Of a stretch of 64,000 nt of DNA, positions 1-64,000 are shown piece after piece; position 1 is the first letter of the stretch, and each line of letters starts with the position of its first letter. The position numbers and the translations under genes are program-made. The stretch spans positions 8,494,001-8,558,000 of the forward strand of contig NC_079886.1 of assembly GCF_029227915.1 (NCBI RefSeq). The letters are read 5' to 3'. The notes beneath the pieces were generated by a model, which searched no databases, had not been told where the DNA came from, and was given only the letters and a program-made list of their open reading frames with translations. Source of the DNA: Hydractinia symbiolongicarpus (taxonomy: Eukaryota > Cnidaria > Hydrozoa > Anthoathecata > Hydractiniidae).

Positions 1-1581
1 AAAAGTAACTTTGGGGGAAAAGGGACAGTAAAGAGATTTGGTTATAGCATTTGTAACAAGTTTTTTTCCAAGGTTGTAGCTATAGCTTAGCTGCATGAGT
101 ATTCAACAAAGCATTTTTCAACATTTGTTGCATATGATTTTTAAAATTAATATTTTTAAACCATTGCCTGTTATGATTATGTAACTGCCACACTCCTTCT
201 GTCACAACTCTCACTCGCTTACTGACTGTAACCGCATACATTTGTATCAAGCATTGTGGTGGTTAAACTTAATACTTTTTTACTCAATACAGTTTGTAAG
301 TAATATGTGTTGAGAAAGCATAGAGCTTATTATAAATCCCCATGTTGTTTATTCCACAAAAAATTATCTTCATGGTATTCTTCATAGTGTCGATTTGTGA
401 AAATATAAAACCAAAATATAAAACCAAAAGTTTTGTTTTTGACCTCACAAAAATTTCACAGTTTTCACTGATTAAAGTAAAGTTTGACATGACAAGCAAT
501 TTTTGGACAGAGATTTTTTTTAGGCAGTACTCAGAAACCACTTTGTGTTTTTTTTCAAGCCACAATTCTTAAATTGTTTTGCGAAGTGATCCTTTCAAGG
601 AAAAATTTGTTTTTGACTGAGAAAAATCACTGGACAATTTCACTTGACTGAAAAAATACCAAGATGAATACAAAATTTCACAATTAAGATATCAATTTTT
701 TTTGTTAACCTTATATTTTGAAATTTGAAAAAAAAATTTTACCAAATACAATTTACGATAGAAGCTTAAATTTGACACAAATAAGCAAGAACATTTAAAA
801 AAAGTTTAAAGTCCAACTTTCCCCACCAAGTCAAATTAGTATGCTAATTCTAAAATCACAAATGTGTAAAATGTGAGTTTGAATACTTCCAGAGCTACTC
901 TTCCTTGAAAAAAAATAAATGAGGGAAGGCACCCACAAGGTCAACGCAACAACTATTTTAAAACCACTGTCAGTAAGCCTGGCTAATGTTATTTTCACAG
1001 ATGTTGTTTAAAAAATAAGGTACATTCAATAACTGGAGGCACAGGATAAATACCAGCAGCATCACCACTTGGTAAACAGCTTGGAATTTTACATTTGATT
1101 GGAACAAGTCAGCCAGCCAATTAGTTACTCATATCATCATTTCAAAGCTACCTAATACCCAGCTCATTTAACACCAAGAAAAATAAACAAAAGCATTAGA
1201 ATGGCCCAATAATACATGCTATTATCCCATATTATCACCAAGTGTTAATAACAATCTGTATGACAAATAAATTAAATATTTGAAATAAATTAAATATTAG
1301 AAGTAAACAAACTATATCTGAACTACTTCGCTGCAAACTAAAAATTTGCTCATAATTAATCTCATTGTCTTGTTATTCGGTATTTTGGTATGTATATTCC
1401 GCAGAACGAAAATGGATATGGAAATAGGTCTATTGAACCACACCGTAGTTTAGTTACGTTCGTTAAAACGTGTATTTTAATTTGCTTTATAAATTGCAAA
1501 TTTTTTTATCTGCTAATCAATTAATTTTGTTGTTTTATTCAGCAAAGTTTTCTCCCCCCTGATCGCAACAAAACAACTTAC
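1..1581. other. Intron of the cyclophilin gene, no exon recognised
   Basis: AT-rich sequence downstream of the last visible cyclophilin exon. Short open frames here show no coding signature. No RNA gene or defined repeat was recognised. Confidence 0.5.
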
Positions 1582-4500
1582 GTCTGTTCTGTTTCTTTGA
1601 CTTGCTCTTCCTTTTGTTTGTCCTTGCTTGACTTCTTCTTCTTCTTCTTCTTTTCTTTTTTTTCTTTTTCGTCTTCACTACTGGACGAGCTTGACGAATC
1701 ACTAGAAGAATGCTTCTTTTTTGTAGCTAGAAAAAAAAAATTCACAATTCTATTCAATTTTTTAGGAATGCTGAATTATGCTAGAGACGTTTTAATGAAA
1801 TCAATTGTTCAAATTTCTTAGCCTGAAACTTCTTAACTTGACATTGTTTAAATGTCTGAAGATTATCATCGATGACGACACTAGCCCGTAATAGCTCGCT
1901 TAATTATTCAATGTTGATATACCTTCTGGTCTGATAGAAAACATTCGATATGATAAAAATTACTGCCTATGTTTGTGATTATTTAAAACAACACAAAGAT
2001 TAATGAGCAGCTTAACTCTAAATACACCAAAAATAAAAAAAAAATCGAATTTTTCGGGCAATTTTTGGCCTTTTTATGCAAATTATGTGAAACCCGGAAA
2101 AAACAGAATGTTAAAATTCGTTCTAGTAGTACCAAAATTTTAATTTAATATAGTTGCAGTTGTGGTAAATTTCAAGCTTCCAGGAAGTGTGCTGAACTAA
2201 GCGAAACTTTTTATTGCTGCCATTTTGTTCTTTTAATGACATACTATAAGTCTGCCAAGTTTGATACCATTTGGAAACCAATATATCTAGGGTTGAGCAA
2301 AACAATACCTTTTTTCGTGCCCTCCTTTTTGCTGGCAACCTTAGACTTCTTTACCAGTTCACCACAATGGTGTACACGAATGTCGGCGTATGGTTTGTGG
2401 TCGTCATTTACTTTCTGGTTTTCGACATCACGGATAATCTCCTGACCAGATAGAACATGGCCGAATACTGTGTGGACACTACAAAAGACAAGAATAAATT
2501 ATTTTACGCACTTACACAAAGCTGTAAGGCTCAGCATGCATTACACGCTCTTTCGTAACTAACACAAGAACTTAAGATTGATATTACTCAAAACTCCATA
2601 TTTTACAGGCTTAACTGTTGCTTTAGTTTCGTATTATACTTCTTGATTGATCTATACTTGCAAAGCTGAATTCACGTTAGGCAAGTGCGCCAGTCAAAAG
2701 AAAACTTTTGTAACCATGAAACGTATGGAACTCATATAACAAGGAAAAGTCTCGTAAACTATATTAAGATTATTATAACCTCTCTCTTTTGTCTTTTTTA
2801 TTCATTTACTACAGGTTCGGCTGTTAGTTACAAGTCACTTGAGCCTTTGGTTGCTTACAAAAAAACTGTGAGTTCATACCACAAGATACTGCAATATATC
2901 AATTTAACGCCCGGGCGGTAATTAGTTTTTCATGTTTTAGACAGGCCACATAAAAAATGGGGAGTTATAAAGTTCAGAAGAGTAAAGTTCAGTAATAAAG
3001 AGGATAATTGACATTATATATATTTTAAGTCTATTATAACTATATCTTGTTTTTATGCAGCTAAAATTTAAAACAGGTGCTTCTTTTTACTATGGGGATC
3101 GGTTCCAGAATCGTTTCAAAAATATTAGGTAAATCAAAAACGTAGGCGCTTGATTAAAATCTTTCCATAAACACAGATCTGAATGGCAGTGGTGCTAAAT
3201 CACTAAGCATACATTTTTTTCAAAATAAGGCAACAAAAAAACACAACGAAATGAAGCGCAAACTGCAACTTTTCTCTGTCTTTGAATTAAAAAGTAACGT
3301 AACTCACTTGTCCAAATGAGGGGCTGGTGCCAAAGTTCTACATGTGAAGAAATAAATAAGAACAGGGGAGCAGAGGAGTATAGCTCATTGTGAACGATCA
3401 TTTGGAACTACACAAAGTTCAATACAGAAATTACAGTAGAGAAAAACATTGACAACATAAAGCATGTATAATATCTTCATTTAATCATCATTATTCTACA
3501 TTGCACTTGATAAAAATTATCATACAGTATGAGTTTGCTAACCAAACAATCAACCAAAATACCTTTAAACGTCATATTGCAATTAAAACATTCAGTTAAC
3601 CGATAAAGAATGCACTTTAGTTTTAGCAATTATTAGCAATAATAAAAAAAACTTGGAGGAACAATGCACAGTTTGAAACTTACATAAAGAACTGAGATCC
3701 ATTTGTGTTAGCTCCACGATTTGCCATCGACAACAAGAATGGTCGATCATGCTTGAGCGTAAAATTTTCATCTAAATAAAGTTTTTAAATAGTTCAACAC
3801 TATACTTTCTACCACGACCACCACCACATGAAAGTTAAAACAACAGGATGGAAATATACCTTTGAAAGTTCCACCATATATAGATTCACCTCCTGTACCA
3901 TCACCTAGAAAACAAAAAAAAACTCCACTGTCAAGCAAAATGTTCAGTGACGATGATTTAGCTCATATAATGCAGTGCTGACATTTTTATAAACGGTTTA
4001 TACCAGAATTTTAATCTGTCCAAAAGTTAAAAAATATTATGACCTACAAATAGCCATTCATACCTGCACTGAAATCTCCACCTTGAATGATAAAATTTTC
4101 AACAATGCGATGAAATGGCGTGTTCTTGTAATGCAATGATTTAAGGGTAGATTTGCCTTCTCCTTTTTCACCTAAAATTTTTATGCATCCATAATTGTAT
4201 ACCAGAAAAGAAGATTATAAAACCTATTGTTTTTTTTGAAATAATAAAATAGAGGCACCTAATAAATGTAAAAAAGATCTTTACCTGTGCACAACGCCCG
4301 AAAGTTTTCACATGTTTTGGGGCAGATATCAGCAAATAACTCAAAAACGATTCTCCCCGCTGAAAAGAAAAATAGAAATTTATACCTCACACAAATGTAA
4401 AAAGACAGCAAGGAGACAATTTGATCACTTTATTTAACACTTGAGTGTCATGTAGTTTTATAACCTTTGCAGGAACCACACAGAAATTTATAAGTTTAGT

Positions 4501-6514
4501 TTTATAAAAATGCAGCATGGCAAGATGAAACGTGATATAAATGAAAAAAGTAAATGAGTGAGCTTCTAGTTAAGCTTTACAAAAATGTAGCTAGCGTATA
4601 CTGCCTACTTTTCTTAAAGTTTTGTAAAAATAAAACCCTTTTTCCAGCCTTTCTGGTTCACAAAAACAGGTTTTCTTATTACTGTGGAAAGTTTATCATT
4701 TCTTGAACATGATAGTTTAGTAGGCGACGTTTCGGGAGATCATTCTCCCATCATCGGGCAAAGTAAAATGATGTTGCGCATGCATTTATATAATTGCAGA
4801 GGATCGAAATTCATAAAAAATAACCAATCAGAAACGAGCTGATAATTATGGTAATTAACATTTTTGGACCTGGATGTAGGTAACTACTTTTTCTGTAGGG
4901 CTGGTAACCAAATCTCAGGAAGTTGATACGAGATGCTGTTTATGTGTTTGTTACGTTCTACACTGTTGATGGTTTCTTTAATCTTCCTGGCCGTTGTTCT
5001 GGATTCTCTGTCAATGATTTTTTTCTCATTCTAATTAAACTGATGACTTCTACTCCAGCTGTGGTCCGCAATTCCGTTTTTCTTCACATCTCCGTTTCTT
5101 ACTGCGCGCATATGTTCTTGTACTAGTTGCTTAAACTTTCTTTTTGTTTCGCCTATATACACTACATCACAATCTTTCACAATCACAGGTTTTCTTGTTC
5201 TAATATGGTGGCTCAAAACATAAAGCGTTAACATTTACTTAAGTTTCGGACTGTCCCTAAATAGCCAAATCAATCCTTATCTCACGGCTGTTTCAAAGCG
5301 GTCAAAAATGTTACAAAAAAATAATTCGAATTACCCTCTCAGTTAAAACAGGACATCTCAAGAACGAAATAAAATTTTTATATTCTGCAAAAAGAATAAT
5401 AATCTCATATAAATTATTAAATATACTATTAAATATACTACTAAAAGAAAAAATTTTTTGGAAACCTGTCTGAAATTTAAGTAGTTTATAGTTTGCGAGA
5501 CGAACGGTGCACGGTACCTGCCGATAGAACCATGTTTCCAGCCCCCATACCAATTTTCAAGTCCGCAACTAGTATCGCGGTGTTGGCACAAGGTTGGAAA
5601 GATGGAAAACTTTCGCCAAAAATAATGTTTTTTTTAGTTTTGTGTGTTTTGTTCGACGAAATAACTCGAAATCCATAACACACATGTATAACATGTAGAA
5701 AAGTAGATCGTTTTAATACTTTTTAATTCAGAAAAATTAAAACAATACCAAAAAAAAAGATTCAATAACTTAAAAATTATAAAAATACAAAATTTCTAAA
5801 AAAATTGTGGAAGCCATTTTAATTTTGTCCGCAGTTTAATAATTTTTAAGACATTTTTAGATTTTTACAGAATATAAAAATCTTATTTCGTTCGTGAGAT
5901 ATCCTGTTTTAACTGAGGGGGTAAAATCGAATTATTTTTTCGTAACATTTTTGTCCATCACGAAACAGCTGTGTAATGGAGTTGAATGAAGAACTTAAAT
6001 GTTTTCTGTATCTGTTTATACCAAAAGAACAATATAAACAAAGTGTTGGTGTAGACCTAATACTTTCTCTGATGGGGATATCAGGGTGGTGGTAATGATG
6101 TTAGCTATATAGTGGATATTTATTTTCTACCATAGCAAATATAATTTAAAAGTAAACTTGGATAAAAAACAATTTTCCAGCCAAAGAAGGCTAGCTGCAG
6201 AAATTTGATCAGTTATACAAGATTTAAAGTCAATATTTTAGGTGTGGATTTGGTCAGATTGTAGCTAGCTAGCTGGTATCTATAATATCCAGAAGGAGAA
6301 GGTTTAAAAACAAGGAACCTTTATTTGCATTGCACGGTCCCTGCTTTTCTTTCTTTCTATGTATGATATAGCCACAATTGAGAGAGCTATAAAATATTAA
6401 AATGCAACAAATCTTTTACTTACCATCTACTCTGTTTATTTGTAGATCAAAAAAACATCTTGGACGATAGCCTTTTACAGGAGGAGGAAATCTTCCATCC
6501 TTATTGTCCGCCAT
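1582..6514 (-). CDS. PPIG-like: SR-type cyclophilin (PPIG/NKTR-like), 5' exons; 3' end beyond left edge
   Basis: Peptidyl-prolyl cis-trans isomerase of the nuclear, splicing-associated cyclophilin group. Exons on the minus strand: 6514-6424, 4359-4285, 4171-4064, 3904-3860, 3771-3684, 3337-3308, 2478-2309, 1726-1582; all junctions are GT-AG and phases agree, giving 250 codons plus two bases. The start is the ATG in [26 protein letters not shown] then opens the cyclophilin fold. Visible catalytic-core motifs are [30 protein letters not shown] and HLDNVHTVFG. A His replaces the Trp of cyclophilin A at HLDN, which is usual for PPIG/NKTR. The last exon seen is Ser-rich then Lys/Glu-rich ([17 protein letters not shown]), matching the low-complexity start of the PPIG tail, so this is not a small PPIA-type protein. 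It ends in a good donor (ACGTAAG), so more exons lie left of base 1. No further coding exon was recognised in 1-1581. Very sure of the family, less of PPIG versus NKTR. Confidence 0.93.
4690..5219 (-). mobile_element. Penelope-like element fragment (GIY-YIG end and 3' tail)
   Basis: Within cyclophilin intron 1 a minus-strand frame (5234-5031) reads [18 protein letters not shown] followed by MRAVRNGD and IADHSW, the start of a GIY-YIG endonuclease as found at the C terminus of Penelope-like retroelements. The frame then shifts, and [17 protein letters not shown] continues to [12 protein letters not shown] and a stop at 4886-4884. Further downstream on the same strand lies the motif CCGATGATGGGAGAATGATC followed by TCCCGAAACGTC (about 4768-4728), a type of sequence often found near the 3' ends of animal non-LTR and Penelope-like elements. 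No reverse transcriptase part is visible, so this is a dead 5'-truncated copy. Confidence 0.7.
5230..6004. mobile_element. Foldback or MITE-like element in cyclophilin intron 1
   Basis: Bases about 5230-5400 and 5850-6004 are imperfect inverted repeats about 150 bp long. Examples are AACATTTACTTAAG against CTTAAATGTT at the outer ends, CGGCTGTTTC against GAAACAGCTG, and TTAAAACAGGACATCTC against GAGATATCCTGTTTTAA. The centre has no convincing ORF. It lies directly next to the Penelope-like fragment. A target-site duplication is not clear. Confidence 0.65.
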
Positions 6515-9507
6515 TTCTATTTCATATGTTCACAATGAGCAAAACCCAGCTCCTAGCTTGACAGCGTTTAGCAACCCTCGGGCATCATTCGTCTAGCCCT
6601 TCGGAGCCTCTTTTTAATTTATGTAGCGGATTCGTAACTCTTAATTTAAAAACCGAAAATTTCTGCCTTAATATTCACTTTGCTGAAAACCCGCACCAGA
6701 TATATCAAGCTGTGGGTGTGATGGTTGTAAACAGTATGGATATCGATAACATAAGTTTGATTTATTTATTTATTTATTTGACGAATATTTATGTACAGGA
6801 TAGACATTTCAGAGAATAAACATTTGGTGCGTGTTCTTGTGGTTATGGAGTTTGCTTCACAATCACAAGGTCCGTGGATCATTCTACAGCGCGGGCATGT
6901 TTAGCAAGTGCCTTTACCACAACTACGGGAATTTATACATTCCGACCACAGGACCCACATTGATAACAGTGTTGGCTATATCTTGTATAGATATCGGAAT
7001 AATAATAATAATAATAATAACAATTCTGCTATCATTATGTGTCTTGTAAATAATTAACCTCCTTGGCCAACTTAGTAAACTTGGTAACAGTTTGACAAGC
7101 GTGGTCTGATTTACAAAGGCGATGAACCAGTCAATTTTCCCTGATTTTAAGAGGCAAAATAAATATCACGAATAAAATTTCTACAGCTAAGTGTAAAAGC
7201 ACTGAATTCAAGTAGATAGTAGAAGTAAAAGTAGGAAATAGCGACACAAAACAATACTGCCACTTTTAAATATATTCAATTCAAATATAAGTGCATAGCA
7301 ACGCCCATAGCAACCATTTTCGCATTTTTAGACAGCTTTCTTGCCCCTCCGTCGATGTTTAATTCCTTGCAATAGCTAGATGATACTTAAGGGCCTCCTA
7401 AAACAATATGTGACAGTTCTGAATATTAATTATGGTGTTCCACAAGCATTCAGAAAGCTGTCTTAAGACGCACCCTCTGAAGTGAACTCGTCAGAGTTTA
7501 CTCCTCATCAATTAGAAGGTCTTAGGTATTTGATGCTTTTCAGGTCGAAATAATGCTGGTATACAGCTTTTGTCGATCCACAAGTCAAGAATGTCCATAA
7601 AATAATCTTTAAACAAGTCTTTTGCCGTTTAAATTCGGAATCCACGCGAAACAAGAATTTTCAAGGCCGAAGCACCCACGCTTTAAAATTTCTTCCGTGG
7701 ATGCAGGCATTAGTACCACCTAGTGTTTAAATGAAACCGATTTTCAAATCAAAGTTTTGTCTTTCAGTTATTTTGTGGAGATATTGCCTGTTTCGCCCTG
7801 CTTTAGCTTTTCTGTTGTTCAAAAAAATAATTTAAAAAAACGAGTCAGCCTTGCAAAAATGCGCTTCGCTCAATTCATAAACGTAACCTTTGAGGAACAA
7901 AAGCGGCCAAAAATGCGCTTGAAATAACGCATGTTATTCAGTTATTTGGTTAGGCGTCTAGCAGAAAAATGTCATATTTTGCCTATACATCTCCTAGCAA
8001 AGGGTAACCATGGCAACTAATCAACGAAATTTTTGACTTAATTTTGTCGTACTATCCTCGTCAAGTATCTCCAGAAAAGACAACCCTCTGCGAAATAGTT
8101 TTTTCTAGGGGTACCACCTTCACAATATAACATCCACGACTTCTACAAACAAAAAAATCCACAACTAATCAAATCAAGGTAGGTCCTTTTAGATGTAAGT
8201 TTTTTATTCATTGAATTGTTTAAGCCATAACGTTCTTCTGACTCCTGTTGTCTTAGTAAAAACAGTGGGCAAAAAGTGATCAAATTTTGATGATTATTAT
8301 TTTTTATTGACCAAAGTTTTCCACCGAATTCATTTTTTGCTGAATACTAAAATGTTTAAAAAAAGAAAGTTACAGTTGCTAAATATTTTCAGTTTTTATT
8401 TTTTTTTGTTGTTGAAATTATTATATAAAAAGGTGTATTTGTAATGAATTTTTTAACAATAAGGTACTCTAAAAATTCAGCTACAAACATTAGTTAGTAC
8501 ATTAAGCTAGATATCCTGTTTATCTTCTTTTAAGACTTGAAAAGCTCCTTTGATAAACACATAAGCTGGCATAACCGTCCGTAGTTAACAACTAATGGAG
8601 GTAGTCATCGGAAACACATTATCTCCCTCATCTAAAAAAGTAACAAAAAGCAACAGATGTCAATAGCACCAAAGCTATGCTTCAAGGTTTAACTTTATAC
8701 AAATAGCCAAAGAAATATTAAGAAAAATATTGCGTCCTGACTAAGCGATAACGGACCGCCTTCAGTTAGTAGATTATATAAAGGCACATGCGGCGAAGCT
8801 CTTACAACGTTGCATACATTTAGGTGAATGTCCTTTTTCAAAAAAAAAAAAAAAAAACTTGCCTGCAACAACAGTGTTTAAAAAAAAACACAAGCTACAA
8901 CCTGTTGTTGGCTAATCATAGCGAAAACAATCACTAATTTTTTTTCAAAATAAGTGGCCGTAGAGGTTAAAAAATTGTTTGTAAACGATGTTAGTTGATT
9001 GTTTAGTAGTGCAGATATATCATGTCACGCATACGTACAGAGAACTTAGAGCGATGCTCTTTTCGGATTCTCTATTTCTTTATCGCAACAATTAATGTTT
9101 AATGTTCTATCACAAATTGCCAAAATAAAAATTAGAACGCAATGCAATATCCATCCTAAATGCTTTCTCAGCAATCCTGGATTGCTATCTTTATGCGGCT
9201 ACTGTCAGCGTTACATTCGTGAGACACAGCGTGGTGAAACCTACTAAGCGACGCAAAAGTTAATATTATTCATTTGGTTAGACAAAAATAGAAAATTTGA
9301 ATAACGTGTTTTACATTCTTTTTACCTATACACTACTGACTTTGCATACTACGTCCCCACACATAAATTTTTCTTAATTTACATTCTTTAATATTAATAT
9401 GTTATAAATTATTGAAACAGTCAGTGAAGAAGGAATATACGAAATGTAAAAGAAGAAAGTTTAAAAGAGAAAAATTAAAATACGAATGAGAAATTAATAA
9501 TAAAAAA
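6515..9507. other. Intergenic: cyclophilin promoter side and AT-rich spacer
   Basis: Region between the divergent cyclophilin and paralogue-1 genes. It contains simple repeats (TTTA at about 6757-6780, AAT at about 6998-7021, and an A run near 8840-8857) and a short inverted repeat AGACAGCTTTCT / AGAAAGCTGTCT (about 7332 and 7451). No gene or clear promoter element was recognised. Confidence 0.45.
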
Positions 9508-12500
9508 ATGGGAAACCAACAGTTGTTAAGTTTTGTAGTGTTGTTTTTGTTTTGTGTAGAGGTATGTCGTTTAATTCATGTTTAAGCTAAGTCAAGTCAC
9601 ATTCTGCTCGAGAAGTTTCAAAACAAAAATGCTGCGAGCATGCGCATTAGGAATTTTTAATTTTCCTATTGAGTTTTTTTTTCTTTTTTGCCTGTTTGAG
9701 AGTGAAAAGTTAATTAATTCAATGGCTAAAATTCAATTAAAAAATCTCTGTCCGAATAATTTTTTACTTGAAAGTGATAAATTCCAATGTAATGATAAAT
9801 TCCACAAAAAAGCGCGCTCTTTTATTTACAGTAGACGACAACTTGTGCTTATTTTCTAATATATCATTGTCAGAAAAAAATGCAACGAAGTTATCAGAAT
9901 ACATACTAGAAAAATCACGTGTCCAGTCTTGTCTATTATATTCCCCCTCTTTAAATGAATTTAACAAATACACGCTTTCCTAATTACATATCTTTTATAA
10001 TTTTTAATTTTGATGTTTTGACTTAAACCCCAAATTAATGCTGTTTTGAGTGGTATCAAATTTACAGTCAAAGTCTTCTAAATTTTGGCTTGTACTAACT
10101 ATCGTCGGTTTCAAGCAGAAGTCAATTAGCACAAAATTAAAAAAAACCTGTTTCAACAAGTTTGCTTGCTGTATGAATTTTAAGATTTCACATTTCATCA
10201 AATTTGAGATGAGAATTTAAAAAATAGCATTCATTTTGTTTTAAAAAGTTAAGAAATAGCAATTACACCAAGGAGAACTAATTTGGAAAAGGTGCATTAA
10301 TTGATATTATTTCTTCCCGCTAAAATGAAATAAACAAAAAACTTAGTGATAAAAGGGTAATAAAATTAACGGTTTCATTTTGTTTATTTTTGTTTCATTT
10401 TTCCAGTCTCTTTTATTCAAATTACTGTGCTATTTAAATTTCTGCAGTAGGCATGTCGCAGTATGGATGGGACGCCATCTTTTAAGACCTGTTGTTTACA
10501 TTACTACATTATCAGCAATTTTATGAATTCCGATTGGACAAAACTATATTTCCTCTCATTGATTTCGAATGCCAGTTAAAAGAAGCATCTCCGGCTTATT
10601 AAACTTGCTTTTGACATAGTAGAGGGACATCAGGTGTTTCTAAATTGATATGTTATAAAAAAGCGAATAAAATAAAAAGATTCTGTTTTGTAAACATGTA
10701 GACATCGGGAAAAAATGATTGTCAATTCACTCCTTTCAATTTCGTTTAGTTACTGTGTCAAGTTTCGTAGTTCAGTTTTATCAAAGAAACAAAAAGTGAT
10801 ATTTTTTTGTTTTAAAATATAAGGACCTAGTAGCTGCTAAGATGTAGCTAATATTAAGGTTGCCGCCACTTCGTTATCGCGCAAAATTTTTGTTTACCTG
10901 CCAAAAAAAAAGATTTTTCCGTACATTATACTTCTGATACTACTAGTTTGTTCAACTTTATATTTAGAAAGTGTGTCCATCTGTTCCAAACGTTAAAGTG
11001 AAACCAGGGACAGGGTGAGTTTAAAACAAATCTTGATAGATATGACATATAAAACGGTGGAAGCAAATTCTAACTTTGTTTTAAAGTTCAATAAGTTTCA
11101 ATACTCCGGGGCCGTAGCTGACACCTACAAATTTCTTTCATATTAAATTTGATTGACCAAATGTTATTCCCCAAGGGCGGCCCTATAAATTACTGTAATT
11201 ATTGCATTTTTGATATATTTTTCCAAATGAGTTGACGATAGAACTAAACTTTCTAATCCTCTCTTTCTTCTGTCCTTTTTTCGCTTTTTATGGTACTCAT
11301 TTTACCATCATCACTTTCTTAAAAAAAGTTCTAAAAAATTCAGTAAGCAGTTGCTAGAAAGTGTCAGTATTGGAGCTACTGAAAGAGGTAAACCTAGAAC
11401 ATAATATCACATACGTATAGAGATGGTTTTGCTGATAATAACTGAGGTCAGATATTTCTGGTATAAAGAATTTAATATTGAGCAACTATTGCGTAGGATT
11501 CTCCATGTTCACACATTCTCATGTTAAGGCAACGATATAACTATGTGTCTTATTTTCAGACAATGCGACAGTGAATGTTCCGAGAAATTTGTGGACAAAT
11601 GGTACATATGGTAAGTTAAATCATGCCTTATTTCTCTCTGTTCTAACAATACATTGTTTACTAATACATAAGACTAGTTGTGCGCCCATGGCAAATGAGA
11701 TTAAATAACCTCCTAGAACTCTTCACTTAAATCAAAAAATATTTTCTTAGATTTCTTGCGTAAACCGACTGAATGAATTTACAATGTTGAATAAAAAAAT
11801 CAAAGTTTCAAAGATTATACTCTGAATTTTAAGAATACTAAGTTTGCAAGGTTTCTAGTCTTACACTAGGTTATTCCATTGTTCTGAAAAGTGGTGGCTT
11901 AAACATACATTGTGTAGGTGTTCGGTACATATCTTCGTCTTTATTACACGTTTCCTGAATTACAATATTTAAACTTTAGTATCTCAGTTTTGTAATTTTA
12001 TTTATCAACGTTAAACTGTGTACACAATGTTTAACTTATTATGATATGGGAAAGTGCTATCAATGTTCCAGTGGCATTGATTTCAGTAGCCTTCTTAATT
12101 TTGGAATTATACTAATAAGCTACGTATTCGAGCAGAGATTAATGACTAAGTGCGAAATTGTAACAGGTTGTTTTCTTTCTGTGTGAATCTAAAGAATTCA
12201 TAATTTATTGAGATTAAAGTAAAGATTTCAAATATCACATCTATTTTTAATTTAAAAATAAGTTTAAAGTTAAAACTAAGTTCAAATGCGTTTCACAGCA
12301 TTCGAATTAAAGGTGCATACTGCAAAGAAAAAAGAAACGACTTTCGATTTTGATCATCCAGGAACCTTTATTATTTTACTAATTACTCCCTCCATAAAAT
12401 CTTCTATTACATTATCAGGAATTTATATTTCTCTGTTTCGTATTTCAGGGTGCCACTCCTGATTGTACTGATTTTAGTCTGCGCCATAGGAGGCTTCTTG

Positions 12501-12851
12501 AGAGCAAGAAAAAAAATATGCTGCACGAAATGGAGAAATCTAAAACAAGACAACAATGTCCAACATCGGCCGAATATCCAAAACGATATGCTTCGAGATC
12601 CACGATACATGTTTAGTGCATACGATGTTTACACAGAAAGTGTGAATATGAGTGATATTCAAAATGAAATCCCGCTCGACCAATCGCAGTTAAATAACGG
12701 CTCACCAGTGTTCTTGATAGATAATGACCCACCATCTTACAAAGAGAATGTTGACCAAGATAGCCCGTCACCTTCACATGCACACAGCAAGGATAGTCAA
12801 TTACCAGCAGATGCTCCTCCGACGTATAGCTCTCTTTTTGAACGCCAGTAA
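9508..12851 (+). CDS. Small single-pass membrane protein with PPxY tail, paralogue 1
   Basis: Four exons: 9508-9561, 10968-11014, 11560-11610, 12449-12851; all junctions GT-AG, phases 0/2/2; 184 residues. Exon 1 is a signal peptide (MGNQQLLSFVVLFLFCVE). Exon 2 is a short spacer. Exon 3 is a CxxxC unit ending in FVDKWYIW. Exon 4 starts with the transmembrane helix (VPLLIVLILVCAIGGFL), then a basic stop-transfer stretch and a cytosolic tail with two PPxY motifs (PPSY, PPTY). Such tails recruit WW-domain proteins such as NEDD4-type ubiquitin ligases. The layout (signal, short Cys ectodomain, one helix, PPxY tail) recalls the Shisa/WBP1/VOPP1/CYYR1 adaptor group, but with far fewer Cys, so I do not name it. 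AATAAA occurs near 13002. Two paralogues in this window share the exon plan, which supports the model. Function is inferred. Confidence 0.85.
10110..10310 (+). repeat. Dispersed repeat, copy A
   Basis: Shares an extended imperfect match with 58205-58385 in the same orientation: GAAGTCAAT, CAAAATTAAAAAAAA, AAGATTTCACATTT, CATTCATTTTGTTT, GAGAAATAGCA (GTTAAGAAATAGCA here), GAACTAATTTGG and AAAAGGTG occur in the same order. It lies in intron 1 of paralogue 1. Confidence 0.6.
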
Positions 12852-14008
12852 AACAGAAAGGGACACGAAAACCTATTCTTGAAACTTTTCGTTACAAACC
12901 AGATACAGGGAACTGTTTTTACGCTTGTATAATTTATTCCATGAAGAATGCATGTCTTTATTTAATTTTATAAACACTTTAATAATGTATAAGTACAAAA
13001 TAATAAAAAAATTAAAAAATAGATCATTGACCTTCTACGTTGTAGAATTTTTTTAACATTCATAAATTATTTGTTTAACTGTTCGTTTTACTAAATAGAA
13101 TTGTGTAAAAACTGTAAAGAAACTGTGGTTGAAATAACACCAATAAATTATAAAATAACAGATTATGCAAAAAATGTACTAAAGCTACCACAGTTCTAGT
13201 TCAAATTTTAACATATTAACTTCATTCATACAAAGTTTGAGCGATTGCAATAATGCAATTCAGTTAATTTTTGCCAAGTGCGATTGATGAGACTGTGGTA
13301 TTGATTTAAACAGAATTACGTAAATAAACGTATAAACAAATACACGTATTTATTTCTAGTTATTGTATTGGTTTGGGAAAATATTTACTTGCGAGGCGAA
13401 AGTCATAGCATTAGTGTGACTGAGTATTGACGTTTTTATCGGATGAGGCGCATATTTAGGCATAAATTTTATTGCAAAAGTAAAATTATTAAAAATATTA
13501 CTGTCAAAAAGTAATTAGAGGTTTAAAGAGGATCGGGAAAATTTTAAGTCCCCTCTCTAGCGCACTATAAATGGAGCGATGTCACCTAATTTGGTGCCAT
13601 CTACTGACCGCTAACCGGCTTGTGTGGCAAGCAAGCAGGTTGGAGCAGCCTTATTTGTATTTCCGGCGGTAATGTAACATAGTTACAGTCACTAGGATGG
13701 AATCCCCGAGGACTTTAAAACTTACTTAGTTACTTAATTATGTACTTGAAGATGCATACAAATGCAGAAGGTAAAATGAACATAACCAAGACGATAAATA
13801 CTTTGACTGAAAGTGTTTGGCTTAAAATTTTAAATATAAAGAAATGACATGTTTTAGAAGGGCGAAGTGTGTTGTGGAAGTACCTTTAAAATTGTATCGT
13901 TACTTGCTTGTAGTTTTACTAGCTTTTAATAACTCTGTCGAGAACCAAGAAACGTGATGAGCGTCTTATATTTGGAAAGGTTCTTATCTGGAACATTACT
14001 GTATGATT
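12852..14008. other. Intergenic: 3' UTR of paralogue 1 and a GC-richer putative repeat
   Basis: Polyadenylation signals AATAAA lie near 13002 and 13141. Bases about 13540-13710 are clearly GC-richer than the surroundings (CTAACCGGCTTGTGTGGC, ATGGAATCCCCGAGGA) and look like an inserted short element, possibly a SINE. No gene was seen. Confidence 0.4.
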
Positions 14009-14690
14009 TTACACATATTCAGTATGGTTATTAACAATGGCAATGTTTTGCAATTCTATTGGTGGATCTGATGCTATGATGAACAGAAATACATAAATGC
14101 TACTTCTTAGTGGTTTGTTAAGAAAAACATAAATGAAAGGGTCTACAATACCACCAGAGATATATAGATTATCTGTAGAGAGGATGACGTAACCATCATA
14201 AACCTTCTTCCACAACAACAACGCTACTGCTAAATCCGGTAGAGCCGAAAATATAATGAAAGTGATAACAATAAAAAGGGTACCCAAAGGTGATTTTTGT
14301 CTTCACCTAATTCTATCGTTCTTAAATTCACATGTATGTCTCGTCGTCTTTTTAAATGCAAACAAATCGTTACGAAAACAGCGACAGGTGTTATAATATA
14401 AGCCCCATTCATAACTGCTTGTGTCAAAAAAAGCTTATAGAACACGGTATGAAGTAATTTCTTATTGTAAATATCTACAATACATATTGGTAACCCAGGA
14501 AGAGCACTGGTAATCCAAGCTACAGTCATAACTTTTACCAATCTTTTATTTGTAACAATGTATTTGTATTTGATGTGTAAATGAATGTAAAGAAAACGAT
14601 CTACTACAATTGTAAACATGACATAACAATTTAAATTCTCCTTGTATTCAATATAATTAAGGAGTCTTATCTATTGTGAAATAGCTTCCA
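14009..14690 (-). pseudogene. Class-A GPCR relic, 5'-truncated and frameshifted
   Basis: The minus-strand frame 14619-14230 begins at the end of helix 3 (MFTIVVDRFLYIHLHIKY, a DRF version of DRY). It continues through helix 4 (VMTVAWITSALPGLPICIV) and helix 5 (MNGAYIITPVAVFVTICL). Near 14275-14290 the frame shifts by one base. Helix 6 (GTLFIVITFIIFSALPDL) and helix 7 with DPFIY, a variant of NPxxY, continue to a stop at 14009. Upstream of helix 3 the frame is open only as far as a TAG near 14675; helices 1-2 are absent. It could be a live gene only if the frameshift is a sequencing error and earlier exons exist. A relic is more likely. Confidence 0.75.
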
Positions 14691-14699
14691 TATCCAATG

Positions 14700-16257
14700 A
14701 GGGTGTGTGCACGTCAAACATCACACGTAAAAAATACAACGCATACAAACGATTTCTGCTGCGCTCAGATTTATCAACAGTACTTTTTAATTTTGATTTT
14801 GTTTTTTATGTTTGCACAAACAAAGTATAGCAAAAGCGTGGAAACACAACGCCACAACTAACAAACCAAGGCTCAAATATAACGAATATATAAGTAAAAG
14901 TGTCATTGTGCAGAAGAGTTATTGTCTGTTCAAATACTTTCATGCAAGCTATAAAACACTTACCACCTTCTAATGAATATTTGAGTAGTTAAAGTGAAGG
15001 TAAAATTAAAAAAAATTACCAATTATTCAATCAAAATATTCCCCAATGATTAGAACAGCATCACATTTCTTAGAAATCTAGCAGGTGACTCGCAAAACAA
15101 ATGATAACGTTTGATTACAATGATTTTTAATTGAAAAACCTTGTTTTCGTAGCATTTTTGCTTCATTGAATTGCATCTAGTGCACAGTAAGACAAACCGA
15201 ATACTTATATAGCTACATATTATTCTTATTAAAAATCACGCAGGGTTATCACGAGAAAGAAAGCCATGAGATTTTTCATCCAACTTATGAGAAAAACAAC
15301 AACATTTTTTAAACAAAACCTTTCCCGCAACGGTAGCTGATATAAAAAAACAGAGTTCACAAACCGTTGCTACCATGTCATAGGCAAAACAATTGGCCAA
15401 TATTATTTTATTTTTCTGAATACGTTTCCGTGAATAATGTCATAGGCAAAACAATTGGCCAATATTATTTTATTTTTCTGAATACGTTTCCGTGAATAAT
15501 TAATCGTGAATCCAGGCCAAGCGCTTAGTACAGGTACACCATGTTGCACATGCGTATAGGCGTAATACCCTTTCTTTAAAAACTTTCATTATGACTTAAG
15601 TTAAAATAAAAACACAGGAAACATCCCGTTGTAAACATCAGACATAGCTTAATACAGGTAAACTGTGTCGCACATGAGAATGTCATACTATTTTCAAAAA
15701 AAATTTCGTTTAAAAAGTAATAACTTTTAATAACTTTAAAAAAAATAGGAATAACTAAGACTGCTTCAGCAGGATTCTGGCTCGATATCAAGCTGTATCT
15801 GAAATCTAATATTGCTTTTAGCGTGACCATATGTTTAATCATAACATAAGCAAGCAGCTTAAAAACCCGGGTTTAAAAGACAATTATCTAAGTATTCACC
15901 CCCTGAATTTGAAGTCTTGTTGTTTTGTCATGTCAAAAGTTGGCTATCTAAAATTGACAGGGCAGCACTTTTATAATTTATTTTTTTATTTATTATTTTA
16001 TATTTATTTTATTTTATATTTTTTCCGTGCTTTCGCATTAGTTGTATCTATTCCGTTATGATCAATTATTTAATGCGATTTGTTGCAACGCTGTGTTCGC
16101 ATGGGGAACGTTAGTATAGATAAAATCAAACTTAAATGTATGAGGCGCCGTCGTGGTAATTTTTAACAGCGTTTTTTTAGCGACTCTATTTTGAATATTT
16201 TGACACGAATATCAAGTTTAAGTCTAAAATCGAGAGAAGTGAAACGCTGTCGTTAAA
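14700..16257. other. Spacer before paralogue 2
   Basis: Apart from the 62-bp duplication and TA-rich runs around 15980-16025, nothing with coding or RNA character was found. The 15842-15576 frame looks random. Confidence 0.4.
15375..15498 (+). repeat. Perfect 62-bp tandem duplication
   Basis: Two consecutive copies of a 62-bp unit starting ATGTCATAGGCAAAACAATT, at 15375-15436 and 15437-15498. I see no mismatch, so the duplication is recent. Confidence 0.85.
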
Positions 16258-19200
16258 ATGTTCTTCTCTGGCATAATTTTCGTTTTCCTGTTCTTTGAGC
16301 AGCTCTTAGTAAGTTTTTTAAAGAATTTTTTTGTGTTTTGTTGAATCCTCTGTACCTCCACTACTCTGTATCTCAAACTTCTCCCTATCTCAAACAAAAC
16401 TCCCCGTCCTTTGGACATTTGTAATACTCTCCAAACTATTTTCCTCTCTTTATCTCGAACTTCGCCATCTCGATTTTTCTCCATCTCCATCAACCAAAAT
16501 CCTCGACCTTTTTTCGGATCTAAGGGTTTATCTCCCAAGTAAATAAAACAAAAAATCTTGTAAATCGAAAACTTGAATGCACCCAAAACATCCGAAATTT
16601 GAAATTTTGGTTACAAACAAGGAAAATAGCTTTTTCTTGGTAGATTGTCAAGAACGGTTATGTAAAAACAAGAGAATAAACACTGTCATGCAAATATATA
16701 TTACAGATTTTTATAAATATGTTTAACTTTATCTAAAGTAATATTTCATAAATATAAGGAAACGTAAAGTGTTATGCACCTTTGATAAACCTTTGATAAC
16801 CTCTCTTGCTTCAATAACAAAAATTTCCATTTGTATGAGCCATTGTTTTCGTCCCTTGCGAGTTCGATATAGAGAGAGTCCACTGTATACGTTTTCTTCT
16901 CAGTTTTCAATAATTTAAATATTGTTTAGTTTTCAATTCGCACTTTATTTTCTATAAATAAAATTAATTAAAATTTTCCGTACTTTTTTTCCGTACTGAA
17001 GAGTCAAATTCAGCAACCATCTTTTTTAATTAGCTCAATCAGCAATGAAATTTCATAATACATACATTTAATAACCTAAACAATTCATTTTTTTAGCTTT
17101 CTGGGGCCATAAACGGGCCCATCGGTTAGACACGGCATCATTGCCCTCTTGAAATGATCTTGCTTCACGAGGACGCAACTTTACATAACTTTTCGTGCGC
17201 CTTGTAAATATTCGCAAAAACAGAAGTTGTTTTCCGTGTTAATTTTGTGTTATTCATTTGACTTCTACCAAACTCAACACGACAATTATTTAACACTCGA
17301 GTTAGCATAAACAGTTTATATAAATTACACCATTCCAATATGGTATGTTGTTGTTGTTTTAAACACCGACAAATCTACGCCCTGTCAATTTTACGCCCTT
17401 CATTCTTTTATTCAAACTATTTAACGCCCTATATTCCTGTCACATTCAACTTGTCTCTACCATTGTATAGAAATATGAAGGAATTAACTATTAACTTTTA
17501 CTCTTCTAAATCAACTTTGGTTTTATTTTAGGTTGTGGTGTCAAATGTTGTATTTCAAAATTCTAACAGCGCACAGAGGTAATTTTTTTGTGCTAGTCGT
17601 TCGCTCGTGAAAATATTCACGGGTCTGCCGGTCCTCAGATTTTCGCCGTTATGATTTCCCGCATCGCTATTTTGTGCAACCATGCACGAATTGGCAATCG
17701 GTAACCATTTTAAACAAAATGGTTACCGATTGCCAATTCGTGCGACTATTATGGTATTAACGCTAAAAGGACCTATTGTTGAAAACAAGGGATAATAAGC
17801 GAAAAAAAGTGCGGGGAAAGGCCTTTAATTCACGGGCTTGAGGACACCAAAATACTGCTTGAAAAATTTGTTGATGAACTTTTATGGCGATCATGCAAAC
17901 TTGCAAATTAATTATGAAAATTCATTTTGCTTTTTTTTGCATGAAAAAATATAGATTTTCTTTTTTCTCTTTAAACAGGGTTCGAATTTATCGAATTTTG
18001 TGGTTATATTGATATTATCTTTCTTTTTGCCTTAATAATGCTAAAAAAAAACATATGATGAAAATGATATCAATGTGCAACTTTCCAGATAGATATTATC
18101 ACCCACCAATCCGAAGTTATCCAGAGTTTAAGTATTTTGGGGCAGGTGACAAATTTTATGGTTCGGTGACGAAAATTTTTATTGATGGATATGACAATAG
18201 AAACTTAATCTGCACCATGTTCGTCTTAGAATTTCCATATTAGGTTCTGAAAGAAAATCTAATAAAAATTCGTTCGGTTTAAATCCAAAAAAATCGTAAT
18301 CGTAAAAGTTGAGTAACTAAAACACCGATAACGAGATTTGGTTTAGCCTTGAGCGGTAAAAGTTATATTTTTCCTAGCAACGAGTAAACATGTCCAATTA
18401 TTAAAATTATATACTCATCTTTGTCCCACCATCGCAGCATGATATCCTCGTCAAATAAATTAAAGATAACGCTACTTTAATTTGATTCATTCAATCTTTT
18501 GTTTTAGCTGTGACGGATGCGGAGAAGATTTTGTGAAAAAATGGTATATTTGGTGAGTTACCGTTCTGTTGCATGGATAAAATGAACATCAGTTCAATTT
18601 TACGTTGTGCTCCGCACTGATGTTCATTTTTCCACTCGTTCTGACTTCACTTAGTTGAAAATCACTTCATCATTTATTTCTCCGAACCTGATAAAAGGTA
18701 AAATGGTGAAAAACAAATTTTGGACTAAGAAAATCGAAAAATTTAGATGTGTGAAATGATATTTCATAAAAGCATAAAAGGTTAAAAATATAACTTTTGT
18801 ACTGTTGATAAAGATACTTGAAGACAAATATTTTTGTCTGACTTTTTTTGACCACCTTAATAGTCACCATGACACCAGACCTGACGTCATACAAGAATGT
18901 TTCGACTGTCCTAAAGCTAATTATAAATGATGTAAGGTCGCCGTACATTAACCTCCGTAATTGTATGCTTTGGAAATTATTTATTATTTAGAGGGGTCTT
19001 TACAGCCCTCCATCAGGACAAATACAGTTAACCAAATAGGCTTAACCAGAAGTCTACAAGTCTAAGTCTCGCGCAGTCGAAGGAGTAAAAGCAATACTTT
19101 TCTGCAATTTTTATGTCCAAATAATGTGCATTTTTTTGTTATGTCCTCGTATTTTAAATCTTCTAGTTTTCGTTGAAATATAACTTTAAAAATGCAGAAT

Positions 19201-20139
19201 TCTGCGCCTTCTATTTTTAGAATTTAAAAAAACAAAAAGATTTTTGCGACATATGTCTCTTTAATAATAGCCGTATTCCTTCTGTCTGGCTCTTCGCGGA
19301 CCCCCCGCTGAGTTGAAAAATAATGCTACGGAAACACGAATATCAAATGCGATATATTTTTATCCACTTTGCTGCGACTGCTAAATTTAAAGGACGGGCG
19401 AACCCGTTGATTCTTCCTTGGACTAACGACTAGTCTATTTATAAATAGCCGCATTTTTTTTCTGTGTGTTCCGTAACGGAAACACGAAATGTGATGTATA
19501 AAGGACGGGTGACCCCGTGGATCTTTCCACGGGCTAACGACTAGTCTCTATTATAATAGCCTTATTTTGTCTGTGTGTTCAAAAGGGTTACCACGTCCTG
19601 TTACGGAAACACGAAATGCCATATACAAAGCAAGGTTACCCCGTGGATATTTCCACGGGTAACGACTAGTTATAATAATAAATGCAAAAGTTTAAAATTT
19701 CAGAGCGTTTAAGGTAACTCATATTCCCCAATGAATTAGCTGTCCTGGAAATACAAGACGTCAGAGTTAAGGACTGGGTTAAGATTGGGGTTAAATTTCT
19801 AAACGTTAGTATTTGCAACATAAGTTTATATTTAGGTACAACATCACTTATCCTCGTCCACAGGGTTTTTTGCCTATGCCAAGGCCGCTACCGCTTACTT
19901 GACGGCTACATCAAAAAGGCAAAAAACCCTGGGGACGAGGTTGCAACATCACTTTCTCTGTCTAATTTAAGCCTTTGTTTCATCATAGGGTTCCGATTTT
20001 AATCCTTCTTATTCTGATGTGCGTAATTGGCGGAATTGTTGGCAAAAAGAAAGGCCTATTTAAAACACTTTTCAAAAAGAAGAAAGCAACAACTAAGAAA
20101 ATAAAGAGAGGAAAAAACAAAGTCGGTTCCCATCCTTAG
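16258..20139 (+). CDS. Small single-pass membrane protein, paralogue 2 (no PPxY)
   Basis: Four exons: 16258-16308, 17532-17578, 18508-18552, 19989-20139, phases 0/2/2, 97 residues. The exon 1 signal peptide is MFFSGIIFVFLFFEQLL, followed by GTAAGT. Exon 2 is 47 bp, as in paralogue 1. Exon 3 encodes CDGCGEDFVKKWYIW, closely matching paralogue 1 (ECSEKFVDKWYIW). Exon 4 gives the helix VPILILLILMCVIGGIVG and then a lysine-rich tail (KKKGLFKTLFKKKK) ending in GSHP after only about 30 residues. PPxY motifs of paralogues 1 and 3 are missing, so it cannot recruit WW-domain partners the same way. It may act as a partner or competitor, or be a shortened copy. Intron 1 carries a Tigger MITE, intron 2 a perfect hairpin, intron 3 three Helitron ends and a MITE. 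AATAAA lies near 20211. Exons 1 and 2 rest on splice sites and phase only. Confidence 0.72.
16356..16885. mobile_element. Tigger/pogo-type MITE in intron 1 of paralogue 2
   Basis: The right end reads GAGAGAGTCCACTG followed by TA. The left end is degenerate (CCTCCACTACTCTGTATCTC, preceded by TA). Both flanks carry repeats of TATCTCGAAC / GTTCGATATAGAG, the same family as the short element at 62046-62217. No coding capacity. Confidence 0.55.
17684..17743. repeat. Perfect 28-bp hairpin
   Basis: Left arm 17684-17711 begins GCACGAATTGGCAATCGG. Right arm 17716-17743 is its exact reverse complement, with a 4-base loop AAAC. It lies in intron 2 of paralogue 2. Confidence 0.9.
19256..19669 (+). mobile_element. 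Three tandem Helitron-type non-autonomous units
   Basis: Three head-to-tail units: 19256-19433, 19434-19544, 19545-19669. Each starts with TC (TCTCTTTAATAATAGCC, TCTATTTATAAATAGCC, TCTCTATTATAATAGCC). Each ends in CTAG followed by T, after a hairpin; the two later units have clean hairpins such as CCCGTGGATCTTTCCACGGG. The 3' hairpin followed about 10 bases later by CTRR, and the lack of terminal inverted repeats, is the Helitron 3' signature. Each unit has an internal GGAAACACGAA block. Related copies sit at 42164-42306 and about 29200-29538. Confidence 0.72.
19852..19940. mobile_element. MITE with CCTCGTCCCCAGGG-type ends, copy 1
   Basis: Ends CCTCGTCCACAGGG and CCCTGGGGACGAGG, and further inverted repeats inside (TTTTTTGCC / GGCAAAAAA). 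The flanks both carry CAACATCACTT, indicating a target duplication of about 9-10 bp. It lies in intron 3 of paralogue 2. Confidence 0.75.
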
Positions 20140-20700
20140 CATGTGAATACTTTAAAAATAACATCAAAGTTTCAAACTGGCTTGGTGTGTGGTTTCACGC
20201 TTACAAATATATAAATAAAGTTAGCAAAGAATTCTGTTCTGTTATTGCATTTGATAGAGTAAATAATTCATACGTTTTACTCGTGAAAAAACACTTTGAT
20301 ATTTCTATAAATATATGCATATATGCTCAACTATTCTGTATCAGAGAGTTGAAAATAATCGTCGTTGTTATTGATATGTAAAAACCACAGAAACCCCAGG
20401 ATGAGAATAAATGTACGAACATGTGAGGAAGAATGTGTGTCTTTCTCTCAAAATATCGTCAGTTGCTATAGCATTCAAGCGTTCCCTTATCGCAGTGTTA
20501 ACCTAGATTGTTTCATTTTTTTATTTATTTATTTTTTGCTGTATTTTAAGTTATCATTATTCACACCAACTTTCTTTTTCTTTCTTAACTTTTCTTATAA
20601 TGAAACTATCAGTTCTCATAGTTTCTTCAAGTTTCGGCAGTCTAGGACTATCTTGGTTATAATATATAAAAGGAACATTCCTTGTGAGAAAAGCTAACTA
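20140..20700. other. 3' UTR of paralogue 2 and spacer
   Basis: AATAAA near 20211. Short frames here have no coding character. Confidence 0.4.
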
Positions 20701-20704
20701 TAAG

Positions 20705-21035
20705 GGGGTGGTTACACGTACCCGAAGTAAGATCTTGCCGAAGTGAACTCACTGATGTCTCTTATTAAAATTCTGTAACTGGTTACACGTTTAGACCGAA
20801 GTGAGATCTCCCGCGGCGTGAGTTTGCTTCGGTCCTAAAGACCGAAGTGAACTCACGCCGGCGTGAAATTAATAAAAATTTAGGTGTAACCCAAATGCTG
20901 TTTTCACTTCGGTATAACATTTATACTGAACTTCGTTCTGAACCTAAAAAACCTGTAACCTAAAAAAATTTCACGCCGTCGTGAAATTTTACTTCGGTGT
21001 TGTGCAAATTCTTCATTTGGTTACACATCGGGTTT
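20705..21035. repeat. Palindrome-rich block, likely a mobile element
   Basis: Repeated, mutually inverted modules: CCGAAGTGAACTCAC, CACGCCGGCGTGAAATT, AATTTCACGCCGTCGTGAAA, TTCACTTCGG and GGTTACAC at both ends. It is much GC-richer than its surroundings. No ORF. Confidence 0.55.
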
Positions 21036-24000
21036 TTAAAACACATACGGATGTTCTAGAGCAGCTATCCATTTCCAAGATTTTCTAAAATTTGTAAAAA
21101 TGAAGGTGCGTAAGACAAAATAATAGCCATCAAAATTCAAATACCTTTAAAAACTGCCTGTACAGATGCTTCCCACTTTGTCACAAGGCCGGCTACCATT
21201 TTTGAAATTTCATGCTGGTTTTACACCAAGAAAAACATTTAAATTCGGTATTGAAAGTGAAAGTGATTGGTGATTGTCTAGTACACACATGATTTGCAGC
21301 GTGAGTGCTTTGCTGTGTTTTACCAACACCTTACTGTAATACTACACGTTATCGTTATTTTTACTAAGAAATCTTAGTGGGAGGAACACGTTACCATACG
21401 TTACTGTCACATTTTATATAACATTATCAATGACAAACTTAACGGTAATGTGTTGGAAGTAGGCACCCAATCTTTTTCTGTTTTCCTTATGTGCAATATC
21501 TTATATATATAATATATTAGTTTTGCTGTTTTTTTAAAAGCAACCTTTAGCAAACCAACATAGACCTCAAGATAAAATAGATTCCGCAGATACATAAAAA
21601 TGCAAGAATCTCGTGGACCTTGCTATAAATTTTTTTTACACGGAAGTTGTTAGTGGTGGGTTATACCGTGCCAGACACCAACCTGGTATTTTGAGAACCC
21701 CACGGTAAATATCTGTGCATTCTTGCGTTATTTAAATTATTACTTTACTCTCAGGCCCTTAACATTCACCACCATGTCTATTCGTTCCGACCAAAAGTGA
21801 AAAAGCCTCCAAAAATAGAGACAATCTTGGACAAAATATGTATGGACTTTTCAATTTCCCCTTCCCCGCAACTTCAAGAATTTTAAAGGCCAATCACTAC
21901 TTTGGCTCTGGTGGTGGGGTGGGGGAAGTGGGGTGGAGTTAAAATGTAATACTTGTCCACTAATTTATGTCCAAGGTTGTAGTACATTCTTGCATTTTTA
22001 TATTGTATACATAGATACATTGTTCTGTTTTTGTATACAGCCACGTGATTTATTTATTCGGTTATGAAAATCTGTGATTTATATTGTGTGTTGAATTACA
22101 GAAGTATTAGAGTTTCTAGAGGAATGTCCGTTAACACTGGAACAGAAAAGAAATTGTAATTTCTAGATCAAATATGGCTGAAAGAGGTTTTTGTGGAAAA
22201 CACTCTTTAATATCTTTGCATCGGGGACAAAGAAATAATTAAATAATTAACAAAGTAACCACAATCTGGTATTGTTTTTGTCCCGTCTTTATTCTTTTGT
22301 TCTATAAGCAAAATTTTAGTTAAAACAAAGATAAAATTAAAACAAATGCTGCGCCAAAGTTTGCATGAGTCATTTTTTTCGCAACTCAATGCTGCAACTC
22401 AAAAAGTTTGGTGTAACGCCACTTAGGGCTGTGTGTTACGCTTCTTCAGGGAATATAAAATACTGAATTAACCCTCCTAAAAATTATGAATTTTTTATTA
22501 TTAGGTATTTTATTATTTATTAGGTATTTTTTAACAACACCTTTTATATATAATTAATATCTATTGTTTATTTGCCTTGATCACTATCTTCCCAATCGTC
22601 CGCCTCAACTTTTATCAAACATTCTCCGTCTGTTTCTTCTTCTTTCTATTCCTGTTGTCGTATTTATCCAACCTGCTGCTTAAAAACAAATTTTGTCATC
22701 CTTTATAAGTTGCGTGTAAACAAGTTTCTTTTTTCAACAATATTGCTTTAGTGAGTGAACTGCAACGAATTTGCAATTTCAATGCCGACTTCTGGAATTG
22801 GCAAAGATCTTGGAACAAGATATTCAACTGTTCGAGTAACGAATCCTTTTATATGAATAAAAAAAATACAAATCTTGACAGTTCTTATGGCACATGTCCA
22901 ACTGTGACGTCACCATTGCTGTCGATTCTTTTGATTGTAACCTTGCAACAATACAGGTCAATATTTATCGACCTGCTATTCGTCTGCTTCATGACTGTTA
23001 CTTTCTGGTGTAATTTTATGTTTTGTCAAGTTGTCTCTCTATATAAATGATACCATATACTACCATGGATAGTACTATTTTTTTGTGACGGTTCAATCTT
23101 TTCCTTAATGTGCATTATCCTTACTACCAAGCCTCCTTTAGCTCTAATCAATTATAATGGTTCACATATCCTAATTTTTTATACGAATTTTTCTTGATTG
23201 CCTTGTAATGTACACTGACAAATACCTAAATTTTGAAATTAGGCATAAGAGTTAGATACTCTTTTAACAACAAAAATATGGAACAGGTTATCAAATAAGC
23301 CACGGCAAAGAGTTGCTAAAGTTCTTTAGTTTTTCTAGTTAAAGAAAAAAACAACATAATATATTTTCTGTACCTCATATTATGCCAATGATTGATTCAT
23401 TTGAATTTTCCTTTCTCTGAACCCAATATGACGCGATTGATTGATTAGTTCATTTAACTTAACATGTTGCCCGATGAAATTGTTACAGAAATAAAACAAT
23501 TCTCCATAACTTTCGCGTGGATGGTGGTGTTATTACTGAAAGAAACTGTAATTGCAATTGGAAATGACGTGTTAAGCTCTCTTTGCCCTAAAAATGCAAA
23601 AAATGATGGAACAGTGAAATCCTAGAATCTTTGGATTCGAAAAAAAGGTGTGGAACAACGAAAAAAAAGGGCAACGAACTCCCGGTCTTTACAAAAAACT
23701 GGAGTTCTCCTGAAACAGAAAAATTCCTGATGATATCATCGAACAGAATATTAAGGAGCATATGATTTTAAATTTTGATCAAATGACGTTTTGTTTTACA
23801 GAGCCAAACAAGTCAACTTTTACTGAAAGAGAAACTCACTCGGTATCTATTGCAAATATCTGATGATCTAATGTTCGGATGATCATTATCGAGAATAAAC
23901 ATTTAATCATTTGTGCCTTTTGCATCAGTGTTTCGGGCAAGTTTTTATCGATCCAACTTATATATGCAAGTGATACTAAAAGGTGCTATTCAAAGGTGAA

Positions 24001-24780
24001 TTTTCCTGAATCATTGCACATTAGCCACAGTTGTCTAACGAAGCTATTGTTATCACATATCTATAGAATTTAATTACCTTTATCTTGAAAGAAGACCAAA
24101 AAATTTAGATTTATCACGTACCGCTACCTTTTAGCAGATATGACTTACAACCACGACTATATCAGAAAAATTATCACATATTTTTTTAGACTTAAATTTT
24201 TTTTTATCAATACACGATATCCATATTTAGTTTTAAAAAGTGGCAACGGCGGCTTCACATCACTGCAATATATCGGCAGTAATATATCGTAGAATATTAA
24301 GTAGATATACAATAGGTAAACATAGGTTATTGAGATTTATTAACCCGAGGTGATTTATATTCAACGACGCGCAGCGGAGTTGAATATAATATCACCGAAA
24401 TGTTGTTGAAATCGACACGGTACAAAACAGTTATTTACGATAAAAATTAATGAGGCGGGAAGGATAAAATCAAAACATGCGTTTACGAATATTTTGTCAA
24501 AACTATTGTTACGTCACAAGCATTGAATAATACGGGTGGAATACGATTATTTATTCAATGGCTGTTTTTGCTTACGGGTATATAATAATACTGAATGTTG
24601 CACACAATTTTGCCAAACAACTTACTGTCGCTTAGCTTAATTACATTCTTTTGTTTTTAATTCAATAAAACTACTGAAACATATTGTATTCCTCCTCAAT
24701 ATTTGTTAAGGCTTTCCGCATAACACGGTATCAATATAATTGTAATAATATTCAACATTTATCTGCAATATACTGCTGTA
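21036..24780. other. Repeat-rich spacer without recognised gene
   Basis: About 21599-21998 is bounded by TGCAAGAAT / ATTCTTGCA and may be another small element. Bases about 24343-24400 contain a hairpin TATTCAAC-GACGCGCAGCGGA-GTTGAATATA, typical of a MITE end. The frame 22751-23050 shows no domain and no clear splice context. No RNA gene was seen. Confidence 0.4.
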
Positions 24781-24819
24781 ATGTAAAACTGCCTAAGTCA
24801 ATCTACAAGGTTAGTTAGT

Positions 24820-25165
24820 GCAAATATATACAATCATTTTGCCCTAATAAATATTTTTTACATAGTATATACTCTTAATTAACAAATTTTGTCATTAATA
24901 ACTAAATTTAATAAGAATAAACAATTTAACATTTAGGTACACTAAATGTTTCGTTAAAGATAAGGTGTAGTTTGAGCAAATATATACAATCGTTTTGCCG
25001 GAATAAATATTTTTTACATAGTATATACTCTTAATTAACAAATTTTGCCATTAATAACTAAATTTAATAAGAATAAACAATTTAACATTTAAGTACACTA
25101 AATGTTTCGTCAAAGATAAGGTGCAGTTTAAGCAAATATATACGATCGTTTTCCCATACGGAATA
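24820..25165 (+). repeat. Tandem repeat, 156-bp period, about 2.2 copies
   Basis: Units begin GCAAATATATACAATC at 24820 and 24976 and GCAAATATATACGATC at 25132. They include the shared blocks CATAGTATATACTC and CACTAAATGTTTCGT. Copies differ by a few substitutions. Confidence 0.85.
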
Positions 25166-25536
25166 TATTTTTACCATATTTTCCTAAAAAAATGACACGA
25201 AAATTGCTGGTTCTCTTATATGCCAAAATTTTAAGAAAATGCGCAATAAGAGATATGAAATATATACAAAAACGTTGCATAAATTAAAAAGAAGTAGACA
25301 AGAATGATTAAATTAGTCCCTTTTTTCTTAGGCCTGTTTGTTTGGGATTGCGTAGGGAGGAAATGTTTTCGTCACCCGGCAAATTAGCGAAATTTTAACC
25401 CGATAAGAAGAAGAACTAGTAAGAATAACAAATAAGCTAATCAGTAATAGATACATTTCACAGGAATACAACAATGGCTGTATGGCTGCAATAAACGTTT
25501 CGTCAAAGCTTACGCAATAATGTTTGTGTGTTCCAA

Positions 25537-25616
25537 CCTCGTCCCCAGGGTATCTTGTATCTTTTCTGATCGCTGTCCCAGGGTCAGAAAAGATACAAGA
25601 TGCCCTGGGGACGAGG
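25537..25616. mobile_element. MITE with CCTCGTCCCCAGGG ends, copy 2
   Basis: An 80-bp foldback with 33-bp near-perfect arms. The ends are CCTCGTCCCCAGGG and CCCTGGGGACGAGG. The flanks carry TGTGTGTTC on both sides, a probable 9-bp target duplication. Confidence 0.8.
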
Positions 25617-25838
25617 CTGTGTGTGTTCGCGTAACTTTTGGTCTATCATATATTATATACTTAAATTGTGTATTAAATATATGACCCAAAAATTCAGGCT
25701 ATCTTTAATACTTTTAATGTTTTTTTTCGATAGCCTGAAAATTGTTTGCTTGAATATTGGAGTTTTTATTTTTCACTATAGTGCGAATGTTTTTATTCGT
25801 AGCATCTACACTTAGTGTATTATTTATTAAGGTTCATC

Positions 25839-26927
25839 TCACAGCACCGTAACTTGATAGTAATCATGGCCCGTATACTGTCCAGGCTTGTCGAAACATC
25901 CGTAGCTTCCATCGCCAAAACTCAAGGTTGCATTTCCAAATCGAGCGATATCTTTAAAAATTCTAAACTCAAATGGAACATTATCTGACGACCATGTCTT
26001 ATTCGAGTACATTTGACAAGGTGCAATGTCCAAGTTATTGGTCTGTGTATCACAGAAAGTTGGCAATACGTTGGACTCCCCAATAAAGTATTTTAAAACA
26101 TTAACTAGCAGTGGAGTCTTTTCATATGCAGTTTGCAAATACTTGTACGGCTTTCCCACTCCATAACATAGAAATGACAATTGTTCAAATCGGGTGAGCT
26201 TGTAAAACAAATTTAACACGGAAGTTGTGATTCTTTGGTTTGGGAGAAGATTTGTGAGTGTTGTAAGCGTTGTAAAGTTCTCTCCATTTCTCCATGATTT
26301 AATTTTCATCAAAAAAGTTGATCCACCTTAAAAATGGAAAAATACACGAGTTAAAATTAAAAATGTGAAAGAGTGAAGCTTAAAACATATTTTTGTATTG
26401 ATAAAAAAGAAAACTGAATTTAAAAGAGACTGTTAATGACTGTTAAAAAATGTTTACGTTCTGCCATTTTAGTCCTTGTTTTTGTTATCCTGTGCTATAC
26501 CGGCTTTCGTCTTAATGCTGCTATTTCAAGTATCTTAATTAAACACATTGTGAAAGCCGTTCCCCAACTATTGACCTCTCTTGAAAGTAATAAAAGCGAT
26601 AATTTTGTAACATTTTTTATCTGATCAGCTCTTTATCATGTAGCTTGGCTCTTACTGAAACACGACTAAAAGTTAACCAACACGGAAGGTAACGCTACAT
26701 TTTTTAACATAATTATCTCTTATGGATCAATTTTGTTACAAGTAAATCAATGAAAACAATTGCACATTTCCTGTTTTAACATGCCATAAAAAAGTCTATA
26801 CCTATAGTGCACTCAACATTAATCTTTCTATGGTCACGCCAAGGATGAATATCGTATCTGCTGTTAGTTAGCGGACCAAAATGTGTTTTTAAACTGCGAC
26901 AAGATATTCTTTTTCCAGACAAGATAT
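25839..26927 (-). CDS. 3' exons of a secreted or extracellular protein, family not recognised
   Basis: Two minus-strand exons join in frame: 26927-26802 and 26326-25839 (donor GGTATAG, acceptor TTTTTAAG, phase 1). They give a C-terminal region of about 200 residues. It has spaced Cys (SGKRISCRSLKTHFG, INVECTIGGSTFL, SFLCYGVG, FCDTQ, APCQMY, YGCFDKPG), several Asn glycosylation sites (NFT, NKT, NAT) and ends HDYYQVTVL. The first exon, C-(x)n-SRYDIHPW-(x)n-C, recalls the start of fibrinogen-type or similar lectin domains, but the rest does not match a fibrinogen fold that I know. The exon needs one base carried over from upstream, so more 5' exons exist. The PAN-type exon at 31771-32112 on the same strand could be the first exon of this gene; that is inference. 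Confidence 0.65.
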
Positions 26928-27283
26928 CTATAAATACATACATTTTAATGCTTTATGTTGCGAAGTGAAAACAGTCATTTAAGATCAGGATGAGAGAATA
27001 TGACAGATATTTTTGCATATAAAGTCAGCGAAAGTGTCTAGTAGGTTGTGTTGGTACATAATTGAATTTCCGCGCCCGAAGGCGTAGGAAATTCTTTAAA
27101 ACCGTCGTTTTTTTCTTTCGGAGCATTTTTCGAGAAAAAATCGACCCTGGGATTTCATGTTCCTCTGAGAGGAGGATAGTATTGGTATAACTGACGAACT
27201 AACTAACCCTGTCCCAAATGGTCAACTGCAACGTCACAGATTTAAACTTCGTACCCAAGCTTCTTAAGTACTGGGAATTCATC

Positions 27284-27800
27284 TAAATGACGTTTTAGGC
27301 CAAAATTGGTATTTGTTTTCGACAAAATTTGGCACAGTTAACCAAAAAAAGTATGCTGAACAAAATGGTGACATCATAATTTTAATTTTTTTCACCTAAA
27401 TGTCATTTTAAGCCAAAATTGGTCCAAAAATTAAAACTACTTTATTTTCAACAAAATTTGGCACAGTTAACAAATAAAGAATGCTGAACATGATGGTGAC
27501 ATCAAAATTTTGATTTCTTGCTACCTAAATGTTATTTTAGGCCAAAATTGGTCAAAAAATTAAAACTACTTTATTTTCAACAAAATTTGGCACAGTAAAG
27601 AAATAACGTATGCTGAACATGATGGTGAGATCAAAATTTTGATTTTTTGCCACGTTAAATGTCATTTCAGGCCAAAATTTGTCCAAAAATTAAAACTACT
27701 TTATTTTCGACAAAAATTTGCACAGTTAATAAAAAAAGTATGCTGAAAATGATGGTCACATCAAAATTGTGATTTTTTGTCAACTAAATGCCGTTTAAGA
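27284..27800 (+). repeat. Tandem repeat, about 129-bp period, four copies
   Basis: The motif TAAATG followed by GTCATTT-like sequence and GGCCAAAATTGG recurs at 27284, 27397, 27526, 27656 and, degenerate, 27785. Shared blocks include CAAAATTTGGCACAGT and TATGCTGAACA. The first unit is about 16 bp shorter. No CRISPR-like spacing. Confidence 0.85.
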
Positions 27801-27999
27801 CCATAAACGTTTCAATCGCAAGACTTTAAACCATGAATAATAGGCTGTATTTTTGTTAACAATTTCTTTTAAAATATGAGTTTATTATGACACGTTTCTT
27901 TTTGTTTGCGTTTGATGTAAGATATAATGTCACTTGTGTGCTTTATCTTCAGAGCTTCATGCACCAAACCTCTTCACGATAACACAACGAATTAGCAGG

Positions 28000-29199
28000 T
28001 TGTCATCAAATATTTTGGTAGCGAGCGGAAATTCTTAGAGCCCCCAGGGCTTTTTGTTTATTGTAAAATGCAAAAACACAAGAATTCTTTTAATTTAATT
28101 CGCCAATGCCTTATCCCCGGATTTGGTACTCCCTTTTCCTCCCCTCCATCATCTGTCAAATATACTGTATCCAAAATTTACTAACAATGACATCTTCATG
28201 TTTGAATTTGATAAGACATCCAGCCATGGAGGTAGAAATAGGGAAGGAGATTGAACTCATCTTAGTACGCATTAAAATTCTATTTAAGGCTTCTGTAAAG
28301 GAAACAATTTTTTGTAGGTGTTTTGCAAAAAATTCATGACACATAGAAAAAAAATTTCCTTTCGAATGACATATTTTATGTTACATGAAAATATTTGGAA
28401 CATCCCTTTTTTCTGAAAAAAGCCTTTTCAGAGGTGTTATATCCTTCACACCTTCAGAAAAATATGTGCAAAATGAGTCGAGCATATTTTTGGTAAACAT
28501 TATGCATGATGTGGAACTACCGTATAAATTATGCATAATAATATTCTTTAGATAGTTTACTTTCACCATCGATATATATATACTTGGACACGCGCATATG
28601 CATAACAACCTTTTTGCAAAAAACAGTCTGTTGTTAACACTGGACTAACCGCTTACTACAGTTAAACAGTTTTGAACAGCTGTATTACCCTTTTCCAAAA
28701 ACACTTCATTGCAACTTTGGTTAAAATGAAAACACAGGGAACAGCCTGTCTTTACCCCTCCAGCTAAAACAATAGCTCATCCATTTTATGTGCAGAAAAA
28801 GTTTTCAGGAAAATAATAAAAGATGTAGCTACCTAGCTAGCTAACAGCATTTAGCATAAGAATTATTGCTTAAGAATATTGTTGTAGCCAAACTGCATTT
28901 TTCTAGTCTCACTTTTTAGTCAAATAGCTAGCTAAATGGCTACATCCTTAACATAAAAATAAATTGGCTAGGATAAAGTGCTCTTATGCCATACAGAATA
29001 GTAATAAGTAAGGCTGTAGATGGCTGCTAGCCAGCAAAATCTTCGTTCCTAGCCATAAATCCAAAACTCGTGCGTTTAAGATCTGTACGCAGCTAAAAAA
29101 CGTGACAATATATTTATCTTAACATTGCAAACAAAGAGAAAACTAATATTAAAAAAATATAAAGTTTTTAGAAGATAAAAAAGTCTAGCAGGTCTACAC
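28000..29199. other. Spacer with no recognised gene
   Basis: AT-rich DNA with GCTAGC-type short repeats around 28830-28940. Minus-strand frames at 28156-28344 and 28381-28608 have no motif. Upstream exons of the secreted-protein gene might hide here. Confidence 0.35.
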
Positions 29200-29538
29200 A
29201 CACCGACTACTTTCAAAATCAAAATGGCCTTCGTTCATTCACCCGCGAAAATCTTGGATTGTTTTTTTAAGAATCAAAATGGCCTTTTGTTCATTCACCC
29301 GCGAAAATATATTGAAATGTTTTTTTAAGCGAAAATCTTGGATTCTTTTTAATCGCGAAAATCTTAGATTGTTTTTAGAATCAGGCGTCGTGATTGCTAT
29401 ACTACGCGCACGCGGTCAAAACAAAGTCGGTAAAAATATATCGCAGTTGGTATTGGTGCGCATTTTAAAAATTTCGTGATTCCGTTACGGGACGCGGCTC
29501 TCGCGGATACAGACAAAATACGGCTATTATTATAGAGA
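29200..29538 (-). mobile_element. Helitron-type fragment, 5' end on minus strand
   Basis: Reading the minus strand from 29538, it starts TCTCTATAATAATAGCC and continues GTATTTTGTCTGT, as in the 19.5-kb units. The interior has a repeated module (TCAAAATGGCC, TTCATTCACCCGCGAAAAT at about 29219 and 29274). No CTRR hairpin end was found, so the 3' end is missing or unrelated. Confidence 0.5.
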
Positions 29539-31770
29539 TAAAGATAAATGTTGTTGTATAAAAAATCATTAAAAAACATAAAAGTTAAGGAGAATGCATA
29601 AGATGATTCTGAACGAGTGCACGCATATTTAGCATAAAGAAAAAGTTCACACTTCCATCATTTTTCTGCATACTCAGTTTACATATTTTCATAACACCTA
29701 CGAAAATCTTAAAAAATCGCGTTACTAAATTTTCGCATACGTTTGTGGTCTCTTTTTCCGAAAGCTTTTTATAAGCTCATTGGAATTTTCGGTAATGGAA
29801 AGATGAATAAATTATGCACAAAGCGTTCCCGGATATTTTTGTATAAATTACTGATTAGCAAATTATGACAACAGAAAGAAAAAAAAAACAGGGAACCTTT
29901 TCAAATTTAATTTGTGCTGAATATAATGGTGCAAAAACAAGAAATCTGCGACCACGCGTTCGGAAAAAGAAGCCATTTTAAAACGTACGGTGAAAAAAAA
30001 TGGTGTGTGTTTATTTCATTATATTTTCTTTTTGGAAAATTAACGGCTCACAAAAATAAGACCGTCAAAAAAGTCTTTCATCAAACATTCAGAAACAAAA
30101 AAATAAGAAAAAATATAAAAGTATTGATAAATTATAAGGGTTTCTCTGAGTCTACTCATCAAGTGATTTTTTTTCCTTTACAGTAACCTTAAATTGCTAT
30201 TGTTTTGGCAAAATATTCATTATTTTTAGGACGTTGTTTCGAACCCTCTTTAAATTTGTATTCCATCCGACAATATAGTAGCCGGTGTAGTACTGTAGTT
30301 TGACCGCCTAGAAGTTCGTACTCCTTCAATCATAATGCAATAACGAAAAGTCACCGCCCGGAATCTAATATTTGCGTCGGCCGAGAAGCTGGTAAGATAA
30401 AAGACGTTGGTAATACTCTGTGAAGAAAACGTGGAGGCACATCCAGCAAATTTTTTTCCGCGATATAGTAAGAAAAGTTTGTAAACAATTAATTTAATTA
30501 ATTTTTATTAGAAAAAAAGTGAGAAAAAGTTCGTTTTTTTTATATTTTCTCCTTTTCTAGGTTTTTCGTGTTAAAGATTTATATCTTTTATTAAACAAAA
30601 ATATTCAATGAATTATAAGCTTAACAATGACGATATGCTGTTTCATGTATCCATACGGTTGTTACCATGGTCTATTTTTTTCGTTAAGTTCATATGGGCG
30701 GCCCATATGGCCAACACCATAACCACGAGTAAAGAAAATTCAAAGCAACACTGATCTAAAAAAATATCCGTATCTAGCAGAAGCGTCGAGCAAACAAACT
30801 ACTAGCTAAACCAATTTCTGCAAGAGAATTTAATGAAAAAAAATATCCAAATCAAAATCACAAACCTGATGGTATTGGCATGTTGCTTAATACGCCATCT
30901 AAACAGATTTAAAATATATATGAGATATTTAAAAACAATCTAAAAACATTTCTGACTATATAAACATAACCCAGGACAAGCTTGTTTCATCGTATCACGG
31001 CTCATCAACTGGGCTAGTGTGAGGTTTAAACTGTGAAATTTTCGATTCGAAGTTAATGGTATTAAAACCCATTACACTAACTAGGCCAAAGGCGATCGTA
31101 CTATATATCACCAGAGTGCTTAATGCCCTGGGGACAAAGCTATGCGCGCTGTTAGGTAGCTAGTGAACGTGTTCTTAACGAAAACTCATGCTAACGATGC
31201 AGAGTGCTATTTCCGATGCAGATGTAGAGTGCTACATCTAACTATAAAAATTGGATTTTGTACTAAAATTACACACCTATTAAATTGCAATGCTTGCCAG
31301 AGTAAGGTGGAAAACACCATTTGCAATGGTAGGTGTTATTTATAAAGTTTGGAATACACACACTTCCATGTTCACATATCAATGGATTTAATGTACACGC
31401 GTTCTAAAACAATAAGAGAATTTTAGAACAGTTATTGAAGAGCTTCAGTCTCAAAGACAAGGTCTTCCTCCAGTCATGTTTAATTGGGACTGGGATAATT
31501 TAAGCAAAATTATTTATTTATTTTATTATTATATATGTTTGTAATTCTTATGTATTTTCCCTTGTATTCCCCTCTTTTGATAAATCAATCAAATTTTCCT
31601 TACAACCATGTGATCACCAGAAATGATTCCATAAATTACAAAAACAATAAATTAGAAACTTACATTCTTCAATTCAAATATTTCGATATAGCAACATTAA
31701 CAACAACAACAACAATAACAACCAAAAGAAACAACAACAAAAAGAATTCATCTATAAAAAATTCACTTAC
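29539..31770. other. Spacer or possible intron, no exon identified
   Basis: The plus frame 29914-30186 is lysine-rich without a domain. A lone CCCTGGGGACAAAGC near 31128 looks like one decayed MITE end. A plus-strand stretch about 31432-31500 (VIEELQSQRQGLPPVM) reads like coding sequence after an acceptor-like TTTTAG but has no partner exon. Confidence 0.35.
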
Positions 31771-32112
31771 CTGCATTTCGTAAAAGTCGTATCGTATTAC
31801 GTCGGCTTTGACATAATAATGTTCTGTATTTAAATTCCCCTTAAAGAAGTCACATCTAAGCGGTAACCCTTCTTTAAATACACTGAAACCCCAGCAATGC
31901 GGTGTTGTTATGCATCTTGCTCCACATTCTATTGTACTACCCATGGAGAATGATGCAATACGAACGTAGTAATACAATCTAACGTTTTCATTTTTTTTAA
32001 AATTCGCTGATTTTGTTGTGATTCTTGTGTTATTTGGAAGATGAACAACATTGGTATGCACACTGGCTTCAATCTTGTTAATCAAAAAGAAAACCAGTAA
32101 CAGAAACGACAT
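31771..32112 (-). CDS. Signal peptide plus PAN/apple-like domain exon
   Basis: The minus-strand exon opens with ATG at 32112 (MSFLLLVFFLINKIEAS, a clear signal peptide) and runs 114 codons to a donor CAGGTAAGTG at 31771. After the signal a spacer with an NNT glycosylation site leads to ECGARCITTPHCWGFSVFK and LRCDFFKGN. Four Cys are in PAN/apple-like order (C-x3-C-x6-C-WGFS-x-C). The longer frame reaching 32346 has no signal sequence at its start, so the inner ATG is preferred. PAN domains bind carbohydrate or protein ligands outside the cell. The exon ends in phase 0 and the continuation is not certain; the 25.8-26.9 kb exons on the same strand are candidates for the C terminus. Confidence 0.65.
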
Positions 32113-35103
32113 TTTTAAAAACCTTGTTTTCGTCTCGAAATAATTTTCCTTTCTGCTTCCTGTTAGAAGGTAAAAGTAATATGGTGAGTTTTGTTTTACT
32201 TGATGGTAGTTTAAATATCTCCATGGTAGTTTAAATATCTCCATAGGGTATCTTGTATTCGCTATTAAAACCTTATTCTTGGTTTCTTTCAAAGTTTGTT
32301 GAAATATTAATCTCTTCAATGTACCATCAATGTAGGAAATTAACATTTTACTAAATCGTTTCGGTTTTGAATTTAGCGCGTAATTTAAGTTGATGTTAAT
32401 TTTTTTTTTATTTTTTTTTTATTTAAACTGAGGTCCTTATTGCTGCGTCTATTTGTATGGATTTCACAAATTCCTTTGCAGAAATGTTGCCTGTGTTTTT
32501 ATTAAAGATTTTTTTCGCTTGTGGATTGGTAATAACCAATCGTGATTAAAATAAATAAATAAATTGTCTCGGTTTGATGATTTTTGTCAAGGTAAATGCA
32601 AAACAAATTGTAACGCGGAAGGTTCCTTTGATAAATTATTGATGTACAAGGTTGTAACATTTGCTTTGAACACAGTCAGAGGTCGATTAAATAAAAAGTG
32701 ATTGACATTAACTTCATTCATGTATATACAGGCAGCACCAAATTACTCATACTCTCTCCAAGACATCTTGAAAATTTTGCATAACATCTTTCCTACATCT
32801 ATATTTTTTAGGGACGTGTAATGCCCTCATTGAGAGCTGTATCTGCTTCATAAGCATAAATCTGATTAATAAGAGGAAAACCTTCGCAATGGTGACATTT
32901 TTTAATACAAATACGAAAAACATGGTGGCCCATTGCAAAAGGGGCAAGGTCTTCCCGAAAGGAAACAGCACTATTATACTGTCTCAAAGTTATGCGTTTT
33001 GACATTATGATTAATTACAAGTAATTTTTACAGCTCACTGGTGCAAGGAGACAAATATCTTAATGCAACTTCATCATTATGACAACATTTGAAACAATTT
33101 CCATTGCACAACAATAACGATAATTGCAACTAAGAATATAAATCTGACAAAACAATTTTGCATGCAATATTGTAATTTTGTGCATTTTTGCGTCCACCAG
33201 CTATTGACAACAGCAACCTACCTTTAATCAAGCAAGTTTTGTGGCAATCTGCTTATTATTTTCATCGTTACGAACAGCCGTATCATCATCTATTACGTCT
33301 ATTTTTAAATTGAAGCATCATTTCAGAGCCTACAAAGAGGCAACTTGTTATGGCTAGTAAAGAAGCATCATCAACACTTTGTGCACGTGGCGTAAATGGC
33401 CTTCTCGTGGCAGTTCTATATGTTGAAAATATGTAGAAAATGGCCCACTATGGCCCACTATGGCCGCAACTAATCTTTGATTCTTAAAACAAAACTGCCA
33501 GCATTATTGAAAATTCTAAAACCACGTACTGGTTTTTTTGTATTCCCTTAATTGTGTAATTGATAAAGAAACAAAGTAAGGGAAGTAGCTAGCTTGGTAG
33601 CTAAACAATGTAGGTATAGCAAGTTTTAAAAAAGATAAAAGAGGAAAGAAACAAGTAAAATACAAAGTATCTAATATGTAGCCGACAAACTAAAAAAATC
33701 ATTTTATTCCTTCCACAGAGTCAATCAAAACAGAACAATTTTAGAGAGCCTTGCCTCGTTTAACTGAAAGAGTTACATGGCATTTTTTATATAAAGTATC
33801 AAGAAAGGTCAGAACATGGACTCCGTTAACTCATCCTTAGGATAGAGCGACTTAAAAAACACTTTTGTAAGAAACGTAAGAGTAAAACAAAGTGCTGAGA
33901 GTATCCAAGTTATGTCTTATTTGTTAACTTTTCTGACATCACGGTACGACGTCTGTGTATTAGACTGACGTCAATAGCATTTTGAAATTAGTGAAGCCAT
34001 TGCATTGCAATTTTTGTTTATGTTCTGGGAAACGGCTGGAAATTAGTAACGTCATCTCCTAAGTGAGTAAATAGGGGTCAACAAGGACCAAATTGAGAAA
34101 GTTTCTCAAATCTTGGTCATACCGCCCGATACGGAACGGATGGTTTGATGCCGTCATTAAAATACCTTTAAACCCCAATATACATTTAACCGTTCGTCAA
34201 AAGTACACGATCCCCTATTCTTTATCCCATAGAGATAGTTTGTCATCAAAATTAATGGAGACGACATCGAAATATTAAGAAGTAAAATACATATACATAA
34301 TAGATGTAAAAATGCGCACTGCCCCTTGTACGCACCCCTGGTCTAGCATGTACATGCTTTGTAAATGTCCCTAAGATATTGTCTATTTGGTATGCAACAA
34401 TATCTCATTTTTTTTGCTTTGCACAAATCTAATTGTAATTCACAGATTCAAAAATACCATTTTCCAAAGAGTTGTAGATGCTAGTGTTAGCGAGGGCTGT
34501 TATGTTTTCTTTCAACGCTTTGTATGTATAGACTTGTTAAAAGTGATTTTTTAGTTTAAAGTTGTTTCTTAGGTATTATATTTTCAAAAAAACGTGTGTC
34601 ACAAAAACTTACCCCCCCCCCCCCCCCCCTAGGCCGAAATTAATTGACGTCATCATTTTTACTGGCAGAGAATATTGTTTTCAAAGTTATATATCATATT
34701 ATATATCGTTGCAAAGGGGAAGGCTAAGAGAATCAAGAAAATGTTAGAATCATATGCTCAAAATGTGTTGTTTAGAAGATCACGTGTAACAGAATTTGTA
34801 CAAAATACGGACCGATAATTTACTGACTCTGAGTAAAAGACTTAACTAGCCAAATCTTGCTTTTTCAGTTGAGGTTAGTTCTTGGAGGGCTTTCCACTTG
34901 TAACTTGTAAATGTTAGCAAAAAAATTAAATATTTCGCAAATTATATTTACAAGCATATATATATATGTCTCTCACGCATTTTTCCTCATCAGATAGCTT
35001 TGCACCCGTTTCAAATTCATCTTCCGTGCATTCGTATCTATCATTATGTTCACACATTTACACATGTCTGTACACACTAATTTTATTTTTCAAACATTTT
35101 GCG
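32113..35103. other. Spacer with weak ORFs and an 18-base C run
   Basis: Minus frame 33005-32808 (MSKRITLRQYNSAVSFRED, later CIKKCHHCEGF) is short and unrecognised; it may be a relic or an exon. A homopolymer of 18 C lies at 34612-34629. TTTATTTT-type runs are at 32401-32423. Nothing else was recognised. Confidence 0.35.
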
Positions 35104-35838
35104 TCACTTTGTGCAACAATCTCCACGATATCCACAAATGGTCATTGATATAAATTGTAATGGGACAGGAAGATTATCAATCATCAATGGGTCAGATGAA
35201 TCGCGGTTTGCTTCATATCCAATGTCTTGAGGAAACGGTAGATTTTGGATGAATAAACGAGACCTTTCCAACACCAAGCAAACATAATAGCTTCTGAAGA
35301 TTTTGTCTTCGAGGGCTCTCTCGGTGGGTGGTAATCTTGTGGAATCTAGATAATACTTTGAAAAGAGTTCCCATTCGAGTTTAGCTACCTTTCTCTCTCC
35401 ATATGTATCGATAAGATAACGCTCAACTTGTTTAACTGTGAACAAATTTATAAGGGTTTTAGAAGCACCTAGATTGATTATTGCTGGAAAATATTGGTAT
35501 CTGCTTTAATGAAGAATTCACACCTCGTTGATATTGTCCTCTCAGAACAACGTCCAATCTGGTAACATTCTGTAAAAACGAAAAAATCTGAAATCGCTGC
35601 GGACCATTCTTTCCCCGGTATCTCAAAGCTTTGTCGGATATTGATACACGAATGATAGCTCCTGCCGAGTTCGGGAGAATGTGGCAAGCGGTAAAAGTTC
35701 GCAGTAACGCAGAAGCAACAGGAAAACATTTGTATCTGGTGACAGAACATAACATTCTGAGAAAAAATCTTTTTTAGCAACATCGATAGCATAAAGAATA
35801 AGAAAGGTATCAGCTTCTTCGAGACCACGAGTCTTCAT
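35104..35838 (-). pseudogene. Decayed mobile-element ORF of the EEADT/SPDTDV/RLPPT type
   Basis: On the minus strand the segment 35838-35623 reads LEEADTFLILYAID and CYVLSPDTNVFLLLLRY. After frameshifts the frame 35445-35104 reads STRLPPTERALEDKIFRSYY, LPFPQDIGYEA and LPVPLQFISMTICGYRGDC. These blocks, in this order, are those of an uncharacterised protein family common in cnidarian and fish genomes and linked to mobile elements (EEADT...SPDTDV...RLPPT...LPxP...C-rich end). At least two frame changes and stops interrupt it, so it is a relic. No terminal repeats were found. Confidence 0.65.
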
Positions 35839-38127
35839 TTAATCAGTAAATTCTTCCTTTTTTTGTAACTTTGGCCAGCTTTTACGTGATCTAATTAGGT
35901 ATTTCATGTTCTTGAAGATTTTTAACGTCAAATATTCTATCAAATCCCTCTTGGTTTTAAAATGACTTAACAGTTGACACAACGGTAGTTATATGCTTGA
36001 TAACTTCTGTATCTTGATCTCCTGCATCTTTATCTTGTATCTAACTTTGTTACCTGATGTACATTTGTTTCTTGCTCCAGACTTCAAATAATTGCTTAAT
36101 GTAGCAATCAAGTACTAGTAATTTCGTCGAAAACCTCGGAGTCCTATATCTACATTGTAATAAACTTGTTAACATTGTCCTAAAAATCTAAAAACTTAAC
36201 AAATTACAATATATAACTACCACAATAGCTTTATACATGTTATAATTAAAAAGAGAAGTTTACAAAAGAAGAAGGTCGGAAAAAGAATATTTATCTTTCA
36301 AGTCTTCAGATCTGAATCTTTATGCACTCTGTTCACTAACGATATACCATCTACAACCCAGATTTTCTTTATAAAGATCGCTTGGTGAATTGTCATCATC
36401 CACAAAATCCTATTTCAAGGTGAATTTTGGCTTTATCCATTGACATCAGAAGTTGCATATCGTCGGAAAATGTACTTTGAAACAATAGCAAACTCATAGT
36501 AAATAATCTTTTACAAATTCATATTAGGTGGTTTTCACGCTGTAATGTTTCCTACATGGGAATAGAATGCATTCTTTCTTTACCCGAACTAGCTTTGTTT
36601 CGATTTCCATAGATCCTTTTTGCCTTAATAGTTAAATGTGGACAAGTTGCACTTTTTCAATGGTGCCCAAATTCATTCTGAATCTGTCAATCGCTCATCG
36701 AAAGTTTGGTGGCTACATCGGTATTATAAACAGCTTTTGATAGGATGTTCATCACGGGTTTATCAGCTTAAAAACTAAATCGAACAAATCGTAGGTGTGT
36801 AATAATTTGTTAACATTATTGGATATAATGAGTTGGTAAAAACAAAAAGTTGGTAACGTTGCGAACAACTTTGAGCTCCTATTCAATTTTTATTGTAAAA
36901 CTCTTTTAACAACGCATTATAATCCTATTCGGGCCGGAGGGGCTAACCTCCCTCTCACTTTTCTTATGATAGATTTTGAAGTACGCCATATTATGGGCTA
37001 AAATTTTCTGACTTTTCATTATGTAATTTTTATGATATGACGTCACACCTGTTGTCATGGTGAAAAAAACTTAATTTGGGTTATAATCTTTTACTATATG
37101 TCTTAAATTAGTTTTTAAAATTTATCATGTACTTAATCTTTCTATTTTTGTGATGACGTTATGGCTGACGGAATGACGTCATTCAGTTTTTTTTATCCTA
37201 ATGATATTTCAATGACTTAGTCAACATGTGTACCAAGTTTCAATACAATACCATGTTTCCCTCATCGTTTTTAGAGGGAGGCTTTTGCATTGTAGTTTCT
37301 CCAGTGTGATTGTTAAGGAGTGAAAGGCTCTCCAAGCATTGGTCTGCAAGTTACTGATGGTCTATAAATCATCTTAGAAATCAATAAAACCTTAAAAGTT
37401 AATAACTTCTAACCTCTACAAAATATCAACTGAAAGAAGCAAGATTAAGGAACTTATAATACGTGTTATTCTAAGTCACTAAATTATCCGTCTGTGTACA
37501 AATTTTGTTACGCATTATCTTCAGGTGGTGGCTAGTTCGTACCAGCCAAAATATGGTAACAAAATATGAGATATAATTTATTTCTTGGAGGAAATAAAAC
37601 AACTTTGAGGGAGTGCTATTCTTCTTCGTACTTTTCGTGATAGTACATCACAAAGTACATTATTTTGCGTACTATCACGAAAAGTTTTGTTTTTAAAAAA
37701 CTGCTTTATATAATACAACGCAAAAAAAATATTCTGTTAAAAACCCGGGCATGTCCAACGTAAATGTTTGTTGTCTGTTAAAAATACTTTTTCAGGAAAT
37801 GTACACATTTCTCATGAACATTCTTCGCAGTTGGAACATTAAGTAACCTCGTCCCCAGGATTTTTTGTCTTTTTGACATCGAGGCAGGCGGCGAAATTAC
37901 GAAATTGCAAAATCTTATTTAGCCGTCAAGTAAGCGCTAGCGCGGGCGTTAGGCAACACACCCTGGGGACGAGGATGAACATTGGAGACATAAAATTGTT
38001 TTATTAATTTTCTTCTTCACATTTGTGGACAAGCACAAAATATGTTTATATTTAGAACCTTAGCCCTGCTCATCTTTACTCTTTTCGTTTATTCTTTTGG
38101 AAACGAAGAAAATTCTTTCAATTGAAC
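35839..38127. other. Spacer with MITE-like segments
   Basis: About 36930-37290 starts GGGCTAACCTCCCTCTC and ends near AGAGGGAGGC, with repeated TGACGTCA-type blocks inside, and looks like a MITE. Bases 37636-37686 form a hairpin with arms ACTTTTCGTGATAGTAC / GTACTATCACGAAAAGT. No gene was recognised. Confidence 0.45.
37847..37974. mobile_element. MITE with CCTCGTCCCCAGG ends, copy 3
   Basis: Ends CCTCGTCCCCAGG and CCTGGGGACGAGG. The outer flanks share GAACATT (TTGGAACATT left, ATGAACATT right). Confidence 0.7.
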
Positions 38128-38402
38128 TCACGCCAGCAAATGATCACGCATTTTCGACACGTCGTACTTGCTCGCTTCTGGTTTTATCCACACGCCAAAT
38201 TGATGGCAAAAGCAATGGAAAATACACAAAAGTCGACTGAGTTGTTGCACTGACATCATGGTTATTTTTAAAGTTGGTGATTGGCTAAATGCTGTTCGAC
38301 ATGCCAACTTAAGAATAACTTGGGGAGATATGTCGTACCCAAAGAACGCAAAGAATCTTTTTGTCCCATCAAAATCGTCGCCACTAATTACAATCCAGTG
38401 TT
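38128..38402 (-). CDS. Possible terminal exon, unrecognised
   Basis: A minus-strand frame of about 90 codons. The first in-frame ATG lies inside it, but an acceptor-like TTTTTGGCTGACTTAG precedes AACACTGG at 38402, so it may be a last exon. It reads HWIVISGDDFDGTKRFFAFF, then LKLACRTAFSQSPTLKI and MMSVQQLSRLLCIFHCFC, ending MRDHLLA. No family recognised. It lies 135 bp downstream of the two-exon gene on the same strand. Confidence 0.35.
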
Positions 38403-38536
38403 CTAAGTCAGCCAAAAATTATATCTAAACGAAATTACTCTAATGCTGAGAGAATTGGGACCATTTTAAAGATGTGTTTTCTAGTCCGTTCATTTTAAAT
38501 TGCCGCAGCAAAATATTTTGTGACAAGTTTACCACA

Positions 38537-38873
38537 TCAAAATATAGCCGGGTTGTTTTCCTTAATTTTCTTTGCAATTGTCTCATTAAATTTCAATTTT
38601 AGATGCAATCGTGCTCCTTTGCCGAATACTTCCTTAGTAAAGAAACATTGGTCGTCTTCTTTACTGCTCTTAGCCGCAATCTCGTGTTCTGCCGGGGGTA
38701 CTGCCGTCAATGCAGTCAAAACAAAACAAAACAAAACAAACGAGAACGCAAGTACCTTTTGGAAATTTGGTGATGTACTCTAACTTGCTAAAACATTTTG
38801 TAGATGTCGAATTACGTATAACTTCGAACGCCTTCTTAATCTTCTTAGAGACGTTGCGCTGCTTCTTTGCCAT
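38537..38873 (-). CDS. Small two-exon gene, 93 residues, unrecognised
   Basis: Exon 1 is 38873-38756 (MAKKQRNVSKKIKKAFEVI), donor AAAAGGTACTT. A 55-bp intron ends GACGGCAG. Exon 2 is 38700-38537 (VPPAEHEIAAKSSKEDDQ), ending NNPAIF and stop. The phase-1 junction keeps the frame, and the skipped intron piece is a TTTTG repeat, which makes splicing more likely than read-through. The protein is basic and soluble with no signal peptide. FTKEVFGKGARLHLKLKFNE looks like structured protein. I do not know the family. Confidence 0.5.
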
Positions 38874-39473
38874 GAAGTATTTTTGCTTATTGCGTACTCT
38901 GGGAAGACAAAAGGTTTTTTCATATGGAACTCTACTACTTACGTTGGTTATGGCCTATTGACAGAAAAACATGTATTTCTTATATAACGATAGAGTAGAT
39001 TTCGGATAATAATGGATCACCTGTCGGGCCCATTGGTTGGAGTAATTCAATGAACGTGTTGCAGACTTTTTATGTTGGTAAGGTATGAAGCGGTGTTAAA
39101 TTATGTTGCACGTCATGTGTCGGGACAACTTAGCCCGGTGCTAAATGGAGTTGTTGCCCCTGATGACATTGGTATTTTCTATCACCAAGATATATACAGT
39201 AGACTCCCGGTTATTCGAAGCCTCAAGGGGGATAAGAATTTACTTCGAATAACCGGGTGTTCGAATAACTGAAAAATTCGTTTTCCCGCCAGATTTTCAA
39301 CTTAACCTTAATGGGATGGACTTTTCTTAAGTAATTGAGGCATTGTGGTTCAGTTGAGCGTGTAAACACAAAGAATTTTTACTTTTTGAAGAAAGAATAA
39401 ATTTGAACAAATTGTTAACAGGTTTTAAAATATGAAAGTTATAAAGAAAATGTATCTAGTAAATACAAGGAGT

Positions 39474-41048
39474 TCAACTCTTAAAAAAATCTTTAATGCT
39501 ACATTGTTTTTTACTATCGATGTAGTGTTTTTGACATGTACGTGTTATCATGTTTAACTGCTTTCTGATTTCAAGACCATTCTCGTCAAACAAAGACCAT
39601 CTTTCCAACAATTCTAAGGCCTCTTCCAACTCTGACTGCTTTGGCTTCTTCGGGGGGATGTCATGTGCCTCAATTTCATCATCATCGTCATCTTCGAGAT
39701 TCGGCGAGTTTTGATCTTTGTCCTCATTAAGTACGATTTCCACGATTTCCTCATCAGTCAATTCAATTGATTTACTCGTGCATACCTCAAAATCAATATC
39801 CACAAAATCATCTGCGTTAAAGATGTCGCCGTCAACTTCTCTTTTTTTCAACTCGCTTATGCTGTCAGAAAGAGATTTAAATGGGTCATCAGCATCATTG
39901 AGACTCGTGATCTGTGCTTCTTTTGAGATGCCTGCCTTCTTAAAGCAGTTTTTAACGGTGTCTTTTGAAACAGCGTCCCATGATTTGACCAAGATTTGCA
40001 TCCCTTCAAGAATGTTAATTTTAGGGACCTCTTTACCGCCGTCAATGAACTTTATTTGACGTTTCACAAGATTTGACCGGTAATATGCCTTCAATGCTCG
40101 GATTACACCTTGATCCATGGGCTGGGTCTTAGACGTTGTATTTGGTGGTAGAAAAACTAATTCTACTGCTTTAAGACCAGTGACTTCTGGATGAGCTGGG
40201 CAATTGTCAATTATCAAGACAATTTTTCGACCCGCAGTTTCAAATTTAACATCGAGTTTTTTCACATAATCGGTAAAGATTTCAGAATCCATCCAGGCCT
40301 TCTTTTGAGCTTTGTACTGACAGGGAAGACTTCTGACTCCTTTGAAACAGCGCGGTGTAACCGATTTTCCGATAACGAACATGGGCAACTTTTCACCTAG
40401 GGCATTTCCTGCTGCAAGTCCTGTTAAACGAACTTTGCTGAACTTTCCACCAGCACATCTTTCACCTTTGGCATGATAGGTATTTGTTGGAAGCATCTGG
40501 TAGAACAAGCCGAATTCATCAGCATTGAAAATGTCTTGTAAATCATAGCGTGACAAAATGGTTGGCAGGTGTGTTTCTTCCCAGCTTGCTGTCATCCCTG
40601 GTGTACAAGACTTTTCCTCTCCAGAAATAATTCTGTAAATGATGTTTTGCCTGTACTTCCATCTGTCTAGCCAGCCTTCTGAAGCTTTAAAATCAGGTTC
40701 GTTGAATTGCTTTGCAAAATCCAATGCTTTTTCTCGAATGATTTGACCACTAATCGGCACAGTTCTTTCACGAGCGTTAACGAACCACTTGTAAACTGCT
40801 TTATCAATGTTATCGTATTTTCCGGAAGAAAGCTTTTGTCTTTTAACTCCATACTGGCCTGATTCATACTTGGTAAAAATGTCACTTTTATTCTTAACCC
40901 AGTATGAAAGTGTGTTAGGTGGGACACCATACTTTTTAGCAATAGACTTTTTAGTTGTTCCTTCTTTTTCAAGCTCTTTCAAAGCAAGATATTTTTCTTT
41001 GATCGTCAGAACAGTTTTCTTCCTTGACGTTGTCTGAGCGGCTGCCAT
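39474..41048 (-). CDS. Tigger/pogo transposase 1, intact (524 aa)
   Basis: Cut-and-paste DDE transposase of transposon 1, made from one uninterrupted frame. The first helix-turn-helix (residues about 15-54, KKSIAKKYGVPPNTLSYW) and a CENP-B/Tc5-type second one ending GWLDRWKYRQN (about 80-140) bind the terminal repeats. The catalytic domain has Asp in IFNADEFGLF (about 177), VLIIDNCPAHPE (about 281) and TQPMDQGVIRALKAYYR (about 312), a DD30D spacing usual for Tigger/pogo. An acidic stretch near residues 425-470 precedes a C terminus reading QCSIKDFFKS, which fits the PCNA-binding PIP box (QxxIxxFF). The start ATG (MAAAQTTSRKK) is at 41048. No stop or frameshift; likely functional. Confidence 0.95.
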   Translation of the reverse strand: MAAAQTTSRKKTVLTIKEKYLALKELEKEGTTKKSIAKKYGVPPNTLSYWVKNKSDIFTKYESGQYGVKRQKLSSGKYDNIDKAVYKWFVNARERTVPISGQIIREKALDFAKQFNEPDFKASEGWLDRWKYRQNIIYRIISGEEKSCTPGMTASWEETHLPTILSRYDLQDIFNADEFGLFYQMLPTNTYHAKGERCAGGKFSKVRLTGLAAGNALGEKLPMFVIGKSVTPRCFKGVRSLPCQYKAQKKAWMDSEIFTDYVKKLDVKFETAGRKIVLIIDNCPAHPEVTGLKAVELVFLPPNTTSKTQPMDQGVIRALKAYYRSNLVKRQIKFIDGGKEVPKINILEGMQILVKSWDAVSKDTVKNCFKKAGISKEAQITSLNDADDPFKSLSDSISELKKREVDGDIFNADDFVDIDFEVCTSKSIELTDEEIVEIVLNEDKDQNSPNLEDDDDDEIEAHDIPPKKPKQSELEEALELLERWSLFDENGLEIRKQLNMITRTCQKHYIDSKKQCSIKDFFKS

Positions 41049-41276
41049 CTTTAATGTGGATTTGAAGAGCCTTTAAAAAGTTTGTTTACATCCACCCACT
41101 TGTTTTTTAATCGAGCTTTCGAAACGTTCGAAAATTAGATGAAACGTTTGAAAATCAAAGGAAACGTTCGAATTTTGAATGATCCTTTTAAAACGTTCGA
41201 ATGTTATAAAACGAAACGAAACAACACAACAACAAAGCAGTCACACCACAATTAGGACGAAGAAGTGAAAATTACA
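41049..41276. promoter_or_regulatory. Bidirectional intergenic region of transposon 1
   Basis: 228 bp between divergent ATGs. It contains repeated CGAAACGTTCGAAA-like words (41118-41132, 41141-41150, 41161-41173, 41192-41201), which may be binding sites. No TATA box is certain. Confidence 0.5.
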
Positions 41277-41699
41277 ATGGATCTTGTTTCAATGATAATC
41301 AACGAAACACAGCCGATAGAAATCATTCTTATCAAGTATTATGAGAGTAACTCAACCGTTATGGGATATCATGAGTATCAAAAGAAATGGAACGCTGTTA
41401 TTGGTGAAGTCCTAGAAGCTAAAATGGAACCTACAAACGACATAGACAAATATGCAGTGGCGGTCTGCAAAAAAGGAGATATTGTTGGTCATTTGCCTAA
41501 AGGAAAAACAGGAAAATTTGCCAAAACCATATTTTACTTTCTGAAGTCAGAGATGTTGTGTACTTGCAAAGTAAAAGTGACAGGGAAAAGAACTAACTTT
41601 GGAGATGATAAGGGATTGAGGATCCCCTGTTTGCTTCAATTCTCTGGACCGAAGGAGAATATTGAACTTTTGAAGAAATTGCTTGAAGAGTGTAAATAG
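41277..41699 (+). CDS. HIRAN-domain protein carried by transposon 1
   Basis: An intact frame of 140 codons from the ATG at 41277 (MDLVSMIINETQPIEIILIK). Residues about 27-95 carry the HIRAN pattern: GYHEYQKKWNAVIGE, then AKMEPTNDIDKYAVAV, then DIVGHLPKGKTGKFAK, followed by CKVKVTGKRTNFGDDKG. In HLTF and Rad5 this domain binds DNA 3' ends at stalled forks. Here it stands alone, without a helicase. It is transcribed away from the transposase; the 228 bp between the two start codons must hold both promoters. The gene lies inside the terminal repeats, so it moves with the element. The role (DNA-end binding, fork targeting, regulation) is inferred. Confidence 0.85.
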   Translation: MDLVSMIINETQPIEIILIKYYESNSTVMGYHEYQKKWNAVIGEVLEAKMEPTNDIDKYAVAVCKKGDIVGHLPKGKTGKFAKTIFYFLKSEMLCTCKVKVTGKRTNFGDDKGLRIPCLLQFSGPKENIELLKKLLEECK

Positions 41700-42163
41700 C
41701 CATGAATATTGAAACCTGATTTTTTGAAGAAAAAAAGTGTTTTAATCGCAGAAAATCAATGTTCTCACTCGACGATCTCCCAATAAGAAAAATTCGAATA
41801 ACCGAGGGTGACTTAGCCTATAATTGACCCCAAGGGGAATAAAAATTACTTCGAATAACCGAATTATTCGAATAACTGAAGTTCGAATAACCGAGAGTGT
41901 TTTTGCCTGAGTTGGGTAAGCAGATCCAAGGGGAACGCCATCTCACTTCGAATAACCGAATTATTCGAATAAGTGCAGGTTCAAATAACCGGGAGTCTAC
42001 TGTATATGTGGTCAACTGTCATAACCGAGAGGTAAAGCGTCGTTCCCGTCATCACTCCTAATTATTTGAACAAAATAAAGTCAAATAAAATCTTTCCTTT
42101 CCTTAACGAAAAAAATACTTATTTTGATCAGGCTTTTCGGAATGATTTGTGACTATAAATAAT

Positions 42164-42306
42164 AGTCGTTAGCCCGTGGAAAAATCCACGGTTTCGCCCG
42201 TCCTTTTTATACCGCATTGCGTGCGTCTCGCTACCTGCGCAGCTAAGCTACCATTTTGCGTGACAGACAGACGTACGGACAAACGTATACGGTATTATAA
42301 TATAGA
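42164..42306 (-). mobile_element. Helitron-type non-autonomous unit between the Tigger elements
   Basis: On the minus strand it begins TCTATATTATAATACCG at 42306. It ends with GGACGGGCGAAACC, the hairpin CCGTGGATTTTTCCACGG and GCTAACGACTAT at about 42164. CTAT replaces the CTAG of the 19.3-19.7 kb copies. Confidence 0.65.
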
Positions 42307-42615
42307 TAAAAAATTTAATAATGTATGCTCATAAATACCACGTCATATCATAAGTACAGTGGAATCCCCCTAAAGCGGACACCCTATAAAGCGGACAGCC
42401 CTCTAAAGCGGACAAAAATTTTTGCACCGGCAGAATTTAGGTCAAACTCTCATAAAAAAATCTCTATAAAGCGGACGATTATAAAGCGGACACTCTATAA
42501 AGCGGACAAAAATCTTTGCACCAAATGACAGTTTCCCTTATAAACACTCCCTATAAAACGGACAATGGAAAAATAACGAGATGAAATGTCACTTTTTCTT
42601 AAAATTTAAACCATT

Positions 42616-43137
42616 TTACTTAGTACATCTTTGAGTTTTGTTATTTACCGAGTCCAACACTTTCCTTATATTTTTCTCGGCCCACTCAACTGCCTTTTCA
42701 ACACCAATTAATTGGTACTGGGCAGGAATTTCTAGTCCGTAGCCAGCACCACGGTTCACTCGCTTCCCAGTCACTTTACATCCGATGGTACAGTTAGGAA
42801 GCGACATGAATTTGTTGAATAGTTTGCTAAGGTTTTTAGGGACGTGCCCAACTACTTTATCGTCATCTGTAACAGCTACAGCAAACTTGTCATGTTCGTT
42901 ATCTTCTTCCGCTTTTAAACAAAAATTCTCTTCTCCGACTTTTGGGCTCCATATGTCCATGTAAGCATGGTATCCACGGATAAACGAGTCGAAGCGATAT
43001 TCTTTCTGTTTTATAAGGATAATCTCAATCTGTTGGTCAATGTTTTTGAGAAGCATCTCATTTAGTTGAACGTTCGACATATCTGTGTTCTCTTCAGCTT
43101 CTTTAACTTTAAAATAGCATTCGAATCGTGAAGACAT
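42616..43137 (-). CDS. HIRAN-domain protein carried by transposon 2
   Basis: An intact minus-strand frame. The open frame reaches 43194, but the ATG at 43137 (MSSRFECYFKVKE) or 43080 (MSNVQLNEMLLKN) fits better with the partner in transposon 1. It has the same order of motifs: QQIEIILIKQKEYRFDS, GYHAYMDIWSPKVGE, AEEDNEHDKFAVAV, KVVGHVPKNLSKLFNK, CKVTGKRVNRGAGYGLEIP. The shared EIILIK, GYHxYxxxW, DKxAVAV, VxGHxPK and VTGKR blocks show homology with the transposon 1 protein despite strong divergence. No helicase, nuclease or RING part is attached. Only 62 bp separates this start from the transposase ATG. Confidence 0.85.
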   Translation of the reverse strand: MSSRFECYFKVKEAEENTDMSNVQLNEMLLKNIDQQIEIILIKQKEYRFDSFIRGYHAYMDIWSPKVGEENFCLKAEEDNEHDKFAVAVTDDDKVVGHVPKNLSKLFNKFMSLPNCTIGCKVTGKRVNRGAGYGLEIPAQYQLIGVEKAVEWAEKNIRKVLDSVNNKTQRCTK

Positions 43138-43199
43138 TGCAGCGTAAAATTTTAAACTGGAAAGAATTTCGAATTTTGAATTTCTAATGCACATTCAAC
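43138..43199. promoter_or_regulatory. Very short head-to-head promoter region of transposon 2
   Basis: 62 bp between the preferred HIRAN ATG and the transposase ATG. If the HIRAN start is 43194, only 5 bp remain. Promoters must overlap coding sequence or lie inside the genes. Confidence 0.4.
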
Positions 43200-44807
43200 A
43201 TGGCAATGTCGAAGCAGCAGCTTGCTGGTAAACTAGCGAAGAAAACTTTATCATTAGATGATAAGATCAAGTTTTTGGATTTCGCCAAAAAAAATCCAAA
43301 ACTTGGATGTAGAAAACTAGCAGACATTTACAAGATTGGAAAGACAGCCGCAGCAAATATTTTAAGAGACGAAAAGAAAATTCGTGAACAACATGAAATT
43401 TTTCGTGAGAAAACAAAAAAACGTAACCGCCATGGCAAGTATCACAAGATAAATGAGATCTTATTCGAATGGTACAAAAGATGTTGCGCTTCTAACATCT
43501 ACCCTAATGGTGTAATGCTTAAAGAGGAGGCGTTGGAAATTAAGGAAAAACTTCAGAACAGCGATTTTGATAATTTCTCCGCCTCTGACGGTTGGTTGGA
43601 TCGTTGGAAAACAACATATTCCGTCAAAGAACGTCGTATTGTTGGTGAAGCTGGTGACGTTTCTACAGAAACGGTTACTTCCTGGATGGAGAGGATCAAA
43701 GAATTGGTTGAAGGTTATTCACTAGAAAATATTTGGAACATGGACGAGTCTGGCTGTTTTTTTAAAGCTCTACCGGCCAAAGGGTTAGTGGAAAAAGGAA
43801 AACAAGCAAAAGGTGGGAAAAAGTCAAAGCTTAGATTAACTGTCGCTTTTTTTGTAAATGCAGCTGGGGAAAAGATCGACCAGCCTGTTGTTATCTGGAA
43901 GAGTAAAGTCCCGCGTTGTTTTAAAAAATTGAAAGATCCATCGCGTCCAGCTAACGTTCACTACTTTTCAAATCCTAAATCTTGGATGACATCTCAAGTA
44001 ATGGAAACTGTACTGGCACGTTTTAACAGAAAACTTTTATTTGAGGACAGAAAAGTTATTCTTTTTCTGGACAACGCCACCTGTCATCCGGAGTCAATGA
44101 TAGGCCAGTTTTCACAAATCAAAATCATTTTCTTACCGAAGAACACAACTTCAAGGCTTCAACCACTCGATGCGGGGATCATCCAAAACTTCAAGGTGAA
44201 GTACAGAAAAAGACTGGTCAAATACGTGCTTGCAAGGATCCAGGAGAATAAATCTGCAACTGAAATTATCAAGAGCGTAGACATACTTATGGCTATTCAA
44301 TGGGTTCAAGATGCGTGGAAAGAAGTAACCAACTTGACCATCAAAAATTGTTTCGAGAAATGTGGCGTAGTTCAAGGAGAAAGTGAATTGATGGAAGATC
44401 AAGAAGATGACTTAGAATTTGAAGCTCTGGTGAAGGAATTAACTGAAGATATGTCTGCTGCAGAATACATCGATTTTGACGCCGATGTTCCAGCTTCGGA
44501 GCCAAGAATTAACGAATTAGAAATAAATTGGCGACATCAAATCCGAGAAGCTAGCATTAACGCAATTGAAAATCCAGAGATGGCATGTCAGGTCGAAGAG
44601 ATTTCCGAGGATGATGATGAGAGTGAAGACGTGGTTGAAGAAGAAATGCTTGGTTTCACCGAGCTAATCACTATGCTTGATAAAATTAAGCGATCTACTA
44701 TTTTTGATGATACATGCCAAGAAATGTTGTCAACCATTACGAAAAAGATTGAGGAACTTCAGCTTCAAAATAGAAAACAATCCTCAATCAAAGATTATTT
44801 CAAATAG
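43200..44807 (+). CDS. Tigger/pogo transposase 2, intact (535 aa)
   Basis: DDE transposase of transposon 2 in one frame, starting MAMSKQQLAGKLAKK. The N-terminal helix-turn-helix spans about residues 15-60 (CRKLADIYKIGKTAAANIL). The second DNA-binding unit ends GWLDRWKTTYSVKERR (about 131-146). Catalytic Asp residues are in IWNMDESGCFF (about 182), VILFLDNATCHPE (about 291) and RLQPLDAGIIQNFKVKYR (about 324), a DD32D spacing. An acidic region (EDDDESEDVVEEEM) is followed by coiled sequence and a C-terminal QSSIKDYFK, which fits the PIP box (QxxIxxYF). Sequence and terminal repeats differ clearly from transposon 1, so this is a separate lineage. No inactivating mutation was seen. Confidence 0.95.
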   Translation: MAMSKQQLAGKLAKKTLSLDDKIKFLDFAKKNPKLGCRKLADIYKIGKTAAANILRDEKKIREQHEIFREKTKKRNRHGKYHKINEILFEWYKRCCASNIYPNGVMLKEEALEIKEKLQNSDFDNFSASDGWLDRWKTTYSVKERRIVGEAGDVSTETVTSWMERIKELVEGYSLENIWNMDESGCFFKALPAKGLVEKGKQAKGGKKSKLRLTVAFFVNAAGEKIDQPVVIWKSKVPRCFKKLKDPSRPANVHYFSNPKSWMTSQVMETVLARFNRKLLFEDRKVILFLDNATCHPESMIGQFSQIKIIFLPKNTTSRLQPLDAGIIQNFKVKYRKRLVKYVLARIQENKSATEIIKSVDILMAIQWVQDAWKEVTNLTIKNCFEKCGVVQGESELMEDQEDDLEFEALVKELTEDMSAAEYIDFDADVPASEPRINELEINWRHQIREASINAIENPEMACQVEEISEDDDESEDVVEEEMLGFTELITMLDKIKRSTIFDDTCQEMLSTITKKIEELQLQNRKQSSIKDYFK

Positions 44808-45102
44808 GGAGAAAAACGTGTATTGAAAGACCTATAAGATAAATGAAATATATCTTCGTAATATAACTTGGTTTCTTAGTTTATAACCTTAGCAACACTT
44901 AAAGGTTGGTTGCAACACCGACAAATTTGAGCTGCTAAACTTACTTTACACAGCCAACTTGGGTTCTTTGCTCGATAAGCTAAATCTATTGATGTTGCCG
45001 TCTACCCTAGTGTTGCAAGTCACCCCATGATACCCGCCAGTACTACAAAAAAAGCTTTTTTGGTCAAAATTAGGTCTAAAACTAATTTTTTGGTCAACTT
45101 CC
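44808..45102. other. 3' non-coding part of transposon 2
   Basis: Between the transposase stop and the right subterminal repeats. It holds the transcript end; no other ORF. Confidence 0.5.
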
Positions 45103-45309
45103 TATAAAGCGGACATCCCTCTAAAGCGGACACTTTTTTTTGCACCAATGGTGTCCGCTTTAGAGGGATTCCACTGTAATAATATTATTTAAATAATTTA
45201 TAAAATGTTTTATGGACAAGAATTTGGCCGATACGAACTAGCCAACATCTTACCAACTATATATGACATGCTAGCATGTTCATACGGGTTCAAGGGACTT
45301 ACCATTTGG

Positions 45310-45700
45310 CGTGACAACTTTTAAGTTATCTGTGAATAGGCGGCCACAGAGGTTGAACTTTCTTGCTTAACCAGAATCGAGACCTGATAGTATCCTGATT
45401 TTGTTTTCGTTTTTAAACTTCCTTTTGTTTTTGTTAGACTTTATCGTCCACTTCTTTACACATAAAGACTAGAATTTTTATGAAGGCATCTGAATGATGT
45501 TGTCGTGAAAACACGGCAAACACCCAATAATACTAGTCCTTAATTCTCATCTTGTTAATAGGTTTTTTAAGGTCTTTTCGTGATAAGGTAGGGTGGGGTA
45601 CACGTCTATTATTTCTTGTAAATTATTTTTTGTAAACATATTCCAATAACATGTTATCACGAAGTTCTTAAGGCTTTTCTCACCGTTATGTTTGTCCACA
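45310..45700 (+). repeat. Direct repeat flank, copy 1
   Basis: Matches 50455-50880 in the same orientation through TGTGAATAGGC / TGTGAACAGGC, AAGGCATCTG, ATGATGTTGTCGTGAA, TTAATTCTCATCTT, AATAGGTTTTTTAAGG and TAGGGTGGGGTACACGTCTA. It lies just outside the left long inverted repeat. Confidence 0.8.
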
Positions 45701-46945
45701 GGCATGCGGAATGGTTCGTAGTCGTGCGTGTATAACTAAGATGCGAATGTGAAATAATGTCAAAGGGAATAATTGATTTTGAGCGTTATTATTAGAGGAT
45801 TATCCGATACCTATAACAGCTGACATGTGCATTAATGTCATCTTATAAATTTAGTGTGGTTACGCTAAGTTGCAATCCACAGACCAAATAAATCTTTGCG
45901 TACAAACTTAACTTCTTCCTTCGAAACCTTCTTACTGTCACCAACGCTAAATGTGAGAGTTTAATTCTCTTTAAGCACGTCAATTCAAAGCGCACGCAAG
46001 ACGGTGCTTAATATTGTGGAACATTTAGAAGCGCTGTTACCCTGCGCTGTTTGTTTTAAAAGTAAAGTCTTTTCGAAATTTTCATAAGCGGTAAAAGCAC
46101 TATAGAATATAGCAAACCACCATTACGAGTTTGTGTGCGTATTTCTGTTTCCAGTGGACATTGTGTAGCGCGTATGTACGACCACAAAGCGCTAAGTACG
46201 ACGGTCTTTACGATCTAAGTAGACTTTCGCTTTAAGTAGCAGCGTTTCTCACAATGTTTCATGATAGCTCGTCATGTAAAAAACGCGCAAAAAGCGATTG
46301 CGACGTTCAGAAAACGGCAAAACAAATATGGTTATCTTCGAACAGCAAAAAATTGCGAAGCTGATAAAAAAACAGGCCGCGGGAAATTGTCAAAATGCCA
46401 TTGAACACACAAAAAGCATTACAAGCATTTTGTTAAATTTTATTAAAGTTTTTTGTAAACAGTATATAAAGTGCTTTACTGATGGTAAACTACATTATAT
46501 ATTACAGTTGCTACAATCACAAAGCTAAAACAAAATGCAAAAGATCACTTAAAAAGACATAATAAACCAGATTAACAAATGTAAGAAGAAGAACTAAGAA
46601 CAAGAAAGAGATAATATAAAGTAAAATGACATATAAAATATAAACTATTAATTAGATATCCACATTATAACTACAAGTAACTCACATGCACACACACATC
46701 TACACACTGGACACTATAAACGTCAACTTAACAACCTTACAAATATATAAGACAGAAGTCTCTAATGGACAATTAAACAAACAATTAAAAAAATAGAATA
46801 GTGCACTGCGACATCACAACATAGGAACTAATGCACTCATGAACACTTTCTGCATACACTTGTACTAAAATACTTAACAACATAAAAATAGAATAATCAA
46901 GGTATAAACACATTAAGACCAGCTAAGACACTACGCACGCATATA

Positions 46946-48176
46946 CAGTTAGCTCACGGTAACACCGAAAACTTGAACTTTCGTTATCTCATCGTTTTCT
47001 TTGGTCCTTTGAACTTTCGTTAATACTTTCTTATAATAAAACTCCAGTTAACTCAACCCTCAGATTACTCGAACATTCGTTAACTCGACCCATTTTCGTC
47101 TATCCTAATCTTCGGATAACTCGAACTTTATAATTAAGAAAAGGATATCAAAGACTAGATAAATGTCAGGTTTTATTCTATGATGTAATAAGATAGATAA
47201 TGTTGTGTGTCAAGGAAAATTTAATTTTACCTGCCTTTTTCATCACCAAGATTTCCGGTAACAGTTGCCCCACCACTTACTTTACGGGCAGAAACTTTCG
47301 CGTGTCATTAACTTTCGCGTTAAAAAAACGCGAAATATTTGACAAAAAATTTTGCGTTTGCCGATTTTCGAAACAAATTTCCCGGAAAAAGCTTTCGCGA
47401 ATTCAAAATAAGGTTCATATTCGCGTTAAAAAACTTTCGCGAATGGGTAAAATCCAAGAAAAAAAATTATTCGTTAAATCACATCCCGGGTACTTACCGT
47501 AATCAAAAATGTATAAAATATACAAGGTTAGGCTAAGTAAATTTAATTATCTCCCTCTTCCCATTCTGAATCAGTATCGTCTTCACTTTCTTGTATCTTG
47601 CTTCCACATGACACTTCAAATTTCTCAACTTTAACATCATAAATTGCTAAGAGATGGCTATCATCAGATTGCTCAACATCATTACTCAGCATCGGATCTA
47701 TATCTTGGAAAGGATCAATCGATGGCATTTTGCCTGAACCGAATAAAACCAACAGAAGACATAGATCAATTTCGTCATGACGTTGCCGCCTACAGTCGTT
47801 ACACCGCAAGCCTCCGGCAAAAGGAAGAAAAAGACTGCATCCACAAGCACTACTGTTTCAAATAATCGGAACACCCGAGAAATGCTCGCAGCTCCAAAGA
47901 AGAAAAAACACCAAGTGTTATTGTAGTTGACGACGATTAAAGTAGAAATAAATCATTACTTTTGACAATTCCCCGTTTTAATGATTTTTTTATGGTGAAA
48001 AAACTTTCGCGTTTTGATTATTTAGAATTTCCAAAGTCATAAACTTTTGCGAAAGTGACCAAAAACGCGAAAAACGCGAAAGTTAATGCCCGCGAAAGTT
48101 TCTGCCCCTAAAGTAAACCTTATTTTAGTATAAATTTGTAATAACGGGAGCTTCGCTTAACTCGAACATTAGTTAA
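46946..48176. mobile_element. Degenerate Tigger-like MITE carrying a nested element
   Basis: Starts TA-CAGTTAGCTCACGG at 46946 and carries GTTAACTCGAAC-type iterons (about 47045-47125 and 48150-48175), as Tigger ends do. The right terminus is not clear. The element at 47277-48116 is inserted in it. Confidence 0.45.
47277..48116. mobile_element. Nested DNA element with TTACTTTA..GGGCAGAAACTTTCGCG ends
   Basis: Inverted ends: left TTACTTTACGGGCAGAAAC, right (inverted) TTACTTTAGGGGCAGAAAC, each followed by TTTCGCG repeats. The interior has a minus frame 47809-47543 with a very acidic end (SEDDTDSEWEEGDN) and, overlapping on plus, a broken frame ending in PSVIVVDDD (about 47905-47938). These look like remnants of an element protein. 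About 840 bp. Confidence 0.7.
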
Positions 48177-49235
48177 GATGTAAACATTTGATAAACACTA
48201 GAAAAGAGACCAAAATAAAATTTTAATTTCGTCCCCAAGATGAAACTTTATGTGAAGGAGGGGGGAGGCGGGAGGGAGGGAGGGAGAGGGTACTGGATTT
48301 TCAAATCGGAAGTAACTTTTTACAAATTTTAAAAAGTGCGCTGCATCTATGTTATGGACTTTTTAGGTCAAAAATATTAATTAAAAATACAATTTATTTA
48401 TCTAAAATAAGCATAAGATTTTCGGATAAAATCCGTCATAATCTACACACCATATGTTAAGAAACTGTCAGTCCAGCAAATTGGATCTAATTGAAGACAT
48501 TTTATTGTTTACCTTACCTTTAAATTTTCTTACCCGTATTTTTATGTTTTCTGTCCTCTTTCCAGCGTTAATTTTCGCGAGAAAACGCAATACAATGCAT
48601 GATTCTGTAATAGACTACTCGTCAATATAAAAACCTAAATATAGAGTTTTTTTCTTTGCCATATATTTTTATAAAATCCCTGTCGCACTTTCATTTGGGG
48701 GAAAGAACTAGTTTTATTACTATTAGCACTTTTAATATTTAATTACTATTACTGCGCAATCTCTTTGCATATTGGAGTGTATTTCGCCATTGGATTTTTC
48801 TTTTACAAGCGTGTCTTGTACATGATAGTAACTAACAAAATGCAGCGGCTGCATAAACTATCTCCCATGTTAATGTCAATTACACATCACTGCAACAATG
48901 TGTTAAAACCGAAAAATTGATTTACCGAAGGCAGTTTTGCGTAAAAAAAGCTCGTTGAAGACGTAGCAAATTGACCATTTGGGATATAGTTAGTTAGTTG
49001 GTCAGTTAGGAGTTGTAAACCAGTACTATCCTCGCAGGCGAGGTAGTAATTACGTCATGATAATATGAACAAATTTAACGTCAAATAATTTACTTTGCGC
49101 AAATACTCAGTGACGGAATCTACAATGGTGGCATGAAGATTGTGAAAAAGGCAAAGAAGTTTATAAAAAGTTTTAATCATATTTCTATCACATTATGTGT
49201 AACCTTTTTATAAGTTTGTGCAATGCAGTTGAAAG
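48177..49235. other. Interior spacer with a G-rich tract
   Basis: The plus strand at 48257-48290 has runs of G (GGAGGGGGGAGGCGGGAGGG) that could form a G-quadruplex. No gene was seen. Confidence 0.5.
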
Positions 49236-49565
49236 TTAAAAATAAAACAAAAGGGAGATCAACAAAAGAATCCCTTGTGCCTGAACAATATACAGCATGT
49301 CACACCATTTCTGACATGGATAGGTGTGAAACGTTTCCATTGCTTCAAAGCCCTTATCATACAATATGACGATTGTGATCAACTTGCACAAATTGCTTTC
49401 GATCGGATTAGTAACTATGAATAATTTTATTGCATCTTTAGAAAAGTTCATTCGATTTAATTTACGAAACGGTGTTTTGTGAGTTACAGTTTCAAAAGCC
49501 TTCAAATAGTAAACGGCTAACGTCACTTCTCTTTTGTTAAGGTTGTAAGAAAGAATGTGATACAA
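49236..49565 (-). pseudogene. Non-LTR reverse transcriptase fragment
   Basis: The minus frame reads VTLAVYYLKAFETVTHKTPF and RKLNRMNFSKDAIKLFI, the RT motif A region (normally FLDxxKAFDTVxHxxL) with the catalytic Asp changed to Glu. It is short, with no flanking RT motifs, hence a relic. Confidence 0.55.
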
Positions 49566-49581
49566 AATTTGATCATTTAGA

Positions 49582-49664
49582 CGCTAAAGTAAATGCAATA
49601 CCTGGAATGATTGATGAAGCTCATTGCTTTATGAATCATTTCAGGTATTGCATTTACTTTAGCG
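49582..49664. repeat. Inverted repeat, 31-bp arms
   Basis: CGCTAAAGTAAATGCAATAC at the left and its inverted copy GTATTGCATTTACTTTAGCG at the right, with about 20 bp between the arms. The arms continue inward as CTGGAATGATT / AATCATTTCAG. Confidence 0.85.
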
Positions 49665-50112
49665 GTGAAGACGGCTGCAAAAGCTGTTGAAAACCACGAG
49701 AGAGAAAAGGCAAAAAGAGTGAAAGTCGAAGAATTAATGGAAAAGATGAAAGGGGAACGTGATGTTTTAACAAAGGAGAAAGATGGATTACGTCGCTGTG
49801 TCTTTAATATAGAGAATGTAAAATTAAAAAATTGGAAGTGCTCAACGCATATCAACAAAATGCAGTGGAAAATCTAAAGAGTAAGAATTGATGAGCAAAA
49901 TGAGCAGTATGCTTAATACAAAGAGTAAAAAAAGAGTTTATCACCGTGATTCGCAAAACGTTTTATGGCAATGCAAATATTTTTTGCATAACTATTTTAT
50001 TTGCAAAATTTTTTCAAGAAATTTTTTTAAAAAGAAGCTGAGAGTTGTGGCTGCAATTGAGGAAGTTCAAGAACTGCTTCAATTGCGTGCTGCAGAAATA
50101 CAAAAAAATTAA
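49665..50112 (+). pseudogene. Coiled-coil ORF remnants, unrecognised
   Basis: Two consecutive plus frames (49665-49877, 49888-50112). The first is charged and heptad-like (AVENHEREKAKRVKVEELME); the second ends AAIEEVQELLQLRAAEIQKN. Possibly a broken element protein. Directly preceded by the inverted repeat. A T-rich run follows (50120-50370). Confidence 0.35.
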
Positions 50113-50454
50113 TTCTTTCCCTAACCCATACTACCTTTATCCATTTTTTATTAACTTTTTTTTTTAATTTTTGTTTCTATTTTCATTAAATTATTTTTTT
50201 CTAACTTTTGTTTCTGAATTTTTTTTTGAATTCCGTTTTTAGATTTCCTTTTTTTTTGATTTTTTTTGCATTATTTTCTCTGAATTTTTTTTCTTGTTTC
50301 TTCTTTTTTCTGAATTTTTTGTTTTTGATTTTTGCCGAGCCTCTTTTTTGAATTATATTTTTCTAAAATTTTTTACGCCAGACACGGCCACGCGCTATAG
50401 TCAGCCACAATTGTCCATCACATACTTTTGATGGACGCGCATTTAGAGAAACGC

Positions 50455-50880
50455 ACTTCATTTCTTAGTGTGATAATTTTTAAGTTTTTTGTGAACAGGC
50501 AACAGAAGCTTGACTTTTCCGGCTAAGCTAAAGTTGAGTTCTGATATTACAATTATGTTAATAAAGTAGCTCTTTTTCTTTGCTTTTAAAACTTCCTTGG
50601 GTTTTTGTAAGTTTTTACCGGCCAACTTTTTTGAACATGGAGAATTTATATAAAGGCATCTGTATGATGTTGTCGTGAAGAAGCGGAAAATCCCCGACGA
50701 CGTCATATTTTCTTTTTCAATAATTCTAGTCTTTAATTCTCATCTTATTAATAGGTTTTTTAAGGTCTTTTCGTGATAAAGGTAGGGTGGGGTACACGTC
50801 TATATTTTCTTTGTAAATTATGGTTGTAAATAATTCCAATATCATTTAATCACGAATTTTTTATGGCCTTCCTGACAGTT
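50455..50880 (+). repeat. Direct repeat flank, copy 2
   Basis: Second copy of the segment at 45310-45700, here located inside and next to the right long inverted repeat. Confidence 0.8.
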
Positions 50881-51777
50881 AAGTCTGTCCTCGTGTGTCA
50901 CAAGGAAAAGCTTGTAACTGTGGTACAGATGAGAAACGTCGCTTTCGCAATCGATTTTTTATATGACGAGCTTTTATCAAACTTTAACTACAGAAAAGGC
51001 TGCTGTAGTCAACCTCCGGCAATGTGTCATACTGCCTCTATTAAGGCTAAAGTACACTCGCAAAACACGTTTGCGCTTTTCAGTCATACGTCCAAACGAC
51101 ACAATGTCCGCTGGAAACAGAAATATAAACACGAAATCAAAATGGTGGTGATGCAAGCAAATTTAGTGGTCAAGATCATGAAAATGCATTGCTATTTTCT
51201 GCAGTACTTTTATCGCTCATAAAAATTTCAAAATAATTTTACTTCTAAAACAAACAACAACGCAGGTTAATAACACTTCTAAATATTCCGCAATAATGAA
51301 CGCTGTCTTGCGTGCGGTTTAAATTGACGTGCTTAAAGAGAATTAAACTCTCACACTTAGCGTTGGTGATAGTAAGAAGGTTTTGAAGAATGAGGTTAAG
51401 TTTGTACGCTAATATTTGTTAGGTCTGTGGGTTGTAACTCGGCGCAACCGTACTATACTTTAACAATATAATATTGAAAGCAATAAACAATTGAGTATTT
51501 GTAAAAAGATAATTTAAGCTTAGAGACAGCATGGTTATCGCGGTCAATGAATTATACATTATGATATAACATGTCGCGTGAGCTGAATAACTAATAGCTG
51601 TGCGATTAAGTTAACTTGTTAGAAAAATTTAAATATGAATGGCTAGCTGGAAAAAAAAGTTAAATTTAACAATTTTAAGCGAAGTGAAAAAATAAGAAAA
51701 AAAACAAGGTTGATAGAGATTAGGTTGAAAATGATGTTTTGTTTTAAAATACGTTATTTAAGGATTTGTTTGGAAAA

Positions 51778-53896
51778 ATGAAGCTTGGTACTTGTTTTAT
51801 TCTGGTCTTTATTTTATACCGTGATATTTCGGTGAGTAAGACTTTTCTTTAGTTATTTTTTATTTAAATAATAATTTTAATCATTAATTTTAATCCGTTT
51901 TTTAGACTTTCCCTTTTTTTTTCAGTTAAACTTTCATGCTTGGTTACAAATATTTATGAAAAATTCTTAAAAGTTTCATTTTTTAAGCCAAGGGGGAGAA
52001 GAGGAGGAAGAGGGTGGCTGCACAGGAGCCAGTGCAATTTGTTTCTGCCCTAGGGAGTACCATGGTTGGCACAAAGGGAAGAAGATTTTGCAAAGCGCAC
52101 TTTAATACGATGCAATTTATGATTATTTTTTTTAAACTTCAAAAATATATTGTAAGGGGAGAATGTAAGGGACGAGAGGTGGTGTATTGCAGCCTCGGCT
52201 CCAAATTACTACTAACCTGACTGAAATTGAGGTTGACTTTAAATAATAAAAAAAAATTCGGCAATGATCAGTGGTCAGGCCATTCTCGTCTCCAGAGCTT
52301 TTTGAAATTAATTCGAACGAAAGTGGACGTTTCAATCACAAAGAGCTCTGGGTACAAGAATGTGATGATGCCAATGAAGCTGTACTCAGGTACACCAAGT
52401 TGATTAATTATGTTTTTAACTTTTAGAATGTAGCTTCGCTTATTCCAAATAGTGGCTCATCAGGAACCCAAGCATCTACAAGGTAAAAAAAGACACGCAT
52501 CTTATGAGTGATTAAGGCCTCTCTCTCTCTTCAAACTTACACGTAATTTTTACGTAGTTACACCAGCTTCGTTCACAGGAAATTTTTGCATTTTACATAA
52601 TTTTAAAAGGGTGCTCCGTAACAAAAGCTAAGGAGCCAAAAACCTGGGGACGAGGCTGGAAGTAATATGCTAAAAAATATACACGTATTTTTATTCCTAT
52701 TTTGTATTGATTGGATAATCGCAAGATATATTATCGACTCACATAAGAGCTAATATATTCATTGTTATTCTGTTCTCTTTATTAACTGCAGAAGTAATAT
52801 GAAACAGAGAAAAACCCAGCGCCAACAAAAAAATCTATCAATGTGTTCACCATTAACGTAGAATTTCATTTCTTCACAAAATCGTTTACAGGTTCCACCA
52901 ACCTCGTTCCCAGGGCATTTTACATTTCTGATGAATTTAATAGCGGCGCTACATATTACCGGCTCAGGGACCACAAGACCCTGGGGTCGAGGTTGATGGC
53001 AAGTTTCTCCATGTTGTGACATGAAGTTTCCCTTTCGGCTACCATGTTGATAACATTAATCATTTTATTTTTAGTAATTGTGTCAGTAACTGCGGCAACG
53101 AATCATTTGTGACCGGGTAAGGTGATTCATTTATATTTGTCCCTATATGATTATCAAGTAAATCTAAATGTACCACGGCCTTTTTTATCTGGGCCTAACT
53201 TGTGTGCTTACAAGGTTGTCTTAAGGTTGCGCGTACCTTATCAATTTATGGGTACACATGTTTTACACAAAAAGAACATTAAATTTTGCAATTTTTATCT
53301 CTCCGTAAAAAAAGTTTGATACTGCTATCTCTTAAAAAAAGATAATAATTGCGCAATCAATCTTATCTTTTCATCTTTTTTTTCATTTCAGAACTGTCCT
53401 ATTTTTTCTATTGTTATTCACATGCGCTTTTTGTGGTATCTTCATCAAGAAAAAGAAAATTTGGAAAAAGATCAGGAACAGATTATTTGCAAAGAAGGTT
53501 TCTACCGTACATCCTTTGGAGTCCTCCATTCGAGCAAATCCTACATACAATGTCCGTTCGGACCGAGTTAGTGTGATTGATCCTACACAGTATTACGCTC
53601 AGTTATTTGGATGCGCTCGGATGGACGACCCAGAATTTATTGTGGTCAATACGGAGCTACCTTCATACTCAGAACACGACAATGCAACCACGCAGCAAAA
53701 TATGGCCGAAGACGCTCCTCCGTTGTACAACGATGAAATAAACACTCCCACAGAGGTGCAACAAAACCCACCTGATTTTCCTCCAACGTATACCTGCAGC
53801 AACGGGGAAAATGGAACTCCACCAGAGATGTCCCAACACCCGAACGATCTTCCTCCAACGTACAGCTCCATATACATCAGGGGTGAAGAGACATAG
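51778..53896 (+). CDS. Small single-pass membrane protein with PPxY tail, paralogue 3
   Basis: Four exons: 51778-51831, 52427-52482, 53075-53116, 53392-53896, GT-AG, phases 0/2/2, 218 residues. Exon 1 is the signal peptide MKLGTCFILVFILYRDIS. Exon 2 is Ser/Gly-rich (NVASLIPNSGSSGTQAST). Exon 3 is the Cys unit NCVSNCGNESFVTG, which keeps the CxxxC spacing but lacks the WYIW end. Exon 4 starts with the helix TVLFFLLLFTCAFCGIFI and basic KKKKIWKKIRNR, then a long tail with LPSY, PPLY, PPTY and PPTY. This is the strongest WW-domain ligand of the three. The last two PPTY motifs are followed by TC and SS, as in paralogue 1 (PPTYSS). AATAAA lies at about 54276, and the gene is convergent with the PCGF gene. 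A MITE sits in intron 2. Role inferred: membrane anchor for NEDD4-type ligases or another WW-domain protein. Confidence 0.87.
52902..52992. mobile_element. MITE with CCTCGTTCCCAGGG ends, copy 4
   Basis: Ends CCTCGTTCCCAGGG and CCCTGGGGTCGAGG, in intron 2 of paralogue 3. A lone CCTGGGGACGAGG near 52640 may be another damaged end. Confidence 0.65.
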
Positions 53897-54446
53897 ACGC
53901 CATGTATGCAATAATACCATACACACCCATCTACTTTATGGCATATAAAAGCTTGTATACATTTCCTGTATACATGACATTTCGGAAGAAGTACAAGACG
54001 GGGACACGATGCAACCAAAAGTTATCATAGCATTCTGACGTCATTCGAAATTCCTATCTCACCTTAGAACTAGCATTCAAACTAGAAGCACAAACGAAAG
54101 AAGGTTAGATTGACATAAGTAGACTTCATATTGTGGCAAATGTTTTTTCTTTACAATAGTGGAAACATTTTTTGTTGCTGTTAACACAACTCAATTGGTG
54201 TAACAGGAGCTAAATCCATTCAAAGAGATAACTCACTTGATGTAACAGGAGCTTAAATCATTTCAAAGAGAGAACAATAAAGATTGAGTTGCTGTACGAC
54301 AGGTAGTATTCACTAAAAAGGTTATAACTTGTTCATAGAGGTCTGGATATTAGGTTGGATACACTTCCAATAGAAGTAGAATACTTCGGATTTGTAAATA
54401 TGTAAATTCTTGTACATAAAAAATAATTTAATAAATAAATAATAAA

Positions 54447-57400
54447 TCACGTGACACCATTCATTTCTTCCTGTTCACGCGGTAATATAATTTCTAGAGA
54501 ATCAGAATTCGAGTTTGTATCTAGCGTTTCACTGGGCGGTATGTCTAGTTCAATTTCACTGTCGTGAGGTTCTGTATCCATATCCTCTGCGTTGGAGCAA
54601 GTGTTCTCCTGCGTTGGTTTTGCCTCAGAAATATGAATATTTTGGTTATTTTCAAGATCGCCATCGCCTTTTGACCCGGTTTCTAAGCTTTCACCTAGGC
54701 CTTCTTCATGCCTGGTATCTATGTTCGTTTTAAGTTCATTATTCACATCATCTTTTTCACAGCCTTCCTGCTCTTGTTGTGATTCGAACTTGGGATACAA
54801 ACTAAAGTGAAGTTCTAACGGCTTTCTCTGAAGAAATGAAAATCGTATAAACTTAGTAAGTTCGTAAACTTTTAGGGTTCTTTTTTTTTGTTCCTTGTAT
54901 GCTTCAACTATTTTTACCGTACTATACTTCAAACATGCACTTACGCATTTTATGATGGAGAATCATCCTTATTATTAAAAATAAAGGAGATAGTAACAAC
55001 AAAAACAAATTATTACGACCAATGAAAAACGCAGAGTAAAAGAGAGATTCTGTTTTGTGATTGGCCTAAAACCTTCAAACCACGTATTTTAGTTGCATAG
55101 AAGAGCACAGAATTATTTACGTACATGTGGCGTGAGTTCGCAGTGCTTCAAATTCTCGAGTGAAGATGTATGTCACATGTCACATGTTAGGGTAGTGTTT
55201 TATTTAAACCATGATTTCAAAAAACAAGAAGCGGTAACTAACCTCCCTGTACAAACCATAGATTTGGACGAGTTGTTTTAACGTTAACTCGTCAAGTAGT
55301 GTTTCATCACCTCGCCACAATTCAAGCTAAAAGAAACAAACCGATGCATCAATACTTTGCTTTTAGCAAGCATAAAGCAAATAATTCTAGTTACATTCGT
55401 GTGCGGTTAAAAAAAAGATTTAAAAGTAGATTTCGTAATAATTTACGCCGCAGAATCCCTAAAACGTGATACTAAATAAATTAACTAAAAAGAGAAAAAT
55501 TTGACTCGCTGAGTATCATTTTTTGCCGACAAAAATTTTCTAACGACTTTATTTTTCGGTGAATAAGGTTGTCTACTGATTTTTGTTTCTTCTTCCTGTA
55601 GCGCATAAAAATCAAAATGCCTAGCATTTTTTAAGTTGTCTGATATAAAAAGAAGAATATGAAAATTTCCTTTTTGCATGCATATCAAAAAACGTTCTTC
55701 CGTTACTTTATCCAAAATTAGTCGGCAAAAATTGACTAAATTCGGCATAGTGCGACAAAATCAACAAGACCACTAAAAGCAATACTTCGCTGTTTATGTT
55801 TTTGTGTTAACGATTGATGGACCGGTGTAACGAATTTGAATAAATGTTGTATAACACACATAATCACAATACTTGTAATTATGCGTGTTATACAACATTA
55901 AAAACAACAGCTGCTCAACTTGTAAGACGCAGTGAAAAAGTTACTACCCTCCTTCCACATTCCGCCCCCCCCCCCCCCCCCCGCCCCTCACAGAAAAAAA
56001 TTTGAGAAGGTATAGGGGCGCAGGTCAAAACGTATATTAAATTAAAGAATAAGGGCACTCCTCAGCTGATTTCGACAAAAATAAACAAATAAACAACAAA
56101 CAAAGGTTAGAAACAACAACAGACCTCAAACATATCCTGAGATATATCAAACTTGTGCTGTACAAACTTTTTTAAAACACCGACAGGCATTTCAGGTTGA
56201 CAACATAAGTATCTTGTTGGAAATAACTGAAGGACCTAAAAAGCGGAACGATTCAAGTTAAAAAAAATAGTAAATAGAAAAAAACGGGTATGATGGAGGA
56301 CTCACGTTTCTTTAGTAATAAAGTGCCAATGTCAGACAACTTTAAAATAATCAAACAAAATACAATGTACCTTTTCTGTTTTGATTCTCTCCATACGTGA
56401 CGTCCCTCTGCAATAAAAAATGCAAGATATGCACTTGTTCACATCAATAGATGAATACATTTATAAAAATGTATGAATTGGTTGCCTCATAAAATTCATA
56501 ACAGATCTATAAGATCTTAATCAAGATTATTAACCCTAACCTAAACCTTAACCCTAATCCTAACCCCAACCTCTTCAGTTACCAATAGAACTGTTATCAA
56601 TGAGGGTCCTGCGAAGGGGTCCTAGTGCATTTAAAGCTCCCATTTTAGCAACGGAGGGTACGCAAGCACAACAGCCGCTTAACTAGACAACCACCTAAGA
56701 CATCAATCCTACTCTCATGATGAAATTTAAGCAGAAAGGATCAATTCACATGTCTCTGTTATGACTCGGCCGGGTTTTGAACCGAAGACTTTTGCATTAA
56801 AGGCAAACGCTCTTCCACAAGGCCACCAGTCCTTCCAGAATGTAGTTAAACCTTACACAGTCATACCTGAAATATTTCAAGGTGACTAATATCCTAGTGT
56901 CGTGTGGGGAATGTTCTGTGGAAGTTGTGGTAGCACCATTTTCTAAAGAAAAGAACATAAAGAAATTAAAAATCAAGCTAGGGGGAACTCTTTCTTATTG
57001 CTAAAAATACAAGAACGTAGTTACAGATTTCTCCTCCAACAGAAGTATGTGTTTAAGAATAAGATGTTATATTTACTATTGGGTGAAGACATCTGAGTGT
57101 CCACCCTGGACAAAGCCCAGATTTTTTTACTTTCTTAACATAAACGGAAGCAACGCAACAAACTGGCTATTAGCTGTGAAAATGCTACATTTGAAAATAG
57201 ATGTAGAAATAAAAACATTAGAAGAAAAAGCCATTTGGCATTATAAGTTTCATAAACTTGACCAAAATACCTTTACTTTTATGATTAGATGAGATATTAA
57301 TTTTGACTACTTTCCCTGACCATTACAAGATTTCGTCAAAATTCCTCACCCCTACAAACTGTATCATCTATTAGCCATAACAAAACCCATATGGAGCAGA

Positions 57401-60015
57401 ATTAAATTTTCAGCTGGCAGCGCCGTGCTTCGCCAACGTCGCAACAACAGTGGCTAGAAATCATGCCTAATAACGAATCTCCACGTACGGTTTTTACGAT
57501 GATCGTCATCAATACAAGAATTTGATTGGTCGCGATTTTCGTCGAGGCGAAAAGGTTTCTACTTTTCGTCACAAAAATCGTCGCGAATATCGTCCAGTGG
57601 AGATTCGGCCTAATCACGAAAGATAAGCGGCGGAACACCATTTTTCAAACTTTTAAAAAAATATGAGAGAAAATTGAACCATCTTAAAATCAAAAATTAA
57701 GAAAAACTATTAAAAAAAATATTAGAGGTCAAATCTTAAATCTCTGGTTTGGTTTCGCACTATATTCACAAAATGCGAAAAAAAAGGTGCAAATTGATTT
57801 CTTTTTTTAACCCCCATAAATTATGCATGATAAATATCGTGATTTGAATCAGGTGTTTTTTTCTGCAATGACGCATCTCCTAGCCATTAACGTCACACAG
57901 TGAAAATAATATTAATAATAATAAAATATTCACCATTAGAAATGTCCAATTTTCGCCATTCATATCTGCGCTGTTCCTCTTCTAAATGTATGAGTATATT
58001 ACTTTTTAGATGAATACACGTTTCCCGTTTTTTTTTTTTAAATTTTAGAATTTTGAGATTTCGACTTTAAGATGACTTTCAGCATCATTGAATTGGTGTG
58101 TATAAATTTTCAACTTAACCAGTCATGTGAAAATGCTTTTTTGGTGGTACTAATGTTACGCTTAAATTCTTTTTAATTTTTGGTTTAGGCTAATAAGCTT
58201 CTGTTTCAAGCATTTAGAAGTCAATAAGTGCAAAATTAAAAAAAAACTGTTTTATACGAATCTAAAGATTTCACATTTTATCAAGTTTTAGGTGAGGATT
58301 TTAAAAATCACATTCATTTTGTTTGACAAAGTTGAGAAATAGCAGCGGTACATCAAAGAAAACTAATTTGGGAAAAGGTGTATTCGAGACAAACACGTAG
58401 TCTAATGTGGTAAGACTAGACCATGTTCTCAAGATAATACCTCCCGCTTTCACAAACAGGTAACCTCTGAACACGTAACATAAGAATAATTTTATTAGAT
58501 GTATTAAAATCAATATACTTGCAAAAAGATCTGGAACAAGTTTATACACAATTTCTTGAAGACTGGGATCTGACCTAAAATGTAGGATAGAAATTGGAGC
58601 TATGTTTCACGAAGGATTTTATTTAAGGATTTAAAATATTATATCCATTTTTGTAAAATCTTTTTTAAAGCTTTGGCACATCAAACAAAATAAAAACAGC
58701 TTTTTGAAAAAAACATCTAATATGTGTATGCTTTGTTTCTTTGTTTTACAAATCTATGTTGACTTACCTGATATACTCTAGCGGTTTAGTTTTATGAATC
58801 TCTGTGTTACATTTCGGACAGTTGTACGACAATTCGAGATGTTTGATAATGCAACTCTTACAAACTGAAATCAAACAAAAATCGATTAATCCTACATTAG
58901 CTATAACCTTAACATATCTTACTAAAAAGACATGTCGGAAAATATTTGACATTATCCATGGCAGGGTTTTCCCCCACAAGACCCAGCATGTGTTTCTGAA
59001 ATAACTCCGTATTGGATTATTAACAAAAATTGATATTAGCAATCAGTATGTTCTGAATTCAGGAATATAGGTTTACAACGCTCCCAAATTTCAATGCAAA
59101 CACCAAATAGTGTTTTCTTTTTTCTCTCCAACTTGTTCTTTTATCAAGAAAAAGTTTAATATAAGAGAAATGTATAAAATATATCAAATTTACTAGTCAA
59201 TCACAGGGTTTAATCTCTGCATTAGTTCTACAATATCTTTCTAAAATCGTACGTTTTTTTAATATTCCGTATTTTTTACACTTCGTACGTCCAAAGAAAA
59301 AAACACGAGGTTGTAAACGTATTTCGTATACACGTTTTTTTATAAGAACGTCAAATTTCGGCTGCGCTGGATGTGCTTATTTTTACTTTTTTTTAGCTTC
59401 AAATGTCCTTATTTTGTGCTTTTCCAAAAATAGTAAACATACGGTCAAATTTACGGATGTTGATGAATATTTTATTAGGATTGGAAGAAATAGATGATGT
59501 TGAAGTTATCGTATAGCTAGCAAAAAGAACAAGAAACTGTTTGGAAAATCTATAAAGGAATTCAGGCTGAGTTCGTTCTTAATTTTTTCTTAAATTTCGA
59601 CAAAATCTCAGCCGCAACGTTCTTATAAGCTAGGTATATACAAGTACTATGCAATTTTACAATTCAACACAGTAGGGTTAATTGGTTTTTACCAATGGAT
59701 ATTTTTGCGTTATTACTTTGTAATTTATTGGCAGTTAGAAACAATCTCATTATTATTAGCAATGGCCATTCGGTACCTAACCAAAATCGTACTCAAATAA
59801 ACATCGAAGTAGCAAAAAATGATATAAGAGTAGACGAATCATACTGACAACATCAAAAATAATCGACAATACAAAAATTTATAGAAGTATAGACATAAAC
59901 CCCACTTACATGAATGCAGACATTCCACTATTGTTGTCGCATCGACCAAATATCCTTTGCATAATGAACATACCAAGTAAGGATTAATATTTTGCAGAGT
60001 AATACTTTTCTGCAT
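54447..60015 (-). CDS. PCGF-like: Polycomb group RING finger protein (PCGF2/BMI1-like), complete
   Basis: RING subunit of Polycomb repressive complex 1, which pairs with RING1/RNF2 for histone H2A ubiquitination in the nucleus. Nine exons: 60015-59910, 58864-58768, 58574-58519, 57981-57934, 56942-56867, 56407-56371, 56235-56125, 55326-55243, 54827-54447; all phases fit, 331 residues. The RING ligands are visible: Cys16, Cys19, Cys32, His34, Cys37, Cys40, Cys51, Cys54 (CSLC, ECLHSFCKSC, CPKC). The family signature [17 protein letters not shown] follows, then [10 protein letters not shown]. The C-terminal RAWUL ubiquitin-like domain runs from [19 protein letters not shown] to [17 protein letters not shown] and the RAWUL sequence are closer to PCGF2/BMI1 than to PCGF1/3/5/6. 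The last exon adds about 100 acidic, Ser/Glu-rich residues. An acceptor-like CAG lies one base before the ATG. Confidence 0.93.
55843..55899. repeat. Hairpin in PCGF intron 7
   Basis: Arms AATGTTGTATAACACACATA and TATGCGTGTTATACAACATT around a short loop. Confidence 0.8.
55965..55982. repeat. 18-base C run
   Basis: Homopolymer of C in PCGF intron 7. Length may be unreliable in an assembly. Confidence 0.8.
56531..56832 (-). mobile_element. tRNA-derived SINE with telomere-like tail
   Basis: Reading the minus strand from 56830: CTGGTGGCCTTGTGGAAGAG (A-box-like TGGCCTTGTGG), an anticodon-arm-like TTTGC-CTTTAAT-GCAAA, and B box GGTTCAAAACCC. After about 200 bp of body it ends in GGTTAGGATTAGGGTTAAGG-type sequence (56571-56531). 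It lies in PCGF intron 5. It is tRNA-like but degenerate, so a SINE rather than a tRNA gene. Confidence 0.7.
57474..57607. mobile_element. hAT-like MITE in PCGF intron 4
   Basis: Short ends CGAATCTCCAC / GTGGAGATTCG, with GCCTAATA on the left (57465-57472) and GCCTAATC on the right (57608-57615), a probable 8-bp target duplication. Interior rich in CGTCGCGA-like words. Confidence 0.6.
58205..58385 (+). repeat. Dispersed repeat, copy B
   Basis: Counterpart of 10110-10310 in the same orientation. It lies in PCGF intron 3. Confidence 0.6.
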
Positions 60016-61700
60016 TCTGCATACAAAAAGAAAATAGTTATCAATAAACAGTAAGACAACAAACAAATAAATGTTAGCAAACCACATAAAGGAAATTCAT
60101 TTGTCCAATCAGGGAAAGTCACTTTATTTGTCCAATCAGAGAAATGATTTCATTTGTACAATCAGAGAAATGAATTCATTTGTCCAATCAGAGAAAGTTA
60201 GAAAAAAGCAATTCTTTTGTTCAACCACAGAAAAGCACATAAAGGAGGTTCGTAGCACAAGCGAAAATATTTCCCCCAAATTATATGCGCATACGTATCC
60301 ATTGTAACATCACATGACAAATCATACTGACATTATTTACGAGTCATTTAAACCTGAAAAACACCTGTTTATTTTAAAATGAAATATACAACAAGACAGG
60401 TATTCATTCTCATCTCCACTCCATATCGAAACAAATAAGACAATAACAATGATACAAAAGGATTGGCCATTTTACTAATTAATCCTTGTAATGCTATTAA
60501 TTTATGAACAATTTTAGCATTAGATGCTTTAAAAAGCATCAGGCAACCACCTAAGAATTTTCGTTCTGAGGTGGCTTGACTGAAACAGAAAAACGATAAT
60601 TCAATTGGTTAACTATATATTTGTAAAATAATTCTTGCATTCTTTAAATTCATCAGAAAATGCGTCAAACACAATCTGATCCAACTAAGGCATCACGTGG
60701 AACAGAAAAAACCCTATGGAAAGCCTGTTATTTCTCAAATCAAAACGACGCACATGTTGATAGCAATACTATCTAGAATGAAAGAAGAGAAGTCAGTTTT
60801 CACTAAAAGGCAATCCTTTTCCATTTGATTCGGTTACATTTCGGACTTTGGTTCTGCTGCACATTTTAATGAAGTACATTATAAAGCATTTAAATAATTA
60901 TAAATAAACTAAGCTCATAAACGTAAAAAATTAAAGAAATGAATGGCCTAGATAGCTAAAGATCGACTACTGACTGGCAGGTACATAACGATTTAGACTT
61001 CTAAAGACTGTTCCTTCGTTGAGGTTTCTTCGTTGAGGAGGTTTTGTTTCAAAGATTACAAGAGTTAAAAATATGACTAATTTTGGATCTAGCCTTCGAG
61101 AAATCTCTTTCTTTGAATTCTGATAAACTTTCTAACAAGTTTAAATGAGAATAGGTATTCAAATATTTTTTTTAATTTTGCAAACCCGTATATTATTAAA
61201 AAGTACTGAATGTAATTGATAAGATTTGTGAAATTTCTATCAGAATACATCTCGGTGAAAAAACAACAACATAAGCAAAACAAGAAAAATAAGAAGAAAA
61301 ATATACGTCAGAAAAATTTGGGATTGAAAAAATAATATTTGTTCTTAAATACAGTAATCGCATTATGTTTATAACGTAATAAATTAGTTAAAAAAATAAA
61401 TTTTCATCGTTAGAAAAATAAAATTAATTATTACCTAGATATATCGAACGTAAAAAAATACAATATATGAAGAAAACATTTATGTGGACCTCACTCATAC
61501 CACAACCAAACTAAAACAGCACACACCACACACACAACCCCAAAACTAATACAAACAAACAGGACAGAATACAGGACAACATACACAGGCGGTTGTCCAC
61601 TTATTCCAATGCAAGAACGGACAACCACTGGAGAAAAAGACAGCCCATTATGCCTAAAAAGAGTGTAAACAATAACTTGTACATATAATTCGTATATAAT
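60016..61700. other. Intergenic between PCGF and PTPRN-like genes
   Basis: A short tandem array with TTTGTCCAATCAGAGAAA (about 60100-60200, 3-4 copies) lies just upstream of PCGF; it contains CCAAT-type words (CCAATCAG), which could be promoter elements. Bases about 61480-61640 are rich in CACACA-type repeats. No gene was recognised. Confidence 0.45.
60098..60198 (+). promoter_or_regulatory. Tandem CCAATCAG-containing repeats upstream of PCGF
   Basis: The word TTTGTCCAATCAGxGAAA (one copy with TTTGTACAATCAG) recurs at about 60099, 60127, 60154 and 60179 with 25-28 bp spacing, 85-165 bp upstream of the PCGF ATG. CCAAT boxes bind NF-Y in animals. That this is the PCGF promoter is inference. 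Confidence 0.45.
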
Positions 61701-61756
61701 TCATATATATAATTCGTAATTATGCTTTATTTTATTGCTTTTTCTTATTGTTTAAA

Positions 61757-64000
61757 TTATTTCGGTACAGCACTTAGAATAGCTGTTACTTCTTCAGCAA
61801 CTGCAGTCAGTGCGAATTCAAACTGGCCCTAAAACAAAGAAAGAATTTACGTTCTAAGAGAATTCATTAAAACAGGTAAAAAGATAGGATAGGTAAGATG
61901 CAGACTACTACATAACGACGTATTACCTATCCAATTGGTGCAGTATCTACAGAGCTAGTGCTAACTGACTTAAACTGTGCATCAAACAACTAGCTAATAC
62001 AGTTTACGCAATTACTATTTGCTATCTCTTTTTTAAAGACCTATACAGTGGAATCTCTCTATCTCGACTACTCTCTATCTCGAATTTCCCTCTATCTCGA
62101 GCTATCTTGGTCCTTTTGTGGTCCGCCTAAGGTGTTTTCCTTTCTTTATCTTGAACTTTCTCTATCTCAAACAAATTTTTTGGTTCCTTGCGAGTTCGAG
62201 AAAGAGAGATTCCTTTGTATTTCTATTTTTCCTGTGTGTTTTTAAGAATAATACGGGGCTTATATTTCTGTTATCCAAGAAGAAGGAAAAGAATGCTGAA
62301 TCATGACTTTAAATTTCAAATGTCGCAGTAATTCAAAACAAAATTCAATCTGACGCAGATTTGACAATATAACCTTCTCAAGTATATTTACGCATATGGA
62401 ATATTCTTCTTACCTTAGTTTTCACCATATCAGGTCTTTGGTCTCTTAAATGCTCCAGTGTGGCAGCCATATCAATTTCTTTCGTGCCTAAAACAACATG
62501 GACACAACCACGTAAATAAAAACGATGATTGTCACGTCAGTTTGTCAAATATAGTGGAAACATACCCTTAATCATTTTATTCAAGACCATATCAAGAAGA
62601 ATGTATGTTCCTGTCCTTCCGACACCATTATTGCAATGAACAATTATAGGACAGGCATTTCCACGATAGCATTTGTTAACTTTCCTAACAAAAAAATTAG
62701 AATTGTAAATAAAAACTACATGAAAAATAATACATTGAATAGAAAGATTTCGTCAAATTCAAAAACAGAACAATGAATCCTAAAAAACACATACTGATTT
62801 TGAAATTTTGTTTTTAGGTAGTAATTCTTATAAACAAAAAATACCATCAAATTAGTTCCTACGAAATAATTTGATTGTATTTCCTCAGCTTCATCAAATA
62901 CCTCCCAAATGAGTGTCCCTTGCGATCACTTTTTATTAAAAAAACGCCCCTTTTTGAAAATTTAACAAAATATTACATACCTTCTAAATTCCAGTAATGG
63001 CTTTGTGGAGTTTGGGACATCTAGATCAGGCCATGCAAGAAAGTGAAATTGAGTGATTGTCCGTGTTTCACCAGTCTACAAAAGTAGAAGTAACAGATAA
63101 AAACAACAACTAAGAAACCATAATACACCATCGCAAGAAGGAAGAGAAAATGAAAAAATATATGCGGCAAAAAGTCAAATAAACGGATGGAAAAACAGTT
63201 AATAAAGGAAACACATACCTGAAGATTTTTTAAATATAAACTTCGGACTAAATAATCATCGCACCAAATGTGTTCAGAAATCAGATGAACCTACAAAAAG
63301 TTTTTGTATTAGTTCTAGTACACTCTGTATTATTAACAAAGTACCACAAAGAAATAAAATGTTTTTTAACATGCAATGGTCTCTTCTTTTTATAACAGTT
63401 TTATTAAAAACATTTTTTTCGGGGAAAAATAATGCATACACTTTTTTAAAAAAGAAATGATTTTTTGCACTTCGCCCCAAACATTGTTAAACTACTTAGG
63501 GAAAAACGCCATAAAATATTGTTTAGTTATCATTTACCAGGTATTTTGAGCCAAAAGTGTTTAAAGTCACAACATTAAAGTTAGCAAATTATTATTCATT
63601 CAAAGGAAACCTACTCAATTTAGCCCCACCCCCTCCCCCCAAATTCTTAAAGCATCATGGAGAACTGCTTATTTATGGTAAGGATTGTGCAGAAGACTTC
63701 AAACATTTCAAGCAAATAGTCCTATTTTTGACTATTCATCCGAATTGTTTAGCAATTGAGTAAAATTTCGGCATTTTTTAGGACCATTTTTTAAATTTAG
63801 CATTGTGTTTAAAAAAATTGTATTGAATTAAAGTTGTCTAATCATACCTCGTATATGTGATAAACTTCACTTCCATCTTCTGGCCAGTAACGATGACATT
63901 GTGGCTTAAAAGAACACGAGGTTCATAATTATGACATAATTATAAACGGAGCTACACAATATTTAGCGGTTCTACACTTACCAGTCCCAAATCTGATAAT
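61757..64000 (-). CDS. PTPRN-like: PTPRN/IA-2-like receptor phosphatase, C-terminal exons
   Basis: Seven minus-strand exons: 64000-63982 (partial), 63904-63848, 63290-63219, 63075-62981, 62684-62566, 62487-62414, 61828-61757, phases consistent. They encode the C-terminal two thirds of the phosphatase domain of IA-2/phogrin, transmembrane proteins of dense-core secretory vesicles. Markers of the family are [83 protein letters not shown] and the end [20 protein letters not shown]. The P-loop is [10 protein letters not shown] and the WPD loop keeps Asp (WPDLDVP). Vertebrate IA-2 has lost that Asp and has Asp in the P-loop, and is inactive. The upstream part, with ectodomain and membrane helix, lies right of base 64000. 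AATAAA for this strand is near 61736-61731. Confidence 0.95.
62046..62217. mobile_element. Short Tigger-type MITE (172 bp)
   Basis: Starts CAGTGGAATCTCTCTATCTC after TA, ends GAGAGATTCCTTTG before TA. Subterminal repeats of CTATCTCGAA occur at both ends. It lies in the intron between the last two PTPRN-like exon blocks (61829-62413). Confidence 0.75.

Follow-up and report, generated by a model that had tools for sequence, protein, structure and literature searches.

The window analysed here is a stretch of 64,000 nucleotides of the Hydractinia symbiolongicarpus genome (NC_079886.1, positions 8,494,001 to 8,558,000, forward strand), and it contains two complete pogo/Tigger-type transposons separated by 354 bp. 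Element A spans positions 39197–42002 (2806 bp) with TA at 39195–39196 and 42003–42004, and element B spans 42357–45176 (2820 bp) with TA at 42355–42356 and 45177–45178; the TIRs match at 25 of the first 30 bases in A and at 27 of 30 in B. Transposase A (524 aa) is encoded on the reverse strand at 39474–41048 and transposase B (535 aa) on the forward strand at 43200–44807. Both have HTH_Tnp_Tc5 and DDE_1 domains that score above the Pfam cutoffs; CENP-B_N was detected in transposase A (E=1.6e-11), with no match listed up to E=10 in transposase B. The last two D residues are spaced by 30 in A (D177/D281/D312, DD30D) and by 32 in B (D182/D291/D324, DD32D), inside the range of 29–36 given for Tigger in PMC7386202. 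With the TA duplication, short TIRs starting CAGT, CENP-B_N and/or the Tc5 HTH together with DDE_1, and a DD30D or DD32D motif in the published range, both elements resemble Tigger/pogo; Tigger itself has been termed polyphyletic (PMC7325037).

In each element a second open frame lies head-to-head with the transposase gene on the opposite strand, so that one divergent promoter could make both; the first-pass annotation had described two complete elements built in this way, and its coordinates proved exact. HIRAN-A (41277–41699, forward strand) has 140 aa counted from the first ATG, in an ORF open from a GTG at 41265, and HIRAN-B (42616–43194, reverse strand) has 192 aa, with a start at Met39 or Met47 possible. 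In both elements the iterons are more numerous at the end beyond HIRAN. In A, nine matches to TTCGAATAAC lie on the HIRAN side (41793–41989) and three on the transposase side (39210–39269), and in B there are seven matches to TAAAGCGGACA (42371–42564) against three (45105–45162), all with at most one mismatch. The two elements had been called unrelated-looking, which holds for the iterons, as these differ, but is otherwise overstated: the transposases are homologous (29% identity, E=2e-58) and the TIR tips have the same base at 10 of the first 12 positions, counted by eye. Thus A and B are diverged members of one group.

The second frames were proposed to be HIRAN proteins from a set of shared sequence blocks, and these are present in both, the fourth reading VGHxPK. 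HIRAN-B matched the Pfam HIRAN family (PF08797) with E=2.5e-8 and 34.1 bits (cutoff 24.7), and HIRAN-A with E=6.9e-5 and 23.0 bits, slightly under that cutoff; the two proteins share 41% identity (E=1e-23). An independent profile of 18 proteins (17 from phage or viral contigs and one bacterial), with both window proteins left out, matched HIRAN-B at 3e-12, HIRAN-A at 2.7e-9 and HLTF at 3e-13 with the search space set to 1000. In its core, the part covered, the predicted structure of HIRAN-B has the HIRAN fold. The assignment is supported for both proteins by the profile, and for HIRAN-B also by Pfam and the core fold; the fold was not rejected. Unlike HLTF and Rad5, the transposon HIRANs are stand-alone proteins with neither SNF2 nor RING, and structural alignment to the HLTF HIRAN gave approximately 19% identity. 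The HLTF pocket residues Asn91 and Asp94 are kept, but Asn90 is replaced by Asp or Thr and Tyr93 by His or Ile, and in an alignment made by eye Tyr72 stands opposite Ala or Glu. In being small proteins with an EPxNxxD signature they are like the stand-alone HIRANs of phages and bacteria. Small HIRAN proteins with this signature are encoded in many phage contigs (L010–L030), where GY is mostly read at the place at which HLTF and the transposon HIRANs read GH.

The source genome (480.9 Mb, 76 contigs) was searched with HIRAN-B and transposase B. As only part of the candidates was scored in both searches (the best 150 of 780 for HIRAN-B, and 81 of 944 for transposase B, giving 83 rows that merged to 77 loci), the genome counts are lower bounds. 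At least 25 HIRAN-B copies were full length or one residue short at 98–100% identity, 24 of the 25 without a stop, and at least 15 full-length copies of transposase B were found at 99–100%, 11 of the 15 without a stop. Twenty B copies were fetched. TA was present at both matched ends in all of them, 14 aligned with B end to end as one piece, and their best-aligned pieces were 98.9–99.7% identical; these copies were chosen as top HIRAN matches, so their open HIRAN frames are a biased rate. The many near-identical full-length copies suggest that element B is young and was probably active recently.

For the pairing of the two genes the transposase was used as the anchor, a choice of loci that does not favour HIRAN. 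Among the matches listed, a HIRAN match lay within 3 kb of 54 of the 77 transposase loci, against a chance expectation of approximately 0.0019 HIRAN matches per locus, and all 54 were antisense to and 5′ of the transposase match. By group, again among the matches listed, 27 of 29 B loci were paired, six of 12 kin at 50–84%, 21 of 35 loci at 31–36% and none at the single 40% locus. Because the best 150 HIRAN matches are incomplete, we examined the 5′ flank (1.1 kb) of 16 out of the 23 loci that had no match. HIRAN was present in 14 of the 16, always antisense, with no stop in the matched stretch of 11 and with 85–100% identity to HIRAN-A in 10 of the 14; the other two of the 16, a B relative at 73% and the 40% locus, had no HIRAN. 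The seven loci left out are fragments without the N-terminal part and had no HIRAN within 3 kb among the matches listed. In total, HIRAN accompanies 68 of the 77 transposase loci (of at least 77 in the genome), or 68 of 70 leaving out the seven fragments. The paired HIRANs include partial ones, such as that at C8:2879125, where residues 1–52 only lie beside a full transposase. From the HIRAN side the pairing looked weaker, as 54 of the best 150 HIRAN matches had a listed transposase within 3 kb (27 of 37 at 85% identity or more, five of 19 at 50–84% and 22 of 94 at lower identity, among the matches listed).

One finding by which the first-pass annotation would have been refuted, an ORF missing from most related copies, is the opposite of what was seen at these loci. 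Its view that HIRAN belongs to the transposon, rather than having been picked up by chance, is borne out by the same count and by the constant antisense orientation on the 5′ side. HIRAN is a constitutive second gene of these transposons and, being found beside most related transposase genes, looks like a working part of them. The alternative that a transposon had landed next to a host HIRAN gene was set aside, since in the fetched B copies HIRAN is enclosed by the transposon ends and since the pairing is seen repeatedly. Taking sequence, fold and copies together, we regard it as practically certain that A and B are pogo/Tigger-type transposons with two genes, the second of them coding for a stand-alone HIRAN protein.

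Six further HIRAN matches (L059–L064) were fetched with 5 kb, and in four of the six matching TIRs enclose HIRAN together with transposase sequence. L063 and L064 have the TIR CAGTCGACGCTC(G/A)TTATCTCGAAC with TA on both sides and are 2.8–2.9 kb long. Their transposase match is broken at residue 132/133, with HIRAN antisense inside the break, which starts GTAAGA and ends TTTCTATTTCAG. Reading across it gives KWKKR-HNVTF, which aligns with RWKYRQNIIYR of transposase A; each locus also has a frame change farther downstream. The HIRAN gene of L063 and L064 has the appearance of a gene nested within an intron of the transposase, with splicing predicted from the sequence. L061, with the TIR CAGTAGAGTCTCCATAACTCGAAC, has a GT donor and HIRAN placed as in L063 and L064, and no match to transposase residues 134–258 was found there. 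In the 31–36% group, 14 of the 21 paired loci have HIRAN 179 bp from a transposase match that starts at residue 139, a spacing that fits the putative nested-intron layout. The locus L059 (2045–3047, on C7) holds a B-like element of 1.0 kb bounded by TIRs, whose open HIRAN frame is 69% identical to that of B and in which only about the last 30 residues of the transposase are left; it is thus a HIRAN-carrying deletion derivative. The TIR families with a HIRAN gene number at least four (A, B, L061 and L063/L064), with L059 as a B-like fifth. For the remaining two loci, L060 and L062, no transposase was found within 5 kb at E≤1e-3. L060 (2145–2786, on C10) has a 214-codon HIRAN frame, possibly an orphan, a domesticated copy or a remnant. 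L062 (C8:8523862) and approximately 20 similar rows represent a repeated HIRAN piece (query residues 88–192, ~43%, mostly with the same TAG), perhaps a non-autonomous family.

Constraint on both genes was examined between and within families. Between A and B, agreement at codon positions 1/2/3 was.52/.60/.34 for HIRAN and.43/.59/.32 for the transposase, compared with approximately.28/.29/.26 for shuffled pairings, and on this codon-position test the reading of HIRAN as a frame fossil was dropped. Both genes change mainly at synonymous sites between families, with pN 0.188 and pS 0.861 for HIRAN-B against L059, 0.317 and 0.838 for HIRAN-A against L063, and 0.279 and 0.816 for transposase A against L063. 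Synonymous sites are saturated in divergent pairs, so that exact dN/dS is undefined there; among divergent HIRAN pairs four gave finite values, of 0.20–0.38, and the ratio of 1.03 for L063–L064 HIRAN rests on very few changes. Bootstraps of dN/dS were left out, being finite in 12 and 35 of 500 replicates. Within B, 21 copies showed 15 nonsynonymous and seven synonymous single-step variants (pN/pS 0.53, P=0.18), a constraint that is not significant, as expected for recent copies; within-B pN/pS of the transposase was left out as deleted or rearranged copies were misaligned. A dN/dS near 1 among copies, which would have counted against selection on the accessory gene, is thus contradicted between families but not within young B.

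These data bear on whether HIRAN is passive cargo, carried by chance. The near-neutral variants within B and the HIRANs without a nearby transposase (L060 and L062) would agree with that, but cargo should not give constant pairing, strand and side, nor synonymous change far above nonsynonymous change between families, and we consider it very improbable. The identities of HIRAN and transposase also rise and fall roughly together (52/60% for A–L063, 50/41% for A–L061 and 41/29% for A–B), which favours one acquisition followed by joint descent. Independent gain in two unrelated lineages, as the same element pair had first been read, is consequently less likely than one old gain, and two independent captures, though possible, were dropped because the identities roughly track each other. 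We think it likely from this joint divergence that HIRAN entered the transposon lineage in a single, ancient event and that selection has since maintained it together with the transposase.

The region between the divergent genes contains clustered TTCGAA sites. Four lie in the intergenic region of A (41118–41201), a number reached in none of 5815 equally long control windows, and two lie near the head-to-head gene starts of B (43120–43173), reached in none of 5826. The 14-mer TTCGAATTTTGAAT is common to the divergent regions of A (41118–41201) and B (43120–43181), and a shared word as long as this occurred in four of 2902 control pairs. The sites and the 14-mer were noticed post hoc and the control windows overlap, so that both clusters are leads only, the one in A possibly towards a shared promoter or operator. 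TTCGAA is the core of the A iterons and is absent from the iteron core of B. If HIRAN served mainly to regulate the element, its protein or antisense transcription would set the level of transposase, for which one could cite the antisense orientation in 68 of 68 paired loci, its nesting, in some families, inside what looks like a transposase intron, and the clustering between the genes of a site that recurs in the A iterons. Antisense or promoter effects alone, however, leave the constraint on the protein unexplained, the sites were found after the fact, and the B iterons have no TTCGAA; regulation as the main role is improbable.

To our knowledge, pogo-group cut-and-paste transposons are taken to need the transposase alone. 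The earlier statement that pogo/Tigger elements are normally described with a transposase only agrees with the single-ORF accounts in PMC9219625 and PMC9976928. In the former Tigger is a single ORF of about 492 aa, unlike the elements here with their nearly constant second gene, for which the usual description fails at the 68 loci; in the latter Passer is described as a single ORF, and for S. rosetta every DNA transposon family has been described as a single gene (PMC6875170). Among the papers listed in the literature searches, none had a title or abstract opening that dealt with HIRAN in pogo/Tigger elements, and an unremarked annotation in Repbase or in subscription papers is possible; the word HIRAN does not occur in the available text of PMC7325037 and PMC7386202. 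The pairing is real, conserved and, relative to the searched literature, new: these are pogo/Tigger-type transposons with a constitutive HIRAN gene.

As two-gene elements they are like PIF/Harbinger and other DNA transposons in which a DDE transposase is joined by a second element-encoded protein (PMC2836001). Harbinger combines a Myb-like ORF1 with a transposase that has no obvious DNA-binding domain, whereas the elements described here pair HIRAN with a transposase that has retained its HTH. PIF/Harbinger requires both proteins, and its ORF1 binds the TIRs and the transposase (PMC2836001). HIRAN could by this parallel be a direct transposition cofactor that binds transposase, iterons or cut ends; assembly, nuclear entry or strand transfer would depend on it, it would play no part in countering HLTF, and constant pairing and the joint constraint of the two genes would be expected. 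However, the transposases keep their own HTH domains, so that end recognition would be possible without a partner, and Passer, a related pogo element, is active with a single ORF (PMC9976928). We judge such a cofactor role unlikely.

Our preferred reading, held tentatively and by analogy, is that the HIRAN protein may grip the 3′ ends made by the transposase and deny host HLTF access to the cut complex. The HLTF HIRAN cavity binds one single-stranded dinucleotide (PMC4666394). HLTF strips Cas9 from cut DNA using its HIRAN and the released 3′ end, and the isolated HLTF HIRAN (1–180) inhibits Cas9 removal and resection, with N90A-N91A doing so much less (PMC11237066). As for the ends themselves, after cleavage by the mariner transposase Mos1 the transferred strand has a 3′ overhang of three bases (PMC4505599), an analogy from Tc1/mariner and not from pogo, and the pogo element Passer leaves 0–4 bp footprints (PMC9976928). 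Cleavage by the transposase would then leave both the transposon ends and the donor break with short 3′ overhangs bearing a free 3′-OH, which the transposon HIRAN protein would grip. A host HLTF/Rad5-type translocase, which would find such ends via its own HIRAN, would be prevented from taking the post-cleavage complex apart or exposing the break to resection. More cut transposons might insert as a result, or more donor sites might be repaired with the copy retained. By shape and analogy, the stand-alone transposon HIRAN would be a 3′-end capper and a natural HLTF competitor, working like the HLTF 1–180 fragment (PMC11237066) in that an isolated HIRAN could occupy a freed 3′ end; that fragment is an experimental inhibitor, and the likeness is one of working only. 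Against a strict copy of the HLTF pocket are the replacements of Asn90, Tyr93 and Tyr72, and end-capping also has against it the near-neutral variants within B, the pairing that looks weaker from the HIRAN side among the matches listed (54 of 150), and the absence of a transposase within 5 kb of L060 and L062.

The same ends could be used in another way. Both the HLTF and Rad5 HIRANs work at forks (PMC4666394), and the transposon protein could steer the cut transposon or its transposase to a replication fork or a fresh 3′ end, timing transposition to replication and raising copy number. The fork work of HLTF requires its ATPase and RING, however, and the transposon proteins have neither; we find fork targeting quite improbable.

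A wider form of the end-capping proposal is possible but rather doubtful. A pogo/Tigger-type lineage would encode an anti-HLTF factor of its own, namely the end-recognition domain of HLTF as a stand-alone copy, across at least four diverged families, shielding cut 3′ ends from a complex-stripping translocase; the gene would shift within the element, head-to-head or nested antisense in an intron, and could outlive the transposase in internally deleted TIR-bounded derivatives. A conserved second gene resembling a host repair domain would mean that some pogo-group transposons control what becomes of their own breaks; it would provide a defined protein for studying the competition between host repair and transposons at 3′ ends, and possibly a helper for transposon or nickase tools. 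As both ORFs of element B in the window are open and the best-aligned pieces of its 20 fetched relatives are 98.9–99.7% identical, the question is directly testable.

In the rest of the window no further transposase or HIRAN remnant was found at E<1. A third Tigger-like family, with the TIR CAGTGGAATCTCTCTATCTCGA and TATCTCGA iterons, has ends at 62046–62240 (about 190 bp), and at a second place, near 16878–16887, one clear end only. Other repeat pairs lie at 27278–27806 and between 45399–46115 and 50574–51455. On the reverse strand, 14233–14670 resembles weakly a fragment of a rhodopsin-family receptor (7tm_1, E=6e-5, below the cutoff).
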